From NCBI RefSeq assembly GCF_006788895.1, contig NZ_VFRA01000001.1, positions 2,728,001 to 2,792,000 on the forward strand: DNA of 64,000 bases, given 5' to 3'. A program made the position numbers and the translations under genes. Below are positions 1-64,000 of the stretch, one piece after another; position 1 is the stretch's first letter, and each line of letters begins with the position of its first letter. The notes beneath the pieces are model-generated. The model worked only from the letters and a program-made list of their open reading frames with translations. It was not told the origin of the DNA and did not search any database. The DNA is from Rhodoglobus vestalii. GTDB lineage: Bacteria; Actinomycetota; Actinomycetes; Actinomycetales; Microbacteriaceae.

Positions 1-156
1 AGCAATTTCATGCCGTGGCAGAGCGCTTATGCCGAGATGGTGTTTTTAGACACTCTGTGGCCGGATTTCACCCGCGTGCAACTGTGGCAGGCGATCGAGA
101 TCTATGCGGGTCGTACGAGGCGCTTCGGCCGGGCAGTCGATACCCCGACGCCCTGA
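1..156 (+). CDS. uppS: Isoprenyl (undecaprenyl/decaprenyl) diphosphate synthase, C-terminal part
   Basis: Only the last 51 codons are in the window; the reading frame is open at the left edge. The visible part contains [15 protein letters not shown], a WPDF segment and a final RRFGR, which match the C-terminal signature of cis-prenyltransferases (SNFLLWQSAYAE..., LWPDF..., RRFG). Known members of this family condense isopentenyl diphosphate to make the lipid carrier for cell-wall glycan synthesis. The stop codon at 154-156 lies inside the first unit of an 8-bp tandem repeat. Whether it is the short- or long-chain actinobacterial paralogue cannot be told from this fragment. Confidence 0.85.
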
Positions 157-223
157 CGCCCTGAGGCCCTGAGGCCCTGACGCGCTGAGGCCCTGACGCG
201 CTGAGGCACTGACGCACTGACGC
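152..223. repeat. 8-bp tandem repeat, nine units
   Basis: Nine consecutive octamers of the form (C/G/A)CTGA(C/G)GC run without interruption directly across and beyond the uppS stop codon. As the unit is 8 bp, the repeat cannot stay in one reading frame, and it fills most of the gap before the nad operon promoter. Its role is unknown; slippage-prone sequence is the simplest reading. Confidence 0.9.
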
Positions 224-229
224 ACGTCT

Positions 230-255
230 GACCTAAAACGATCCCGGTTTAGGTC
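230..255. promoter_or_regulatory. Perfect inverted repeat GACCTAAA-N10-TTTAGGTC
   Basis: Two perfect 8-nt arms at 230-237 and 248-255 are separated by 10 nt. There is no T-tract after it, so it is a poor rho-independent terminator. It lies just upstream of the two NrtR-like boxes and shares its right half (AGGTC) with them, so it may be a further operator for the nad operon. It could alternatively be an RNA hairpin ending uppS transcripts. Confidence 0.5.
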
Positions 256-300
256 ACGAAGACTTTAAGGTGTATTCTTTGTTCAGGTCACAATGACTCT
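251..300 (+). promoter_or_regulatory. nad operon promoter with two candidate NrtR boxes
   Basis: AGGTCA-CGA-AGACTT (251-265) and AGGTCA-CAA-TGACTCT (285-300) are two related imperfect palindromes. Between them lies a plausible -10 hexamer TATTCT (273-278). A repressor bound at either box would overlap the promoter. NrtR-family regulators are known to control NAD biosynthesis operons and often their own gene, which fits the first gene downstream. The box assignment rests on symmetry and position, not on a match to a measured motif. Confidence 0.5.
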
Positions 301-317
301 TACTGGGAGGGGCGGCG

Positions 318-1034
318 ATGAATAAGAGTGAGCAGCGCATCTCGCTCGCGGTGTCCACCGTAATTTTCGCGCTGCGCCCCATCCCCGAGTCAGGTCAAAG
401 CGCTCTCTGGATTCCGTTGGTGCGTCGCACCCGCGAACCGTTTGCCGGCCAGTGGGCTTTGCCCGGTGGTTGGGTCGATAATGATGAAAGTTTGGCGGAC
501 GCCGCGGGCCGCAACCTGCTCGAAACGACCGCCCTCGAACCGGCGTACCTCGAACAGCTCTATGCTTTCGGTGACGTTGAGCGTTCCGTCAGCACCCGGG
601 TGGTCTCGATCATCTACTGGGCACTCGTGCGGCAAGAAGAGGCTGAACGCGCCACCGAGGGTGAGAATGTGCGCTGGTTTGCGGCCGACAACCTTCCTGA
701 GCTCGCCTTCGACCACAACGTCATCGTCGACTACGCGCTCTGGCGACTGCGCACCAAGATGGAATACTCGCGAATCGCGCGAGCCTTTTTGGGTGAAACG
801 TTCACTCTCAGTGAGCTTCGACTCGTGCATGAGGCGGTACTGCAACGCGAGCTTGACCCTGCCAATTTTCGTCGTCAGATCGAGAGCTCAGGCTCGCTCG
901 TGCCCACCAACCACGTTGTCTCGGGAGGTCGCCACCGACCGCCGAGACTGTACCGCTATGACGAGGGCGTTGAGCTCGTCGACAACGGCCCACTGGGGCA
1001 CACAAAGACAGGGAGCACTCGTGTCATCAATTGA
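318..1034 (+). CDS. nrtR: NrtR-type Nudix-related transcriptional regulator of NAD metabolism
   Basis: This 238-aa protein has an N-terminal Nudix fold (about residues 8-145) joined to a C-terminal winged-helix region (about 150-225), the NrtR architecture. The Nudix box around residues 51-70 is degenerate: the catalytic RE..EE acids read Arg-Asn and Glu-Thr, so hydrolase activity is probably lost, as in NrtR proteins that use the domain to sense ADP-ribose or related NAD metabolites. ATG 318 follows a strong GGGAGGGG ribosome site at about 304-311. It is the first gene of the nrtR-nadA-nadB-nadC-nadS operon and overlaps nadA by 14 bp. It is expected to repress the operon from the boxes just upstream. 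Confidence 0.88.
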   Translation: MNKSEQRISLAVSTVIFALRPIPESGQSALWIPLVRRTREPFAGQWALPGGWVDNDESLADAAGRNLLETTALEPAYLEQLYAFGDVERSVSTRVVSIIYWALVRQEEAERATEGENVRWFAADNLPELAFDHNVIVDYALWRLRTKMEYSRIARAFLGETFTLSELRLVHEAVLQRELDPANFRRQIESSGSLVPTNHVVSGGRHRPPRLYRYDEGVELVDNGPLGHTKTGSTRVIN

Positions 1035-2310
1035 TTCGACCATTCAGCGCATCACGACGACCGGAGAGGGTGAGACGTGCGCACCCGAGCTGGCGGATGG
1101 TCCGTGGACATTCGACCTCGCTCTGCCCAGCTACGGCCCGGGCGCATCGATGGGTGATGTGATTCCTACCGGGGCACCGCGCCAGGGTCAACTGCCGCTC
1201 GAGTACCAGAAGGCATCCAACGACGATCTCAACGCCCGTATCGTTGCCGCAAAAGCGACCCTGGGCGATCGTGCGGTCATTCTCGGCCACTTCTACCAGC
1301 GCGATGAGGTCGTGCAGCACGCTGACTTCCTCGGCGACTCCTTTCAGCTCGCCAATGCCGCTCAGACGGTGCCAAATGCCGAAGCGATCATCTTTTGTGG
1401 TGTGCACTTTATGGCTGAGACTGCAGACATCCTCGCCCGTTCTGATCAGGCAGTGATTTTGCCGAACCTTGCTGCGGGATGTTCCATGGCCGATATGGCC
1501 GACATCGACTCGGTCGAAGAATGTTGGGAGCAACTAACGGAGGTGTACGGCACAGAGCCCGATGCCAATGGTCGTGTGCCGATCATCCCGGTGACGTACA
1601 TGAACTCGTCTGCTGCGCTTAAGGGGTTCTGTGGTCGTAATGGGGGAATCGTCTGCACGAGTTCTAATGCGACAACGGTGTTGGAGTGGGCGTATGAGCG
1701 TGGGCAGCGTGTGCTGTTTTTCCCTGACCAACACCTGGGGCGCAACACAGCAAAAAAGATGGGCATCTCGACCGATCTGATGCCGATGTGGAACCCCAAC
1801 AAGCCGCTCGGCGGCAACGATTCTGAGACACTCACCGACGCAAAAGTTGTGCTCTGGCACGGTTTCTGCAGTGTGCACAAACGCTTTAACGTCGGCCAAA
1901 TAGACAAGGCTCGCGCAGACTTTCCTGGCGTTCGGGTGATTGTGCACCCCGAGTGCCCCATGCCCGTTGTGGATGCCGCAGACGAAGCTGGGTCAACCGA
2001 CTACATCCAGAAGGCGGTTGCAGCCGCCACGGAGCCCACGACCTTTGCGATTGGTACAGAGATCAACATGGTTAACCGGCTCGCGGCCCAGTATCCACAG
2101 CACCACATCTTCTGTCTCGACCCGGTGGTGTGCCCGTGCTCAACGATGTACCGCATCCACCCCGGCTATCTCGCCTGGGTTTTGGAAGGGCTGGTGCGCG
2201 GCGAAGTTCTCAACCAAATAACGGTCGACGATGATGTGGCGGAGCCTGCGCGGCTCGCCCTTGAGCGCATGCTCGCCGCCAAGCCACCGGCCGCATCCAC
2301 TCAGGCGTAG
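1021..2310 (+). CDS. nadA: Quinolinate synthase NadA
   Basis: NadA condenses iminoaspartate with dihydroxyacetone phosphate to give quinolinate and needs a [4Fe-4S] cluster. The 429-aa protein carries the family signatures IIFCGVHFMAETADIL, GGIVCTSSNA and CLDPVVCPCS; cysteines near residues 126, 212 and 371/373 are the candidate cluster ligands. The frame is open far upstream into nrtR, but that part is nrtR read out of frame. GTG 1021, preceded by AGGGAG, gives a protein of normal length and overlaps the end of nrtR, suggesting translational coupling. It needs NadB for its substrate and is followed two bases later by nadB. Confidence 0.93.
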   Translation: MSSIDSTIQRITTTGEGETCAPELADGPWTFDLALPSYGPGASMGDVIPTGAPRQGQLPLEYQKASNDDLNARIVAAKATLGDRAVILGHFYQRDEVVQHADFLGDSFQLANAAQTVPNAEAIIFCGVHFMAETADILARSDQAVILPNLAAGCSMADMADIDSVEECWEQLTEVYGTEPDANGRVPIIPVTYMNSSAALKGFCGRNGGIVCTSSNATTVLEWAYERGQRVLFFPDQHLGRNTAKKMGISTDLMPMWNPNKPLGGNDSETLTDAKVVLWHGFCSVHKRFNVGQIDKARADFPGVRVIVHPECPMPVVDAADEAGSTDYIQKAVAAATEPTTFAIGTEINMVNRLAAQYPQHHIFCLDPVVCPCSTMYRIHPGYLAWVLEGLVRGEVLNQITVDDDVAEPARLALERMLAAKPPAASTQA

Positions 2311-2312
2311 CC

Positions 2313-3947
2313 ATGGCGAGGGTCATTGTTGTTGGCACCGGAATTGCCGGTCTCATCACCGCTTACCGGGCGAGCGCGCACCACGATGTGGTTCTAGTGA
2401 CGAAGTCAGAACTGGCCGAGAGCAACACCAAATATGCTCAGGGCGGCATCGCCGCGGTGCTGTTCCCGGATGACACGGTTGCCAGCCACGTGGCTGACAC
2501 GATGCGAGCCGGTGCCGGTCTCTGCGAGCGGGATGCCGTTGAAGTGCTGTGCAGTGAAGGTCCGCTGCGAGTGCGCGAACTCATCGCTCTCGGGGTCGAG
2601 TTCGACCGCATCAATGGGGAGTTGGCTCGTGGCCATGAAGCAGCGCATTCCTCGCGCCGTGTCGTGCATGCGGGAGGAGACGCCACCGGACTTGCGATCG
2701 AGGTTGCCCTTCTGCGGGCGGTTCGTGCGCTCGCCGTTGAGACGTACGAATACACGTTCATGCGTGACCTTGTGATGGAAACTAATGCGTACGGTGTCCG
2801 CCGGGTCACCGGGATCGATGTCATCGCAGCCGACGGCAACTCGCGGGTCATCGACGGTGACATCGTAGTGATCGCCAGTGGTGGCGCCGGTCAGCTCTAC
2901 AAGCACACCACGAACCCCGTTGTGACCACCGGTGATGGGGTAGCGGCGGCGTATCGCGCGGGCGCAGCGCTTGCCGATGTCGAGTTTTACCAGTTTCACC
3001 CGACCTCACTGGCAGTACCGGGCAATCCGCTTGTCTCCGAAGCAGTGCGGGGGGAGGGCGCGACGCTGATCGATGAACACGGCAAGCGCTTCATGTTCGA
3101 CGTCCATCCCGACGGGGAGCTGGCACCGCGCGACGTCGTCGCCCGAGGCATCGCCCAAGCGATGGAGCGTCAGGGTGGCCGACCCATCATGCTTGATGCC
3201 ACCGGGTTGGGGAGTGACTACCTCGCCATGCGGTTCCCCGGGATCACCGAAGTGTGCCAACGGCATGGGTTCGATTGGGGAACCGAGCCAGTGCCGGTGA
3301 CGCCGGCGGCCCACTATTGGATGGGTGGCATCCGCACCGATATCTCCGGGAGAACAAGCGTGTACGGGCTGTATGCCGTGGGCGAAGCAGCCTGCACCGG
3401 TGTGCATGGGGCAAACCGTCTGGCATCCAACTCGCTGCTGGAGTCACTGGTTTTTGCTTGGCGGGCCGCCGATGCACTCACTGAGCCGCAGCGGGCGATC
3501 GAGGTCGAAGCGTTGGAGCCGCAGTGTGAGATCACGGGCCGGGAGCCGTTTACTCGTGACCAACTTCGCGAACTCATGTGGAGTCACGTCGGTCTCGAGC
3601 GGGATGCTACTCGACTTACCGAGGCTGGGTCGATCCTTGCCCGCTGGCACGCCGATTCCACCACCGTTGAGGGTGCGGAGAATGCGAACCTGCTCGACCT
3701 TGCCCGCCTCGTCGTGGTCGCGGCGCTCCGTCGCGAAGAGTCGCGCGGCGCGCATGAGCGAACCGATTACCCCGAGACGCGCGACGAGCTGGCGTTCTCT
3801 ACCCGCTGGGCTGCAGTGAATGTTGCCGGAGATTTCGTGCCGGCAGTCGAACGAATGGCCACAGAAGACCGCTTGCACGCGGAGGACCGCGTGCAGGCGG
3901 AGGACCTCATGACCCGTGACGATCATGTAGAAACGGCAACACGATGA
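2313..3947 (+). CDS. nadB: L-aspartate oxidase NadB
   Basis: This FAD enzyme oxidises L-aspartate to iminoaspartate, the NadA substrate. The N-terminus has the Rossmann dinucleotide motif (GTGIAGLITAYRA). Further family marks are the YAQGGIAAV segment, SGGAGQLY, EFYQFHPTSL, a RDVVARGIA segment and HGANRLASNSLLE, as in the fumarate reductase/aspartate oxidase flavoprotein family. It has 544 residues, normal length. The last 25 residues are charged and repetitive (HAEDRVQAEDLM) and look like a dispensable tail. Its stop overlaps the nadC start as ATGA. Confidence 0.95.
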   Translation: MARVIVVGTGIAGLITAYRASAHHDVVLVTKSELAESNTKYAQGGIAAVLFPDDTVASHVADTMRAGAGLCERDAVEVLCSEGPLRVRELIALGVEFDRINGELARGHEAAHSSRRVVHAGGDATGLAIEVALLRAVRALAVETYEYTFMRDLVMETNAYGVRRVTGIDVIAADGNSRVIDGDIVVIASGGAGQLYKHTTNPVVTTGDGVAAAYRAGAALADVEFYQFHPTSLAVPGNPLVSEAVRGEGATLIDEHGKRFMFDVHPDGELAPRDVVARGIAQAMERQGGRPIMLDATGLGSDYLAMRFPGITEVCQRHGFDWGTEPVPVTPAAHYWMGGIRTDISGRTSVYGLYAVGEAACTGVHGANRLASNSLLESLVFAWRAADALTEPQRAIEVEALEPQCEITGREPFTRDQLRELMWSHVGLERDATRLTEAGSILARWHADSTTVEGAENANLLDLARLVVVAALRREESRGAHERTDYPETRDELAFSTRWAAVNVAGDFVPAVERMATEDRLHAEDRVQAEDLMTRDDHVETATR

Positions 3948-4804
3948 ACCAGCAGCTTGTCGATGACGTCATCGATCGTGCTCTCGCCGAAGATGCGCCC
4001 TGGGGTGACATCACGAGTGAGGCCTTCGTTCCCGACGACGCGGTGGCGACCGCCGTGCTGAGTGCCCGCGAGCTGGGAGTCGCGAGCGGCCTCGATCTCT
4101 TTGCCCGCACTTTCGTGCTGGTGGATGCTGGCACCGAGGTCGTTCTGCAGGTGAGTGATGGCGACTCTTTCACCGCAGGCCAGCACCTGGCCACCGTCAC
4201 GGGCAACGCACGCGCCGTCTTGCGGGCGGAGCGAATCGCCCTCAATCTCAGCCAGCGAATGTCGGGAATCGCCACCCAGACGGCAGCCTATGTAGCTCAG
4301 GTGGTTGGTACGCACGCACGCATCGTTGATACCCGCAAAACCACACCGGGGCTGCGGGCGTTGGAACGGCACGCGGTGCGCTGCGGTGGAGGGCATAACC
4401 ACCGGTTTAGTCTTTCGGATGCGGTGATGGCAAAGGACAACCATCTTGCGGTGTTGGCTGCGGCCGGCATCGATCTGGGGCAAGCGATCCGCCGTGCGCG
4501 GGAACGCATCGGACATACGACTCACCTTGAGGTTGAAGTGGATCGGCTTGATCAGGTTGAGACGGTGGTTTCTGCGGGGGTGGATACGATTATGCTTGAC
4601 AATTTTTCTCTTGACGACTTGCGTGCTGGTGTTGCCCTTGTTGCTGGTCGCGCCATTGTGGAGGCCAGTGGGGGTGTGACCCTCGAGACGGTGGCGGCAA
4701 TCGCTGCAACCGGTGTTGATGTGATCTCGGTCGGCGCTCTCACCCACAGTGTGCGTTCTCTCGATTTGGGGCTCGACATTGCGGTGAGTGCAGCGAAGCG
4801 ATGA
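3944..4804 (+). CDS. nadC: Nicotinate-nucleotide pyrophosphorylase (carboxylating) NadC
   Basis: NadC converts quinolinate and PRPP to nicotinate mononucleotide, the third step of de novo NAD synthesis. The 286-aa protein has the quinolinate phosphoribosyltransferase features: an N-terminal half with EDAPWGDITSE, then ARIVDTRKTTPGLR, the GGGHNHRFSLSDAVMAKDNH segment that binds substrate, and the C-terminal barrel motifs EVEVD, IMLDNF and VEASGGV. It overlaps nadB and the desulfurase gene by 4 bp at both ends, so the operon is tightly coupled. Confidence 0.96.
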   Translation: MNQQLVDDVIDRALAEDAPWGDITSEAFVPDDAVATAVLSARELGVASGLDLFARTFVLVDAGTEVVLQVSDGDSFTAGQHLATVTGNARAVLRAERIALNLSQRMSGIATQTAAYVAQVVGTHARIVDTRKTTPGLRALERHAVRCGGGHNHRFSLSDAVMAKDNHLAVLAAAGIDLGQAIRRARERIGHTTHLEVEVDRLDQVETVVSAGVDTIMLDNFSLDDLRAGVALVAGRAIVEASGGVTLETVAAIAATGVDVISVGALTHSVRSLDLGLDIAVSAAKR

Positions 4805-5997
4805 TTTTTCTCGATTCAGCAGCAACCACTCCCGTGCGCCGAGAGGTGCTTGAGGTGATGTGGCCGCTGCTGACGGGTGACTTTGGTAACCCGTCGAGTC
4901 ATCATGAGCTGGGGGAGTCAGCCAAACGTTCTCTGGATGCCGCCCGCAAGAGTGTTGCGGCGTCGGTCGGGTGCCGAGCATCCGATGTCATCTTCACCTC
5001 CGGCGGCACCGAGTCAGACAATTTAGCGATCAAAGGTCTGGCTCTCGCTGAGCCCCGCGGCCGACACATCGTCACGAGTGCCATCGAACACGAGGCCGTG
5101 CTGGAATCGGTCGATTTTCTGCGACGCGTGCACGGGTTCGAGGTCACAGTGGTGCCCGTTGACCATCGGGGTCTCATTGACCTTGAAGACGTGCGGGCGG
5201 CGCTACGTGCAGACACGACGCTCTGCACGATCATGTACGCCAACAATGAGGTCGGTGTTGTTCAGCCGATCGCGGCTATTGCCGAACTGTGCCGTGAACA
5301 CTCGGTGCCGATGCACACGGATGCGGTGCAGGCGGCAGGCTGGCTCCCTCTCGGTCTCGCTGAGCTGGGAGTGGACGCGCTGAGCCTGTCGGGCCACAAG
5401 CTTGGTGCACCCAAGGGAATTGGGGTACTGATCGTGCGCGGTCGCCGGGCCCTGGAGCCGGTCATTCATGGTGGCGGTCAAGAGCGTGGTAAACGATCGG
5501 GGACCGAGAATGTGGCTGGAGCTGTCGGCATTGCTCATGCGCTCGCGCTCGCCGAGAGTGATCGGGTCGCACGCGCGCAGAGTGCCGCGAGCCTGCGCGA
5601 TGCGTTCGCTGCCGATGTGCTGTCGCGAGTGCCCGAGGCAGTGCTGACTGGCCCCGCCGTGCCCGAGGCGGTGCTGACGGGCCCCGCCGCACCGAGCACA
5701 GTGCCTCAATCCGCGCACCGCCTCCCCAACAATGCCTCGTTCTGTTTCCCGGGAACCAGTGGCGAGTCTCTGCTGCTCGAGCTGGGGCGCGCCGGCATCA
5801 TCTGCTCTGCCGGCTCGGCGTGCGCTGTCGGCAGCGACGAAGCATCCCACGTTCTGGTCGCCCTGGGCATTGACCCTGCGATTGCCCAGACGGCGGTGCG
5901 GTTCAGCCTCAGCGGCGACACCACCGCCGAACAACTTGCCACTGTCGCAGCCCAGATCGAAACCGCTTACAGGGCGGTCCGCTCACTCTCGGGATAG
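4801..5997 (+). CDS. nadS: Class-V cysteine desulfurase, probably serving NadA (NadS-type)
   Basis: This PLP enzyme is of the NifS/IscS type: MIFLDSAATTP at the start, TSGGTESDN, the Schiff-base lysine in SLSGHKLGAPKG, and the active-site loop cysteine in CSAGSACAVGS. Cysteine desulfurases in nad operons are understood to supply sulfur for the NadA Fe-S cluster, which fits its place as last gene. The protein is 398 aa. A tandem 30-bp duplication (5629-5688) adds a second copy of VPEAVLTGPA in the linker just before the C-terminal domain. The 3' end overlaps the convergent LysR gene by 15 bp. Confidence 0.9.
   Translation: MIFLDSAATTPVRREVLEVMWPLLTGDFGNPSSHHELGESAKRSLDAARKSVAASVGCRASDVIFTSGGTESDNLAIKGLALAEPRGRHIVTSAIEHEAVLESVDFLRRVHGFEVTVVPVDHRGLIDLEDVRAALRADTTLCTIMYANNEVGVVQPIAAIAELCREHSVPMHTDAVQAAGWLPLGLAELGVDALSLSGHKLGAPKGIGVLIVRGRRALEPVIHGGGQERGKRSGTENVAGAVGIAHALALAESDRVARAQSAASLRDAFAADVLSRVPEAVLTGPAVPEAVLTGPAAPSTVPQSAHRLPNNASFCFPGTSGESLLLELGRAGIICSAGSACAVGSDEASHVLVALGIDPAIAQTAVRFSLSGDTTAEQLATVAAQIETAYRAVRSLSG
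5629..5688 (+). repeat. In-frame 30-bp tandem duplication inside nadS
   Basis: Two adjacent 30-bp units differ at two positions and each encode VPEAVLTGPA. The duplication is in frame, lengthens a surface linker by ten residues, and leaves the motifs on both sides intact. Confidence 0.9.
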
Positions 5998-6957
5998 CCC
6001 AGCAGTCCGCTCGCTCTCCGGATAGTCTCGCAGCCCCCAGATAGTGCCACCCAGCTCGCGTAGAGTCGCTATCGCCGTCGCCACGCTCGGGATCCGGGTT
6101 GCGCCCGGCTGAATCACATACTGAATGGTGCGCTCGCTCGACGGCTGCGGTGCGTGGATGCTGACGCCCTCCGGCACCGTCAGTGACGACAGTGCCAACT
6201 GAGGTAATAGCGCGACGCCAAGCCCCCGGGAAACAAAACTCAGTACCGCAAGGGCGTTATCGGTCTCAAGCCCAATCTCGGGAGCGAACCCCTCCACGTC
6301 GCACAGCGCCAACAGGTGGCCCCGGCAGAGCGTACAGCCCGCGATCCAGGGGTCACTCGCGAGGTCGGCGAGCTTCACCGCATCGCTGGTGGCTGACGGG
6401 TGACTGGCGGGCAGTACCAGCACGACGGGCTCGGTATAGAGCGGCACCGTTGAGTAACCGCCATCCCGCGCCAGATGTGGGTCAGAGCGATCGCCGGGAT
6501 ACGAGAAGGTGATAGCTAGATCGGCGGCCCCATCACGCAACAGTTGCAGCGCCTGCGGTGGCTCGGCTTCGACGTAGTTGATCGTCAACTGCGGATGCCG
6601 TTCCCGCAGCTGCCGAATGAGTCGAGGAACGAGTGTCGAGGAGGCCGTGGGGAAGGCCGCGATGCGCACCGTTCCGCTGGTGAGGCCCGCCAGTTCTGCC
6701 AGTTCGGCGCTCGCGGCATCCACGGCATTGAGAACGGTGATGGCGTGACTGGTCAATGCTCGCCCCGCTTCGGTCAGTCGCACGCCTCGCCCTGAACGCA
6801 GGACGAGGGCCAGCCCGAGCCGCGCTTGTGAGCGACTGAGGTGTTGGCTGAGGGCCGGTTGGCTGTAGCCGAGTGCCAGGGCGGCTTTGCTGATGGTTCC
6901 GTGGTCGGCGATGGCGCGCACGATGCGCAGGGTGAGGAGGTCGGGGGTGGTATCCAC
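5983..6957 (-). CDS. LysR-family transcriptional regulator
   Basis: This 324-aa protein has an N-terminal winged helix-turn-helix (about residues 5-65: LRIVRAIADHGTISKAALALGYSQPALSQHLSRS) followed by a periplasmic-binding-like LysR substrate domain (about 95-300). The GTG start at 6957 has no ribosome site but has TATGCT exactly 6 nt upstream, a leaderless arrangement. It diverges from a class-V aminotransferase gene, with a perfect T-N11-A palindrome between them. The left arm of that palindrome covers its own -10 box, which predicts autoregulation. The inducer is unknown. Its 3' end overlaps nadS by 15 bp. Confidence 0.9.
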   Translation of the reverse strand: MDTTPDLLTLRIVRAIADHGTISKAALALGYSQPALSQHLSRSQARLGLALVLRSGRGVRLTEAGRALTSHAITVLNAVDAASAELAELAGLTSGTVRIAAFPTASSTLVPRLIRQLRERHPQLTINYVEAEPPQALQLLRDGAADLAITFSYPGDRSDPHLARDGGYSTVPLYTEPVVLVLPASHPSATSDAVKLADLASDPWIAGCTLCRGHLLALCDVEGFAPEIGLETDNALAVLSFVSRGLGVALLPQLALSSLTVPEGVSIHAPQPSSERTIQYVIQPGATRIPSVATAIATLRELGGTIWGLRDYPESERTAGLSRE

Positions 6958-6959
6958 GG

Positions 6960-6988
6960 ATAAAGCATAACTGAATATGATGCTTTAT
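6960..6988. promoter_or_regulatory. LysR-type operator ATAAAGCAT-N11-ATGCTTTAT
   Basis: Two perfect 9-nt inverted arms (6960-6968 and 6980-6988) are 11 nt apart, giving the classic T-N11-A core of LysR-family recognition sites. The site lies between the divergent regulator and aminotransferase genes and overlaps the regulator's own -10 hexamer (6964-6969). Seen directly; binding by the adjacent regulator is inferred. Confidence 0.8.
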
Positions 6989-7039
6989 ATCCCAATCATG
7001 CCCTTGTTGCATGTATCGGTTCGCGGCACTATGAGAGAC

Positions 7040-8086
7040 ATGACATCCACGGCACTCGCCAACGCAATCGAGAGCTTCACGCACACGCGCGGCTATCTTG
7101 CCGCCGCCACCATGGGCCTCCCGCCGCGAGCCGCTGTTACCGCTCTTGCTGAGGAACTTCAACGCTGGTCTGCTGCCGAGAGTGAGCCCATGGACTACGG
7201 CGATATTGTCGAACGCACCCGGGCGCACTACGCGAAGCTTGTTGGCGTCAACGCGAGCCGGGTCGCGATTGGTTCTCAAACCTCCGTGCTCGCCTCGGTG
7301 ATCGCGTGCTCACTGCCTGCGGGCTCAGAAGTGGTGTGTGTCACCTCAGATTTCACCTCCATCGTCTTCCCGTTCTTGCAACAACAGGGCCTCACCGTGC
7401 GTTCGGTGCCCCTCGCAGAACTCGCCGAAGCTGTCAGCGACACGACGAACCTTGTCGTGTTTTCCCTCATCCAGTCGTGCAACGGAGCCGTCGCCGACGT
7501 CGAGGCCATCACCCGAGCGGCCGCACGCCATGGTGCCCGCACCCTCTGCGACGTCACTCAGGCTGCGGGAGTCCATCCCGTGGATGCCAGCCGATTCGAC
7601 GCAACCGTCTGCCACGCCTACAAGTGGTTGTGTGCGCCCCGCGGCGTCGCCTTTCTCACGATCTCCGAAGATTTTGCCGAGCACATCACGCCGGTGCAGG
7701 CCGGCTGGTATGCGGGAGAGGATATTTGGTGCAGCGTCTACGGGCCCGATATGACGCTGGCTACGGATGCTCGCCAGTTCGATGTTTCCCCCGCCTGGCA
7801 GGCCTGGGTGGGTGCCGAGCACTCCATTGAGCTGTTCGCGAATATAGACATTGCTGAAGTGTGGGAGCACTCCATCCGCCTCGGAAACATGCTGTGCGAT
7901 GCCCTGGGGATCGAACAACAGGATCGGGCGATCGTGACGTGGCCTGACGAGAGTGGTGCCGACCTCGTGAAACTAGAAGCGGCAGGGATTACTGCTTCGG
8001 GGCGTGCCGGTCGGCTTCGTGCAGCATTCCATTTATGGAATACCGACGACGACGTGGCGGCGGTCATTGCGGCACTCCGTGCTTAG
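7040..8086 (+). CDS. PLP-dependent class-V aminotransferase/kynureninase-like enzyme
   Basis: This is a fold-type I PLP enzyme of about 348 aa. It has a VCVTSDFTSIVFPFL segment, DVTQAAGVHPVD with the cofactor-binding aspartate, and the Schiff-base lysine in ATVCHAYKWLCAPRG. The C-terminal domain has AGWYAGEDIW and FDVSPAWQAWVGAEHSIELF. Such proteins are often called class-V aminotransferases and resemble isopenicillin-N epimerase-like and kynureninase-like enzymes; the substrate cannot be named. ATG 7040 lies 7 nt after a CACTAT hexamer; ATG 7031 and a longer form from 6977 are in frame but would run into the operator. It is divergent from, and likely controlled by, the LysR regulator. Confidence 0.8.
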   Translation: MTSTALANAIESFTHTRGYLAAATMGLPPRAAVTALAEELQRWSAAESEPMDYGDIVERTRAHYAKLVGVNASRVAIGSQTSVLASVIACSLPAGSEVVCVTSDFTSIVFPFLQQQGLTVRSVPLAELAEAVSDTTNLVVFSLIQSCNGAVADVEAITRAAARHGARTLCDVTQAAGVHPVDASRFDATVCHAYKWLCAPRGVAFLTISEDFAEHITPVQAGWYAGEDIWCSVYGPDMTLATDARQFDVSPAWQAWVGAEHSIELFANIDIAEVWEHSIRLGNMLCDALGIEQQDRAIVTWPDESGADLVKLEAAGITASGRAGRLRAAFHLWNTDDDVAAVIAALRA

Positions 8087-8089
8087 CTA

Positions 8090-8120
8090 AGCTGGACTCT
8101 CGCCGACCGGGCATCCAGCT
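8090..8120 (+). terminator. Weak intergenic hairpin before glyS
   Basis: AGCTGGA (8090-8096) and TCCAGCT (8114-8120) can pair across 17 nt. There is no T-tract, so this is at best a weak terminator or an RNA structure in front of glyS. Confidence 0.3.
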
Positions 8121-8141
8121 CGGCTGACCATTGGAGTTTCT

Positions 8142-9527
8142 GTGGCTACGCCTAACCCCCTCGACGCCGTCATCAACCTCGCTAAGCGCCGAGGATTCGT
8201 CTTCCAATCGGGAGAGATTTATGGCGGCTCACGCTCAGCCTGGGACTACGGCCCGCTGGGAACCGCCCTCAAAGAGAACATCAAAAAACAGTGGTGGCAG
8301 ACCATTGTTCAGGGCCGCGACGACGTTGTTGGCATCGACTCGGCCGTCATCCTTCCCCGCAAAGTGTGGGAAGCATCCGGTCACGTAGAGGTATTCTCTG
8401 ACCCGCTCGTGGAATCGCTGCACACCCACAAGCGCTACCGTGCCGACCACCTACTTGAAGCGTACGAAGAGAAGCACGGGCATCCGCCGGCAAATGGGCT
8501 TGCTGACATTCGTGATCCCGACACCGGACAGCCGGGATCGTGGACCGAACCGCAAAACTTCTCCGGCCTCCTCAAGACCTTCCTTGGCCCCGTCGACAAC
8601 GAAGAGGGTCTGCATTACCTGCGCCCCGAGACTGCTCAGGGAATCTTCACCAACTTCGCCAACGTCATGGGCGCTGCACGCATGAAGCCGCCCTTCGGTA
8701 TTGGTCAGGTGGGCAAATCGTTCCGCAACGAAATCACGCCCGGCAACTTCATCTTCCGCACCCGTGAGTTTGAGCAGATGGAGATGGAATTCTTTGTCGA
8801 GCCCGGCACGGATGAGCAGTGGCACCAGTACTGGGTCGACGAGTCCATGCGGTGGTACACCGACCTCGGCATCAACCCCGATAACCTTCGCTTCTATGAG
8901 CATGAGCAAGAAAAGCTCTCGCACTACTCCAAGCGAACCGTGGATGTTGAGTATCGTTTCCGCTTCGCCGGTAGTGAATGGGGCGAGCTTATGGGTATCG
9001 CCAACCGCACCGACTTTGACCTGCGCACACACTCCGAAGCATCCGGTGCCGACCTGTCGTACTTCGATCAGGCCAAGGATGAGCGCTGGACACCCTACGT
9101 GATTGAGCCGGCGTTTGGCCTTACCCGCGCGCTTATGGCTTTCCTCATCGACGCGTATGCCGAAGACGAGGCTCCCAACGCTAAGGGCGGCATCGATAAG
9201 CGCACCGTGCTGCGCCTTGATCGCCGACTTTCGCCGGTGAAGGTTGCTGTTCTGCCGCTCTCGCGCAATGAACGCCTCTCGCCGCTGGCACGAAGTGTTG
9301 CCGCCGACCTGCGTAAGTACTGGAACGTGGACTTCGATGATGCTGGTGCCATCGGTCGTCGTTACCGTCGTCAAGATGAAATCGGCACGCCATTCTGTGT
9401 CACCGTCGACTTCGATTCGCTTGACGATGACGCTGTGACGATCCGTGAGCGCGATTCGATGGAACAGCAGCGCATCCCCCTTGAGGGACTGCGCGCCTAT
9501 CTCGCGCAGGAGCTCATCGGCTGCTAG
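8142..9527 (+). CDS. glyS: Glycyl-tRNA synthetase (class II, single-chain)
   Basis: It charges tRNA-Gly. The 461-aa length and sequence fit the homodimeric eukaryote-like bacterial form: [23 protein letters not shown] near the N-terminus, class II motif 2 ([28 protein letters not shown]), and motif 3 near [18 protein letters not shown], then the anticodon-binding domain ([11 protein letters not shown]...). The GTG start at 8142 is preceded by TTGGAG at 8131-8136. It stands alone, with repeats following directly after its stop codon. Confidence 0.96.
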
Positions 9528-9567
9528 TCGCCGCGCGGGGCCGCCAGCGTATTTCGCGGCGAGAGCC

Positions 9568-9678
9568 CCCCGCTCCGGCGGCGCTCCCGCTCCGGCGGCG
9601 CTTGCGCTCCCGCTCCCGCAGCGCTCCCGCTCCCGCAGCGCTCCCGCTCCCGCAGCGCTCCCGCTCCCGCAGCGCTCC
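9568..9678. repeat. GC-rich tandem repeat, 17-bp unit
   Basis: From 9604 to 9678 there are 4.4 copies of the 17-bp unit GCGCTCCCGCTCCCGCA; 9568-9603 holds diverged relatives (CTCCGGCGGCG). The array follows the glyS stop within 45 bp and ends next to palindromic element A. The 9528-9876 gap contains only this repeat, element A, and the upstream region of the nuclease gene. Confidence 0.9.
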
Positions 9679-9687
9679 ATGCTTCCA

Positions 9688-9779
9688 CGGAAATTCAGGA
9701 AATCGTGGGACTGTGCGCTGTTGGGTGCACCGAAGACGGTCAAACTCTCCCGCGACTCTGCCCATTTCCTGAATTTCCG
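9688..9779. repeat. Palindromic element A (16-bp perfect inverted arms)
   Basis: CGGAAATTCAGGAAAT at 9688-9703 is the exact reverse complement of 9764-9779; 60 nt lie between. A related element (B) occurs at 10741-10830 on the other side of the nuclease gene. No transposase is present inside. This resembles a miniature inverted-repeat or REP-like element rather than a terminator, as no T-tract follows. Confidence 0.85.
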
Positions 9780-9876
9780 AAGCTGGCAGCTACTCCACAG
9801 CCGTGGTGAAAGCCGCAAGTCCACCGATCACGGCTGCTTCCGATCGCCCACCGACACTCGCTGCGATGCTCTCGTT

Positions 9877-10767
9877 ATGGCAGACATTCAGGCGCTGGTT
9901 AACGAGTTGGGCGGTTTCGCGCAGAAGCGCCAGCTGGTGGCTCGGGGTGCGCGAGATTGGGACCTAACCCGGGCGGTGAGAGACGGCTCGGTAGCGAGAG
10001 CCCGCCAAGGTTGGTACACAACGATGGATCTTGGGTCCCGGCGAGTGAGAGCGGTTCGGGTCGGCGGACGGCTGACGGGGATATCCGCCATCGTCGATTG
10101 GGGCGGGTGGGTTCTCGGAGAGCACCTGCTTCACGTTTCTGTGCCGCAGAATGCGGCACGATTGCGCAGCCAGTGGAACCGACGAAAACCTATCGGAGCT
10201 AGCCGCGGGATCTGTGTGCATTGGGATCCGCCATCTACCAGCGAACGCGGATCCACTTGGCACGTCAGCTTGGCTGAGGCTCTTCGAAGAGTGGTCTCGG
10301 ATGAGGATCTCGAAACTGCGGTCGCTGCTATCGATTGGGCGCTGTATTCGAGACGCCTGGACACCTTCGGGCTTGAGCAGTTGATACTGAGCCTGCCCAG
10401 GCACAAGCGGTGGATTGAGTCGTGGGTGGATGGGCGTTCCGACAGCCTTCCCGAAAGCCTTGCACGCACGCGATTGAGGCTCGCTGGTCACCGCGTTGAA
10501 ATTCAGGTCGCCGTCGGAAATAAGCGAATCGACATGGTCATCGATGATGTGGTCGGGCTCGAGATTAACGGAAAGCGGTTTCACGCGGACACGTTCGAAG
10601 AAGACCACCTGAAAAGCATCCAGATCACGATCGCCGGTTTTCATGCCCTGAGCGTGAGCGCCAAAATGGTATTCACCCAGTGGGATCTCTTCTATCGGGC
10701 AGTCAGCGTGGCGCTGGCATCGCCGGCCTCGCGTCGCTCCGGAAATTCAGGACTTCCTGCTGGATGA
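9877..10767 (+). CDS. Orphan AbiEi-N/DUF559-like (Vsr-type) nuclease-domain protein
   Basis: The 296-aa protein starts with a winged-helix-like segment resembling AbiEi antitoxin N-termini (residues about 1-50: LVNELGGFAQKRQLVARGARDWDLTRAV, ARQGWY). It ends with a Vsr/DUF559-like PD-(D/E)XK domain (about 190-285: RTRLRLAGHRVEIQVAVGNK, RIDMVI with the first acid, GLEINGKRFH with the Glu). Proteins like this are common orphan genes in actinobacteria; no target or partner is established. ATG 9877 is chosen because upstream codons are repeat DNA. The last nine codons (10741-10767) lie inside palindromic element B. Neighbours are unrelated housekeeping genes, so this is probably a mobile or accessory cargo. 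Confidence 0.75.
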   Translation: MADIQALVNELGGFAQKRQLVARGARDWDLTRAVRDGSVARARQGWYTTMDLGSRRVRAVRVGGRLTGISAIVDWGGWVLGEHLLHVSVPQNAARLRSQWNRRKPIGASRGICVHWDPPSTSERGSTWHVSLAEALRRVVSDEDLETAVAAIDWALYSRRLDTFGLEQLILSLPRHKRWIESWVDGRSDSLPESLARTRLRLAGHRVEIQVAVGNKRIDMVIDDVVGLEINGKRFHADTFEEDHLKSIQITIAGFHALSVSAKMVFTQWDLFYRAVSVALASPASRRSGNSGLPAG

Positions 10768-10830
10768 GATTTGACACAGCCGGGATATGGCGGGTACCCA
10801 GCCAGCCTTTGTGCAAATTCCTGAATTTGC
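10741..10830. repeat. Palindromic element B, partner of element A
   Basis: GGAAATTCAGGA (10741-10752) pairs at 11 of 12 positions with TCCTGAATTTGC (10819-10830), 66 nt apart. The right arm is itself part of a near-perfect palindrome, GCAAATTC-CT-GAATTTGC (10813-10830). Element A in reverse orientation shares with B the arm, a TTTGAC about 20 nt inside, and a GGT..ACCCA stretch, so the two may be inverted copies. The left arm overlaps the 3' end of the nuclease gene. Confidence 0.75.
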
Positions 10831-10908
10831 AACTGGAACGAACGGGAACCGGCGAGGCGGGCGGTGGAGAGGCGGGAATACCTAGAGCTCAGGGCTGTTG
10901 AGGAGAGA

Positions 10909-11616
10909 GTGGATGACGCAACAGCAGAAGCAGCAACGGCAACCGAAGCGGAGCCGGAGAACGCGACACTGGGTGAGCCCGTGAAAGTCGACATCTGGTC
11001 TGATGTTCAGTGCCCATGGTGCTACATCGGAAAGCGGCGCTTCGAAGCTGCGGTTGAAAGCTCGGGAGTAGCGGTCGATATCGAGTACCACTCTTTTGAG
11101 CTGGCACCCGATACCCCGGTTGAGTATGAGGGCACCCCGACCCAGTTCCTGAGCGAACGCAAAGGTCTCCCGATGCCACAGGTAGAAGAGATGCTGACCC
11201 GCGTAACTGACATTGCCACGAGCCTGGGTCTCGACTATGACTACGAACATATTCATCAGACCAACACGGTGAAAGCGCACGAGCTTCTTCACTATGCGAA
11301 GGCCCACGGTCGTCAGCTGGAGATGAAAGAGCGCCTCCTCGAGGCCTACTTTGTGAAGACCGAGCATGTTGGAAGGGTCGACGATCTTGCCGACATTGCG
11401 GCATCCATTGGTTTTGATCGTGACGACGTTCTGCGTGTTCTCAACTCAAGCGAGTACCTGCCTGCCGTCAAAGCTGACATGGCCCTTGCCTGGGAATATG
11501 GCATTCAGGGCGTGCCGTTCTTTGTGATTGACGGCAAATATGGAGTTTCAGGCGCGCAAGAAAGCGAAACTTTCGCTAACGTTCTCACACAGGTACTTAC
11601 CGAAAGAGATGCGTAA
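10909..11616 (+). CDS. DsbA-family (FrnE-like) thiol oxidoreductase/isomerase
   Basis: This has the thioredoxin-fold DsbA/2-hydroxychromene-2-carboxylate isomerase architecture: VKVDIWSDVQCPWCYIGKRRFE with a CPWC active site, a helical insertion, and a cis-proline loop GIQGVPFFVIDGKYGVSGAQ. No signal peptide is visible, so it acts in the cytoplasm, as FrnE-type proteins do. The start is unclear: GTG 10909 (235 aa) has GAGGAG only 3-4 nt upstream, whereas GTG 10981 gives the core domain only. The same ribosome site is better placed for ATG 10913 in another frame, which would make a 23-codon basic peptide ending GTGA over GTG 10981. Confidence 0.88.
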   Translation: MDDATAEAATATEAEPENATLGEPVKVDIWSDVQCPWCYIGKRRFEAAVESSGVAVDIEYHSFELAPDTPVEYEGTPTQFLSERKGLPMPQVEEMLTRVTDIATSLGLDYDYEHIHQTNTVKAHELLHYAKAHGRQLEMKERLLEAYFVKTEHVGRVDDLADIAASIGFDRDDVLRVLNSSEYLPAVKADMALAWEYGIQGVPFFVIDGKYGVSGAQESETFANVLTQVLTERDA

Positions 11617-11619
11617 CCC

Positions 11620-11769
11620 ATGGACGCCGCTACAAAGCCGATCCCGACCCTTGCCCTTCAACAGGTCGGCGACCCCAATGTGGGGCTCTGCGAGGGTGAC
11701 GCGTGCCTCGTTGACGACCATCACTCGCAGGCCTTCGTGAACCGTCAAATCGATGAGGGCCTCGTCTAG
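11620..11769 (+). CDS. Small hypothetical protein (49 aa) with two cysteines
   Basis: A 49-codon frame begins four bases after the stop of the FrnE-like gene and reads as a compact acidic protein with a VGLCEGDACLVDD core holding a C-x4-C pair. Position and coding-like composition support a real co-transcribed gene; the function is unknown. The cysteine pair next to a thiol oxidoreductase gene may be meaningful. It is followed by about 90 bp of C-rich sequence with two CCCTGCAGCA repeats and no gene. Confidence 0.5.
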   Translation: MDAATKPIPTLALQQVGDPNVGLCEGDACLVDDHHSQAFVNRQIDEGLV

Positions 11770-11860
11770 AGCCGACTGAGGTCTGTCGCGTCAGCCGCGC
11801 CCTGCAGCATCAGGCACTGCAGCACCGCGCCCAGCAGCGCCAAGCCCTGCAGCACGATAC

Positions 11861-12301
11861 CTAGCCGACAAAGCCGCGGTTAGACCACTCGATAATCTCT
11901 TCGGCGCTAGCGCCAAGGGGGGCCTCGCGTGCCACGCGCGGCGGAACCTTGGTGAGCGCCACTGTTGTGGGGCGCGCCGGCAGTGATGCATGATGCCCTT
12001 CGGGAGCAGCGAATCGTTTATTGATGAGCGCTCCGGCTATGGCACCGACCCCAAATCCGAACGGTAGCGACAGCAGGTACACGGTGGGGTCTAATTGTGC
12101 TGCTGTACCGAGCGCCAGAGTTATGGCAACGCCGGCAACGGCTCCGATCGCGATGGCAATCCACCAGCGCTGAAGTTTTGCGTTTGAGGCATCCCACGCT
12201 CGTTGAGTGCGAAGTTGAGCGATCGCGTTGTCACGGTCCGCCATGCTCACCCAGGTGTGGCCTTCGAAGCGAAAGACGTTGGGGTGATTGTCGATTGCCA
12301 T
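11861..12301 (-). CDS. Hypothetical two-helix membrane protein
   Basis: This 146-aa protein has an N-terminal soluble stretch (FRFEGHTWVSMADRDNAIAQL), two hydrophobic segments at about residues 47-67 (WWIAIAIGAVAGVAITLALG) and 75-93 (VYLLSLPFGFGVGAIAGALI), and a polar C-terminal tail ending in EEIIEWSNRGFVG. I do not recognise a named family. ATG 12301 faces away from dus across a 128-bp gap containing a GGGAG-C-CTCCC hairpin. It has no ribosome site of note. Confidence 0.7.
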   Translation of the reverse strand: MAIDNHPNVFRFEGHTWVSMADRDNAIAQLRTQRAWDASNAKLQRWWIAIAIGAVAGVAITLALGTAAQLDPTVYLLSLPFGFGVGAIAGALINKRFAAPEGHHASLPARPTTVALTKVPPRVAREAPLGASAEEIIEWSNRGFVG

Positions 12302-12417
12302 CAGTTGCCCTGCCTGCTCCGCACAATTTTGGCCGTCACGACCCGGCGAGGGAGTCTGGTTTCTAACGGCAATGGGAGCCTCCCGGTAGGGGCGGCGCTG
12401 TTTGAGGCGCGCCGTGG

Positions 12418-12432
12418 GACAATCAGTCTGTG
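12418..12432 (+). promoter_or_regulatory. Leaderless -10 box of dus
   Basis: GACAAT (12418-12423) sits 6 nt before GTG 12430 with no ribosome binding site between, predicting a transcript that begins at or next to the start codon. Confidence 0.5.
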
Positions 12433-13596
12433 ACTATTCTTGCCCCTGCTGACCCGCGTGTCGCGCCACCGCTGTCGATCGGACGACTTGATCTCGATGT
12501 TCCGGTCGTTTTGGCACCCATGGCGGGGATCACGAACACCGCTTTTCGCCGCCTGTGCCGCGAGTACGGCGCTGGCCTGTATGTCAGCGAAATGATCACG
12601 AGCCGAGCGCTGGTTGAGCGCACACCGGAGAGTATGCGCCTGATCACGCACCATGAGTCGGAGACGACTCGCAGCATCCAGCTTTATGGCGTTGACCCCA
12701 CGACGGTTGCTGAGGCGGTGACGATGTTGGTGGCGGAAGACCGCGCTGATCACATTGATTTGAATTTTGGATGCCCGGTGCCCAAAGTTACTCGCAAGGG
12801 TGGGGGTGCGGCGCTTCCGTGGAAGATCGATCTCTTTCGCAACATTGTGGAGGGTGCTGTCAAGGCCGCCGGTGATGTTCCGCTGACGATCAAAATGCGC
12901 AAGGGTATTGACTCCGATCACCTCACCTATCTGGAGGCGGCTCGGGTGGCTTCCGGTGCCGGCGCTGCCAGCATCGCCCTGCACGCGCGCACCGCCGCCG
13001 AGTTCTATTCGGGCACTGCTGACTGGTCGGCGATCGAGAAGCTCAAGAACACCATCACCGATACGCCCATTTTGGGCAACGGAGACATTTGGAGTGCAGC
13101 GGATGCGCTGCGCATGGTCGATGAGACCGGATGCGATGGTGTTGTGGTCGGCCGCGGTTGCCTTGGTCGTCCTTGGCTTTTTGGTGACCTCGCCGCCGCT
13201 TTCCGTGGCGAAACCCTTAAGGCGGAGCCCAGCCTTGGCGAGGTGGCGGCCGCTTTCAAGCGGCACGCAGAGTTGCTCGTTGAGTTTTTTGGTGAGGAGG
13301 ATCGTGCTTGCCGCGACATCCGTAAACATGTTGCATGGTATTTCAAGGGGTATGCGGTTGGTGGTGGGCTGCGTGCGGCGATGGCCACGGTGCAGTCTCT
13401 TGCGCAGCTTGATGATCTGCTTGGCCAGTTGGATGGGGATCAGCAGTATCCGGGTGCGGATGCGGAGGGTCAGCGCGGTCGCGCGGGAACCCCGAAGAGG
13501 CCGTCGCTTCCGCAGGGGTGGCTCGATAGCCGCGAATTGCAGGAGACTCATCGCAGCGAGCTCAATCAGGCAGAACTGAGCACCAGTGGAGGCTAG
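12430..13596 (+). CDS. dus: tRNA-dihydrouridine synthase
   Basis: This FMN enzyme reduces uridine to dihydrouridine in tRNA D-loops. The 388-aa protein begins with VVLAPMAGITNTAFRRLCRE, has the HIDLNFGCPVPKVTRKGGGAAL motif containing the catalytic cysteine of the family, MRKGID, HARTAAEFYSG, and NGDIWSAADA with GCDGVVVGRGCLGRPWLF. It is of the NifR3/DusB-like actinobacterial type. The GTG start appears leaderless. The gene overlaps dgt by 11 bp, so the two are co-transcribed. Confidence 0.94.
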   Translation: MTILAPADPRVAPPLSIGRLDLDVPVVLAPMAGITNTAFRRLCREYGAGLYVSEMITSRALVERTPESMRLITHHESETTRSIQLYGVDPTTVAEAVTMLVAEDRADHIDLNFGCPVPKVTRKGGGAALPWKIDLFRNIVEGAVKAAGDVPLTIKMRKGIDSDHLTYLEAARVASGAGAASIALHARTAAEFYSGTADWSAIEKLKNTITDTPILGNGDIWSAADALRMVDETGCDGVVVGRGCLGRPWLFGDLAAAFRGETLKAEPSLGEVAAAFKRHAELLVEFFGEEDRACRDIRKHVAWYFKGYAVGGGLRAAMATVQSLAQLDDLLGQLDGDQQYPGADAEGQRGRAGTPKRPSLPQGWLDSRELQETHRSELNQAELSTSGG

Positions 13597-14830
13597 GGGA
13601 TATTCGGAGGCCGATAGCGAACGATGGTTGCCCGAGCAGCATTCGAGTCGGCGTAGTGACTTTGCGCGGGATCGTGCGCGCGTGCTGCATTCGAGTGCGC
13701 TTCGCCGTCTTGCGGCCAAAACTCAGGTGCTCAGCCCGACAATGGGCGCAGATTTTGCTCGCACTAGGCTGACGCATTCGCTTGAGGTGGCGCAGGTCGG
13801 GCGTGAGTTGGCTGACAGCTTGGGGCTTGACCCCGATGTGGTTGACACCGCGTGTTTGTCTCACGATCTTGGGCATCCGCCGTTTGGGCACAATGGCGAA
13901 CGCGCTCTCAACGAGTGGGCGGCTGATATTGGGGGTTTCGAGGGCAACGCGCAGACGCTGCGCATTCTGACCCGTATCGAGCCAAAAGTTTTCGGTTGCG
14001 ATGGGGTGAGCTTCGGCCTGAACCTGACGCGTGCCAGCCTGGATGCGAGCACTAAGTATCCGTGGCCGAGCGCTCAGGGAATCCTTGATCCGAGCGGTCG
14101 CAGCAAGTATGGTTTTTTTGACGACGATATGGCAGCTTTCGAGTGGTTGCGGGCCGGGGCCCCTGACCGCCAGCGCTGCATCGAAGCTCAGGTGATGGAT
14201 CTCTCTGACGACATCGCCTATTCGGTTCACGATTTCGAGGATGCCATTGTTGGCGATTTCATTGATGTCACTGCGCTTGGTGCCCGCGTTAATCATGATG
14301 ATCTTGTGGATTCGATGTTTGAGTGGATTGGCGGCGAATTCACTCACGACCAACTCATTGCCGCCTTTGACCGTCTCGATCTCCTCGAACAGTGGATTGA
14401 CCGGTGGGATGGGAGCCGTGCGGCACATGGGCGACTCAAGAATCTTACGAGTCAACTCATCGGTCGTTTTGCGGGGGCCGCGGTTCAGGCCACTCGTGAG
14501 GCCCATGCCACTGATGCGCTGGCGCGTTTTGGGGGGAGCTTGATCGTGCCGCACGAGATTCAGGCGGAGATCGCGGTGCTGAAGGGCATTGTTGCTGCCT
14601 TCGTGATGTCTATTAACGCGCGTCGTCCGATTTACCGGCAGCAGCAAGATGTGCTCACCGAGCTTGCTGATGTGTTGTTGTGGACGGCTCCGCGCAACCT
14701 CGATTCGGGATTCCAATCCGATTGGGATGCTGCCGTGACTGATCCTCAGCGCAAACGTGCGGTGGTCGATCAGGTGGCCAGTCTGACCGATCAGTCGGCG
14801 ATCGCCTGGCATACACGACTGGTTGGCTAG
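13586..14830 (+). CDS. dgt: Deoxyguanosinetriphosphate triphosphohydrolase-like protein
   Basis: This HD-domain dNTP hydrolase releases tripolyphosphate from dNTPs. In 414 residues it shows RTRLTHSLEVAQVGRELA with the first metal His, the HD pair in CLSHDLGHPPFGHNGE, and VMDLSDDIAYSVHDFEDA with the fourth metal ligand, all as in the Dgt family. GTG 13586 lies inside the end of dus. dnaG follows 32 bp later, a common dus-dgt-dnaG order in actinobacteria that links nucleotide pool control to replication. Confidence 0.93.
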   Translation: MEARGYSEADSERWLPEQHSSRRSDFARDRARVLHSSALRRLAAKTQVLSPTMGADFARTRLTHSLEVAQVGRELADSLGLDPDVVDTACLSHDLGHPPFGHNGERALNEWAADIGGFEGNAQTLRILTRIEPKVFGCDGVSFGLNLTRASLDASTKYPWPSAQGILDPSGRSKYGFFDDDMAAFEWLRAGAPDRQRCIEAQVMDLSDDIAYSVHDFEDAIVGDFIDVTALGARVNHDDLVDSMFEWIGGEFTHDQLIAAFDRLDLLEQWIDRWDGSRAAHGRLKNLTSQLIGRFAGAAVQATREAHATDALARFGGSLIVPHEIQAEIAVLKGIVAAFVMSINARRPIYRQQQDVLTELADVLLWTAPRNLDSGFQSDWDAAVTDPQRKRAVVDQVASLTDQSAIAWHTRLVG

Positions 14831-14849
14831 AGTCACCGGCCGGTGAGCC

Positions 14850-14865
14850 TACAATTACGATTGTG
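14850..14865 (+). promoter_or_regulatory. Leaderless -10 box of dnaG
   Basis: TACAAT (14850-14855) is 7 nt upstream of GTG 14863 with no ribosome site, so dnaG can be transcribed from its own leaderless promoter inside the dus-dgt-dnaG cluster. Confidence 0.5.
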
Positions 14866-16800
14866 GCTGGCCTGATTCGACGAAGCGATATTGACGAGGT
14901 GCGTTCGCGCACCAACCTCGCCGATATTGTGGGCGACTATGTTGCCCTCAAGAGCGCGGGCTCTGGGTCGATGAAGGGGCTGTGTCCGTTTCACGAAGAG
15001 CGCAGTCCTAGCTTCCATGTGCGGCCTCAGGTCGGTTTTTACCACTGTTTTGGTTGCGGTGAGGGCGGTGATGTTTTCACGTTCTTGCAGCGGATGGATC
15101 ACGTCTCATTCTCTGAAGCTGTTGAGCGTCTTGCGGGGCGCATTAGCTACGAGCTGCATTACGAAGATGGTGGGGCAGCGACCGACCATGGCAACCGCGC
15201 CCGAATTTTGGCAGCGAATCAGGCGGCATCCGACTTCTTTGTTGCCCAGTTGGCGACTCCTGAAGCCGAACCGGGGCGCAACTTTTTGGGGGAGCGCGGT
15301 TTCGACCAGTCTGCTGCCGAGCGTTTCGTTATCGGGTTTGCGCCGCGTGGCGGTGCGCTCACTCGGCACCTCAGCACTCTGGGTTTCACGTCAGATGAAC
15401 TGGTGATCGCTGGGTTGATCGGCAAGGGGGAGCGCGGCGACTTTTATGACCGTTTCCGGGGGCGGCTGGTGTGGCCGATCCGGGATGTTACGGGGCAAAC
15501 ACTCGGTTTTGGTGCGCGACGGTTGCTCGATGATGACAAGGGCCCCAAGTACCTTAATACGCCGGAAACTCCCGTTTACCACAAGAGCCAAGTGTTGTAC
15601 GGGCTCGATCTCGCTAAGAAGGACATTTCGCGCGGCAAACAGATTGTTGTTGTTGAGGGGTATACGGATGTCATGGCTTGCCATCTTGCCGGCGTCACGA
15701 CGGCGGTTGCGACCTGTGGCACCGCGTTTGGGGTGGACCACATCAAGATTGTTAGACGGATGATCGGCGACTATGACAACGCTGATACCACCGCCACCGG
15801 CGAAGTTATTTTTACGTTCGATCCGGATGAGGCGGGCCAGAATGCCGCCAATCGTGCGTTCGCTGAGGAGCACCGTTTCGCCGCGCAAACTTTTGTTGCG
15901 GTGGCCCCCGACGGTCTCGATCCGTGCGATTTGCGGCTCAAGAAGGGTGACGGTGCTGTTCGGCGGCTCGTCAGCACCCGCAAGCCCATGTTTGAGTTCA
16001 AGATTCGTCGAGAGCTGGCTGTGCACGATCTGGAGACTGTTGAGGGTCGGGTGGCTGCTCTTCGCGCGGCGGCGCCGGTGGTTGCGGGCATTCGTGACCA
16101 GGCGCTCGGAATCGGGTATGTGCGCAGTGTTGCGGGCTGGCTGGGGATGGATCCTTCCGATGTTCAGAGTGCGGTGACTTCGGCCAAACGTCAGGTGCCC
16201 GCAAGCTCTCACGCTCCGACGTCTTCGTCGGCCGGTTCTGGTGCGGGTTCGGGTATGCGTTCAGGCTCCGAGTCTGGCGGCGGGAGTGGCTCCGGTGGCG
16301 CGGTGACGGAAGTGCCAGAACAGCGCGGTCCTTCGATCATGAGCCTCAAGACTGACGCAACGACGCGCCTTGAGCGCGACGCCCTCATGGCGGTGTTGCA
16401 GCATCCGGATATTGTCGGTGACGAGCTCATCCAGAAGCTCACGCAAATCTCGTTTGCTGACAGCACCCTGTCGGTTGTTCGCGATGCGATTGCGTCCCAG
16501 GTTGAGCGCGCACTGCTCCCCGGGTGGGCCTCGGCGGTCGCCGATGAGGTGCCGCAGTCGTTCGCCACTTTCGTGAAGCAATTGAGCGTCGCCCCCATTC
16601 CTGAGCGCGAAGATCGCATTCCTGTCTACTGCGTTCAGGTAACCACTGACCTTGTTGAGCGCGATCTGCTTCGACAGAAGCGTGAGCTACTGGGGGTGCT
16701 TCAGCGCATGGACCGGGAGAGTGATCCTGCCGTTTACGTTCAAACTCAGCGCGATCTGATGAGGATTGAGGCTGAGCGCCGAGCACTTCGCGACGATTAG
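14863..16800 (+). CDS. dnaG: DNA primase DnaG
   Basis: It makes RNA primers for replication. The 645-aa protein has an N-terminal zinc finger (C41, H44, C62, C65 in CPFH...YHCFGC), the RNA polymerase domain with FGARRLLDDDKGPKYLNTPETP, the TOPRIM acids in VVEGYTDVMA and FTFDPDEAGQNA, and a C-terminal helicase-binding region. A Ser/Gly-rich low-complexity linker (about residues 446-485) separates the core from the C-terminal domain, as is usual in actinobacteria. Confidence 0.97.
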   Translation: MAGLIRRSDIDEVRSRTNLADIVGDYVALKSAGSGSMKGLCPFHEERSPSFHVRPQVGFYHCFGCGEGGDVFTFLQRMDHVSFSEAVERLAGRISYELHYEDGGAATDHGNRARILAANQAASDFFVAQLATPEAEPGRNFLGERGFDQSAAERFVIGFAPRGGALTRHLSTLGFTSDELVIAGLIGKGERGDFYDRFRGRLVWPIRDVTGQTLGFGARRLLDDDKGPKYLNTPETPVYHKSQVLYGLDLAKKDISRGKQIVVVEGYTDVMACHLAGVTTAVATCGTAFGVDHIKIVRRMIGDYDNADTTATGEVIFTFDPDEAGQNAANRAFAEEHRFAAQTFVAVAPDGLDPCDLRLKKGDGAVRRLVSTRKPMFEFKIRRELAVHDLETVEGRVAALRAAAPVVAGIRDQALGIGYVRSVAGWLGMDPSDVQSAVTSAKRQVPASSHAPTSSSAGSGAGSGMRSGSESGGGSGSGGAVTEVPEQRGPSIMSLKTDATTRLERDALMAVLQHPDIVGDELIQKLTQISFADSTLSVVRDAIASQVERALLPGWASAVADEVPQSFATFVKQLSVAPIPEREDRIPVYCVQVTTDLVERDLLRQKRELLGVLQRMDRESDPAVYVQTQRDLMRIEAERRALRDD

Positions 16801-16962
16801 TTGTTCTCCCCACTTCGTTGCGTTCGTGTAAACATCGATCATTAGGATGCCAACAACCTAGATGTTGCGGCTCACTATGTGTTAGGACTGAGGAATTAGG
16901 ATGCGCGGCGCCCACAAAGCGTCGTCGCATTTTCTGCACGTAATAGGAAGAGGTGGACGGAT

Positions 16963-18588
16963 ATGACATCCGCATCCAAGAACAGCAAGCGAGTCCTTGC
17001 TGTAGTTGCCGGTTCAGCAGCGTTCGCGCTCGCTTTGACCGGCTGCCAAGCTGGAGGAGACTCCTCCGGCGGTGGCGGTTCCGAGTCGCTTATCGTAGGC
17101 ACGACCGACAAGGTCACGTTCCTTGATCCGGCCGGTTCCTACGACAACGGTTCGTTTGCGCTAATGAACCAGGTTTTCCCGTTCCTGCTCAACTCCCCGC
17201 TCGGCACCTCCGATGTTGAACCAGACATTGCGGAGTCAGCGGAGTACACGAGCGACGATGAGTACACGGTTGTACTCAAAGAAGGTCTCACCTTCGCCAA
17301 CGGCAACGAGCTCACGTCTTCTGATGTGAAGTTCAGCTTTGACCGTCAAGTCGCCATCGCTGACGAGAATGGCCCGTCTGTGCTGCTGGGAAACATCGAG
17401 AGCGTCGACGCGGTCGACGACACGACCGTGGTCTTTAACCTGAAAAACGGGAACGACCAGACGTTTGCGCAAATCCTTTCAAGCCCCGCAGCCCCAATCG
17501 TCGATGAAGAAGTATTTGCCGCCGATGCAGTGACTCCAGACGATGATATCGTCGCGGGTAATGCGTTTGCTGGCCAGTACGTTATCGACAGCTACGATTT
17601 CAACAACATTGTGTCGTTCAAGGCCAATGCTGACTACCGGGGCGTTTTGGGTGCACCGGAGACCGACAGCATCACGCTCAAGTACTACACCGATGCTTCG
17701 AACCTGAAGCTCGATGTTCAAGAGGGCAACATCGATGTTGCGCACCGCAGCCTTTCCGCTACGGACGTTGCCGACCTCGAAGGCAATGACAATGTCAATG
17801 TCGTCGTAGGCCCCGGTGGAGAAATCCGCTACATCGTATTCAACTTCGACACCCAGCCCTTCGGTGCAAAGACTCCCGAGGCTGATGCCGCGAAGTCGCT
17901 CGCCGTTCGGGGAGCCGTTGCTGACCTCATCAACCGCCAGGAAATTTCTGACCAGGTTTACAAGGGCACCTACCTGCCGCTGTACTCCTACGTTCCCGAC
18001 GGACTCACCGGCGCAACCGAGGTCCTCAAGGATCTCTACGGCGACGGCGATGGTGGACCCAGCACTGAGGCTGCGCAAAAGCGTCTTGCTGATGCTGGAG
18101 TAGAAACTCCTGTGACACTCAACCTTCAGTACAACCCAGACCACTACGGTGAGTCCTCGGGTGACGAGTACGCGCTTGTTGAGAGTCAGCTTGAGGCGGA
18201 GGGAATCTTCGATGTCAATCTCCAGTCGACTGAGTGGGTCACCTACGCTAAGGAGCGCTCAGCAGATGCTTACCCCGCCTATCAGCTGGGTTGGTTCCCT
18301 GACTACTCCGACGCCGATAACTATCTGGCCCCGTTCTTCGGTGAAGGTAACTTCCTCGGTAACCACTATGCGGATGCTGAAGTCAACGATTTGATCGTGG
18401 CTCAAGCAACCGAACTTGACCCTGCCACGCGTGAGGGAATGATTGAGGAGATCCAAGCAAAGGTTGCAGCACAGCTGTCGACCGTGCCGTTCCTTCAGGG
18501 AGCGCAGATCGCTGTTACGGGCAAGGACGTTACCGGAGCTACGCTCGATGGTTCGTTCAAGTTCCGCTTCGGCAGCTTGGCAAAATAG
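16963..18588 (+). CDS. ABC transporter substrate-binding lipoprotein (family 5, peptide/nickel type)
   Basis: This 541-aa extracellular solute-binding lipoprotein begins with a lipoprotein signal (basic N-terminus, hydrophobic VVAGSAAFALALTGC, lipobox Cys in LTGC at about residue 27) followed by a Gly/Ser linker. The family 5 signature VEPDIAESAEYTSDDEYTVVLKEG... is clear. It captures oligopeptides or a similar substrate for the permeases and ATPases downstream. ATG 16963 is preceded by AGGAAGAGG. The 162-bp upstream gap holds the probable operon promoter and two ATTAGGATGC copies. Confidence 0.9.
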   Translation: MTSASKNSKRVLAVVAGSAAFALALTGCQAGGDSSGGGGSESLIVGTTDKVTFLDPAGSYDNGSFALMNQVFPFLLNSPLGTSDVEPDIAESAEYTSDDEYTVVLKEGLTFANGNELTSSDVKFSFDRQVAIADENGPSVLLGNIESVDAVDDTTVVFNLKNGNDQTFAQILSSPAAPIVDEEVFAADAVTPDDDIVAGNAFAGQYVIDSYDFNNIVSFKANADYRGVLGAPETDSITLKYYTDASNLKLDVQEGNIDVAHRSLSATDVADLEGNDNVNVVVGPGGEIRYIVFNFDTQPFGAKTPEADAAKSLAVRGAVADLINRQEISDQVYKGTYLPLYSYVPDGLTGATEVLKDLYGDGDGGPSTEAAQKRLADAGVETPVTLNLQYNPDHYGESSGDEYALVESQLEAEGIFDVNLQSTEWVTYAKERSADAYPAYQLGWFPDYSDADNYLAPFFGEGNFLGNHYADAEVNDLIVAQATELDPATREGMIEEIQAKVAAQLSTVPFLQGAQIAVTGKDVTGATLDGSFKFRFGSLAK

Positions 18589-18637
18589 CACTAAATCGCC
18601 CCGGTTAGGTTTCGGCCTAGCGTTGTGACGAACAGGG

Positions 18638-18664
18638 GGTGGCCCACAGTCAATGTGGGTCACC
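18638..18664 (+). terminator. Intercistronic hairpin between binding protein and permease genes
   Basis: An 11-bp stem (18638-18648 with 18654-18664, one G-U pair) closes a 5-nt loop, with no T-run. Hairpins here commonly stabilise the binding-protein mRNA or attenuate read-through, so that more binding protein than permease is made. That role is inferred. Confidence 0.55.
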
Positions 18665-18697
18665 TCCTCGTCTCCATCCTCTGCACGATAGGTAGGT

Positions 18698-19792
18698 ATG
18701 TCGCAGTCTGCTTTCGCCGTCATTGATCCGGCACCAACTTCAGCGCCTACCCGGCGACCTCGGGGAATCACAAATCCTCTCGCTCGTTTTCTCATCGTTC
18801 GCTTTCTCCTGATTTTTCCCACCATCTTCATCCTCGTCACATTGGTTTTTGTGTTGATGCGATCAATTGGTGATCCCATCACGGCCGCACTCGGTGGGCG
18901 GCTTACTGCCGCCCAGCTGGCAGAGCGGATCAGTTCGGCCGGCTACGACCGCCCGATCTTGGTTCAGTATTTTGAATATTTGGGCCAAATTTTCACTGGT
19001 AACTTCGGTACGGCGATTACTGACGGTCGTCCGGTCTCAGAACTTCTCGTGACCTACGGCAGTGCCACTCTCGAGCTCGCGAGCTACGCGATCCTGGTCG
19101 CCCTTGTTGTCGGTATTCCGCTCGGGATGATTGCGGCCTATTTTCGTGACAAGTGGCCCGACGCAGTGCTGCGTGTTGCCGCGATCCTCGCCTATGCCAC
19201 CCCGGTCTTCTTTGCTGGGCTGCTGCTCAAGTTGGTGTTTGCTGTCTGGCTGAAGGTTTTGCCGGTCGCCGGCCGCGCATCCATTCGCACGGAACTGCAA
19301 CTCACTACTCTTGAGAATCCGACGGGCATCTATCTGATTGATGCGATCCGGCTGGGTAGCCCTGCCGCAATTGCTGATGTGCTTTCTCATGCAGTGCTTC
19401 CTGGTCTCGCACTCGGTCTGCTGACGGCGGGCATTTTCATGCGTCTGGTTCGCACCAACGTCATCGGCTCGCTGTCGATGGACTACGTGGATTCTGCACG
19501 TTCACGTGGCGTTAGTGAGTTCCGTCTGGTGCGCAAGCACGCCTACAAGCCTGCGCTTATCCCAATCATTACGGTTATTGGTCTCCAAATCGCGCTCCTG
19601 CTGGGAGGCGCGGTGCTGACCGAGACCACGTTTGAGTGGAAGGGGCTCGGCTTCAAGCTTGTCGAGTATTTGGGTGCACGCGACTTTGTGGCGGTGCAGG
19701 GCATTGTGGTGCTGCTGGCTGTGATTGTTGCTCTGACCAACTTCATCGTGGACATAGTTGCGGCGATTATCGACCCGAGAGTGAGGTACTAA
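18698..19792 (+). CDS. ABC transporter permease, DppB/OppB type
   Basis: This 364-aa membrane protein has a first helix near residues 37-57 (FLLIFPTIFILVTLVFVLM), the family N-terminal marks GDP and a periplasmic loop with YDRPILVQYFEYLGQIFTGNFG, then five more helices. The cytoplasmic EAA-type loop reads YVDSARSRGVSEFRLVRKHAYKPALIP. It ends DPRVRY as DppB proteins do. The next gene starts two bases after the stop. Confidence 0.93.
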   Translation: MSQSAFAVIDPAPTSAPTRRPRGITNPLARFLIVRFLLIFPTIFILVTLVFVLMRSIGDPITAALGGRLTAAQLAERISSAGYDRPILVQYFEYLGQIFTGNFGTAITDGRPVSELLVTYGSATLELASYAILVALVVGIPLGMIAAYFRDKWPDAVLRVAAILAYATPVFFAGLLLKLVFAVWLKVLPVAGRASIRTELQLTTLENPTGIYLIDAIRLGSPAAIADVLSHAVLPGLALGLLTAGIFMRLVRTNVIGSLSMDYVDSARSRGVSEFRLVRKHAYKPALIPIITVIGLQIALLLGGAVLTETTFEWKGLGFKLVEYLGARDFVAVQGIVVLLAVIVALTNFIVDIVAAIIDPRVRY

Positions 19793-19794
19793 TC

Positions 19795-20823
19795 ATGGCT
19801 TCAGTACCCTCACGGTTTGTTCGTATTTGGCGTCGCCTGCCCGTTGTTCATCAGGTCCGTCAATCGGTTGGCCTTCAGCGCGGGATGCTCGTTGCTGGTC
19901 TTCTTCTGACCGGAATCTTCCTGCTTACTGCCCTATTCGCCCCGCTGCTTGCGCCGTATGGTTTCTCGCAACTGCGCGATGACGATGGCACTTTTGGCGC
20001 TCAGGTGCCCCCTGGCGGCCAGCACATTCTCGGCACCACCGTTGGTGGCTACGACGTGCTCTCTCGGGTGATCTGGGGATCGCGCACCGCGGTGCTCGTG
20101 ATCGTTGTTGCGGTTGCTTTGTCAATTTTTGCGGGCGTGCTTCTTGGTCTGGTTTCCGGGTACATCGGTAGCTGGATTGATCGCGTTCTGGTTGTCATCT
20201 CGGATGCCGTTTACGCGTTCCCTACTCTGCTGCTGGCGATTGTTGCAGCAATTGCGATTAGCGGTGGTCGTTCGAGTTTTTGGGGCGGAGTTTTTGCGGC
20301 GGCCCTCTCGATCACGGTTGTCTACATTCCGCAGTACTTCCGTGTGATCCGTGCAGAAACGGTGCGTATCAAGTCGGAAGCGTATGTAGAGTCGGCGAAG
20401 GTGCTTGGCGCAAGCACGCCACGAATCATGTTCCGTCACGTATTCCGCAATGCCACTCGCACCCTGCCGTTGATTTTCACCCTGAACAGCTCAGAAGCAA
20501 TTTTGACGCTGGCTGGTCTGGGGTTCCTCGGCTTCGGTATCGAACCGTCCGCTGCGGCGGAGTGGGGCTATGACCTGAATAAGTCAATTTCGGATGTCAC
20601 GAGCGGCATCTGGTGGACGTCAGTGTTTCCCGGCTCGGCAATTGTGCTTGTTGTGCTGGGAATCACTCTTGTCGGCGAGAGCCTTAACGACCTCGCTGAT
20701 CCGCGACTGCGCATGCGTCGTCGCGCTGACCAATCGGTTCCGGTTCTTGAGACGTCTGCTCTCACCACGGTTGACGTTGATGGCGATGAGACACCGATCG
20801 ATCCTCTGGGGGCCCGCTCATGA
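19795..20823 (+). CDS. ABC transporter permease, DppC/OppC type
   Basis: This is the second permease subunit, 342 aa from ATG 19795; the open frame further upstream is inside the preceding gene and is not used. The protein has an N-terminal helix (MLVAGLLLTGIFLLTALFAPLLA), the DppC mark HILGTTVGGYDVLSRVIWGSR, and the EAA loop YVESAKVLGASTPRIMFRHVFRNA. It pairs with the upstream permease to form the channel. Its stop overlaps the ATPase start as ATGA. Confidence 0.93.
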   Translation: MASVPSRFVRIWRRLPVVHQVRQSVGLQRGMLVAGLLLTGIFLLTALFAPLLAPYGFSQLRDDDGTFGAQVPPGGQHILGTTVGGYDVLSRVIWGSRTAVLVIVVAVALSIFAGVLLGLVSGYIGSWIDRVLVVISDAVYAFPTLLLAIVAAIAISGGRSSFWGGVFAAALSITVVYIPQYFRVIRAETVRIKSEAYVESAKVLGASTPRIMFRHVFRNATRTLPLIFTLNSSEAILTLAGLGFLGFGIEPSAAAEWGYDLNKSISDVTSGIWWTSVFPGSAIVLVVLGITLVGESLNDLADPRLRMRRRADQSVPVLETSALTTVDVDGDETPIDPLGARS

Positions 20824-22496
20824 GCAACATTGTGGAGATCACAAATCTTGAAGTGACTTTCGCCACTGATGGCGGGGACGTAAAAGCGGTTGATGACGTT
20901 TCGCTGACCCTTGCTCCCGGCGAAGTTCTGGCGATCGTTGGCGAGAGTGGCAGCGGCAAGAGCGTCACAGCCAAATCGGTGCTCGGTCTGTTGCCCGAAA
21001 CTGCTGTCTCACGCGGTGCGATCGTACTCAATGGCAAGGATGTCATTGGCATGTCTGGCAAGCGACTGCGGGAGCTTCGGGGCGTGGATGTCGCTATGGT
21101 CTTCCAGGAACCTTCGCTGGCACTCAACCCGGTTTTCACTGTTGGTTGGCAGATCGCCGAGGGTTTGAGGGCGCACGGGAAGGTCAGCAAGAAGCAGGCG
21201 CGCGTCAAAGCGATCGAGATTCTGAGCAAGGTTGGGATTCCGGAGCCGGAGAAGCGGGTCGATTACTATCCGCATCAGTTTTCGGGGGGACAGAAGCAGC
21301 GCGTGGTTATTGCTATGGCTCTTGTTCTCGAGCCTGAGCTCATTGTTGCTGACGAGCCAACCACTGCGTTGGATGTCACGGTTCAGGCCGAAATTCTGGA
21401 TTTACTTCGGCGGTGTCGTGACGAGTTCGGTGCTGCGATCATCCTGATCACCCACAATATGGGGATTGTGGCAGACCTTTCTGACCGGGTTGCCGTGATG
21501 TATGAGGGCAAACTGGTGGAAGAGGCGCCCGCTCAGCAGTTGTTTGATTCAGCTAAGCACCCGTACACCCAGAAGCTGCTCGCTGCGGTCCCGCGCATTG
21601 GCACCGGTGCTGCGCGCGCAGCGGCTCGAGTTGTTGACCGTGCAGAGGCCGGAGGCGAAACGAACGTGGAGCCTGTTGTGGTTGCAACCGACCTTGAGAT
21701 CTCGTTCCCCGGCCGATTCGGAAAGCCACCCTTTCGAGCTGTCGATCGCGTTAGTTTCAGCATTTCTCCCGGGGAGGTTCTTGGCCTTGTGGGGGAGAGC
21801 GGATCGGGTAAGACCACAATCGGTCGTGCCATTGGGGGGCTCAACAAGGTCACCGGTGGTTCGCTTCAGGTTCTCGGTCACGAGATGCTGGGGTTCAAGG
21901 AGCGAAAATTTCGACCGGTTCGTGGTGAAATCGGGTTCGTATTTCAGGATCCGGCATCCAGCTTTAACCCGCTACTGACAATTGCGGAGTGCGTTGCGGA
22001 ACCCCTAATCGTGCATCACCAGGCCAAGGATGCCAAGGATGCCCGTGGTCGGGTTAACGAGCTGCTCGAGGCAGTTCAGCTGCCTCGAACGTTTGCTGAC
22101 CGGTATCCGCACGAGTTGAGTGGCGGCCAACGCCAACGTGCCAGTCTTGCCCGCTCGCTAGCATTGGGTCCGCGATTGCTGATCGCCGACGAGCCGACCA
22201 GCGCACTCGATGTGTCTGTGCAGGCGAAAGTTCTCGAACTTTTCGCTGAGCTGCAGCGCGATTTGGGATTCGCAGCCCTGTTCATCAGCCACGATCTCGC
22301 GGTGGTGGATATGCTGTCTGACCGCATTGCGGTGCTATACAAAGGACAATTGGTCGAAGAGGGTGTGGGTTCGGATGTGCTCGGAAACCCGCAGCATCCA
22401 TACACCCAACGTTTGCTCGCATCGCTGCCCGTGCCCGATCCACGCGAACAAGCAGGGCGACGCGAAGCGCTCCGGTTGCTGACTGCCGTAGATTAA
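20820..22496 (+). CDS. Tandem-ATPase ABC transporter subunit (DppD-DppF fusion)
   Basis: Two complete ABC ATPase domains are fused in 558 aa. The first (about 1-260) has Walker A GESGSGKS, signature SGGQKQR, Walker B LIVADEPTTALD and H-loop ITHN. The second (about 285-545) has GESGSGKTT, LSGGQRQR, LLIADEPTSALD and ISHD. Each domain ends with the oligopeptide-type C-terminal extension (HPYTQKLLAAVPRI and HPYTQRLLASLPVPD). It energises the importer made by the two permeases. As both sites are intact, the transporter does not need the third ATPase that follows. Confidence 0.94.
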   Translation: MSNIVEITNLEVTFATDGGDVKAVDDVSLTLAPGEVLAIVGESGSGKSVTAKSVLGLLPETAVSRGAIVLNGKDVIGMSGKRLRELRGVDVAMVFQEPSLALNPVFTVGWQIAEGLRAHGKVSKKQARVKAIEILSKVGIPEPEKRVDYYPHQFSGGQKQRVVIAMALVLEPELIVADEPTTALDVTVQAEILDLLRRCRDEFGAAIILITHNMGIVADLSDRVAVMYEGKLVEEAPAQQLFDSAKHPYTQKLLAAVPRIGTGAARAAARVVDRAEAGGETNVEPVVVATDLEISFPGRFGKPPFRAVDRVSFSISPGEVLGLVGESGSGKTTIGRAIGGLNKVTGGSLQVLGHEMLGFKERKFRPVRGEIGFVFQDPASSFNPLLTIAECVAEPLIVHHQAKDAKDARGRVNELLEAVQLPRTFADRYPHELSGGQRQRASLARSLALGPRLLIADEPTSALDVSVQAKVLELFAELQRDLGFAALFISHDLAVVDMLSDRIAVLYKGQLVEEGVGSDVLGNPQHPYTQRLLASLPVPDPREQAGRREALRLLTAVD

Positions 22497-22500
22497 TGAG

Positions 22501-23322
22501 GTGACCTCTTCTCGACCAACAGTGAGCGCCCGTGACTTGTCACTGCGCTATCCCTCGCGCAATCCAGAAACACGATCCGTTGCGGTGAATGGTCTCAGTT
22601 TTGACATTGCCGAAGGTGAAGTCCTGACGGTGGTTGGTGAGAGCGGGTCTGGCAAGAGCACTCTCGCTAAAGCGGTGGCGCTCCAGGCGGAGACCGGTGC
22701 CTACGGTTCGCCACTCTTTAGTGGTGGTCTGTTGAGCGTGATGGGGGTCGAATTGAGGTCAGTGAGTCGACGCAAACGGGACCGTTTGAGTCTCAGGGTC
22801 GGCTATTTGCCCCAAGACGCAGGAACCCACCTGAATGGCCGGCTTACTATTGGCGAGAACATTGCCGAACCCATTTTTGTGCGCGATCGTCGGTTCAATC
22901 AGCGTGAGGCAGCGGAGGCGGTCGCGACGCTGATTGATACGGTTCGGTTGCCGCTGGCCACAATGAACCGCTACCCGTACGAGTTGAGTAAGGGGCAGCG
23001 CCAGCGTGTGGCGATCGCGCGATCCATGATTCTTGAACCGCAGTTGTTGGTTGCCGATGATCCCACTGCCGGTATCGATATTAATGCGCGGGCGGCGATT
23101 CTTGATCTGATTGTTGGCCTTCAGAAGGAACGTGCATTCTCAGCACTCCTCGTCACCGCCGACCTCGCGGCCGTCCGACGTATTTCCACCAACGTTGCGG
23201 TGATGCATCGCGGAATCGTGGTGGGAATTGGCGAGCTTGACGAAGTTCTTTCCGACCCTTGGCATCCGTATGTGCAGGGGCTCGCCCATTCTCTTGCGGA
23301 GCTTCATCGTGAACAGCACTAG
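22501..23322 (+). CDS. Third, degenerate ABC ATPase domain protein of the importer operon
   Basis: This is a 273-aa single ABC ATPase domain of the peptide type. Walker A (GESGSGKST, about 46-54) and a signature-like LSKGQRQR are present. However, the catalytic Glu after Walker B is Asp (LLVADDPTAGID), the signature has SKG instead of SGG, and the switch histidine is Ala (LVTADLAAV). These changes predict ATP binding with poor or no hydrolysis. GTG 22501 follows the tandem ATPase by 4 bp, and CDS and reading frame are intact, so it is under selection. A regulatory or structural partner of the importer is possible; this is inference. Confidence 0.85.
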   Translation: MTSSRPTVSARDLSLRYPSRNPETRSVAVNGLSFDIAEGEVLTVVGESGSGKSTLAKAVALQAETGAYGSPLFSGGLLSVMGVELRSVSRRKRDRLSLRVGYLPQDAGTHLNGRLTIGENIAEPIFVRDRRFNQREAAEAVATLIDTVRLPLATMNRYPYELSKGQRQRVAIARSMILEPQLLVADDPTAGIDINARAAILDLIVGLQKERAFSALLVTADLAAVRRISTNVAVMHRGIVVGIGELDEVLSDPWHPYVQGLAHSLAELHREQH

Positions 23323-24233
23323 CGCAACCCCACACCCGGAGTCCTGTTGGTTTGCGGGAGGATGCTGCGCCGGCATGGAGGGTAGTTCTGCAGGGATTTC
23401 GCTGCTGCGCAGCAGAAGCGATGGTTCGCTCGGGCGGGGTGGTGGCCTTCGACCGCGTCGGTGAGACGCTCACCAACCGGCGCACCGCATCCAGCGGCGG
23501 CGAGTACCCCTGCCATCTGACCGTGCACGGTTCCGTTGTGGTCGCCGCGAACTACCGAACAGGCTCTATCGGCATCATCGAACGATCTGAGGGCTCAGGG
23601 GCCTCAGCCGTGCTACAGCACCGTGGATCAGTACAGACCACCGGCGGGGGCCCCCGACCTGAACAAGAAGGGCCGCACGCCCACTCTTCGCTATTTGTTG
23701 ACGACCACACCCTGGTCACACTTGATCTTGGCGCTGACCGCATCCGAATCTTTGATTACCGCAATTTCGCGCTGACCCCCGTGGATGAGGTGGTATTGCC
23801 GGCCGGGTTCGGTCCGCGCGATATTGTGGCTCGCCCCAACAACGTCTTCTTCGTTCTGGGAGAGCTTGGGCTGGGGGTCATCGTTTATGAGTGGCGCGAT
23901 CGCGAGTTTCATCAACTCTGCGCGATCTCGCTTCCGGAGGCGCGTGACGGCGACCACGCTTCTGCTATCGCAATCTCGCCCGACAGCCGTCACGCGTATC
24001 TCGGAGTGCGCGGCAGCAACCTCATTGCGGTGCTCACGATTGCTGAAGATGGCCGCAGCGTGGCCCCCCTGACCGCGGTGTCGTGCGAGGGTGACTGGCC
24101 CCGGCATCTTGTGCAGCACGAAAACGTGTTGCACGTCAGCAATCAGTTCTCAAACACCGTTGCCAGCTTTCGCCGACATACCTTGTGCGAATCCCCGATG
24201 GTTTTTGATGTGCGCGATCGTTTGCTAAAGTGA
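23310..24233 (+). pseudogene. Lactonase-family (6-phosphogluconolactonase-like) beta-propeller gene, broken near the 5' end
   Basis: The 3' frame (to 24233) reads as most of a lactonase-family beta-propeller: GGVVAFDRVG, YPCHLTV, HAHSSLFVDDHTLVTLDLGADRIRIF, GFGPRDIV, GDWPRHLV. The expected N-terminus is in a different frame, from GTG 23310: SCWFAGGCCAGMEGSSAGISLLRSRSDGSLG, matching the WVGGY..DM.GSA.GI start of the family. The two frames meet near 23421-23436, and the usual 35-40 residues (SPSFLALHP..YAVNE) are absent between them. So an internal deletion with frame change is likely. ATG 23421 could still start a truncated 270-aa protein. It follows the ABC operon on the same strand. Confidence 0.65.
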
Positions 24234-24249
24234 ATGCGTTGCACAGCGA

Positions 24250-24322
24250 TCCTCGATAGCTCAATTGGCAGAGCAATCGGCTGTTAACCGGTAGGTTCTT
24301 GGTTCGAGTCCAAGTCGAGGAG
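24250..24322 (+). tRNA. tRNA-Asn (GTT)
   Basis: A 73-nt cloverleaf: acceptor arms TCCTCGA/TCGAGGA pair perfectly, D-stem GCTC/GAGC, anticodon GTT at 24283-24285, T-arm with GGTTCGAGTCC. No CCA is encoded. It marks the left edge of an accessory region with IS remnants. Confidence 0.95.
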
Positions 24323-24326
24323 CGAA

Positions 24327-24372
24327 AGCCCCGTACTTCTGGAGAAGTTGCGGGGCTCTTTTCTTTTTGGGT
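24327..24372 (+). terminator. Rho-independent terminator after tRNA-Asn
   Basis: AGCCCCG (24327-24333) pairs with CGGGGCT (24351-24357), extended inward by ACTTCT/AGAAGT, followed by the T-rich run CTTTTCTTTTT. A strong, typical terminator for the tRNA transcript. Confidence 0.9.
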
Positions 24373-24375
24373 GGG

Positions 24376-24892
24376 CGTTGTCAAGCTGCCAGGTGCCGTC
24401 GTGGACCTCGTTGGGCGCGAACAGGGCGATGCCGGAGTGCTTGTGGTCGGCGTTGTACCAGGGCACGTACCAAGCCATAAAGATGCGGGCTTGCTCGATG
24501 TCGGGGAGGGTGCCGGGGAGGGTGCCGGGGTAGTTCGGTCGATATTTCATCGTGCGGAACTCCGTCCCCGAGAACGGATTATCGTTGGAGACCCGCGGCC
24601 GGTTGTGGGTCTGAGTGATCTCCAGATCGGCGAGCAGATCCTTCAGGACGGTTGAGCGCATGGCGGGTCCGGAGTCGGCGTGCACGACCTTGGGCAGCCC
24701 CTCGCGGGCGAACGCGTCCTGAAACATCTCGACGGCGAGGTCGTCGACCTCGCGGTCCTCGACGCGCCAACCGACGAGTTTACGGGAGTAGATATCGATG
24801 ATCGAGTACGCCTCGAATGCGCAACCACGCCACGGGGTGCGCAGGTCGGTGATGTCCCAGCTCCAGGCCTGCCCGGGCCGATTGGTTCTCAA
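24376..24892 (-). pseudogene. IS3-family transposase (OrfB integrase core) remnant
   Basis: The frame reads as the rve/DDE core of an IS3-type OrfB: WSWDITDL with the first Asp, YSIIDIYSRKLVGW, HADSGPAMRS with the second Asp, then SNDNPFSGTEFRTMKYRPNYP and HSGIALFAPNEVH. The position usually held by the third acid (SE in NPFSEAQF) is Gly, followed by Thr-Glu. A short PGTLPGTLP duplication is present, and the N-terminal third is missing. The end of the frame runs on into the tRNA terminator and is not original. The element is therefore dead; it sits right beside tRNA-Asn. Confidence 0.8.
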
Positions 24893-25260
24893 TGTCGCGG
24901 GCGATCCGTTGTGTGACTTCCGCGGGTTCGAGCTCGCTTATCCGCGAGGGATACGTGCGGTCTTTCTGCGGGACGGGGTCCGCGATCCGCAGGCGAGGGC
25001 TGCGACGGTAATGTCAGGTTGATCGGTCCGTATCGGGGTGCCGGCGGGCTCTTGTTCGCTCCTCGAGTGCAAGAGCCCGATAGCTTTTCGCAAAGCCTCG
25101 TTGGTCTGCTCAAGTTCACGCACCCGCACGTGCAGTCTCGTAACTTCAGCATCGCGTGCCGCACGCTCTCTGGCACGCTGCCTCACCACACTGTTGGACG
25201 CAACCCGGTAAATTGAGGGGACTCGCCGCGAGGTAGCCGGGGTAGTGGTGTTCGCACTGT
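24893..25260 (-). pseudogene. Degenerate coding remnant upstream of the transposase core (coiled-coil segment)
   Basis: On the minus strand, readable stretches occur in shifting frames. They include a heptad-rich segment (EVTRLHVRVRELEQTNEALRKAIG, about 25066-25137), as found in OrfA of IS3 elements and in coiled-coil transposon accessory proteins, and a second frame reading ISELEPAEVTQRIARD (about 24900-24950). No continuous gene is supported. I read this as the decayed 5' part of the same or another mobile element. Confidence 0.35.
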
Positions 25261-25281
25261 CGGCCTCGACGAATTGTGGTA

Positions 25282-25311
25282 TTGTCACGATGCTGACATC
25301 GGCGATACAGA
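25282..25311 (+). promoter_or_regulatory. Promoter of the surface-protein gene
   Basis: TTGTCA (25282-25287) and TACAGA (25306-25311) are spaced 18 nt apart. Transcription would begin near 25318, just before the AAAGAGG ribosome site at 25321-25327, which supports TTG 25336 as the start codon. Confidence 0.55.
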
Positions 25312-25335
25312 ATGTACCAGAAAGAGGCCTTCCCT

Positions 25336-27657
25336 TTGTCAACAAGACGCAGCGCGCCCGGCCACGATTCTCGACATGCTCCTCGGTTCCTTTCCATGCT
25401 GTTGCTGCTGGTAAGCGCTCTAGTGTTGCCCGCAGTGGTGGCCCCCACAAGCGCCGCACACGCCCTGGGCGACCCTGATGACATCGAGGTCACGTGGGTT
25501 TGGGACAACACGGGATCGACCAGACCGACCCCTGGGATCGCACTCGAAAACTATCAAGACATTGAACTCGTGTGGACGAGGGAACGAAGCGGGGTTCCGG
25601 CAGTTTCTTACTCGACCGTGCCGGCCAATGACCTCACCGCAACTCTGGTTCTTTTCATGCCGAACTTGTCGTCAGGCGGCATAGGGCTGACCTCAATTGG
25701 GCCTTTCCAGAATGGTGACGTTGTCACGGTCACGGTTTCGGGCACGAGTATCAATTCGCAAGTGCTGAGAATGAGTCTTGGCCAGTTTTCTGGGGCCAGT
25801 ACCCTGATTGACATAGCCAGCGCGAAGTTTGTTTCCGAAGTTGTCAGTCTGGGAACCCTCGGCCTGACGTCGCTTAAAAGCGCATTTCTCAAGACACCTA
25901 ATTTTCAGATGACCGCGAGTCTGCCTCCCACCGTCACAGATTTGCAAGCCGCGTTCCAACAGTCCGGTGTTGTTTCGCCCGGTGTGGGTGCGTGGGATGT
26001 CAGTCAGGTGACCAACCTGTCGAGCACATTCACCAGCACCGACTCTTTCAACGAGGATCTATCCGGCTGGAACACCTCGAACGTGACGAGAATGAACGGG
26101 ATCTTCGGGTTAGCAAAAGCCTTCAATCAGGACATCAGCGGCTGGAACACCTCACAAGTCACCCTCATGTCCCTAATGTTTTTTGGCGCTGAGGCTTTCA
26201 ATCAGGACATCAGCGGCTGGAACACCTCACAAGTCACCGACATGGTCAACATGTTCCGAAACGCTGTCGCTTTCAATCAGGACATCAGCGGCTGGAACAC
26301 CTCACAGGTCACCGACATGAGATTCATGTTCGGCGGTGCCACCGCCTTCAATCAGGACGTCAGCGGCTGGAACACCTCACAAGTCACCAAAATGGCACGC
26401 ATGTTTTCGGGCGCGACGTCCATGAACCAGGACCTTGGCGCACTGGACATCACTGGAGTCGTGGCGAATCCCGCTAGCAGCCTGTACGAAATGTTGAGCG
26501 GATCGGGTATGACCGACGCGAACTATGCGGCGACTCTCAACGGGTGGGTTACTCAGCCCGTTCAATCAGGACTCACCCTGAGCGCAGGCACGAAAGTTGC
26601 CGACACCTGCGCGCGCGTGTACGCGGCGGATACTCTCGGGTGGATCATTACGGATGGTTGGAATACCGCGGCTGTCGATGCCAAGAGGACCGAGTGCGAC
26701 TCGACCCCGGCCACGATTTCTTGGAGCCCAACTCCAACAACGACGACCAGTTCACCCTTTACCCCGAGCCCAGTGCCCGTAACCTCGGGTGGGCCGGTGT
26801 CGTACTCGGTCGAATCCGGGTCCTCCACAACGAGTGATTGTCAGGTGGGGCTCTCGTCGGGTGAGCTCACGTACAGCACCAGCGGCACCTGCACCGTAGT
26901 GGCGACGGCCTCTGCCACCTCGACGACGTATCCGGTTTCTACGAGAAAAACCTTCGATCTTGTGCAGTTGCCCCCGGCGAATATCGAGTGGTCAATCAGT
27001 GACACTCAGCGTGCTCCCGCCGCATTCGAGTCTCCCTTCACCCCTCCCGTTCTCCCCAGCAGCACCGATGGTGTTTCCATCGCCTACAGTGTGGTCGACG
27101 CAGGGACGACTGGCTGCACAGTCAACGCGACGACCGGCGTGATCGGCTACACCGGTGGCGGCGATTGCACGGTTCGTGCGACCACCGGCGCAACCTCGGC
27201 CCTGTCGGCGAACTCGCTGGATGTCGTCTTCGAGCTACCTGCTCCCCCGGACGCGCCGGGAACGCCCAGCACGCCGGTGGCTACCGTCAACGGTGGCTCC
27301 ATCGCGCTGAGCTGGACGGCGCCGACAACAGGGGGTGACCCGGCCGGGTACACGGTGACGAGCAGTCCTGCCGGTGCGGTGTGTGCCATTGTGGGAATGA
27401 CCGCGTCGTGCACCGGACTCACTGAGGGAGTCAGTTATTCCTTCACGGTGATCGCATTCAACGCCGGGGGGGCAAGCGCCACATCAGCATCGAGTAACAC
27501 GGTCGTCGTACCGACCAGTGCAGGGGGAGGGTCGGGCGGACTAGCGAATACCGGATTCGAGGCCCAGGGTCTCAGTACCGTCGCGTTGGCACTTCTCATC
27601 GCGGGTGCTATCGCCGTGCTCAGCGTGCAAACGACGCGACGCCGCAGGCAGAGTTGA
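25336..27657 (+). CDS. BspA-like (DUF285) surface protein with LANTG sortase signal
   Basis: This is a cell-surface protein of about 773 aa. It has a basic N-terminus and a hydrophobic signal segment (FLSMLLLLVSALVLPAVVAP, cleavage near SAAHA). A BspA-type repeat region (about residues 235-375) has the unit AFNQDISGWNTSQVTDM; two Ser/Thr-rich Ig-like repeats with conserved Cys pairs follow, then a fibronectin type III domain (about 645-735). The C-terminus is GGLANTGFEAQ, a hydrophobic helix and RRRRQS, an LAxTG anchor of the kind used by class E sortases. TTG 25336 with AAAGAGG upstream is preferred over ATG 25312, which lies too close to the -10 box. It probably mediates adhesion. No sortase gene is in the window. 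Confidence 0.88.
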   Translation: MSTRRSAPGHDSRHAPRFLSMLLLLVSALVLPAVVAPTSAAHALGDPDDIEVTWVWDNTGSTRPTPGIALENYQDIELVWTRERSGVPAVSYSTVPANDLTATLVLFMPNLSSGGIGLTSIGPFQNGDVVTVTVSGTSINSQVLRMSLGQFSGASTLIDIASAKFVSEVVSLGTLGLTSLKSAFLKTPNFQMTASLPPTVTDLQAAFQQSGVVSPGVGAWDVSQVTNLSSTFTSTDSFNEDLSGWNTSNVTRMNGIFGLAKAFNQDISGWNTSQVTLMSLMFFGAEAFNQDISGWNTSQVTDMVNMFRNAVAFNQDISGWNTSQVTDMRFMFGGATAFNQDVSGWNTSQVTKMARMFSGATSMNQDLGALDITGVVANPASSLYEMLSGSGMTDANYAATLNGWVTQPVQSGLTLSAGTKVADTCARVYAADTLGWIITDGWNTAAVDAKRTECDSTPATISWSPTPTTTTSSPFTPSPVPVTSGGPVSYSVESGSSTTSDCQVGLSSGELTYSTSGTCTVVATASATSTTYPVSTRKTFDLVQLPPANIEWSISDTQRAPAAFESPFTPPVLPSSTDGVSIAYSVVDAGTTGCTVNATTGVIGYTGGGDCTVRATTGATSALSANSLDVVFELPAPPDAPGTPSTPVATVNGGSIALSWTAPTTGGDPAGYTVTSSPAGAVCAIVGMTASCTGLTEGVSYSFTVIAFNAGGASATSASSNTVVVPTSAGGGSGGLANTGFEAQGLSTVALALLIAGAIAVLSVQTTRRRRQS
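26127..26369 (+). repeat. 75-bp in-frame tandem repeats of the BspA-like gene
   Basis: Units of 75 bp (25 codons) share an almost invariant 45-bp core encoding AFNQDISGWNTSQVT, at about 26127, 26202, 26277 and 26352. A diverged unit precedes it from 26047. The cores are nearly identical at DNA level while the intervening codons differ, so recent expansion or gene conversion is likely. Confidence 0.85.
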
Positions 27658-28168
27658 CCGGCGCACCGGGACCAAACCCACACGACCACACGGCGACAAC
27701 CCCACACGGCGACAACCCCACACGGCGACAACCTGGCAGGGCGGTTTCCTGACCTTCGGTAGCGCCGCGGGCAACGATGCTCGACTCAGCTGCGCTTCGG
27801 GGGCGTGAGCGTGCGGCGCTCGGGTTGAGGTCGTTGCACAGCGAACTCGCCGCCGACGCGGCCGCTGAGGGGGCGGCCAGTAACCCCCATTTTAAGAGGG
27901 CCCACTGTCCGAAATATCCGCAGCAGCCCAGTCTAGGCGCTCCGGCAAATGCAGGAGCTTGAGCAGCTAGTCGACGTGCTCTTGGCGATGGGTCTATATG
28001 AAAAGATCCGTGGCGAAGCGGAGCGGGCCGCGAGCACCTGCGAGCACCCGCTAGTCAGAATAAATTCCCGGATCCCCGAATCGCTGTGCGCTGTGTGCTG
28101 TGCGCTCAACGACGAGACTCTGATGAGGATGGCAATAGCGAGGCACGTCGCGCCTTGGTGGCATTACA
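27658..28168. other. Gene-poor stretch with a 16-bp tandem repeat
   Basis: No convincing gene. 27688-27733 holds 2.9 copies of ACACGGCGACAACCCC just after the surface-protein gene. A 61-codon plus-strand frame (27777-27962) and a frame from 27949 that runs into hipB look non-coding or like remnants. The stretch ends in the hipBA promoter. Confidence 0.7.
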
Positions 28169-28197
28169 TTGCTGATTATGACGATAAACGGTATTCT
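28169..28197 (+). promoter_or_regulatory. hipBA promoter
   Basis: TTGCTG (28169-28174), a 17-nt spacer and TATTCT (28192-28197) form a good sigma-70-type promoter 20 nt ahead of the hipB TTG start, with a GGAAAGGA ribosome site between. HipB-type proteins usually autoregulate here, but I see no clear palindrome. Confidence 0.6.
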
Positions 28198-28217
28198 AAG
28201 TCCGGAAAGGATTACTT

Positions 28218-28556
28218 TTGTCTCAACGTGACCATCCGACGTCCGCTCCGGTCATTGACGCGCTCACAATCCTGGGGTTGCAGATTGCCGCCGGCCGCCG
28301 TGACCGGCGTTGGACGGCGGCAGACCTCGCCGATCGTGCGGGAATCTCACCGCGCACGCTTCGCAACGTCGAGCGCGGCTTGCCTTCCGTGTCCATCGGT
28401 ATCGTGTTTGAGGTTGCGGTGCTTGTCGGCATACCGTTGTACGGCGCGTCAGACGATGAGCTTCGTGATGTGCGACGCCGGGCGGCAGACCGCCTTGCGT
28501 TGCTGCCGCAGCGTGTGCGGGAATCAGCATCGGAAGCGGTGAATGATGACTTCTGA
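28218..28556 (+). CDS. hipB: HipB-like XRE antitoxin
   Basis: This 112-aa helix-turn-helix protein reads LGLQIAAGRRDRRWTAADLADRAGISPRTLRNVERGLPSVSIGIVFEVA, the Cro/C1 fold, and has a short charged tail. It overlaps the hipA gene by 14 bp, the normal antitoxin-first layout. TTG 28218 follows GGAAAGGA at about 28203-28210. HipB neutralises HipA and represses the operon in known systems. The pair lies in the accessory region next to repeats. Confidence 0.88.
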   Translation: MSQRDHPTSAPVIDALTILGLQIAAGRRDRRWTAADLADRAGISPRTLRNVERGLPSVSIGIVFEVAVLVGIPLYGASDDELRDVRRRAADRLALLPQRVRESASEAVNDDF

Positions 28557-29808
28557 CACATCACCGCGCGAAGCTTTCGTCTGGGTGTGGTTGCCAGGTG
28601 CCGCGCAGCCTGTCGTAGCCGGACGCATTGAAGGTCAAGGTCGAAGCTTCCCTTTCACCTACGGGAAGAGCTATCTGGGACGATCGGATGCGATCGCACT
28701 GTATCGACCAGAATTGCCGCTCAAAAGTGGCCGTCAGCAGCCGCTGGTGGGGTTGGACATTGCTGGGTGCCTCGCCGATGGTGGACCGGATTCATGGGGT
28801 CGGCGGGTCATCCTCGCACGTCATCTCGGACATCTTGACTCCATGACCGATACTGGCGAACTCAGCCCGCTTAGTTACTTTCTCCAATCAGGCTCCAACC
28901 GCATTGGCGGCCTCGACTTTCAGTCCAGTTCTGACGAATACATTCCGCGGTCACCCGACCACCAGGCCACCACCGAGGACTTGGCGCAGGCTTCCGAACG
29001 CATCCAAGCTGGCGAACCTCTGGCAGCAGATTTGGGTGAAGCTCTTGTGCGAGGCGCATCCATTGGTGGGGCGCGCCCCAAAGCGATCCTGTTTGATGAG
29101 GTTCGTGGCCTCGAAGTCATTGCGAAGTTCTCGATGACGAATGACGTGTATCCCGCAATTCAGGCGGAGGCTGTGGCGATGGAACTTGGTCGACGGGTAG
29201 GACTGAACGTCGCCGCTACCCGAGTGACGCAGGCGGCCGGTCGTTACACACTGCTGGTCGACCGTTTCGACCGAACGGTCGGAGGCGGACGCAAGATCAT
29301 GGTTTCTGCTTTAACGATGTTGGGGTTGAACGAAATGATTGCCCCGCGTTCCAGCTCCTATGTCGTGTTTGCCGACCTGATGCGCCGAAATTTCAAGGGC
29401 GGTGGTGCAGCACGCAGGGAACTGTTCCGCCGGATAGTGTTCAACATTGCGGTGGGCAACACTGACGATCACGCACGCAACCATGCAGCGTTCTGGGACG
29501 GCAATCATCTGGAAATGACCCCGGCCTATGACATTGCACCCCAGATCCGTTCTGGCAACGATGTAAACCAGGCAATGACCATTTCTCGATCGGGTGACAG
29601 GCGATCTCGATTTTCCACCTGCATCGCCGCGGCAGGCGAATATGGGCTCGGTCCCGCAGAGGCCATAGACATTGTTGACCACGTGAAGCAAGTGGTGAAT
29701 GACGAATGGGATGATGCTGCGGACGTCACAGAACTCAGCTCCCTAGTGCGGCAACAACTCTGGACTCGGTCAATTCTTAATCCATCAATCGAATGGGAAT
29801 GGGACTAG
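28543..29808 (+). CDS. hipA: HipA-like serine/threonine kinase toxin
   Basis: This 421-aa protein has the HipA N-terminal subdomain and kinase core: GASIGGARPKAIL (ATP-binding loop), EVIAKFS with the Lys, FNIAVGNTDDHARNHAAFWD with the catalytic Asp, and MTPAYDIAPQ with the metal-binding Asp. All key residues are intact, so it should be active. Known HipA toxins phosphorylate translation factors such as a tRNA synthetase and induce dormancy; the target here is unknown. The C-terminus ends EWEWD. Toxin and antitoxin overlap and should be co-translated. Confidence 0.92.
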   Translation: MMTSDTSPREAFVWVWLPGAAQPVVAGRIEGQGRSFPFTYGKSYLGRSDAIALYRPELPLKSGRQQPLVGLDIAGCLADGGPDSWGRRVILARHLGHLDSMTDTGELSPLSYFLQSGSNRIGGLDFQSSSDEYIPRSPDHQATTEDLAQASERIQAGEPLAADLGEALVRGASIGGARPKAILFDEVRGLEVIAKFSMTNDVYPAIQAEAVAMELGRRVGLNVAATRVTQAAGRYTLLVDRFDRTVGGGRKIMVSALTMLGLNEMIAPRSSSYVVFADLMRRNFKGGGAARRELFRRIVFNIAVGNTDDHARNHAAFWDGNHLEMTPAYDIAPQIRSGNDVNQAMTISRSGDRRSRFSTCIAAAGEYGLGPAEAIDIVDHVKQVVNDEWDDAADVTELSSLVRQQLWTRSILNPSIEWEWD

Positions 29809-30254
29809 GACTAGTGTGAGCCTGCCGGTGGCAACATCGCGGCACACATTCGCCGATACCTCCGCTACGACACCGCGACCACACCACATCAAACCTGCAC
29901 CCCTATCCAGGCAGATCCTCGCTCTCACCGGCCAGCTCGAAACCCTCGCTCTGGCAAAGAAACCCGCCACCGTCAAACCACCCGTGAACCGGGCCTGGAA
30001 CGCCTAACCCTGCCGGAGGTTTCCACTTGAGGCAACGATCAACCTTCCCGGAGGTATTGACATGAGGCAACAGGCCAGTGCTCGTTGCCCCGCGAGGCCC
30101 TAAATTTGGACAACGTGGCGTTCTCACGAGCCTCGACCCTATTTAAAGGCGGGACGTGACCGACGCCAATCCGACATCCGTACTCCGTGGGGAGTAGCGC
30201 TGTGTGCGCCGCCAAGCCGATGTGGCATCCACGGTCGGCAACTAGCATCGAAGC
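29809..30254. other. Gene-poor stretch with IS-end-like direct repeats
   Basis: A short plus-strand frame (29816-30007) ending KPPVNRAWNA may be the tail of a dead gene but I cannot name it. It is followed by two 24-nt direct repeats (30013-30036 and 30048-30071, 20 of 24 identical) that begin CCGGAGGT and end TGAGGCAAC. Repeated motifs at an element end recall the multiple terminal repeats of IS21-type elements; no transposase gene remains. The region ends at the leaderless promoter TAGCAT (30243-30248) of the kinase gene. Confidence 0.6.
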
Positions 30255-31496
30255 ATGCCCCCATCCGGTCGATCATCTCGCTCAGCCAGCGCAATCGCTG
30301 ACGCCATGGTGAAGGGGGGAGGCTTCGGGTTTCCGCGCTCTCGACGTTCCGCGCTACTGCGGGTGTGGGTGCCGGTGCTTGTTTCTTTGGGCGTTCAGGT
30401 GCCGGTGACGGTGATCAACGTTGTGCGCGTTAACGACTTCGGTTTGTCCGGGATCGTTCTTGTTCTGCTTGCCATTGTTGGCCCCGTTCTGTTGATCTGG
30501 GCTCGCCAGTATCCGGGGCCGATCGTCGCCGCACTCTCTGTGCTGGGTGCCGCGGAATTCTTGCTCGGATACTCCGTGATTTCTTCGCCGTATGTGGCCC
30601 TCGCCTTTGCCATTGTGATTGCGGTGTCACACGGTGCACGCACCTGGACCTGGATTTCGCTGATCGTGGTGTGGGAGGCGACCCTGCTTGCTGCTCTCCT
30701 AGCTGGTATTGCGCTTGAACCGCCGCGCATTGTCGTCACAACCCTTGGGCTGCTGCTGGTGCTGGGGTTTGCGGAATCGTATCGCCGTCGTGGTGAACAG
30801 TTTGTCCAGTTTCAGCAGGCGTTTGCTGACCGTCGGGATGCTGAACTGCGGGCCGAACGCGTTCGCATTGCTCGCGAACTTCACGACGTTTTGGCGCACT
30901 CACTCAGCCAAATCAATGTGCAAGCGGGGGTTGGTCTCCACCTCATGCACAAGCAGCCCGAGCAGGCGGAAGCGGCCCTGGCGAGCATCAAAAGTTCAAG
31001 CAAAGACGCGCTTGATGAGGTGCGGTCACTGTTGGGGATGCTGCGCACAGAAACCCCCGGCGATGGCAACGGCGCAGACAGTGACAATTCTGTGCCGCCA
31101 GTGCCCGAACCCGACCTTTCACGGTTGAGCAGTCTCGTGGAGTCGGTGCGCTCCCGGGGGCTCACCGTGCAACTGTTGTGCGAGGTGACACCCGAAACCC
31201 CGGCAGCCGTGCAGCTTGCGCTGTATCGCATCGTGCAAGAATCGCTGACCAACATTGTTCGACATGCGAAAGCAACGCAGGTAGACGTCAGCGTCAGTTA
31301 CGGCGAGGCCGACTACCTCGTTACGATTGCCGACAACGGCGTGGGAATAGACACCGCCGCACATAGTGAGGGGCGAGGCTTGCTGGGCATGCGTGAACGA
31401 GTTGACCTCTTGGGGGGATCCTTGCGACTCGGCGAATCGACGGTGGGGGGCGCACTCGTGACGGCCCGTATTCCGCGCCGCGCGGCATCCGCATGA
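30255..31496 (+). CDS. Two-component sensor histidine kinase (HisKA_3/NarL type)
   Basis: This 413-aa membrane kinase has about five or six hydrophobic helices (residues about 32-180) with no large extracellular loop, then the dimerisation box RIARELHDVLAHSLSQINVQAGVGL with the phospho-His. An acidic linker precedes the HATPase domain (ALYRIVQESLTNIVRHAKA, IADNGVGID, GRGLLGMRERVDLLGG). It signals to the response regulator, whose gene overlaps by 4 bp. ATG 30255 lies 6 nt after TAGCAT, a leaderless layout. The stimulus is unknown. Confidence 0.93.
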   Translation: MPPSGRSSRSASAIADAMVKGGGFGFPRSRRSALLRVWVPVLVSLGVQVPVTVINVVRVNDFGLSGIVLVLLAIVGPVLLIWARQYPGPIVAALSVLGAAEFLLGYSVISSPYVALAFAIVIAVSHGARTWTWISLIVVWEATLLAALLAGIALEPPRIVVTTLGLLLVLGFAESYRRRGEQFVQFQQAFADRRDAELRAERVRIARELHDVLAHSLSQINVQAGVGLHLMHKQPEQAEAALASIKSSSKDALDEVRSLLGMLRTETPGDGNGADSDNSVPPVPEPDLSRLSSLVESVRSRGLTVQLLCEVTPETPAAVQLALYRIVQESLTNIVRHAKATQVDVSVSYGEADYLVTIADNGVGIDTAAHSEGRGLLGMRERVDLLGGSLRLGESTVGGALVTARIPRRAASA

Positions 31497-32158
31497 TTCG
31501 GGTGGTTGTTGCGGACGATCAGCAACTGATTCGTGCAGGGTTCCGCAGTTTGCTAAACGCCGAAGACGACATTGAGGTTGTGGGCGAGGCGGCGACCGGC
31601 ACCGACGTCGTTGCTGTGGTGCGACGTGAGCGCCCGGATGTGGTGCTGATGGATATCCGGATGCCTGACGGCGATGGTCTGTGGGCGACCGAGCAGATTG
31701 CTACTTTTCCGGAACTTGCCGCGACCCGCATCGTTGTGGTGACGACATTCGAAGTCGATGAGTATGTGGCTCGCGCAATCAGGGCGGGAGCGAGCGGCTT
31801 TTTGGTGAAAGACACGGAGCCCGTTGAGTTGATCCGGGCCGTGCGTGTGGTGGCGGCGGGGGATGCGCTGCTCAGCCCCGGGGTGACGAAACGGCTGCTC
31901 GCCCGATTTGCGGCAGGCTCTGCGGCAGCCTTCGATGACAGCATTCTCACGGCCATCACTGTTCGCGAGCGCGAAGTTCTTGCCCTCGTTGGTTTGGGGC
32001 TCACGAACGCTGAGATTGGCCAGAAACTTTTCCTGAGTCCGCTCACCGCCAAAACCCACGTCTCGCGCATTATGGCCAAACTCATGGCACGCGATCGAGT
32101 TCAGCTCGTGGTGATCGCCTACGAGACTGGGCTCGTTGCTTCCGGGCGGGCGGTGTGA
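31493..32158 (+). CDS. NarL/LuxR-family response regulator
   Basis: This 221-aa regulator has a receiver domain with acidic pair DD (8-9), phospho-acceptor Asp in VVLMDIRMPDGDG, and the conserved Lys in GFLVKD. A LuxR helix-turn-helix follows near the C-terminus (ITVREREVLALVGLGLTNAEIGQKLFLSPLTAKTHVSRIMAK). It overlaps the kinase gene and, by 4 bp, the azlC gene, so the two-component system and the amino-acid exporter are one operon, suggesting that they share a function. Confidence 0.95.
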   Translation: MIRVVVADDQQLIRAGFRSLLNAEDDIEVVGEAATGTDVVAVVRRERPDVVLMDIRMPDGDGLWATEQIATFPELAATRIVVVTTFEVDEYVARAIRAGASGFLVKDTEPVELIRAVRVVAAGDALLSPGVTKRLLARFAAGSAAAFDDSILTAITVREREVLALVGLGLTNAEIGQKLFLSPLTAKTHVSRIMAKLMARDRVQLVVIAYETGLVASGRAV

Positions 32159-32898
32159 GCACGAGACAACCCGCCAGATCGCCCGAGGTCGCTGCCGCAA
32201 TTCGATCAAGTTTCGCGGTCGGTTTGGCTGTTGCAGCGTACGGGATCTCGTTTGGTGCACTCGCGGTTGCTGCCGGTTTAGATGTTTGGCAGGCCTGTGT
32301 GTTGAGCCTGCTGATGTTCTCTGGTGGTTCCCAGTTCGCACTTGTCGGTGTTCTTGCTACGGGTGGCGCGTCGGCCGGTGGTGCCGCCATCGCCAGTGCT
32401 GTCTTGCTCGGAACCCGCAATTCGCTGTATGCGCTGAGGGTGGCCCCCATGATTGGTCCGGGCCTGGTGAAACGGTTACTGGCCGGGCATTGGACGATCG
32501 ACGAGACCACGGCGGTCTCCACAGCACAGCCCACTCTTGCTGGCCAACGCGCGGGCTTCTGGTGGACCGGCATCGTCATCTACGTCGGGTGGAATCTGAC
32601 GACGCTAGTCGGTGCACTGATCGGTGACCAGCTGGGGGATGTGAGGCAGTACGGTCTCGATGCCGCCGCGGCCGCCGCGTTCCTTGGTTTGCTGTGGCCG
32701 CGTCTGAAGCAGCTTCAGCCCATCGTCGTCGCTGTTGGTGCCGCCGTTGTGGCGGCCGCTCTGATGCCTATCCTTCCTGCGGGGTTGCCCGTTCTTGCCG
32801 CTGCTCTGGTCGCGGTGGTGGTGGGGCTCGTCAACCTCTTCGGTACCCGCGAAAGTGATCTCGCCGAAGCCGAGCCCGATCCGATGGGGGAACGATGA
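32155..32898 (+). CDS. azlC: AzlC-family branched-chain amino acid exporter, large subunit
   Basis: This 247-aa membrane protein matches AzlC: SFAVGLAVAAYGISFGALAV, LSLLMFSGGSQFALVGVLA, and LGTRNSLYALRVAPM. AzlC pairs with AzlD to export branched-chain amino acids or analogues. GTG 32155 overlaps the response-regulator stop and the gene overlaps azlD by 4 bp. Confidence 0.93.
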   Translation: MSTRQPARSPEVAAAIRSSFAVGLAVAAYGISFGALAVAAGLDVWQACVLSLLMFSGGSQFALVGVLATGGASAGGAAIASAVLLGTRNSLYALRVAPMIGPGLVKRLLAGHWTIDETTAVSTAQPTLAGQRAGFWWTGIVIYVGWNLTTLVGALIGDQLGDVRQYGLDAAAAAAFLGLLWPRLKQLQPIVVAVGAAVVAAALMPILPAGLPVLAAALVAVVVGLVNLFGTRESDLAEAEPDPMGER

Positions 32899-33200
32899 CT
32901 ATCTGGCATATTGTGCTGCTCGCCTCGATCGCTGTGCTCGCTCTCAAGCTTGCTGGCTTCGCAGTGCCTGCGGCGTGGGCGGAGAAACCGACGGCGGCGC
33001 GGCTCGCTAACCTGCTTACCGTTGCGCTACTGTCGGCGCTGGTTGTCGTGCAGACTTTTGGTTCGACCCGAGGCTTCGAAGTGGATGCTCGGCTGCCGGC
33101 AATCGCCCTCGCCGCGGTTCTATTCGCACTGCGGGTGCCGTTCATCCTTGTCATTATTGCCGCAGCTCTGGTTGCTGCAGCAATTCGTGCGTTCAGCTAG
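32895..33200 (+). CDS. azlD: AzlD-family exporter, small subunit
   Basis: This 101-aa protein with three or four helices (IVLLASIAVLALKLAGF, LLTVALLSALVVVQTF, ALAAVLFALRVPFILVIIAAALVAAAIRA) matches AzlD in size, position and the L-K-LAGF N-terminus. It is the obligate partner of AzlC and the last gene of the four-gene operon. Confidence 0.92.
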   Translation: MTIWHIVLLASIAVLALKLAGFAVPAAWAEKPTAARLANLLTVALLSALVVVQTFGSTRGFEVDARLPAIALAAVLFALRVPFILVIIAAALVAAAIRAFS

Positions 33201-33226
33201 ACGCCGTGCTGCTGGGCATCGTGCTA

Positions 33227-33790
33227 CTAGGCATCGAGGTGTTCTTCGGTCGATAGCCACGACTTGCCTGGGTGACCCCAGCCCTGTTTACGGATCGCTT
33301 TCGCGGCGGCCTTGGCCTCGGGTTCGCGGAGCCGATCCGCATAAAGTACGCCATCGAGATGGTCGTATTCGTGTTGGAAAATACGGGCGAGCCAGCCCGA
33401 TGCTTCAATCTCGAATGGGTTCTGGTCGAGATCTACGGCGCGCAGTATGACGCGATCGGCCCGCACTAACTCGAATCGTTCGCCGGGAATGGACAGGCAC
33501 CCCTCTTCATCCGCTTCGCTTAGCTCGCTTAGGGGGGTGGGGCTCTGCCAGAGCTCCGGATTGATGGCAACTCCGCGCCAGTGCGTGTCGTCGTCGCCAA
33601 TCCAGTCGTAGACGAATACGCGCTGCGAAACACCCACTTGGGGTGCGGCAAGTCCGACCCCGGGAGCCTCTTCCATGGTCTCGAACATGTCGCCAACCAG
33701 CGTGCGTAGGCTGCTATCGAAGGTAGTCACCGGCGTTGCCGGGGTGTGGAGCACCGGGTCACCGGTGATAATGATGGGAAGAACGGCCAT
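33227..33790 (-). CDS. def: Peptide deformylase
   Basis: It removes the formyl group from nascent proteins. All three motifs are present in 187 aa: GVGLAAPQVG, EEGCLSIPG with the metal Cys, and QHEYDHLDG with the two metal His and catalytic Glu. ATG 33790 is preceded by TATTCT 6 nt upstream and no ribosome site, hence probably leaderless, divergent from the DMT-family gene. Confidence 0.96.
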   Translation of the reverse strand: MAVLPIIITGDPVLHTPATPVTTFDSSLRTLVGDMFETMEEAPGVGLAAPQVGVSQRVFVYDWIGDDDTHWRGVAINPELWQSPTPLSELSEADEEGCLSIPGERFELVRADRVILRAVDLDQNPFEIEASGWLARIFQHEYDHLDGVLYADRLREPEAKAAAKAIRKQGWGHPGKSWLSTEEHLDA

Positions 33791-33796
33791 GTGCTC

Positions 33797-33824
33797 AGAA
33801 TATCCCGGGTGAACCTAGTACATT
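33797..33824. promoter_or_regulatory. Back-to-back leaderless -10 boxes (def and DMT-family gene)
   Basis: TATTCT on the minus strand (33797-33802) lies 6 nt before the def ATG, and TACATT on the plus strand (33819-33824) lies 6 nt before GTG 33831. Only 40 bp separate the two start codons, so the two promoters must overlap. Confidence 0.6.
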
Positions 33825-33830
33825 TGACGG

Positions 33831-34772
33831 GTGCCGCCGGACATTCTTGACCTCACCGATCAGATCAGTCTTACTCCAACTCAGGCGGTCGGCATCCCTC
33901 TGGCACTCATTGGCGCAATTCTTTTGTCGTTGGGGGCGCAGTTTCAGCATCGTGGTGTGGCCCGCATGGAGCATTACCACGGCGAGGCGGCGAGTTCTGG
34001 TCTCAACGTGACACAGCTCAAAGCGCTGCTGGCGAGGCCCTCATGGGTGCTGGGTACCGCGTTTCTGGGGCTTGCTATTGTGTTTCAGCTCTCCAGTTTG
34101 GCAATCGCGCCCATCATGGTTGTTCAACCGCTGGGGGCAGTGGCTCTGGTGATGACGGCAATTATGAATTCTCGGATTGCCAAGGTCAAGCTTGACGCCA
34201 TTTCGATTCGCGCCATCGTCATGTGCGTGGGTGGTGTCGGGGCTTTTGTCGCGCTGGCGGCCGTTTTTGCACAGTCCACGGCGATCACGCAACGAGAGTT
34301 GTCGACGGTGCTGATTATTTTGGTGGTTGTTTTGGCGTTGTGGGTGGGGCTGTTTGCGATTTTTCGCAAGAGAGCGTCGCCCGTGTTTTACATTGTGGGC
34401 GCCGGAATGCTGTTCGGTTTTGTGGCGACTCTCGCGAAGGTGGTCATTGATCGCATTAAGACGATCGTGATTCTGGGGTCGGGGATCGAAAGCACAGATC
34501 TGCTCACAGTGCTCTGTATTGTCGGCCTTATTGCGGCATCCTTGCTTGGTTCATACTTTGTGCAAACGGCCTATGCCTCGGGTCCACCCGATTTGGTGGT
34601 TGCGGGTCTCACGGTGGTGGATCCCCTCGTTGCGGTGTCGGTGGGAATCATTGTTCTGGGTGAGGCGTCGAATGCACCGCTCTGGGCCGTGGTTGGTTTT
34701 CTCATCACCGGTGCGATCGCGATCTTCGGTGTGTTTTCGCTTTCTAAGCATCACCCCCAGCTCAGGGTGTAG
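33831..34772 (+). CDS. DMT-superfamily membrane transporter (NIPA/EamA-like)
   Basis: This 313-aa protein with about nine or ten hydrophobic helices has the first helix preceding FQHRGVARME, a long cytoplasmic loop, then LSSLAIAPIMVVQPLGAVALVMTAIM and a C-terminal half with ASGPPDLVVAGLTVVDPLVAVSVGIIVLGE, the pattern of DMT/NIPA-like proteins. The substrate is unknown. The GTG start is leaderless. Confidence 0.82.
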   Translation: MPPDILDLTDQISLTPTQAVGIPLALIGAILLSLGAQFQHRGVARMEHYHGEAASSGLNVTQLKALLARPSWVLGTAFLGLAIVFQLSSLAIAPIMVVQPLGAVALVMTAIMNSRIAKVKLDAISIRAIVMCVGGVGAFVALAAVFAQSTAITQRELSTVLIILVVVLALWVGLFAIFRKRASPVFYIVGAGMLFGFVATLAKVVIDRIKTIVILGSGIESTDLLTVLCIVGLIAASLLGSYFVQTAYASGPPDLVVAGLTVVDPLVAVSVGIIVLGEASNAPLWAVVGFLITGAIAIFGVFSLSKHHPQLRV

Positions 34773-34857
34773 TGCGGTAGATTATTAGTTGCCGTCGACC
34801 TGTCCGGGTGAAGAACCGGTTGGCCCGCGACGAAAAAATGTGAGGAACTCTTCGACT

Positions 34858-36105
34858 GTGACTTCCGCTGTGAGACGCTCGCCCCAGGAGGGCAAACCGC
34901 GACTTCGCATCCTGATCGGTGCCGATACATTTTGGCCCCAGATCAATGGTGCCGCGACGTTCATTGCGCGTTTGGCTGCGGGCTTAGCTGAGCGTGGCCA
35001 TGATGTGCACATTGTTGCGCCCTCGTATTCCAACGAGAAGCTCGGTCAGATGGTGGAGGAGCACGAGGGGCAGAAGATGACGCTGCACCGCGTGTATTCG
35101 TGGAAGTGGCCCGGTCACCCATGGCTGCGGTTTATGTTGCCGTGGCGCGTCATGCACAATTCGAGAATCATTCTCGACCGGGTTAAGCCCGATGTCATTC
35201 ATTTTCAGTCGCACATTGTGATTGGGCGCGGAATGACTCTTGAGGGCAGCAAGCGCGGTATTCGACTGGTGGGTACCAACCATTTCATGCCCGAGAATTT
35301 GCTCGATCACGCTTTTATCATCCCTCGGTTCCTGCGCAAGAAAGCGGTTCGCATGGGGTGGGCGGCGGCTGGTCGTTCATTTGGGCGTGCTGGGCGAGTC
35401 ACGACTCCTACGCGTCGTGCTGCGGACTACCTCGAAGAGAACACTCTGGTGCGCGATGTGATCTCGGTTTCCTGTGGCATCAATGCGGATGGCTATAACG
35501 GCAATCTTGAACCTAAGCCAGAAAACCTGATCGTTTTTTTGGGGCGGCTGTCTGATGAGAAGCAGATCGACCGGCTCATTCGTGCGGTGGCAATTCTGGA
35601 TCCAGCACTCGATGCCAAGTTGGAGATTGTGGGCGGGGGGGAGCTTGAGGGCAAGCTCCGCGCATTGGTGACCAGTTTGGGTCTTGATGATCGGGTGACG
35701 CTCACTGGTTTTGTTGACCAGGACCAGTTGCGGGATGCTCTTCAGCGCGGTTCTGTGTTCGCAATGCCCTCGGTTGCCGAGTTGCAGAGCATTTCTACGA
35801 TGGAGGCTATGGCGTCAGGTCTGCCGGTTGTGGCGGCCAATGCGATGGCTTTGCCTCATCTGGTGCACGACGGCGAAAATGGTTTCTTGTTCGAGCCTGG
35901 CAATGTTGAGGATTTGGCCGAGAAACTTACCCGTGTGCTGACGATGTCTGCGGATGAGGTGCTTGCGTTCAAGAAGGAGAGCCTCGCTATTGTGGCGGCC
36001 CACGACATCCAACGCACGCTCGACACGTTCGAGAGTTTGTACCGCGGCGACGAGGTCACTGATCCTGCCGCTTTGGGCAAAAACACTGAAGGCGCCTCTT
36101 TTTAG
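34858..36105 (+). CDS. GT4-family glycosyltransferase
   Basis: This GT-B fold glycosyltransferase of about 415 aa has an N-terminal RILIGADTFWPQINGAATFIARLA, then DVIHFQSHIVIGRG and a C-terminal donor domain with VFLGRLSDEKQIDRLIRA, GGGELEGKL and the EX7E-type segment SISTMEAMASGLPVVAAN. It resembles actinobacterial mannosyltransferases of the PimB/MgtA group; the acceptor cannot be assigned. GTG 34858 with GAGGAA about 10 nt upstream fits family length; a longer form from TTG 34789 has no support. Confidence 0.88.
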   Translation: MTSAVRRSPQEGKPRLRILIGADTFWPQINGAATFIARLAAGLAERGHDVHIVAPSYSNEKLGQMVEEHEGQKMTLHRVYSWKWPGHPWLRFMLPWRVMHNSRIILDRVKPDVIHFQSHIVIGRGMTLEGSKRGIRLVGTNHFMPENLLDHAFIIPRFLRKKAVRMGWAAAGRSFGRAGRVTTPTRRAADYLEENTLVRDVISVSCGINADGYNGNLEPKPENLIVFLGRLSDEKQIDRLIRAVAILDPALDAKLEIVGGGELEGKLRALVTSLGLDDRVTLTGFVDQDQLRDALQRGSVFAMPSVAELQSISTMEAMASGLPVVAANAMALPHLVHDGENGFLFEPGNVEDLAEKLTRVLTMSADEVLAFKKESLAIVAAHDIQRTLDTFESLYRGDEVTDPAALGKNTEGASF

Positions 36106-36115
36106 AGACGCCTTC
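36088..36115. terminator. Hairpin terminator between convergent glycosyltransferase and dps genes
   Basis: GAAGGCG-C-CTC (36088-36098) pairs with GAG-A-CGCCTTC (36105-36115), with the glycosyltransferase stop codon in the loop. In the minus direction it is followed by AGTGTTTTTG, so it works best as the dps terminator. No T-run follows on the plus strand. Confidence 0.7.
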
Positions 36116-36154
36116 GGGGTGAGTCACAACTGTGGCTCGTGGGTGTGCGGTGCA

Positions 36155-36697
36155 CTATTTTTTCGCCGGCGTGCGGTTTTCTGCTGAAACCATCCAGGCG
36201 TACTGCTCAAGGGTCTCGATGATGGCGTGGAGGAGATCGGCGCTGGTGGGATCTTCTTCATCGATGGGGTCGTGAACCTCGCGGATGGTGGCGACCGTTC
36301 CTTCGAGGCGTGCTGTCAGCAGGTCGATGGTGTCCGTTGTGCTGATCTCTCCGGCCGGAAATTCGGGGAGCGTCGTTGTCGCTGCGACGGTGTCGCTGCG
36401 GCCGTCGGGGGTGGCGTGGAGGGCGCGCATCCGTTCGGCGATGGTGTCACTGAAGCCACGTGCGGCGTCAATGATTTCGTCGAGTACGAGGTGGGTGTCG
36501 CGAAAGTTCTTGCCGACAACATTCCAGTGGGCCTGCTTGCCCTGCAACTGCAGTTCGAGCAAATCAACAAGCACTAGTTGCATCTTGTCGGAAAGCCCCT
36601 TGGAGGCAGTGAAGCCATGCTCGGCGTTCTGTTGACGTGTTTTGCGAGCCCCAGACTTGGCTGGACTCGTGGTCTGCGCTTTCTGTGAATCAGTCAT
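36155..36697 (-). CDS. dps: Dps-family DNA-binding ferritin-like protein
   Basis: This 180-aa protein forms the ferritin-like iron-storage shell that protects DNA in stress. The ferroxidase residues are visible in QAHWNVVGKNFRDTHLVLDEIID (His, Asp, Glu). It has a 30-residue Lys/Ser-rich N-terminal tail that may bind DNA. ATG 36697 has TACAGT 6 nt upstream (36704-36709, minus strand), a leaderless start. The longer frame upstream is not supported. A terminator lies 40 bp beyond the stop. Confidence 0.93.
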   Translation of the reverse strand: MTDSQKAQTTSPAKSGARKTRQQNAEHGFTASKGLSDKMQLVLVDLLELQLQGKQAHWNVVGKNFRDTHLVLDEIIDAARGFSDTIAERMRALHATPDGRSDTVAATTTLPEFPAGEISTTDTIDLLTARLEGTVATIREVHDPIDEEDPTSADLLHAIIETLEQYAWMVSAENRTPAKK

Positions 36698-36758
36698 ACG
36701 ACAACTGTACGAGGGCTGCATGAACGCTGGCTCAACGTTATGTGAGAGGCTGCCGTGC

Positions 36759-37004
36759 ATGGGAAAGAAGCTTCTGTTAGTCGCTGTGTGGCTTCTGCCC
36801 GCAGTGCTCGTTGTGCTCGGGATCAACACTGGAGCCACGATTTGGTACTACATGGAGCCACAGATGGGCTCAATGCCTGACCCCTCCACCTACTTCATTG
36901 CGGTCGTGTCGGGATTCGTCGCATTGGCGTTGAGCGTGCTCGTTGCTGTTGGGATCTCGATCTATGTCGCCACCGTTAGCGCTGCGGAGAGCGGTCCGCG
37001 CTAG
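36759..37004 (+). CDS. Small two-helix membrane protein
   Basis: This 81-aa protein has two hydrophobic segments (LLLVAVWLLPAVLVVLGINTGATIW and FIAVVSGFVALALSVLVAVGISIYVATV) joined by a Met/Pro-rich loop. GAGAGG lies 9 nt before ATG 36759. Function unknown. It is divergent from dps and may share its promoter region. Confidence 0.6.
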   Translation: MGKKLLLVAVWLLPAVLVVLGINTGATIWYYMEPQMGSMPDPSTYFIAVVSGFVALALSVLVAVGISIYVATVSAAESGPR

Positions 37005-37122
37005 CTCCCCACCCTCTCGCGCTTGAGGCGACCGCCGACGCGGTCAGATCGAACGCTCACGTGACACGCTGTGCATCCGTTTTGCCGGTAACGTAGATAC
37101 GCGTTCGCACTCGTGCGGGCAC

Positions 37123-37196
37123 GGGGCGGTAGCTCAGCTGGTTAGAGCAAACGACTCATAATCGTTCGGTCACGGGTTCAAGTCCCGTCCGCCCTA
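37123..37196 (+). tRNA. tRNA-Met (CAT)
   Basis: A 74-nt cloverleaf: acceptor GGGGCGG/CCGCCCT with one G-T pair, D-arm GCTC..GAGC, anticodon CAT at 37157-37159 in ACTCATAATC, T-arm GGTTCAAGTCC. The anticodon loop fits elongator Met; a lysidine-modified tRNA-Ile is the alternative. CCA is not encoded. It directly precedes the orphan nuclease gene. Confidence 0.92.
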
Positions 37197-37359
37197 CAAA
37201 TTAATTTTCACCTCACATCTGCTCCCACCCGCCTGAGTTCGTTCCCGAGGCAAGCTAGGCCTGGAGCCGAATCGCGGGGGATGCTTCGGGTCGTGGCGGT
37301 TCCTCCGAGTTCCGTTGGCGCCCGATACTGTTGAGCTAGGAATACTCAATGGAGGCAAC

Positions 37360-38454
37360 ATGGAATTCTCGGAACTTCTGTCAGCAATGGCGCTGAAAGT
37401 TAAGAACCAGCGCGATGCAATCACGACTGAAGAAGGCACGAAGAATGCGTTCGTAATGCCTTTCATATCCACGATCCTCGGCTACGACGTTTTCAACCCT
37501 CTCGAGGTTGTGCCCGAGTTCACTGCGGACGTCGGAATAAAGAAGGGCGAGAAAATTGACTACGCCATCATGCGTGATGGTGAAGTGCAAATACTCATCG
37601 AGTGCAAGAAATCGACTGAGTCTCTCAAGATCGAGAACGCCTCGCAGCTCTACCGGTACTTTGCTGTCACCAACGCTCGCATTGCAATACTTACGAATGG
37701 CGTTATCTATGAGTTCTACACCGATCTTGACGCCCCAAATCGTATGGATGCGAAGCCATTCCTTGTACTTGACCTGCTGGACATTGATGAGACGCTTAGC
37801 CCCGAACTTCGCAAGCTCACCAAGGATGTGTTCGATCTCGATTCGATCATCAATGCTGCCGGTGAATTGAAGTATGTGGGGCAGATCAAGCGAACGATTG
37901 CAGCGCAGTTCCGGGACCCGGAAGACGAGTGGATCCGCTTTTTCACTGCCCGTGTGTATGAGGGTCCGATAACTCAAAAAGTGCGCGATCAGTTCACGCC
38001 GCTTGTGACTAAAGCCGCCAAACAATTCTTGAACGAACAGGTCAACGAACGATTGAAGTCCGCGCTGGGTGGTAGTAACTTTTCGACAGCCGACCCAGCG
38101 TTGCAGGAGGACGCCGTCACAAGCCGCGCTGTAGCTCAGGACGATCTAGATCGGGATACGGAGATTGAAACGACTTTGGAAGAACTGGAGGGGTACCAGA
38201 TCGTCAAAGCGATCGCTTGCAGCGAGGTCAAGCCACAGCGAGTGGTGCACCGTGACTCCAAGTCGTACCTCGCAATACTTCTTGATGACAACAATCGGAA
38301 ACCGATCGCACGCTTGCACTTCAACGGCAAGTCCGTGAAGTACCTAGGGCTCTTAGACTCCGAGAAGAACGAAACTCGCCACACAATTGATTCGCTTGAC
38401 GACATTTACCAGCACGCGGCCCACATTCGAGAGACAGTGAGGAGTTACGAGTAA
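37360..38454 (+). CDS. Orphan HsdR-N-like restriction nuclease-domain protein
   Basis: This 364-aa protein starts with a type I restriction HsdR N-terminal-like domain: FVMPFISTILGYDVFNPLEVVPEFTADVGIKKGEKIDYAI...VQILIECKK, giving the PD-(D/E)XK residues Asp and E-x-K, then QLYRYFAVTNARIAILTNGVIYEFYTD. The C-terminal part (about 240-360) is a separate small domain. There are no methylase or specificity genes and no helicase motifs. GGAGG sits 4 nt before ATG 37360. Such orphans occur widely in bacteria; a defence role is plausible but unproven. It lies immediately 3' of tRNA-Met, a typical insertion position. Confidence 0.85.
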   Translation: MEFSELLSAMALKVKNQRDAITTEEGTKNAFVMPFISTILGYDVFNPLEVVPEFTADVGIKKGEKIDYAIMRDGEVQILIECKKSTESLKIENASQLYRYFAVTNARIAILTNGVIYEFYTDLDAPNRMDAKPFLVLDLLDIDETLSPELRKLTKDVFDLDSIINAAGELKYVGQIKRTIAAQFRDPEDEWIRFFTARVYEGPITQKVRDQFTPLVTKAAKQFLNEQVNERLKSALGGSNFSTADPALQEDAVTSRAVAQDDLDRDTEIETTLEELEGYQIVKAIACSEVKPQRVVHRDSKSYLAILLDDNNRKPIARLHFNGKSVKYLGLLDSEKNETRHTIDSLDDIYQHAAHIRETVRSYE

Positions 38455-38945
38455 CTCCGGGTGCGGCATTTGGGGATATTCCTGCGTTGGCAAAGGTCCA
38501 AGGAATTTTGCTTACCCGGATCGCGCATGAGGATAGATTAGCGGCTGAGCGCCACGGCCTAAGTGGATGGCGGCCAGCCAGCTTGCGTTTGTCAGGCCGG
38601 GAGAGATATAAATTTTTTGACCGATTGGGCAATAAGCTCTATGGAACCCGCAGCACCGACCGCTGGCGCGAGATCAAGAAGACGAGCGAGCCGAAGACGA
38701 GCATCACGACGACGATGAGTCCGACGTAAAAGAAGACGCTTGGGTAGCCGGTGTCAGGATGCAGGCATTGCGTGGCTCATAGTTCCTCTTCGTCAAGAAC
38801 AGCGTGGTGAAACTGACTACATCGACCGATCGATGCTCAGTTCGGCATCCAACAAAAAATACTGGTCACAGATGAAGTGCTATTGCTCTTGGGGTGGCGT
38901 ATGGTCAAGCCACGCGCGACATCCCCAAAAGAAAGTTGGTTTGTC
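38455..38945. other. Gene-poor stretch after the orphan nuclease
   Basis: No complete gene is supported. A plus-strand frame at 38487-38729 (80 aa, rich in basic residues) may be a fragment but is not recognised. On the minus strand there is a small broken membrane-protein gene (see 38639-38780). AT-rich AAATTTTTTG at about 38611 suggests foreign or regulatory DNA. Confidence 0.5.
38639..38780 (-). pseudogene. Small single-helix membrane protein gene with a frameshift
   Basis: On the minus strand, ATG 38780 follows an AGAGGAA ribosome site and reads MSHAMPAS before a stop; one base out of frame the sequence continues DTGYPSVFFYVGLIVVVMLVFG and on to RVP. Removing one base joins them into a 46-aa single-span protein. 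It could be a real small gene with a sequencing indel, or a decayed one. Confidence 0.35.
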
Positions 38946-39080
38946 ATGGCCGGTAAATCACCGCGAGGCGGAAGCGACAAAAAAGAAGCCAAAATGTCGA
39001 TTAAAGACAAGCGCACACAGAAGCGCGAAAAGACTGAAGAGGCCGGGTTTCTGAAGCCACGCAAGGGCGCAACGAAGTAA
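38946..39080 (+). CDS. Small basic protein (44 aa)
   Basis: A Lys/Arg-rich 44-residue protein, MAGKSPRGGSDKKEAKMSIK then a run of KR/EK residues ending RKGATK. It resembles short conserved basic proteins seen in Microbacteriaceae. There is only a weak ribosome site, and the frame extends upstream in poor-quality sequence. Function unknown. Confidence 0.6.
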   Translation: MAGKSPRGGSDKKEAKMSIKDKRTQKREKTEEAGFLKPRKGATK

Positions 39081-39108
39081 CGACCGTGGCGGCAGGGTGC
39101 GTGAGATG

Positions 39109-39297
39109 CTACCTGCGCACCTTGCCGCGACCGAAGACCAGCCACAGGATCGAACCCAGGATCGACAAGAAGAACGCCACCAAAATCCAGACGAACTTGC
39201 CGAGCACACCATGATTGTTGCTTTTGACGATCGACACAAGCGTGATGATGAAGATGATCAGGCCGACAATGCCAAAGCTGAAGCTAATAGGATCCAT
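39109..39297 (-). CDS. PLDc_N-domain small membrane protein
   Basis: This 62-aa protein has two helices (FSFGIVGLIIFIITLVSIV and VWILVAFFLSILGSILWLVFGR), the pattern of the phospholipase-D nuclease N-terminal domain found alone in many actinobacteria. ATG 39297 is 7 nt after TAGGAT (39305-39310), a leaderless start, divergent from the CoA-transferase gene. Confidence 0.8.
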   Translation of the reverse strand: MDPISFSFGIVGLIIFIITLVSIVKSNNHGVLGKFVWILVAFFLSILGSILWLVFGRGKVRR

Positions 39298-39331
39298 GGT
39301 CTAAATCCTATCCGCGTGGCACTATCAAGAT

Positions 39332-40690
39332 ATGACTCTGCTGGATGCCGCATGGCAGTCGCTTGGTGAAGATGCCGCAGCTCTCGCCCTAGTGCGCGAC
39401 CACGGCACCGCAGTCCCGCTCAGCGGCGTGTTACCCACCGGCCGTTTCGTTCACGATGCCATCGCTGCCGCCTCGTTTTCCGCTTCACTACTCGCGGCCC
39501 GCCGGGTCGGATGCGCAGTACCCTCCGTCGAACTCGCCCCCACCAAGGTCGCAACCGCCGTAACCAGTGACAAACACTTTCGACTGAACGGTGAGCCCAT
39601 CTCCGCCTGGGCAGAGCTCTCCGGCTTTTGGCCCTGCAGTGATGCTTGGGTGCGCACCCACGCCAACTACCCACACCACCGGAATGCTCTGCTGAACGCA
39701 CTGGGCCTCGCCAGCGACACCAGCGCCGACGAGTTCATGCTGGCCCTCCACCCCCTGGCCGCAGCTGAAGTCGAGAGCAAGATTCTCGCCACCGGGGGAG
39801 TGGCGACCGTAGTCCGCACGCCCGACGAGTGGGCCGAGCATCCACAAGCCGCCCTGCTGGCAGAGTTACCGGTGATTGAACTGACTGCGCTCGGCGACAC
39901 CCCGCCGTCACAACTCGCCGAAACCACCGTCGACGCCCCACTGGCCGGCGTGCAGGTACTCGACCTCACCCGCGTTATCGCAGGCCCGGTCGCGGGGCGA
40001 ACGCTCGCCCTCTGGGGAGCCGACGTTGTGCGCATCGACAGCCCACGGCATCCAGAAATTTCCTGGCAGCACCTCGACACCGGCGCAGGCAAACGTTCCG
40101 CCCTGCTCGACCTCGACGACGCTGCCGACCGAGCCACCTTCGAGACACTTCTCGAGACCGCGGATGTCGTACTCACCGCCTACCGCCCCGGTTCTTTAGA
40201 CAGGTTCGGGCTTTCGCCCGCGGCTCTCGCCGAACGACGCCCGGGAATCATCGTGGGCCGCCTCAGCGCGTGGGGAACAGTCGGACCGTTGGCCGAACGT
40301 CGTGGCTTCGACAGTATCGTGCAGGCCGCGACGGGTATCGCGATGGTGGAGGGTGATGGTTCGGGCACGCCGGGTGCGCTGCCGGCTCAAGCGTTGGATC
40401 ATGCGGCCGGGTATTTGCTTGCTGCAGGGATCACGACTGCGGTGCGGCGACGAATTGACGCTGGCCACTCGTGGCTGGTTGAGGTATCGCTCGCGCGGCT
40501 GGCGACCGAGCTATTGCAGCAGCGTCGACCGCGGCACGCACCGGCGGCATCCGCGGCCTTCGCGCCCACTGTTACGACGCGTGACGGTGTGACGAGTGCG
40601 GTGGCGGCACCTCACTACGATGGTGGGCCGGGTGGTTTTTCGGCGACCGCGGTTGAGTGGGGTTCGAGCGAAGCAAAGTGGCTTTCCTGA
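39332..40690 (+). CDS. CaiB/BaiF (family III) CoA-transferase-like protein
   Basis: This 452-aa protein has an N-terminal part of about 205 residues that looks like a diverged first half, then a canonical family III start: GVQVLDLTRVIAGPVAGRTLALWGADVVRIDSP, HLDTGAGKRSALLDLDD, ADVVLTAYRPGSLDRFGLSP, RRGFDSIVQAATGIAMVEGDG. Family III enzymes transfer CoA between organic acids; the substrate is unknown. The catalytic Asp region is not obvious to me. ATG 39332 has CACTAT 6 nt upstream. Confidence 0.85.
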   Translation: MTLLDAAWQSLGEDAAALALVRDHGTAVPLSGVLPTGRFVHDAIAAASFSASLLAARRVGCAVPSVELAPTKVATAVTSDKHFRLNGEPISAWAELSGFWPCSDAWVRTHANYPHHRNALLNALGLASDTSADEFMLALHPLAAAEVESKILATGGVATVVRTPDEWAEHPQAALLAELPVIELTALGDTPPSQLAETTVDAPLAGVQVLDLTRVIAGPVAGRTLALWGADVVRIDSPRHPEISWQHLDTGAGKRSALLDLDDAADRATFETLLETADVVLTAYRPGSLDRFGLSPAALAERRPGIIVGRLSAWGTVGPLAERRGFDSIVQAATGIAMVEGDGSGTPGALPAQALDHAAGYLLAAGITTAVRRRIDAGHSWLVEVSLARLATELLQQRRPRHAPAASAAFAPTVTTRDGVTSAVAAPHYDGGPGGFSATAVEWGSSEAKWLS

Positions 40691-40744
40691 AATAATCCCG
40701 TGTCGGCGGTGGTTGGCATGATCGACTTCAACAAGGATGGACTT

Positions 40745-41512
40745 ATGACTGACACTGCTGCCCCCACGCTCACCCCCGAAGCTAGACTGGCTAAGTTTCG
40801 CGAACGTCGAGATCAGGCAGCCGTGCAGCAGAATGGAAACTTGGCGCTCACAAACACTCAGTGGGTTGATTCGGAGCAGACCATCTGGGGTGTGCCGGGA
40901 ACGTGGGCGCCCCACGACGATGGGCTGACTGTTACGGCAACGACCGATGACAATATTGTGGTGGATGACGTGCTCGTCGAAGGCTCTGCGGTTGTTCGCA
41001 GTAAGAGCCAAGAGAACCCGAGCGCGATCGTTTTCGGTGACACGGTGACCGGCTTTGTGATTCAGGGCCCCGAGGGCAACCATGCTCTGCGCGTGTGGGA
41101 CTCCAACTCGCCCGCTATTCACGAGTTTGGCACCATCGACGCGTATGCCTACAACCCTGACTGGGTGATCACGGCCACCTTTACGTCTAACCCGGAGGGC
41201 ACCACCCTCGGCTTCGAGCACATCAAAGACAACGGCCAAGAGCGCGAACAGCCGATTCCGGGTGACATTGCGTTCACGAAGGATGGTGTCGACTACAACT
41301 TGGCGGCCTTTAAGTCGGGCCGAGCGCTGCAACTCGTTTTCGCGGATGCCAGCAACGGTGTCGACACCTACAGTGTTGGCCGGTTCCTGTTTATTGCGCC
41401 CAACCCCGACGGCACCATCATTCTCGACTTCAACCTCGCCATTCTGCCGCCCTGCGCTTTCAGCTACAACTTCAACTGCCCCATGCCCCCAAGCAGAACC
41501 GTTTCTCAGTAG
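40745..41512 (+). CDS. DUF1684 protein, 3' end frameshifted at a C-tract
   Basis: This 255-aa protein of the DUF1684 family, of unknown function, has the conserved NPDGTIILDFNLAILPPCAFSYNFNCPMPP near its end. There the frame leaves the family pattern and stops at 41512. One base out of frame the sequence continues KQNRFSVAIDAGEKNVLKKD to a stop at 41569-41571, which is the expected family C-terminus (NRLPVAI.AGEK). The change lies at a run of five C (41487-41491); six C would restore it. It may be a sequencing error, a real lesion or a slippage site. ATG 40745 follows AAGGATGG. Confidence 0.85.
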   Translation: MTDTAAPTLTPEARLAKFRERRDQAAVQQNGNLALTNTQWVDSEQTIWGVPGTWAPHDDGLTVTATTDDNIVVDDVLVEGSAVVRSKSQENPSAIVFGDTVTGFVIQGPEGNHALRVWDSNSPAIHEFGTIDAYAYNPDWVITATFTSNPEGTTLGFEHIKDNGQEREQPIPGDIAFTKDGVDYNLAAFKSGRALQLVFADASNGVDTYSVGRFLFIAPNPDGTIILDFNLAILPPCAFSYNFNCPMPPSRTVSQ

Positions 41513-41571
41513 CGATCGACGCCGGGGAGAAGAACGTGTTGAAGAAGGACGGCTCGCTGCTTCACGAGTAA
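41487..41571 (+). other. Out-of-frame continuation of the DUF1684 gene
   Basis: From the C5 tract to the TAA at 41569-41571 the +1 frame encodes the missing conserved tail (NRFSVAIDAGEKNVLKK...). This region is coding only if one C is added. Confidence 0.75.
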
Positions 41572-41624
41572 CGGCAGCGGAGGCACACACTGCGAGTCAC
41601 CAGGTCGGTGGCCGTGAACGTTGA

Positions 41625-43094
41625 TTAGCCGTTGGGCGAGTGTGTCTCCAGAAATTCGAACACCTCGGTGGAATCGACCCCGGGATACATTCCCGTGGGC
41701 ATCGCCGCTAGCAGAGAGCTGTTGAGCCGCGCGCTTGGGATTGAATGCTTCGCCCAGCGCTCAGTGAGATCGTTGGGGGCGCTGCGGCAGCATCCGTCAT
41801 CGGGGCACGTTGAGGTTGCCCGGTTGGTGGTGTCGCGCCCGCGGAACCACTTCGCTGAGGCAAACGGGGTGCCCAGACTTACAGAGAAATCGCCCCGATG
41901 ATTCGATTGGATGCGCGAGGTGCACCAGTACGTCCCCCCCGGTTTGTCCGTGTACTGGTGGTACGGGCTGAATCGGTCCTCAACATCAAACACCTGGCGT
42001 GCACTCCACTTGCGGCACACCGTTTGACCCTCAATGGCGCCGAGAGCGTCCGTCGGGAAAGCCGCATTGTCATTCTCGTAGGCTTTAGAGATTGTGCCGC
42101 CCTCATGCACCTTAAGAAAGTGCACCGGAACCCCCAAGTGTTCAGTGGCGAGATTCGTGAAACGGTGCGCCGCGGTTTCGTAGGGCACAGCAAACGCATC
42201 CCGCAGGTCTTCGACTGAGAGCTCGCGCTGTGCCTTGGCGGCGGTCAAGAACTCGACAGCAGTCCTCTCAGGGACCATCAGCGCCGCCGCCAAATAGTTG
42301 GTCTCCACCCGCTGGTGCAAAAACTCGGCATAGTCTGCTGGCTCGCGGATGCCCAAAACATGTCCCGCAAGAGCCTGCAGCAACGTCGAGCGCGGGTCGG
42401 TGCTCTCAGCCTGCGCTACCGGAAGGTAAATGCGGCCATTGCGCAGATCCGTCACGCTGCGGGTGGAGCCAGGCAGATCGGGCACGTAGTGCAGCGAAAA
42501 CCCGAGATGCGAAGCAAGGTCGGAGGCCACCCGCTGGGAGAGTGGACCACCGGCGTGTCCCACAGCATCCAATAGGTCACGGGCAGTGGTTTCGAGTTCG
42601 GCGAAGTAGTTGTTGCGTTTGCGCATCATGCGACGCAGTTCTGTGTTCGCCCGTCGTGCTTCTTCAGGGGTTGCCGCACGCTCTCGGTGCAGCCGTTGCA
42701 ACTCATCGTGCAGGCCGAGCACGGTTTCGATGGCCTCGTCGCTGAGCGTCTTACGCACGGGCAGCTCGGGCAGGGCGAGCGAGGAATAGAGCGGGCCACG
42801 CTGCGCACGCTCAAGGGCGATCTCCAGCGCTGCTCGGCGCGACGGAGGCTCGGCATTCAGTAGGTCGTCAACGCTCACATCAAAGATGCGCGCGAGCTTC
42901 TGCAGCTCGCTGAGCTTCAACTCACGCTTTCCGTTCTCGATCACCGAGACTTGGGAGGCGGCGCGGCCCAGCGCAGACCCCAGGTCATCGAGCGTGAGTC
43001 TGCGGTCGGTGCGCAGTTGGCGGATGCGGCGGCCAACGGTGAGGGAATCGAGCATGTCCTCATCGTCTGCCTGCGTGAGCGTGCGTGGGCTCAT
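41625..43094 (-). CDS. ramB: RamB-type XRE/ImmA-IrrE regulator of acetate and glyoxylate metabolism
   Basis: The 489-aa protein has an N-terminal XRE helix-turn-helix ([50 protein letters not shown]), a coiled middle part, an IrrE-like domain with [24 protein letters not shown] and a Cys-rich C-terminal domain ([29 protein letters not shown]). This is the RamB architecture known in Corynebacterium, where it controls isocitrate lyase and malate synthase. It is divergent from aceA here, which supports the role. AGGAGG lies 8 nt before ATG 43094; the longer frame upstream would run through the operator. Confidence 0.9.
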
Positions 43095-43241
43095 TGTGAT
43101 GACCTCCTTGACGACCTTCTGCGGAAAAACAGAAGAATGGTAATAATTCTGCCTCAAAACCGGGTGAAGAACCAGTGCAAAGGCTGCAGAGTCGAAGAAA
43201 CACAGTACCCACGCAATGACGAACAGACCGAGGAGCACACC
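43095..43241. promoter_or_regulatory. ramB-aceA divergent control region
   Basis: The 147-bp gap has AGTGCAAAGG (43174-43183), resembling half of the RamB box known from Corynebacterium (TTTGCAAAGTT), and an imperfect inverted repeat CAGAA..TTCTG (43130-43151) around TAATAAT, a likely -10. Binding is inferred from these resemblances and gene order. Confidence 0.45.
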
Positions 43242-44543
43242 ATGACGAACAACCGCCCAGGCGACCAGATCCAGACCGCAGCCGAACTCGAAACCGAGTG
43301 GAAGACGGATGCCCGCTGGAACGGCATCGACCGCGACTTCAGCGCCGAAGACGTCATCGCCCTCCGCGGAAGCGTTCGCGAAGATCGCACCCTCGCACGT
43401 CGCGGAGCCGAAAACCTGTGGAACCTCATCCAGCGTGATGACAGCAACTGGGTTGCCGCCCTCGGCGCCCTCACCGGAAACCAAGCGGTGCAGCAGGTCC
43501 GTGCTGGCCTCGAAGCGATCTACCTGAGCGGGTGGCAGGTCGCCGCCGATGCAAACCTCTCGGGGCAGACCTACCCCGACCAGAGCCTCTACCCCGCAAA
43601 CAGTGTTCCCGCGGTGGTGCGTCGCATCAACAACGCGCTTCTGCGGGCCGATCAGATCGAGACCGCCGAGTTCGGTGCCCCTGCTACCGACTGGATGGCG
43701 CCGATCGTGGCGGATGCTGAGGCCGGTTTTGGTGGGCCGCTCAACGCTTACGAACTTATGTCATCGATGATCGAGGCCGGAGCTGCCGGAGTTCACTGGG
43801 AAGACCAGCTCGCCTCAGAAAAGAAGTGCGGCCACATGGGCGGCAAGGTGCTAATTCCTACGGCCCAGCACGTGCGCACGCTCAACGCGGCACGACTTGC
43901 TGCCGACGTTGCTGGGGTCTCAAGCATCATCATCGCTCGCACCGACTCTCTCGCTGCCGACCTCATCACAAACGATGTGGATGACCGAGACAAGCAATTC
44001 CTCACCGGCGAGCGAACAAGTGACGGTTTCTATCGCACTACCCCGGGCATCGAGACAGTTCTCAGTCGCGGTCACGCGTACGCGCCCTACGCAGATCTGC
44101 TGTGGGTTGAGAGCGCAAAGCCGGACCTTGAGTTGGCGCGAACCTTTGCGGAGAGCATCCACAAGGAATTCCCCGGCAAGAAGCTTGCCTACAACTGCTC
44201 GCCGTCGTTCAACTGGAAGCGTCACCTTGATGATGCCCAGATCGCCACCTTCCAACGGGAGTTGGCGTCGATGGGGTATGCCTTCCAGTTCATCACCCTC
44301 GCCGGGTTCCACGCCCTCAACCATTCGATGTACACCCTCGCCAAGGACTACAACGAACGGCACATGAGCGCCTACGTGGAACTGCAAGAGGCAGAGTTCG
44401 CGTCAGAAAAAGACGGCTACACGGCCACGCGCCACCAGCGCGAGGTCGGAACCGGGTACTTCGATCGCATCGCGACCGCACTGAACCCCGCGAGCGAAAC
44501 CCTCGCCCTGGTCGGAAGCACCGAATCCGCCCAATTTCATTAA
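43242..44543 (+). CDS. aceA: Isocitrate lyase
   Basis: It splits isocitrate into succinate and glyoxylate, the first step of the glyoxylate shunt. The 433-aa protein has the [14 protein letters not shown] signature with the catalytic Cys, [26 protein letters not shown], and the N-C-SPSFNW segment ([13 protein letters not shown]). ATG 43242 follows GAGGAG. It lies opposite ramB and 84 bp ahead of malate synthase; two copies of CCAACACAGCCATTAG fill that gap. Confidence 0.97.
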
Positions 44544-44627
44544 GCCAACACAGCCATTAGACCAACACAGCCATTAGGCCAACACCGCCGCTGAACCAAC
44601 CGCGCAAACACTTTCTAAGGACATCCC

Positions 44628-46247
44628 ATGACCACGCACAGAATGGAACAGCTCGCTGAATCGCAGGAACGGTTTAACGAGATCCTCACCCCTGAAGCAC
44701 TGCACTTTCTGACTCGGCTGCATGATCAGTTCGCTGGTCGGCGCCATGATCGTCTCGCGGCTCGCATGGAGTCGCGTAAGCACATTACGAACGGACGCAA
44801 CCTGCGTTTCTTGCCTGAGACGGCGGCGATTCGCGAAGACTCGAGCTGGCGCGTTGCCGGTGCGGGTCCGGGATTGGATGATCGTCGCGTCGAGATTACC
44901 GGGCCGACCGACCGCAAGATGACGATCAACGCCATGAACTCGGGTGCCAAGGTGTGGCTCGCTGACCAGGAAGACGCGACAAGCCCGACTTGGCTGAACG
45001 TTGTCGGTGGGCAGGTGAACCTTCATGACGCGATCCGGCGTCAGATTGATTTCACTACTGACGAGGGCAAAACCTACGCGCTGGGTGATGAGACGCCAAC
45101 GATCGTGATGCGTCCTCGTGGCTGGCACCTGGTCGAAAAGCACCTGCGATACACCGACCGTGCCGGGCTGCGCACGCCGGCATCCGGTTCGCTTGTAGAT
45201 TTTGGGCTCTACATATTCCATAACGCGCACGAACTCATCGAGCGTGGCAGCGGGCCGTACTTCTACATCGCCAAAATCGAGAACCATCTCGAGGCGCGGT
45301 TGTGGGACGACGCGTTCACCTTCGCTGAGAACGCCCTCAACATTCCGCATGGCACCATTCGCGCAACAGTGCTGATCGAGACGATTCCGGCCGCGTTTGA
45401 GATGGACGAGATCCTGTACGAACTGCGGGAACACTGCGCGGGGCTCAATGCCGGTCGTTGGGACTACATTTTCTCCATCATCAAAAACTTCCGTGGTCGT
45501 GGAGCCAACTTTGTGCTTCCTGACCGTGCTGCAATCACCATGACGGTGCCGTTCATGCGTGCGTACACCGAGTTGCTGGTGTCGACCTGCCACAAGCGGG
45601 GAGCTCATGCCATTGGCGGCATGAGCGCATTTATCCCTAACCGCCGCGACCCTGAAGTGACCGCTCGCGCGTTGGATGCTGTAACAGGTGACAAGCGCCG
45701 CGAAGCCACTGACGGCTTTGATGGCACTTGGGTCGCGCATCCGGATCTCATCGCCACCGCTCGGGCGGAGTTCGATGCTGTGCTGGGGGAGCGCCCGAAC
45801 CAGGTCGACCGATTGCGGGAGGATGTGAACGTGACTGCGGAAGACCTGCTCGATCTGCGCATCGACGGGTCGGTGACCGATGCCGGAGTGCGTTCGAACA
45901 TCTCCATCACTCTGCGCTACGTCGAGAGCTGGCTGCGCGGGGTGGGAGCCGCCGCGATCGACAACCTCATGGAAGATGCGGCAACCGCCGAGATCAGTCG
46001 CAGCCAACTCTGGCAGTGGATGCACCAGCGCGTGGTTACCGCCGAGGGCACGGCCATCACTCACCGCCGCATCGAGACACAGTTGAAAGAGATCTTGGCC
46101 GAGGTTGAGCGCACTGCCGGCGACCGTTTCGACGATGCTGCGGCGGTTTTCCGCGAAGTAACACTCGAGGACGAGTTCCCCACATTCCTCACGCTCAGCG
46201 CCTACAGCAGCTACCTGGTTGAACAGCAGCAGGAGAACGCGGCCTGA
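44628..46247 (+). CDS. aceB: Malate synthase A
   Basis: It condenses glyoxylate with acetyl-CoA to malate, completing the shunt. The 539-aa length fits the A isoform. Features: [83 protein letters not shown] with the active-site Arg/Glu, and [15 protein letters not shown]. It is co-directional with aceA and likely co-regulated by RamB. Confidence 0.97.
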
Positions 46248-46299
46248 CGACACTGCGGTGAAGTGCATCAGCGTCGGCGGGTCAGGGCAGACTAGGGCT

Positions 46300-47976
46300 G
46301 TGTTTATTATCCTCTCCCGCGCAGGTGCCCAAGTGACGGCAACGCGTGTGGGCTCGGAGGGGGTCCAGAGTGCGCAACAAACAGTGGATGATCTGCCACG
46401 CTACGTCACCAAGAATGAGCACGAGCATCCACGTTGGGTCTGGCATGACACCGCCCAGTGGTATCCGGAGCTGCTGCGATCACACGTTCGGGTGCAGCGG
46501 TGCTTCGATTTGCGGCTGTGCCACACCATTCTGCGAAACTCTGCGTTCAGTGCCGCTACTGAGTTGGCTCAAGCTGAGGAGGGGCCATGGGATGCTCTCG
46601 GATCGACCGTTCTCGCACCTACCGAGACTAGGGCTGCCACCGCCCATTCCGCCCTGTTCGACTTCGATCAGCCCGCGCGCAGCAGTTCGACGGATCCGCT
46701 GGATGCACTCGCCGAGTTTGACCGTCAGCGGGTTGCGTTGGCCGACTCCACAGATTCTTCTCGCCTTCAACGGTTGCTGGCCGCGGAATCGGTTGGTGCG
46801 CTTATCGCGGCCGAGATGCGGTTCGCTGGTCTGCCCTGGAGTGCCAGCGCACACGACCAGATTCTGACCGAAATGCTGGGCGTGCGCCCGAGCATCGACG
46901 GCGATCGACCAAACAAGCTCGAAAGTCTCGCCCAGCGAATCCGGGTTCTGCTCGATTCTCCGCACCTCAATCTGGACTCGCCCGGTGAGCTACTGCGTGC
47001 TCTCAGCGTCGCCGGGATCCAGACGAAATCAACTCGTGCTTGGGAGCTGAAGCAGCTCCGACATCCGGCCATTGAGCCGATTCTCGAATACAAGAAGTTG
47101 TCGAGACTGCTCACGGCGAATGGCTGGAATTGGCTCGATTCGTGGGTGCGGGATGGCCGATTTCGACCCGACTACGTGCCGGGAGGCGTCGTCACGGGGC
47201 GCTGGGCAACCAGCGGGGGAGGCGCACTGCAGCTCCCTCATCTGATTCGGGGCGCCGTGATTCCCGATCCCGGCTGGAAGCTGGTTGTTGCCGACGCGTC
47301 ACAGTTGGAGCCGCGCATCCTCGCCGCTATGTCTGCCGACCGAGGAATGGTCGAGGCCGGGGCATCCGGTGATCTGTATGAGGGGATCGTAGCCAGCGGA
47401 GCAGTCGAAACGCGTGCGCAGGCCAAGCTCGCAATGCTTGGGGCCATGTATGGGGCAACGACGGGTGAAAGCGGTCGGCTCATGCCGAAGCTTGCCCGTG
47501 CCTACCCGCGGGCAATTCAGCTGGTGGAGGATGCGGCACGTGCGGGTGAGCGCGGAGAAGTCGTCTCCACTCAGCTCGGTCGAAGCTCGCCGCGAGGTGC
47601 CGACTCGGGAACGTACGACGAATCCTTGACGTCAGCGCAGCGCTCCGCGGCGAGGGAACGCGGCCGATCCTGGGGCAGGTTCACCCGCAACTTCATTGTT
47701 CAGGGCACGGCGGCGGAGTGGGCGCTGTGTTGGATGGGTAGCATCCGCATTCGGCTTGATGCACTTGCGGACGTCGGGTGGTTCACCGATTCGGCTCATC
47801 TTGTGTTCTTTGTGCATGACGAGGTGGTCGTTCACGCCCCGGCTCACGCAGCCGACGCGGTCGCTGTGCTGATCGCAGAGGCCGCTGCGGAGGCTGGCCG
47901 ACTGTTATTCGGGGAGCTTCCGGTGACGTTCCCGCTCACAGTCGTGGTGGTGGACCGCTACGACGCAGCCAAATAG
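46300..47976 (+). CDS. Bifunctional 3'-5' exonuclease/DNA polymerase, PolA-like
   Basis: This 558-aa protein has a short N-terminal exonuclease-like domain and a family A polymerase domain: motif A DASQLEPRILAAMSADRGM, motif B KLAMLGAMYGATTGESGRLMPKL, and motif C FVHDEVVVHAP. There is no 5'-nuclease domain. This actinobacterial second PolA-like protein is of uncertain role, perhaps repair or translesion synthesis. Motif A has DASQLEP in place of the usual DYSQIEL. GTG 46300 has CAGACT 6 nt upstream and is probably leaderless. Confidence 0.9.
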   Translation: MFIILSRAGAQVTATRVGSEGVQSAQQTVDDLPRYVTKNEHEHPRWVWHDTAQWYPELLRSHVRVQRCFDLRLCHTILRNSAFSAATELAQAEEGPWDALGSTVLAPTETRAATAHSALFDFDQPARSSSTDPLDALAEFDRQRVALADSTDSSRLQRLLAAESVGALIAAEMRFAGLPWSASAHDQILTEMLGVRPSIDGDRPNKLESLAQRIRVLLDSPHLNLDSPGELLRALSVAGIQTKSTRAWELKQLRHPAIEPILEYKKLSRLLTANGWNWLDSWVRDGRFRPDYVPGGVVTGRWATSGGGALQLPHLIRGAVIPDPGWKLVVADASQLEPRILAAMSADRGMVEAGASGDLYEGIVASGAVETRAQAKLAMLGAMYGATTGESGRLMPKLARAYPRAIQLVEDAARAGERGEVVSTQLGRSSPRGADSGTYDESLTSAQRSAARERGRSWGRFTRNFIVQGTAAEWALCWMGSIRIRLDALADVGWFTDSAHLVFFVHDEVVVHAPAHAADAVAVLIAEAAAEAGRLLFGELPVTFPLTVVVVDRYDAAK

Positions 47977-48177
47977 TTGTGGGCAGCGCGCGCCAAACGA
48001 TACCCGCCGTCGTCGCCCGCACTGATACGCCCGGGTAGTGCCTCCCACGGCACACTTCGATGCCCGGCACCCAGTCGTTCAAGCGAAATCGTGTCGATGC
48101 CAATGGTGCAGTGCAGGTGGCTGCCGTGCATCCCAGTTGGCAAGATTGATGGTGATGTAGTCAGGAATGTCGGTCAT
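47958..48177 (-). pseudogene. Class I SAM-dependent methyltransferase remnant
   Basis: On the minus strand, ATG 48177 overlaps the PadR stop (ATGA) and reads MTDIPDYITINLANWDAR, a typical start of small SAM methyltransferases, but ends after 32 codons. In another frame follows HLHCTIGIDTISLERLGA, resembling their SAM-binding motif I (LHLQCHIGTDTLSLARLGA), then unrelated codons to 47958. The 40 or so residues normally between are missing, and so is the rest of the enzyme. It is a deleted, frameshifted gene that once formed a coupled pair with padR. Confidence 0.65.
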
Positions 48178-48824
48178 CGCACGAGCGCTTCCTGTTTGTG
48201 AGAATCGGATGCTGGTCGCCCACGCTTGGGTTTGACGGTGTTGTGGGGGAACGCGGATGCTCGCCCGTCAGCTGAGGCCCGGTGCAGAGCCTTCTCGACG
48301 TGGTCGAGCCAGCGCAACTCAGCTTCTGCGTGAGCCTGCATCGAGTCAGCGACTAACTCTTGCGCAAAGTGTCCAGCAGTTGTGGCACCCGTGCGCAACG
48401 ATGCGCCCGCTGTGAGGGCATCGAGCGCGTCGCGCGTTGCGTTCCTTTGCTGCTCGATCACACCGTGTGCGTCGACCCCGGGCAGGGTTACAGCGAGGGC
48501 AACCTTGAGCGCTAACTTGTCACGACTAACGGAATAGCTTTTCACGGGGGAGAAGAGCCACTGCTCACACTCCCGCTGACCGGCATCCGTCACCGTGTAG
48601 TAGGTGTGCTGACCTGTGCTGGGGTCAACCTCAATCCTACCGTCGTGACTGCGCACAGTCTTCTCAACAAGCTTGTCCCGCACGAGCCGATCAAGGGTGT
48701 TATAAACCTGTCCTACGTTGAGCGGCCACGTGGAACCTGTGCGTCGATCAAATTCCGCGCGAAGTTGATAGCCGTAGCAGGGGCCCTGCGCCAAGATCGC
48801 AAGCAAACTATGGCGGATCGACAT
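48174..48824 (-). CDS. PadR-family transcriptional regulator
   Basis: This 216-aa protein has the PadR winged helix at the N-terminus (MSIRHSLLAILAQGPCYGYQLRAEF, VGQVYNTLDRLVRDKLVE, YTVTDAGQRE) and a helical C-terminal domain for dimerisation. ATG 48824 with GGGAAGG about 6 nt upstream is chosen over an extension to 48869. It overlaps the start of the dead methyltransferase gene, so its former target operon may be gone. Confidence 0.9.
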   Translation of the reverse strand: MSIRHSLLAILAQGPCYGYQLRAEFDRRTGSTWPLNVGQVYNTLDRLVRDKLVEKTVRSHDGRIEVDPSTGQHTYYTVTDAGQRECEQWLFSPVKSYSVSRDKLALKVALAVTLPGVDAHGVIEQQRNATRDALDALTAGASLRTGATTAGHFAQELVADSMQAHAEAELRWLDHVEKALHRASADGRASAFPHNTVKPKRGRPASDSHKQEALVR

Positions 48825-48944
48825 GTCAAACCTTCCCAGTAGCGGTGCCTCTCGACCGAGTATATGCATAGTGGGTATGCTCGGCGCCCAGTGGTCTTGT
48901 CACTCCAGGGCACGCCGCCGCATCACACAACCAGGGAGAGGGTC

Positions 48945-49874
48945 ATGGACGTAGAACAAATTCTTGAAGACACTTACCGGGCGGTGCGGCCGCTCATCGG
49001 TTCGGGCGCGGTTGCTGAGTACATCCCCCGACTTGCCGCAGTGAATCCGGATCAGTTTGGGATGGCTGTGGTGATGAACGACGGCAGAGAGTTTCAGGTC
49101 GGCGACAGTTTGGTTCCGTTCTCTGTTCAGAGTATGTCCAAGGTGCTGTCTCTGGTGCTGGTACTTGCCGACCATGGTGAGGACATTTGGCGGCGGGTCG
49201 GGCGCGAACCGTCCGGTGCTGCATTTAACTCGCTCACCCAGCTCGAATATTCACGGGGGATCCCCCGCAATCCCTTCGTGAATGCGGGTGCCCTAGTGGT
49301 CACTGATCAGCTGCTCACCACCAAGCGGCAAATGTCAGACTTCCCGGTCGAGCAAAACCCGATTCTCGACTTTGTCCGGCAGGAATCGGGCAACCCAGCA
49401 ATTGGCTTAGATTCTCTCGTTGCGCGTTCTGAGGCTGAGCATTCTGATCGAAATGCTGCGATTGCGCACCTACTGTCGAGCTTTGGCAACCTGCAGAACC
49501 CGGTTGATGAAGTACTTGAGCAGTATTTCGAGCAGTGTGCGATCTCGATGAATTGTCGGGATGTTGCGGTAGCGGTTTCGTTCCTGGCTCGCGGTGGTAT
49601 CCGCCACGACGGAACACAATTACTCAGCCTGAGTGAGGTAAAACGCGTGAACTCTGTGATGCTCACCTCGGGTTTTTATGATGCGGCGGGAGAGTTCGCC
49701 TACCGCGTTGGACTGCCAGGCAAGAGTGGCGTCGGTGGCGGAATTTTGGCGATCGTTCCAGGCCACTGCTCCATTTGTGTGTGGGCTCCCGGCCTCAACG
49801 CATCGGGAAACTCGTTAGTTGGAGTTGCGGCTCTCGACGAATTCACGACTCGCACTGGTTGGTCGATCTTCTGA
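48945..49874 (+). CDS. glsA: Glutaminase
   Basis: It hydrolyses glutamine to glutamate and ammonia. The 309-aa protein is a serine-dependent beta-lactamase-fold glutaminase: FSVQSMSKVLSLVLVL has the S-x-x-K pair, with PRNPFVNAGALVV, and SGFYDAAGEFAYRVGLPGKSGVGGGILAIVPG near the end. ATG 48945 follows GGGAGAGG. It stands alone on the plus strand. Confidence 0.95.
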   Translation: MDVEQILEDTYRAVRPLIGSGAVAEYIPRLAAVNPDQFGMAVVMNDGREFQVGDSLVPFSVQSMSKVLSLVLVLADHGEDIWRRVGREPSGAAFNSLTQLEYSRGIPRNPFVNAGALVVTDQLLTTKRQMSDFPVEQNPILDFVRQESGNPAIGLDSLVARSEAEHSDRNAAIAHLLSSFGNLQNPVDEVLEQYFEQCAISMNCRDVAVAVSFLARGGIRHDGTQLLSLSEVKRVNSVMLTSGFYDAAGEFAYRVGLPGKSGVGGGILAIVPGHCSICVWAPGLNASGNSLVGVAALDEFTTRTGWSIF

Positions 49875-50166
49875 CAATACTCGTCTGTGTGAGTGACTCT
49901 CGAGCGTCGCAGTCAGCGGCACAACCAGTTCCCGAATCGATCAATGACCGCGAATTCCTTATGCTCCCGCTCTGTTTCGCGCACCGACCCCTCTCCGGTG
50001 CTGAAATAGTTCTCGGCACCGCGCAGAGCACGATTCAATGGAAGGACAACGGTGAGCTTGAATTCAGCGAGACCTTTAGAAAGACGCGGTAGCACACATC
50101 AGCGTCGGCGTCGAAGCTCAGTTGTGCCTCGCGTGGGGTTTCTACTTCGGCATGGGTAGAGCGAGG
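49875..50166. other. Intergenic stretch between glutaminase and oxidoreductase genes
   Basis: A 60-codon minus-strand frame (49913-50095) has coding-like composition (GAENYFSTGEGSVRETERE) but no recognised match or ribosome site; I do not call it. No clear terminator is seen. Confidence 0.4.
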
Positions 50167-51621
50167 TCAGGCGCCGATCGCGAGGTCAGGGGTGTCTCTT
50201 ATGCCGAACTCATGGCGCAGCGCTGAGCGCGCGGCATAAAAGCCGCACAAACCGTGTACTGCTGGGCCAGGAGGAGTCGACGACGACGCAAGATAAATTC
50301 CCTTCGTGGGAGTGCGCCAAGGATCTGTCGAGATAACAGGGCGCTTGATGAGTTGTGCGATAGTCACAGCGCCTGCAGAAAAGTCGCCCCCAATGTAGTT
50401 CGGGTTGTATTGCTCAAGGTCTGTCGCGGTCATGTGATGGGAATCGAGGATCAGGTCGCGGAAGCCCGGCGCGAAGCGCTCGATCTGCGCAACTATCGCC
50501 TCGGTCATGTCCACGGTTGAGCCGTTGGGAACGTGTGCGTAGGCCCACAGCACGTGCTGACCGTGGGGCGCCCGGCTCGGGTCGACGGTCGTCGGTTGCG
50601 ACACAAGCACATACGGTGACTCGGGGTGGATTCTGTTCGCAACCTGCGCTTCGGAATGGGCGATCTCTTCGCGTGACCCACCGAGATGGATGGTACCTGC
50701 GCTGCGCACATCAGGATTGGTCCACGGAACGGGGCCGGAGAGCGCGAAGTCGATCTTCGCAGCTGCGTTTCCGTATCGAAAACGACGCAACGCCCTGCGG
50801 TAGCGTGTCGGGAGGTGATCGCCGGCGATGCGATCGAGGGCGCGGGCTGAGACATCCAGCAACACCGCTTTCGACGACGGCAACTGGCCAAGCGAGTGCA
50901 CTTCGGTGCCGGTGGTGATCGTGCCGCCATGGGCGCGCAGGTCGTCGGCCATCGCCTCAATGATGCCTTGGCTGCCTCCGACCGGAATCGCCCACCCGCG
51001 CGCATGCGCCTGTGCCCCCAGTATTAGCCCTGCGCCGGCCGTCGAAAGGCGCGGCATCTCTCCGACCGAGTGCGCGTTAAGCCCTGCGAGCATTGCGGGG
51101 GCACTACGTTCCCGAAAACGTAGGTTCCAGGCTGGGGAACCCTGTTCGAGAACGCGCACCCCGAAGGCGGCTGCGGCGATCGGATCGCGCGGAATTCGAA
51201 GTAGTTGGTTGCTTGTGAAGTCGGTAACAGCATCGATGCGGTCGACGAGAGGTTTCATCAGGCGGCGCCAGGCCGCACCATCGCGTCCAAGTGCGTCGGC
51301 CGTGCGGTTGAGGTCTCGGTAAGCGATTCCCGCCTCGCCGTTATCGAGTGGGTGCGCATAGGAGATTTCCGGGACGATGAACTCGAGTCTGCTGGTGAGC
51401 TGAAACTCTTGAAAGAAAGCAGACGCAAGTGCCATCGGATGAACGGCCGAGCAGATGTCATGCCGGAAACCAGCAAGGGTGAGCTCTGCAGTGCGCGCGC
51501 CCCCTCCGATCGTGTCATTGCGTTCGATGACCTGCACAGACAACCCGGCCCGTGCCATCGTGACTCCGGCCGCAAGCGCGTTTGGTCCAGACCCAACGAT
51601 GACAACATCCGTATCCGACAC
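50167..51621 (-). CDS. Phytoene dehydrogenase-like FAD oxidoreductase
   Basis: This flavoprotein of about 484 aa has the dinucleotide-binding N-terminus DVVIVGSGPNALAAGVTMARAGLSVQVIERNDTIGGGAR and a C-terminal CrtI-like segment (GIYLASSSTPPGPAVHGLCGFYAAR). Other carotenoid genes are absent, so it is more likely one of the CrtI-like proteins of unknown substrate. GTG 51621, with AGGAAGG 6 nt upstream, is preferred to the longer frame from 51663. Confidence 0.85.
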   Translation of the reverse strand: MSDTDVVIVGSGPNALAAGVTMARAGLSVQVIERNDTIGGGARTAELTLAGFRHDICSAVHPMALASAFFQEFQLTSRLEFIVPEISYAHPLDNGEAGIAYRDLNRTADALGRDGAAWRRLMKPLVDRIDAVTDFTSNQLLRIPRDPIAAAAFGVRVLEQGSPAWNLRFRERSAPAMLAGLNAHSVGEMPRLSTAGAGLILGAQAHARGWAIPVGGSQGIIEAMADDLRAHGGTITTGTEVHSLGQLPSSKAVLLDVSARALDRIAGDHLPTRYRRALRRFRYGNAAAKIDFALSGPVPWTNPDVRSAGTIHLGGSREEIAHSEAQVANRIHPESPYVLVSQPTTVDPSRAPHGQHVLWAYAHVPNGSTVDMTEAIVAQIERFAPGFRDLILDSHHMTATDLEQYNPNYIGGDFSAGAVTIAQLIKRPVISTDPWRTPTKGIYLASSSTPPGPAVHGLCGFYAARSALRHEFGIRDTPDLAIGA

Positions 51622-51818
51622 GTCGAGCCTTCCTGTTTGACCGCAGTGCACGCTTTTCGACACGAGTGCACAAATATGATCGTGTGCTTGTATTTTCGCA
51701 GACTCTTCAGCGATAATGACCTCAGGCGCTCAGTCGCACAATTTAATAACTTCAGTGTTGTCACAGGCACCGTTCATGGGTCGATGGGGAAGTCGCACCC
51801 AAACGGAACGGAGATATC

Positions 51819-52322
51819 GTGACTGCACCCAACGCTCGCGGAGTGCTCTATGTGCACTCTGCGCCTCGCGCGCTCTGCCCACACATCGAGTGGGCAGCTG
51901 GTCGCGCCCTCGAACGTGCCGTGAACTTCTCGTGGGACGATCAACCGGTCCTCAAAGGTTCTCAGCGGGCTGAATTCTATTGGGAGGGCCCGCAGGGTTC
52001 CGGTGCACAGCTCGCCTCATCGCTCCGCGGGTGGGAGCATCTCCGATTCGAAGTAACAGAAGACCCGAGTGCGGGCAGCGATGGAGGTCGTTGGATGCAC
52101 ACCCCCGACCTCGGAATCTTTTTTGCGCAGACTGACACGGTCGGCAATATGGTGATCCCCGAGGATCGTGTTCGCTATGCCATGGAGCTTGCGGGATCTG
52201 ACGCATTCGAACTCCACCGCGAACTGCGATTAGCTCTAGGCCAGGCGTGGGACGACGAACTTGAGTCGTTCCGTCATGCCGGCCAAGACTCGGCCGTTGT
52301 GTGGCTACACAAGGTGGGATGA
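51819..52322 (+). CDS. DUF3145 protein
   Basis: This 167-aa protein is of an actinobacterial family of unknown function: GVLYVHSAPRALCPHIEWAAGRAL, FSWDDQPV, FYWEGPQGSGAQLASSLRGWEHLRFEV, and EDRVRYAMELAG. It is commonly found beside fatty-acid synthesis genes, as here (fabF-fabD cluster 1.3 kb away). GTG 51819 follows CGGAGA. Confidence 0.88.
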   Translation: MTAPNARGVLYVHSAPRALCPHIEWAAGRALERAVNFSWDDQPVLKGSQRAEFYWEGPQGSGAQLASSLRGWEHLRFEVTEDPSAGSDGGRWMHTPDLGIFFAQTDTVGNMVIPEDRVRYAMELAGSDAFELHRELRLALGQAWDDELESFRHAGQDSAVVWLHKVG

Positions 52323-52719
52323 CCGTGATTTCAGCCGATACCTGCATTCCGCGCTCCACAGTCGATACCCACATTCCGCTCCTCGAGTGGGAGGACTGGA
52401 TCGATGTTGTCCTTGACCCCCTGGGCTCGAACTTCGATGGCGAGTGCACTCAACACGACGGATGCCGTTCGATCCTCTAGACGGCTACGGATCTTTCGAC
52501 GGATGGTGACCTCTCGACGGTTACTGACACTGTTTCGAGCTCAAAGTCCCTGCTCGGCGCTCCTGCCCGAGAGCGCTCTGCGCTGCTAGTTGCCTCCGAG
52601 CCTCTTTTGCCGGTCGCATTCAGGGAACTCCCGGCGTAGCGTGGAGTTGTGGCGGGAAGCGTTCGGTTTTTCGGACTTTTCCTTCCCGCCAAAACTGTCT
52701 CAGAATCGGAAGGAACACA
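52323..52719. other. Intergenic stretch with a 10-bp inverted repeat before the SDR gene
   Basis: No gene is supported in these 397 bp. 52650-52659 and 52682-52691 are perfect inverted arms (TGGCGGGAAG/CTTCCCGCCA, 22-nt loop rich in T), ending 28 bp before the SDR start codon. They could be an operator or an mRNA hairpin. Two CGATACC..CATTCCGC direct repeats lie near 52337 and 52363. Confidence 0.6.
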
Positions 52720-53457
52720 ATGTCTAGATTTGACGGAAAAGTAGTTCTTATCAGTGGCGGAGCCCGCGGTATGGGAGAAACACACTGCCGCGGAATCGTT
52801 GCCGAGGGTGGCAAGGTCGTTATTTCTGACGTTCTTGACACCGAAGGTCAGGCTCTTGCCGACGAACTCGGTGACAACGCCGTCTACACTCACCTTGATG
52901 TCACGAAAGAGGATGACTGGAATAGCGCAGTGAAGCTCGCCGTCGACACGTTCGGTGGCCTCAACGTGCTCATCAATAACGCGGGAATCGTCAACTTTGG
53001 CACGCTCGACAGCTACACCGAAAAAGACTGGTCGCTTATTATCGGCATCAACCTCACTGGTGCATTCCTCGGTATCAAGGCCGCGGCTCCGGAGCTCGTT
53101 AAGAACGAGACTTCGTCGATCGTGAATATCTCATCTACCGCAGGTATGCAGGGCTATGCCGCCCTACACGGCTACACCGCCTCGAAGTTTGGTCTCCGCG
53201 GGATCACTAAGTCGGTCGCGATGGAGCTGGGCTCACAGGGTGTCCGGGTGAACTCAGTGCACCCCGGTGGCATCCGCACCCCAATGACCGACGGACTGGG
53301 CCTTGACAGTCCAGGAACGCCAATCAATCGGATAGGTGAGCCGGAAGAAGTCACCAAAATGGTGCTGTTCCTTGCCAGTGACGACGCAAGCTTCTCTACG
53401 GGTTCAGAATTCATCATTGATGGAGGGACCTTGGCAGGCGAAGGCGCAGTTGGCTAG
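52720..53457 (+). CDS. Short-chain dehydrogenase/reductase
   Basis: This classical 245-aa SDR has cofactor motif SGGARGMGETHCRG (T/SGxxxGxG), NNAG, and catalytic Ser-Tyr-Lys in NISSTAGMQGYAALHGYTASKFG. The C-terminus matches the 3-alpha(20-beta)-hydroxysteroid/3-oxoacyl-ACP reductase-like subfamily. Asp in ISDVLDT suggests NAD preference. ATG 52720 follows GGAAGGAAC. It faces fabF across a terminator, so it is not part of the fab operon. Confidence 0.9.
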   Translation: MSRFDGKVVLISGGARGMGETHCRGIVAEGGKVVISDVLDTEGQALADELGDNAVYTHLDVTKEDDWNSAVKLAVDTFGGLNVLINNAGIVNFGTLDSYTEKDWSLIIGINLTGAFLGIKAAAPELVKNETSSIVNISSTAGMQGYAALHGYTASKFGLRGITKSVAMELGSQGVRVNSVHPGGIRTPMTDGLGLDSPGTPINRIGEPEEVTKMVLFLASDDASFSTGSEFIIDGGTLAGEGAVG

Positions 53458-53505
53458 CCGGTGACTCTCTAACGTGTGCGCTACACGCACGCGGCGAAGC
53501 ATTGC

Positions 53506-53529
53506 CCGCCCGATCATTGATCGTGGCGG
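53506..53529 (+). terminator. Terminator after the SDR gene
   Basis: CCGCC-C-GATC, a 3-nt loop, and GATC-GT-GGCGG form a hairpin followed by CCAATGTTTTGTT. It lies between the convergent SDR and fabF genes. Confidence 0.65.
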
Positions 53530-53595
53530 CCAATGTTTTGTTAAAGCTGCGGCAGCCAATTGCTGAATACGCGCAACCTTCGGAGGATGCTGTGG

Positions 53596-54831
53596 TTAAA
53601 CCGAGCGGAATGCGGCGACAGCGTTGTGTCCGCCGAAGCCGAAAGAGTTGCTAATTGCCAGCTGAGGGCCAGAGCCAAGATCACGAGGCGACGTGACGAC
53701 ATCCAAAGGTATGGCTGGGTCTTGTTCGGTGAGGTTAATCGTGGGTGGAGCGGTGCGGTGGTGGAGCGCCAGCACCGTGAAGATTGCCTCAAGTGCCCCT
53801 GTGCCGCCCAAGAGGTGGCCTGTAGCCGCCTTAGTTGCAGAGACGGGAATGTTGGGCAGGTGATCACCAAAAATGCGAAGGAGAGCCTTGTATTCGGCGA
53901 TGTCGCCGACAGGCGTGCTCGTGGCATGGGCGTTGATGTGGGTCACCTGGTCGGTCGTTGCTCCTGCGACCTCCAGAGCATCACGAACAGCGCGAGCGGC
54001 AGCGGTCCCCTCCGGGTCGGGTGCCGTGATGTGGAACGAGTCACTCGTGACGGCTCCACCAGCCAGCTCTGCGTAGATTTTGGCGCCACGCGCAAGTGCG
54101 TGCTCTTCCGTTTCGAGCACGAGTGTTGCCGCACCCTCGCCGAGAACGAAACCGTCACGAGAGATATCATAGGGGCGCGACGCGGCCGCAGGGTCGTCAT
54201 TACGCTTCGATAACGCCTGCATTGAGGCGAACGCGGCGATCGGCAGCGGATGCACGACGGCTTCAGTACCACCGGCGATCACGACATCGGCAAGTCCGGC
54301 TTGAAGGTGGGCGTAAGCATTGGCAATCGCCTCGGTGCTCGACGCGCAGGCAGAAACATCGGTACGAGCGAAAGCACGGGAGGGGATCGCCATACTGATC
54401 GCAGCACCAGCAGCATTGGGCATCAGCATCGGAATCGTCATCGGCAAAACTCGCCGCGGGCCTTTTTCGCGCAGGGTGTCCCACGCGTCAAGAAGTGTCC
54501 ACAGCCCACCGATTCCGGTGGAGTAATCGACACCGATTCGAACAGGATCAACATCGGGTGCACCAGCATCTGCCCAGGCTTCGCGAGCCGAGATGAGTGC
54601 AAACTGGCTTGAAGGGTCGAGTCGCTTGTATTCAATGCGTTCGAGAACCTCTTCTGGGCGAACCTTCGCCTGTGCCGCGAAGGTCACGGGAAGAGAATGC
54701 TCGGCAACCCAATCGTGTTCAAGAGTCTTAGCGCCAGATTCACCGGCAAGGAGAGCCTTCCACGACTCTGTCGCGGTCCCACCCAGCGGCGTTGTGGCAC
54801 CAATCCCAGTTACTACGATCTTTTTGGTCAT
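53596..54831 (-). CDS. fabF: Beta-ketoacyl-ACP synthase II
   Basis: It elongates acyl chains in type II fatty-acid synthesis. The 411-aa protein has the Cys-His-His triad in DVSACASSTEAI, HINAHATSTPVGD and ATGHLLGGTGALEA, and ends with NSFGFGGHNA. It is the last gene of the minus-strand fabD-fabH-acpP-fabF cluster, 117 bp after acpP. Confidence 0.96.
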   Translation of the reverse strand: MTKKIVVTGIGATTPLGGTATESWKALLAGESGAKTLEHDWVAEHSLPVTFAAQAKVRPEEVLERIEYKRLDPSSQFALISAREAWADAGAPDVDPVRIGVDYSTGIGGLWTLLDAWDTLREKGPRRVLPMTIPMLMPNAAGAAISMAIPSRAFARTDVSACASSTEAIANAYAHLQAGLADVVIAGGTEAVVHPLPIAAFASMQALSKRNDDPAAASRPYDISRDGFVLGEGAATLVLETEEHALARGAKIYAELAGGAVTSDSFHITAPDPEGTAAARAVRDALEVAGATTDQVTHINAHATSTPVGDIAEYKALLRIFGDHLPNIPVSATKAATGHLLGGTGALEAIFTVLALHHRTAPPTINLTEQDPAIPLDVVTSPRDLGSGPQLAISNSFGFGGHNAVAAFRSV

Positions 54832-54948
54832 GTCACATTCCTTCGAATCTACGGCTCAGGCGGCAAACACAGAGCCGCTCGTGCACGGGGCAGCGCGGAG
54901 GCCAATCGTCTAGAGTTGCGACGATTGGCCGCCCGCGGATAGCTCGAA

Positions 54949-55197
54949 CTAGCCCTGAGCGCTCGTGATGAAGCTCACAGCATCGCCGACGGTCTTGAGA
55001 TTCTTTACCTCTTCGTCGGGGATCTTCACGTCGAACTTCTCTTCAGCGTTAACAACAATCGTCATCATCGAAATCGAGTCGATGTCGAGGTCATCGGTGA
55101 ACGACTTGTCCATCTCGACAGTGTCGGTCGCAATGCCCGTCTCGTCGTTGATGAGCTCAGCCAGTCCGGCCATGACTTCTTCGGTGGACAGTGCCAT
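54949..55197 (-). CDS. acpP: Acyl carrier protein
   Basis: This 82-aa acidic four-helix protein carries the phosphopantetheine serine in DDLDIDSISMMTIV; the usual DSL reads DSI, as in many actinobacteria. A good AAGGAG-type ribosome site precedes ATG 55197. It feeds FabH, FabF and FabD, encoded on both sides. Confidence 0.97.
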   Translation of the reverse strand: MALSTEEVMAGLAELINDETGIATDTVEMDKSFTDDLDIDSISMMTIVVNAEEKFDVKIPDEEVKNLKTVGDAVSFITSAQG

Positions 55198-55264
55198 TTT
55201 TTTCTCCTTGGGATGTAAATTGACCGTTGCCAGTGTAGGCCAGTGGTCGCGGTTCACGGTGTTA

Positions 55265-56269
55265 CTAGGGCAGAACGATTACCTGCGCGCCGAAAACAAG
55301 TCCGGCGCCAAAGCCGATCTGCAACGCTAAACCACCGCTGAGCTCGGGATGTTCTTTCAGTAAACGATGAGTAGCCAAAGGAATCGATGCCGCCGATGTG
55401 TTACCGGTGTCAGCGATATCGCGAGCAATTACGACCGATTCGGGAAGCTTCAACTGCTTCGCAAACTCGTCAATGATGCGCATGTTGGCTTGATGGGGGA
55501 TGAAGGCGGCAAGATCTTCGGCGGTGACGCCAGCAACATCCAGAGCTTCTTTTGCGACCTTGGCCATGTCCCAGACAGCCCAGCGGAAAACAGCTTGACC
55601 CTCTTGTCGGAGTGTCGGCCAAGCAGCATCGCCGGCCCGATAGTCAAGGAGCGTGGAGTTCATGCCGACGGCAGCGGCGCGCGAGCCATCCGACCCCCAC
55701 ACGGGAGCAGAAATGCCGGGGGTGTCACTCGGCCCGATCACGACCGCGCCTGCACCGTCGCCGAGCAGGAACGATATTGAACGATCTGTCGGGTCGACCA
55801 CATCCGAAAGCTTTTCAGCGCCGATGACCAAGGCAAAGGTGGCTGCACCCGCGCGAACAAGTGCATCCGCCTGAGTGACGGCATAGCTGAAGCCCGCGCA
55901 CGCAGCATTCATGTCGTAGGCCGCCGCCGGGTTTGCGCCGACCCGATCCGCTACCACCGCGGCAATAGAGGGAGACTGCTGCACGTTGCTGATGGTCGCG
56001 ACAATCACGACGCCAATCTCAGCAGGGTCGACACCCGATTTCTCGATTGCCTCACGCGCGGCATCGGTAGCCAGATCGACCGCAAGGATGCCGGGCGAAG
56101 CCCGATGACGAGTGATCATGCCGGTGCGCTGCTGAATCCACTCATCGCTCGAGTCGATCGCCGCAACGAGTTGATTGTTGTCAATAATGAGGTCACCGCG
56201 TGCGGCCCCATAGCTGTAGATCTTGGTGAACTGCGACCCGGTCGACTGGGTGAGGGTGGGAGCGGTCAT
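55265..56269 (-). CDS. fabH: Beta-ketoacyl-ACP synthase III
   Basis: It starts chain synthesis by condensing acyl-CoA with malonyl-ACP. The 334-aa protein has the catalytic Cys in DMNAACAGFSYA, and FIPHQANMRIID and GNTSAASIPLA with the His and Asn. It overlaps fabD by 4 bp. Confidence 0.97.
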   Translation of the reverse strand: MTAPTLTQSTGSQFTKIYSYGAARGDLIIDNNQLVAAIDSSDEWIQQRTGMITRHRASPGILAVDLATDAAREAIEKSGVDPAEIGVVIVATISNVQQSPSIAAVVADRVGANPAAAYDMNAACAGFSYAVTQADALVRAGAATFALVIGAEKLSDVVDPTDRSISFLLGDGAGAVVIGPSDTPGISAPVWGSDGSRAAAVGMNSTLLDYRAGDAAWPTLRQEGQAVFRWAVWDMAKVAKEALDVAGVTAEDLAAFIPHQANMRIIDEFAKQLKLPESVVIARDIADTGNTSAASIPLATHRLLKEHPELSGGLALQIGFGAGLVFGAQVIVLP

Positions 56270-57186
56270 GCGTTGGCCTCCATCAGGTCAAATGCTGCGG
56301 GTAAGTCATCGGGTGTCTTGACCGCAACGGCTGGGATGCCTCGGAGTCCACGCTTTGCGAGACCAACTAAAGCTCCTGCTGGGGCAAGCTCAATAATTCC
56401 GGTGACACCGGCGTCCGCTAACGATCCCATGGTGAGATCCCAGCGCACCGGTGACGAAACCTGACCAACCATGAGGTCGACATAGTGTTCTCCACTGGCG
56501 ATGAGCGAGCCATCGCGGTTCGTGTAAATCGGCAGTGTCGGATCGTTTTTCTGAAGCGCCGCGGCAACCGACTCGAGGTGAGCTACAGCAGGCTGCATGT
56601 ACCGGGTGTGGAACGCACCAGCAACCTGAAGGGGCACAATGCGGGTTCCCTTGAGGGGATCTTTGGCCAGCTTGGCGAGAGCATCGAGTGCGCCGGCCAC
56701 AACAATCTGGCCGCCACCATTAAAGTTTGCGGGCTGCAATCCGAGCTCAGCGAGTCGCTCAAGCAGCGCTGTTTCGTCGCCGCCGATCACGGCAGACATC
56801 CCCGTAGCCTCAAGATCGGCCGCTGCAGCCATGGATGTGCCCCGCTCGACCACGAAGCGAATTGCGTCATCCTCCGAAAGGATGCTTGCCGCCGCCGCTG
56901 CGGTAATCTCACCGACGGAGTGTCCAGCGACGGCACCGATATGTCCGCGGCGTCCATCGGCCAGCAGTGCGGTGAGAGTGAGAAGCCCAGCCGCCACGAT
57001 GAGTGGCTGAGCGACCGCTGTGTCGCGGATCGTGTCCGCGTCTGACGTTGTGCCGTGGGCGACAAGGTCAATCCCCGCAACCTCAGAGATCGCAGCGAGC
57101 CGATCACGCAGCGAGGGGTCGTCGAGCCACGGTGCAAGAAAGCCGGGGGTCTGGGAGCCCTGACCAGGCGCTACTACAACAATCAC
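56266..57186 (-). CDS. fabD: Malonyl-CoA:ACP transacylase
   Basis: It loads malonyl units onto ACP. The 306-aa protein begins VVVAPGQGSQTPGFL, has the catalytic Ser in AGHSVGEIT and the His in VAGAFHTRYM. GTG 57186 has CAGACT 6 nt upstream (57193-57198, minus strand) and no ribosome site, so the fab operon probably has its own leaderless promoter between the regulator and fabD. Confidence 0.95.
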   Translation of the reverse strand: MIVVVAPGQGSQTPGFLAPWLDDPSLRDRLAAISEVAGIDLVAHGTTSDADTIRDTAVAQPLIVAAGLLTLTALLADGRRGHIGAVAGHSVGEITAAAAASILSEDDAIRFVVERGTSMAAAADLEATGMSAVIGGDETALLERLAELGLQPANFNGGGQIVVAGALDALAKLAKDPLKGTRIVPLQVAGAFHTRYMQPAVAHLESVAAALQKNDPTLPIYTNRDGSLIASGEHYVDLMVGQVSSPVRWDLTMGSLADAGVTGIIELAPAGALVGLAKRGLRGIPAVAVKTPDDLPAAFDLMEANA

Positions 57187-57282
57187 TTAGCTAGTCTGCC
57201 AATCTTTTCTCGAAACCGCTTGGATGACCCCACTAAACCGCCGCGGGATCGTTGTGAGTATCCGCCAAAAAATTGGATGATG

Positions 57283-58431
57283 CTACTTCGAACGCCCCGA
57301 TTCGGGATCTGAAATCGACCCCACAATGAGTGCTGCCTGCAAGATCAACGCCTCGCGAGCACCGGTCGCATCCCAGCCGATTACTTCGCTGACACGTTTG
57401 AGGCGGTATCGCACCGTGTTGGGGTGCACGAAAAGCTCGCGAGCGGTGGCCTCAAGGGAGCGGCCGTTGTCGAGATAGCACCACAGGGTGGTGAGCAAGT
57501 CGGTTGAGTGCGCCTGCAAGGGCTTATAGATCTTGTTGATGAGCGTTGAGCGGGCCAGCGGATCACCCGCGAACGCGCGCTCGGGCAACAAGTCATTGGC
57601 CAGCGTCGGTCGCGGGGCATTCCGCCACGACCGCGCAACAGCGAACCCAGCGAGAGCTGCTTTTGCACTCTTTGATGCCTCCACGAGACTGGCAACTTCG
57701 GGACCTAAAACCAGTTGCCCGCTGCCGAATCCTGGCTCAAGCTGTTCAGCGATGGTGATGAATGGCAGGGGCTCGGTGCCCTCCGCTTTTTCTGAGCGGG
57801 GTGCCGCGCGACCAATCACCAAAACAAGACGGCTGCCCTGCACGCCAATCAGCACATCGGCGTCGAGATGCCGGGCTGTACGGCGCAGTTGGTCAACATC
57901 GAGCATGCGCGGCGCAGTGCCCACCAAGACGCAGACCTCGCCATGACCGTTCCACCCCAGCGCGGCTATGCGACTGGGCAGTTCGTTATCGTACTCGCCA
58001 CTGAGAATGGAGTCGACGACGAGAGCCTCAAGACGGGCATCCCACAGTCCGCGTGCTTCGGCAGCCCGCGCGTACACATCGGCCGAGGCGAAAGCAATTT
58101 CGCGCGAGTACAACAGAATTGCTTCCCGCAAGACATCGTCGTCGGCCTTGACGCGTGCTTCCACCACTTCTACCGTGATGCGGATCAGTTGTAGGGTCTG
58201 CTGAAGTGAGACAGACCGCAGCAGCTCCCGCGGAGCAGCCCCGAACACGTCCGCTGCAATCCACGGTGTTGTCGTGGGATCTTCAAACCAGCTGATGAAG
58301 CTGGTAATACCCGCCTGCGCCACCAGCCCGACAGCGGAACGCCGCCCCGGCGGCATTTCGCCATACCAGGGCAGCGTGTCCTCAAGCTGCTTCAGGGTCG
58401 CTGTGGCAAGTTCGCCCGAAATGACACGCAA
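57283..58431 (-). CDS. fasR: PucR-type regulator of fatty-acid synthesis (FasR-like)
   Basis: This protein of about 382 aa has a GGDEF-like central part and a C-terminal PucR helix-turn-helix (LLTTLWCYLDNGRSLEATARELFVHPNTVRYRLKRVSEVIGW). The counterpart upstream of fabD in Streptomyces activates the fab operon, and the position here is the same. TTG 58431 is the first standard start, but the frame stays open upstream and reads IPPVQKTKAQTLAWLRVISG, which looks like the true family N-terminus. This would require an ATT start at 58473, 8 bp after the aceE stop. Confidence 0.87.
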   Translation of the reverse strand: MRVISGELATATLKQLEDTLPWYGEMPPGRRSAVGLVAQAGITSFISWFEDPTTTPWIAADVFGAAPRELLRSVSLQQTLQLIRITVEVVEARVKADDDVLREAILLYSREIAFASADVYARAAEARGLWDARLEALVVDSILSGEYDNELPSRIAALGWNGHGEVCVLVGTAPRMLDVDQLRRTARHLDADVLIGVQGSRLVLVIGRAAPRSEKAEGTEPLPFITIAEQLEPGFGSGQLVLGPEVASLVEASKSAKAALAGFAVARSWRNAPRPTLANDLLPERAFAGDPLARSTLINKIYKPLQAHSTDLLTTLWCYLDNGRSLEATARELFVHPNTVRYRLKRVSEVIGWDATGAREALILQAALIVGSISDPESGRSK

Positions 58432-58481
58432 CCAGGCGAGCGTCTGTGCCTTGGTTTTCTGTACCGGGGGAATGGTTTCGC

Positions 58482-61208
58482 CTAGCTTTCGCCGCCGGCA
58501 GAGCCGGTCGTGCCCTCATTGACGTCATGAAGGCTGTACTTCTCAATTGCTTGAGCCGGAACAGCCGGGTCCATTTCGCCGCGCTTCACGAGCGACTCAA
58601 GGGTTCGAACGACCAGCGAGTGGCTGTCGATCTTGAAGAAGCGACGTGCCGCGGCTCGCGTGTCAGAGAAACCGAAGTCGTCAGCTCCGAGGGTCGCGAA
58701 GTCGCCGGGAACGAAAGCGCGAATTTGATCGGGGACCGCATGCATGAAGTCGGTCACCGCCACAAACGGCCCCTTGGCATTCGCAAGTTTCGTCGTCACG
58801 TAGGGAACGTGAGCTTCATCGTTGGGGTTCAGGAAGTTGTGTTCGTCGGCCGCGAGACCGTCGCGTCGCAACTCCGTCCACGAGGTAACCGACCAAACGT
58901 CGGCAGCGACACCCCAATCGGATGCCAGCAACTGCTGAGCTTCGAGGGCCCACGGAACCGCAACACCAGAGGCCATCAGCTGCGCCTTCGGGCCAGTAAT
59001 GGTCGGCCCAGACAAATGGTAGATACCCCTCAGGGCACCATCAACATCAAAGTTCTCCGGTTCAGCGGGCTGTACTAGAGGCTCGTTGTACAGGGTCAGG
59101 TAGTACATGACGTTGGGATCTTCGTGCTTACCGCCGTACATCCGTTCGATACCCGCTCGCACAATGTGGCCGAGCTCGTAACCGTAGGCCGCGTCATAGC
59201 TAATAACAGCCGGATTCGTGGATGCCAGCAGCAACGAGTGTCCGTCGGCGTGCTGCAGCCCTTCACCCGTCAACGTGGTGCGCCCCGCCGTTGCGCCCAT
59301 GACGAAGCCGCGCGCCATCTGGTCGCCGGCGGCCCACATCGCGTCACCGGTGCGCTGGAATCCGAACATGGAATAGAACACGTAGACCGGAATGAGCGGC
59401 TCGCTGTTGGTTGCATAGGAGGTACCGGCCGCAGTGAATGCCGCAAAGGCACCCGCTTCGTTGATGCCGACGTGAAGGATCTGCCCCTGCTCGCTCTCTT
59501 TGTAGGCCAGCAATTGTTCGCGGTCTACCGAGGTGTAATGCTGCCCGGCGGGGTTGTAAATTTTCGCACTCGGGAAGTAGGCGTCCATTCCAAAGGTGCG
59601 TGCCTCATCCGGAATGATGGGGACGATGCGGTTGCCGATGGACTTGTCGCGAAGCAGGTCTTTGAGAAGGCGGGCGAACGCCATCGTGGTGGCAATCTCT
59701 TGTTTGCCAGAACCCCTCTTGACGATGTCGTACGTTTTAGCTTCCGGAAGCTCGAACTGGGTGTACTTGGTGCGACGTTCGGGCACATAGCCGCCCAGCT
59801 CGCGGCGACGCTCCTGCATGTACTGAATAGCTTCGTCGTCTTCACCGGGGTGGTAGAACGGTGGCTGATACGGATCTGCGTCGAGGGCGGCATCCGTGAT
59901 CGGGATGTGCATTTCGTCGCGGAACTTTTTCAGGTTGTCGAGGGTGAGCTTCTTCATCTGGTGGGTCGCGTTGCGTCCCTCGAAGCTGGGGCCAAGGCCG
60001 TAACCTTTAACCGTTTTGGCGAGGATGACCGTTGGCTGACCCTTGTGCTCGCTGGCGGCCTTAAATGCGGCGTAAACCTTGCGGTAATCGTGGCCACCGC
60101 GCTTGAGGTTCCAGACTTGATCGTCTGAAAGGTGGTCAACCATTTGGAGGGTGCGAGGGTCGCGGCCAAAGAAGTTTTCGCGAACGTAGGCGCCCGATTC
60201 TGCCTTATAGGTTTGGTAGTCGCCGTCGGGGGTGCGGTTCATGAGGTCGCGGAGAGCGCCCTCGTGATCGTTGGCAAGTAGGTCATCCCACTCACGGCCC
60301 CACACAACTTTGATGACGTTCCAGCCGGCGCCACGGAAGAAGCTTTCGAGTTCTTGAATGATCTTGCCGTTGCCACGAACCGGGCCATCAAGGCGCTGAA
60401 GGTTGCAATTGACAATAAAGTTGAGGTTGTCGAGCTTCTCATTGGCTGCCCACTGGAGGGCACCGCGGCTTTCGACCTCATCCATCTCACCATCGCCGAG
60501 AAAAGCCCAAACTTGCTTTTCTGAGACATCGCGGATGCCACGGTTGCTCAGGTACATATTGTTTTGTGCCTGATAAATCGCGTTGATAGGACCGAGGCCC
60601 ATCGATACGGTGGGGAATTGCCAGAATTCGGGCATCAGACGCGGGTGAGGGTAGCTGGAGAGGCCATGGGGCGCCTGAGACTTTTCTTGGCGGAATCCCT
60701 TGAGCTGATCTTCGCTCAATCGACCTTCGAGATACGCGCGTGCATACATTCCGGGGGAGGCGTGCCCCTGGTAGAAGATTTGGTCTCCACCGGTTTCGTG
60801 GTCTGCGCCACGGAAGAAGTGGTTGTGTCCTACCTCGTAGAGGGCGGCGGATGATGCGTAGGTGGAGATGTGACCGCCGACACCAATCCCGGGGCGTTGT
60901 GCGCGGTGAACGGTGATCGCCGCGTTCCAGCGGATCCATGCGCGGTAGCGACGTTCAAGTTTTTCGTCGCCAGGGAAGTCGGGTTCGTCTTCTTTGGCGA
61001 TCGTGTTGATGTAGTCCGTGGTGGGAACCATTGGTACACCGAGGTGCAAATCCTTCGAACGCTTCAGCAGGCTGAGCATAATCTCGCGGCCGCGCTGGGG
61101 GCCAAGAGCTGCTACGAGGGAGTCGAGCGATTCGTTCCACTCGGCTGTTTCTTCGGGGTCTTGATCGGTGTTGGTTACCGAGTATGGGTCCTGGTCGTTT
61201 ACCGTCAC
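58482..61208 (-). CDS. aceE: Pyruvate dehydrogenase E1 component, homodimeric
   Basis: This 908-aa thiamine-diphosphate enzyme decarboxylates pyruvate in the pyruvate dehydrogenase complex, making the acetyl-CoA used by the neighbouring fab genes. The cofactor motif GDGEMDE...[18 protein letters not shown] is clear, with [16 protein letters not shown] and the transketolase-like second half. GTG 61208 with AGAGG about 7 nt upstream fits family length better than the open extension to 61319. Stop TAG is at 58482-58484, directly before the fasR-like gene. Confidence 0.96.
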
Positions 61209-61386
61209 CGTTTGACCTCTTTCGTGTAGAGAACAGAATGGCGCGAGTCGACTCACGACCGGGTTGCGGATGTGATGGGATCGACTACGCCCATCGATTC
61301 TAGTTGTCGGATGCGGCAAGATTCGAACCGAGACTCATTGCGCGCGAAACCACGGGCATGCGTCCCCACAGGAAAGGTCTACTGAG

Positions 61387-61863
61387 ATGACTATTGCGGT
61401 TGGGGATCGAGCACCCCACTTTGAGCTAAAAAATCAGCATGGGCAGCGGGTGCAATTGGGTGCGCTGCTAGAGAAGGAACCGGTGATGCTTGTCTTTCTT
61501 CCTCTCGCCTTTTCGGTGACGTGCACGAGTGAGGTTGAGGCATTGCAGCGAGAGAGAAAGCGTTTCGTGGATGCCGGACTCACCGTCATCGTAGTTTCGG
61601 TCGACTCGACGGCGACTCTGCGAGCATGGGCGGATACCGGTGGATACGAGTTCTCTTTTCTCTCGGATTTTTGGCCACACGGTGCGGTGGCGCAGAGCTT
61701 CGGCGTGCTGCGCGAAGACAGAGGGTTCGCCTCGCGCACAAGTTTCCTGATCGATCGTTCGAGTGTGATCCGGTGCATCATTGAGGCTCCTCTCGACGGC
61801 GTTCGAGAGTTTGCCGCGTATGAGGACGCTATTTCGGTGATGGAAGTTGCCGAGTGGTCGTGA
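61387..61863 (+). CDS. Peroxiredoxin, AhpE-like
   Basis: This thioredoxin-fold peroxidase of 158 aa has the peroxidatic Cys in LPLAFSVTCTSEVEAL (family pattern PxAFSxxCT), no obvious resolving Cys nearby (1-Cys type, as AhpE), and the Arg in SFLIDR. ATG 61387 follows AGGAAAGG. It is divergent from aceE. Confidence 0.9.
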   Translation: MTIAVGDRAPHFELKNQHGQRVQLGALLEKEPVMLVFLPLAFSVTCTSEVEALQRERKRFVDAGLTVIVVSVDSTATLRAWADTGGYEFSFLSDFWPHGAVAQSFGVLREDRGFASRTSFLIDRSSVIRCIIEAPLDGVREFAAYEDAISVMEVAEWS

Positions 61864-61937
61864 GTCAGGCAACGGTGTGAGCGGCGGGCAGAAAAACCTG
61901 TACCATTATCGAGCGCTGCTTCGCTTTGCGACGCTGC

Positions 61938-62010
61938 GGGCCTTTAGCTCAGCTGGTAGAGCGCCACGTTTACACCGTGGATGTCATCGGTTCGATCCCG
62001 GTAGGGCCCA
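61938..62010 (+). tRNA. tRNA-Val (TAC)
   Basis: A 73-nt cloverleaf: acceptor GGGCCTT/AGGGCCC with one T-G pair, D-arm GCTC..GAGC, anticodon TAC at 61971-61973, T-arm GGTTCGATCCC. CCA follows in the genome at 62011-62013. Confidence 0.95.
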
Positions 62011-62057
62011 CCACCGCCTCACAGCGCTCTTCGGGGCACCATAGTTAGTCTTGGCAA

Positions 62058-62711
62058 ATGACCTCGATGCCGATGTTCCCGCTGGGTTCTGTGCTGTTTC
62101 CTCATATGCCGCTGAGCCTTCGTATCTTCGAGGAGCGCTACATTGTGATGCTCTCGCAGGTGCTGCAGGATGAGCCCTCCGAGTTCGGTGTGGTGTTGAT
62201 CGAGCGCGGCCAAGAAGTGGGCGGTGGTGAAATGCGCTTCTCCATCGGAACCGTCGCGACCATCACGCAGCTTGAGGCGGCCGAAGGTTTCGTCGGGGTG
62301 GTAGCCGTGGGTGAACGTCGAGTGGCAATCTCTGAGTGGCTCGACGAAGATCCTTTTCCGCAGGCAACGGTGCACGAGCTGCCTGACCTTGAGTGGGATG
62401 ATGCGCTGCTGTCTCTTTGGGAGCAGGCAGAGAAGCTCGTACGGCGCACTCTCGCCCGGGCCAGCGAATTTTCCGAACTGAACTGGTCACCGGATACCGA
62501 ACTCTCGAAGGAGGCGGTCGCTCGCGTCTGGCAGCTCGCCGCCATTGCCCCGCTTGGGCCCCTCGATCAAGTGTCATTGCTGAGTTCGACGACGATGAGC
62601 GAGCTCCTAGAGAGACTCATCGAGCACACGCTCGGTGTCGAGCTTTCTCTCTCATCGCCGTGGGCGACTGACGACATGGATGATGCTGGCGACGACCCTG
62701 AACCTCTATAG
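62058..62711 (+). CDS. Lon substrate-binding (LON N-terminal) domain protein
   Basis: This 217-aa stand-alone LON domain reads MPMFPLGSVLFPHMPLSLRIFEERYIVMLSQVL, a GTVATI strand and VGVVAVGERRVAI. There is no ATPase or protease part. The C-terminal half is helical. ATG 62058 lies 6 nt after TAGTCT (62046-62051), a leaderless start. The role of stand-alone LON proteins is not settled. Confidence 0.9.
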   Translation: MTSMPMFPLGSVLFPHMPLSLRIFEERYIVMLSQVLQDEPSEFGVVLIERGQEVGGGEMRFSIGTVATITQLEAAEGFVGVVAVGERRVAISEWLDEDPFPQATVHELPDLEWDDALLSLWEQAEKLVRRTLARASEFSELNWSPDTELSKEAVARVWQLAAIAPLGPLDQVSLLSSTTMSELLERLIEHTLGVELSLSSPWATDDMDDAGDDPEPL

Positions 62712-62810
62712 TCGCGCTCAGCCTTAGACGCTCTTGCGCGGCTTCTACGCCCCTTGGCTGTAACCCACACTTGCGCAAATACGCAGTGGGGACAGCGATA
62801 TGCTGGCGGG

Positions 62811-63728
62811 GTGTCGACAAGCCCAAGCAGCAGGGTCGCACCCTTTGCGATCGTTGGGGCCGCCGCCTTGTGGGGCACCACAGGAACCGCGGCAAGCTTT
62901 TTTCCCGAGAACGTCAGCCCACTCGCTATCGGGGCGGTGACGATGGTTGGCGGCGGTATCCTGCTGTTCTTCGCCAGGTTTCATCAGTCGCGAGCGGCCC
63001 TCCGGGAACGCGCCCTGAGACCGTGGCTACTGCTGGGAGCAGTGGGGGTATTCGTGTACCCACTCGCGTTCTACAGTTCGATGGATCTCGCTGGCATCGC
63101 TGTGGGCAACGTTGTTTCCTTAGGCACTGGGCCGGTCTTCGCTGCTCTGCTCGAGCGAGTTATCGAGCGCAGACGACTGAGCATGCTCTGGAAAATTACC
63201 ACTTCCTTAGCGCTCGCGGGAATTGTACTGCTCACGATCGGCGGCGGCAACGCTCGCAACGGTGGCGGTGGCGAATCATTAGTGGCTGGCGTAATGCTCG
63301 GATTGTTGGCCGGAGTCTCCTATGCGCTCTACACCTACTGTTCGACCAGGGTCATCCGCGCAGGCCACACTTCGGGCGCGACGATGGGTGCAATTTTCGG
63401 AGTCGGCGCGCTCGGCTTATTGCCCGTCCTTGCCATATTTGGTGGGCCGCTGGTGCAATCAGGGGTGAGCATCGGCACTGCCAGCTATTTGATCATCGGC
63501 CCGATGTTTATCGCCTATATTTTGTTCGGAATTGGACTGCGTGCTACCAGCAGCTCCACAGCCACGACCATTGCTCTTTTAGAACCGGTGGTCGCTACGC
63601 TGCTCGCCGTGATTATTGTTGGAGAACTGCTGGCACCGCTCTCGTGGGCGGGTCTTGCTCTCATATTTCTTGCGGTATCTGTGTTGAGTACGGCTCGTCA
63701 TCCCCGTAATCAACAGCTCTCGACTTAG
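62811..63728 (+). CDS. EamA/DMT-family transporter
   Basis: This membrane protein of about 305 aa has ten helices in two EamA repeats: FAIVGAAALWGTTGTAASFF starts the first, AGVMLGLLAGVSYALYTYCS the second, and ATTIALLEPVVATLLAVIIVGE is the EamA signature. A drug/metabolite exporter of unknown substrate. GTG 62811 has TATGCT 6 nt upstream; the longer frame from 62754 is unlikely. Confidence 0.88.
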   Translation: MSTSPSSRVAPFAIVGAAALWGTTGTAASFFPENVSPLAIGAVTMVGGGILLFFARFHQSRAALRERALRPWLLLGAVGVFVYPLAFYSSMDLAGIAVGNVVSLGTGPVFAALLERVIERRRLSMLWKITTSLALAGIVLLTIGGGNARNGGGGESLVAGVMLGLLAGVSYALYTYCSTRVIRAGHTSGATMGAIFGVGALGLLPVLAIFGGPLVQSGVSIGTASYLIIGPMFIAYILFGIGLRATSSSTATTIALLEPVVATLLAVIIVGELLAPLSWAGLALIFLAVSVLSTARHPRNQQLST

Positions 63729-63737
63729 TATCTGTGC

Positions 63738-64000
63738 ATGGCATTCCACGACGACGCTGACGACGCTGACGGCGCAAACGATGAAACGTCTTCAGAGCGT
63801 GAGTTCGAGCTTCCACTTCCTCGACCGGCATCATCGCCTTCTGGTTCTGCAGATTCCGCGGAAGAGACCGGCGAAACGGTACCTACCGATCTAAGCGAAG
63901 CACCGAGCGGCGCGGGTTTTGACCTGGATGCTGCACTCAACATGCCGAGTGCTTCTGCACCGCCACCACCGGCTGATTTGCCGCCACCGCCTGCCGACTT
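63738..64000 (+). CDS. Acidic, proline-rich protein, N-terminal part (open at the window edge)
   Basis: The frame starts at ATG 63738, 6 nt after TAGTAT, and stays open to the end. The 87 visible residues are low complexity: Asp/Glu/Ser-rich, then Ala/Pro-rich (PSASAPPPPADLPPPPAD). Such disordered N-termini often precede a membrane or kinase-like domain, but nothing more can be said from this part. Confidence 0.65.
   Translation, partial: MAFHDDADDADGANDETSSEREFELPLPRPASSPSGSADSAEETGETVPTDLSEAPSGAGFDLDAALNMPSASAPPPPADLPPPPAD

Follow-up and report, generated by a model that had tools for sequence, protein, structure and literature searches.

An orphan AbiEi/Vsr-type nuclease gene bracketed by paired-arm elements suggests an undescribed partnership of nuclease and dispersed repeat

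Introduction

The window analysed here (64,000 nucleotides of Rhodoglobus vestalii, bases 2728001-2792000 of a single-contig genome of 2.84 Mb) contains a nuclease gene that stands alone between genes for a glycyl-tRNA synthetase and a DSBA-like protein (the glyS-dsbA site) and is bracketed by two short elements, each an inverted pair of arms. Do the gene and the elements belong together, and if so, which of them moves? The initial annotation was reminded of REP elements and their RAYT nuclease, but with an unrelated protein. In RAYT/REPIN systems, according to excerpts of PMC3116915, PMC8049555 and PMC3733652, one single-copy, vertically inherited nuclease gene is flanked by small dispersed elements, and each REPIN consists of two inverted conserved half-sites around a less conserved spacer of preferred lengths. 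The results below suggest an undescribed partnership between gene and elements, with the nuclease both recognising the elements and spreading them. In open-licence PMC text, the literature to which this claim of novelty is limited, no paper was found that connects DUF559/AbiEi-Vsr genes with palindromes.

Results

The nuclease gene and its neighbours

The start of the nuclease gene is best placed at ATG 9877 and its stop codon occupies 10765-10767 (Table 1). Fold prediction assigns AbiEi and I-Bth0305I/Vsr domains to the protein, and in the nuclease domain E193, Q210, D219, E229 and D243 do not vary among 66 aligned homologues. The Pfam family REase_MTES_1575 is matched at E 2.5e-5, under Pfam's own cut-off. 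Among the matches listed, the nearest named proteins are those of Leifsonia rubra CMS 76R (98% identity) and Rhodoglobus, with close orthologues in Salinibacterium sp. NG253 and G-O1. With alignment A1, 634 relatives (120 of them listed) were retrieved by protein search at E 1e-10 or better among 7999 candidates scored. In G-O1 (L087 9140-9990), the nuclease unit is separated from the dsbA-like gene by extra DNA that by eye resembles a secreted trypsin-like protease gene, adjoining a GGC-rich repeat of ~150 bp.

Table 1. Features of the nuclease locus, in window coordinates.
Feature	Position	Strand	Description
C-rich, GC-rich tandem repeat	9552..9687		unit ~17 nt; abuts outer side of element A
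Element A	9688..9779		arms 9688-9703 / 9764-9779 (CGGAAATTCAGGAAAT); interior variable, 60 nt
Nuclease gene	9877..10767	+	296 aa; predicted AbiEi-like DNA-binding module 1-185 and Vsr/EDxHD-type nuclease domain 186-285
Element B	10741..10830		arms 10741-10752 / 10819-10830; spacing 78

Domain pairs of this kind recall defence proteins, and PADLOC returns a weak AbiEi match of the protein (E 2e-4). Both points would suit a self-marking defence, in which the nuclease attacks DNA that lacks or carries the arms while chromosomal elements tether it or label self. However, the immediate neighbours are the glycyl-tRNA synthetase and DSBA-like genes, and the number of elements is low and variable, so that we consider such a defence very improbable. 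Nor does an AbiEii nucleotidyltransferase toxin adjoin the window gene, both neighbours examined being of other families.

Two elements that have only their arms in common

An orphan AbiEi/Vsr-like gene between two inverted-pair elements, as the initial annotation described it, is what we find, and the pattern extends to divergent homologues (below). The 16-nt arms of element A are indeed perfect (100% complementary); its 12-nt core starts are 78 nt apart, and it ends 97 bp 5' of the gene start. The arms of element B, read directly from the sequence, match at 11 of 12 positions as had been noted, and the repeat search places a core at 10743-10755/10816-10828 (92%). B also begins, as proposed, within the final codons of the gene, encoding its last residues (GNSG...) and enclosing the stop codon; several orthologues likewise read ...GNSG into their downstream element.

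Within the window, element A is the sole inverted pair with perfect 16-nt arms at a spacing of 40-125 (0 in 20 mononucleotide shuffles), and GAAATTCAGGA at no more than one mismatch has 6 matches in the window against 0.70 expected, a number reached by 0 of 100 shuffles. The absence of a third pair within the window was confirmed; the nearest lies ~1.5 kb outside it (genome 2726388-2726477), and three more lie elsewhere in the genome. The idea that one element is an inverted copy of the other found no support, since the interiors of A and B show no more similarity than shuffles do (reversed p 0.28; direct p 0.43), indicating that the two have only arms in common.

Element number follows the gene across the genus

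The initial annotation had proposed searching this and related genomes for the arm. GGAAATTCAGGA has 10 matches in its own genome and its reversed control 0, and across 27 genomes of the genus the number of elements of this type (type 1) follows the gene. The relaxed arm GGMAAYTCAGGA, picked after variant arms had been seen at L070 and L071, has 8-31 matches in all 16 genomes bearing an orthologue (57-81% identity, or the window's own), up to four of which bracket the gene itself, and 0-3 in all 11 genomes without one (Fisher p 8e-8, related genomes not being independent). Co-occurrence is weaker for the exact arm, which is found in 13 of 14 gene-bearing genomes (all but G004) versus 2 of 11 others (G009, G024); outside the family, it has a single match in 1 of 15 genomes. 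At no more than two mismatches per arm, all 16 orthologue loci have an upstream pair and 13 of them a downstream pair; L066 has a weaker downstream pair, and none was found at L070 or L071.

Type-1 pairs total 69, comprising 25 beside orthologue genes and 44 solo elements. Solo elements are more numerous than bracketing ones in element-rich genomes, many of them are old, being common to several species, and arms are kept at orthologous solo sites. In the window's own genome, two type-1 elements stand in tandem at spacing 100 (L004; 1971297-1971408 and 1971474-1971585), with flanks that match element-bearing loci in four other genomes (L216, L221, L225, L226).

A second, independent arm type, CCGAAATGACGG, brackets a gene in G004, G008, G009, G013 and G016, with 4-39 matches there. 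It reaches at least 4 matches in 5 of 5 genomes with such a gene versus 2 of 22 others, G023 (13 forward and 13 reverse matches, 13 pairs) and G014 (2+5), in which no second-type gene was detected; the remaining 20 genomes have 0-2 matches. The second-type elements of G023, a genome 99% complete, are numerous and intact (e.g., L362-L372), and a recently lost gene, an assembly gap or cross-use by another nuclease could account for them. Type-2 pair calls number 58, some nested within one locus.

Arms are spaced at the helical pitch

Type-1 elements were found at no more than two mismatches per arm over a spacing range of 50-115. Their 69 spacings, some from orthologous elements, are 67-69, 77-80, 88-90 or 99-100, with none between, and the best period is 10.7 bp (R 0.918 versus at most 0.45 in 500 uniform draws). 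Since spacing is quantised near 67, 78, 89 and 99 bp, both arms lie on one side of the helix, and phasing to the double helix points to a double-stranded target. Upstream and downstream spacings are equal within 1 bp in 37 of 46 loci with high bracketing scores (defined below); in eight of the remaining loci the difference is 10-12 or 18-19 bp, and in the ninth it is 2.

In type-1 elements the arms are conserved and the interiors variable. The half-site spans ~16-18 nt (CTTCGGAAATTCAGGA(g)AT in type 1, CCTTCCGAAATGACGGAG in type 2) with a C-rich tract outside, and over the 30 nt next to the arms on the outer side the outgoing strand is rich in G (skew 0.24 +- 0.025). Elements often have low-complexity flanks: tandem repeats make up 12% of the first 100 bp from elements, 5% of the next 100 and ~1% beyond 200 bp, an enrichment confounded by the difference between intergenic and coding DNA. 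A hairpin interior as a conserved type-1 feature found no support, since these interiors fold no better than shuffles (mean z -0.38 versus -0.36 for the control); those of other loci partly fold better (mean z -1.09, 30% below -1.65). At three loci (L347, G016 C2:134280-135260; L361, G008 C27; L360, G008 C20), the outer half-site and its G-rich flank are tandemly repeated 2-4 times in units of ~21-25 nt, as if end synthesis had slipped at the edge of the element.

Helical phasing would also suit elements that are operators, and this is the main alternative: an AbiEi-like autoregulator with a small regulon, its nuclease domain incidental or used elsewhere. AbiEi binds inverted repeats in its own promoter and bends DNA, according to excerpts of PMC7319586, the upstream element is present in 16 of 16 orthologues, and arms are conserved at orthologous solo sites. 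Placement argues otherwise. The second element overlaps the stop codon of the gene, and of the 26 among 44 solo elements that lie between called genes, only 2 are between divergent genes, compared to 8 between convergent and 16 between same-direction genes (2 others have no left gene, and 16 fall in ORFs of a crude caller that over-extends in GC-rich spacers and were not used as evidence). Together with the invariance of the acidic nuclease-domain residues in 66 homologues and the gain of elements at new sites, with interiors in common despite unrelated flanks (below), this makes a purely regulatory role unlikely in our view, though less so than any other alternative considered here.

Divergent homologues have arms of their own, which co-vary with the DNA-binding half

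Divergent homologues are bracketed by arms that differ from locus to locus (e.g., CCCGTTTCTCAGGAATA and CTTCCGAAATGACGGAG, or TTGATCACC and GAGCAGACGC outside the family), while one arm is common to the upstream and downstream element of each locus. We scored bracketing as the agreement of four 12-nt arms, two upstream and two downstream (maximum 72). Over 116 non-redundant loci, the mean score was 63.7, compared to 53.2 when downstream flanks were swapped between genes. The best score among 63 control genes, drawn from the window and two genus contigs and possibly including over-extended readings of nuclease genes, was 56. This control maximum was exceeded by 34 of 34 genus loci (the window's own and 33 others; the 49 genus loci examined, weaker and partial rows excluded, also comprise 16 orthologues) and by 50 of 69 loci in other Microbacteriaceae genera (29 plus 40 fetched, with the same exclusions), with 19 of 69 not exceeding it. 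Outside the family, 8 of 13 loci (all non-own rows) were above it and 5 were not, and the high scores there may partly reflect other repeats, L097 consisting of long direct repeats; the same is true of L109 inside the family. L081, cut by a contig end, was excluded. As judged from these sequences, this kind of nuclease gene appears to be common but unstudied and usually bracketed by two copies of a short element, one that is specific to the gene and also occurs dispersed in the chromosome.

The two elements of a locus can resemble each other beyond the arms, being nearly identical including the interior at L072 and closely similar at L098, L111 and L162. In one syntenic group of loci (L077, L082, L174, L178, L184 and L187), all four arms change jointly between species (AACTCAGG, AACTCCTG, AACTCATG). 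In three genomes of one genus outside the family (L094, L096, L099), the gene is bracketed by nearly perfect hairpins of ~56-60 bp (GAGCAGACGCGAAAGCCCCC...), which differ from the phased, variable-interior pairs of the window's genus.

Arm similarity was compared with protein identity at 67 loci scoring at least 63, excluding the close orthologues L057-L071 as well as L090, L094, L096, L097, L098, L099, L100 and L109. The correlation was strongest for residues 61-185 (rho 0.37), lower for residues 1-60 (rho 0.24) and 0.08 for the nuclease domain; the Mantel null had a standard deviation of ~0.05 and maxima of 0.14-0.17. In these alignments, it is residues 1-185, and not the nuclease domain, that the arm sequence tracks. 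This fits the DNA binding of AbiEi, whose monomers are described in excerpts of PMC7319586 as binding paired inverted repeats and needing the full protein. Because many natural gene-arm pairs exist, the paired-arm code, residues against half-site, is directly testable.

Co-variation also bears on the idea that an unrelated, unseen transposase moves the elements as miniature transposons and that nuclease genes merely lie between favoured insertion sites. Dispersal by copying and sites without an element would be ordinary for miniature transposons. Nevertheless, each nuclease lineage has its own arm type, which varies along with the DNA-binding half of the protein, gene and element co-occur, the interiors are mostly unrelated yet the spacing is phased, and no transposase of the Y1 family, the one searched, was found: Y1_Tnp (PF01797) has matches in 0 of 27 genus genomes, compared to 5 of 14 control genomes. 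We therefore give this idea very little credence. The same search led us to reject a RAYT acting in trans.

Elements disperse and the gene stays in place

The comparison of empty sites suggested in the initial annotation was made with one genome per species, so that recent insertions are not datable, and it revealed orthologous sites without the element at L196, L222 and glyS-dsbA. At L196, an element site of G023, ten of the relatives matched to it have 4-71 bp in place of the ~255-295 bp, including the element, in G023. At L222, a site of G011, the element is present in G011, G010, G015 and G040 and absent in G001, G006 and G041; G020 has ~2.4 kb of other DNA at this position (C1:2089739-2092144), including a second copy of 152 bp of flank. 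The glyS-dsbA site (window 9528-10863) is without the unit in G009 and G018, which have 81-85 bp between matches, and is occupied in G013 (L073) and G003 (L074) by distant paralogues (33-35% identity) with other arms. No clean target-site duplication was seen at the two sites inspected for one.

Copies of whole elements were sought among type-2 interiors. In 20 of 2352 comparisons (49 elements, pairs in two orientations), the interiors were related (z above 4.5; 0 of 1500 shuffles), some of the 20 being one pair in both orientations or spread over two genomes. Both flanks were unrelated (z 2.0 or less) in 17 of the 20, the exceptions being a local duplication in L372, the orthologous pair L078/L176, and L176/L361. 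Clear copies within one genome are L368 and L369 (G023, different contigs) and L176 and L295 (G008, one gene-adjacent and one solo). Interiors common to elements with unrelated flanks indicate that whole elements have been copied to new places. Since most interiors within one genome are unrelated, copying is directly visible for a minority only, and either copying is rare and followed by interior decay or it is not the only way in which new elements arise.

Gene subfamilies represented by several members occupy the same syntenic loci in different species of the genus, as judged by comparison of flanks. Searches of 72,556 plasmid records (E 1e-10) and 50,697 phage records (E 1e-6) yielded no relative, so that transfer of the gene by plasmid or phage received no support. 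The self-spreading gene unit envisaged in the initial annotation was thus not supported: it is the small elements that disperse, and the gene is, on this comparison of loci, apparently inherited vertically at fixed positions.

These data weigh on selfish homing, in which the nuclease would cut sites lacking the unit and recombination would copy in the element-gene-element unit, with the bracketing elements as its ends. In its favour, the nuclease domain is similar to the homing endonuclease I-Bth0305I, the upstream and downstream elements at L072, L098, L111 and L162 are near-identical or closely similar over their whole length, the glyS-dsbA site is empty in G009 and G018, and it holds different paralogues in G003 and G013. 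Yet the genus subfamilies compared remain at shared loci, the plasmid and phage records hold no relative, and solo elements outnumber bracketing ones in element-rich genomes, which leaves homing improbable.

Discussion

The reading that we favour, and consider fairly probable, is that of a non-HUH nuclease with cognate REPIN-like elements, which recognises in-phase paired half-sites and copies the elements in trans. Binding, nicking and copying, and the choice of this nuclease rather than another enzyme as the agent, are what we infer from the observations above. The AbiEi-like module joined to a Vsr/EDxHD-type nuclease would recognise a half-site of ~16-18 bp (here CTTCGGAAATTCAGGA(g)AT), and one element would comprise two such half-sites, inverted and whole helical turns apart. 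Each arm would take one monomer, as the operator repeats of AbiEi do, and arms in phase would let the paired monomers touch, placing two nuclease domains. A cut or nick at the element, followed by host repair or replication, would then copy elements in trans to new, mostly intergenic sites, with the low-complexity repeats outside the arms as possible scars of copying. The pair that brackets the gene would be a constant source and probably also an operator.

If this is true, the RAYT/REPIN way of life has arisen twice, from unrelated nucleases. It would provide a probable role for a widespread family whose only names at present are DUF559, AbiEi-domain or very-short-patch-repair endonuclease, and might explain where short palindromic repeats come from in genomes without RAYT. 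We give about even chances to the broader proposal that AbiEi-Vsr fusions, a large orphan family in Actinomycetota, are a second, independently evolved palindrome-mobilising class, acting on pairs of double-stranded half-sites at helical pitch, each lineage having evolved a half-site of its own together with its AbiEi part, and have given rise to many of the short palindromic repeats of actinobacteria.

Among known systems, the EDxHD homing endonuclease I-Bth0305I, Vsr endonuclease and NGO0050 (3hrl) are like the window protein in predicted nuclease fold and acidic residues. Unlike them, it has an AbiEi-like DNA-binding half, its gene is free-standing between two genes, and the chromosome retains many target-like elements; some sites lack the unit, yet the loci are common across the genus. 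The type IV toxin-antitoxin antitoxin AbiEi (S. agalactiae 6y8q; Rv2827c) shares the predicted fold, with a weak sequence match, but the window protein has an extra nuclease domain, no AbiEii toxin adjoins its gene, its arm pairs are 67-100 bp apart rather than 23-bp repeats 3 or 13 bp apart, and its elements also occur downstream and dispersed.

The partnership of nuclease and palindrome that the initial annotation likened to RAYT and REP is strongly supported by co-occurrence, cognate arms and element-less sites. As in RAYT/REPIN, the gene is flanked by its own elements and vertically inherited, and the elements are dispersed doublets with inverted conserved ends and a variable spacer (69 type-1 pairs, 58 type-2 calls). 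The nuclease, in contrast, is AbiEi plus Vsr/EDxHD rather than HUH/Y1, neither the type-1 nor the type-2 half-site consensus has a GTAG tag, type-1 interiors fold no better than shuffles though those of other loci partly do, and the spacing follows the pitch of the double helix. RAYT/REPIN is nonetheless the closest known way of life.
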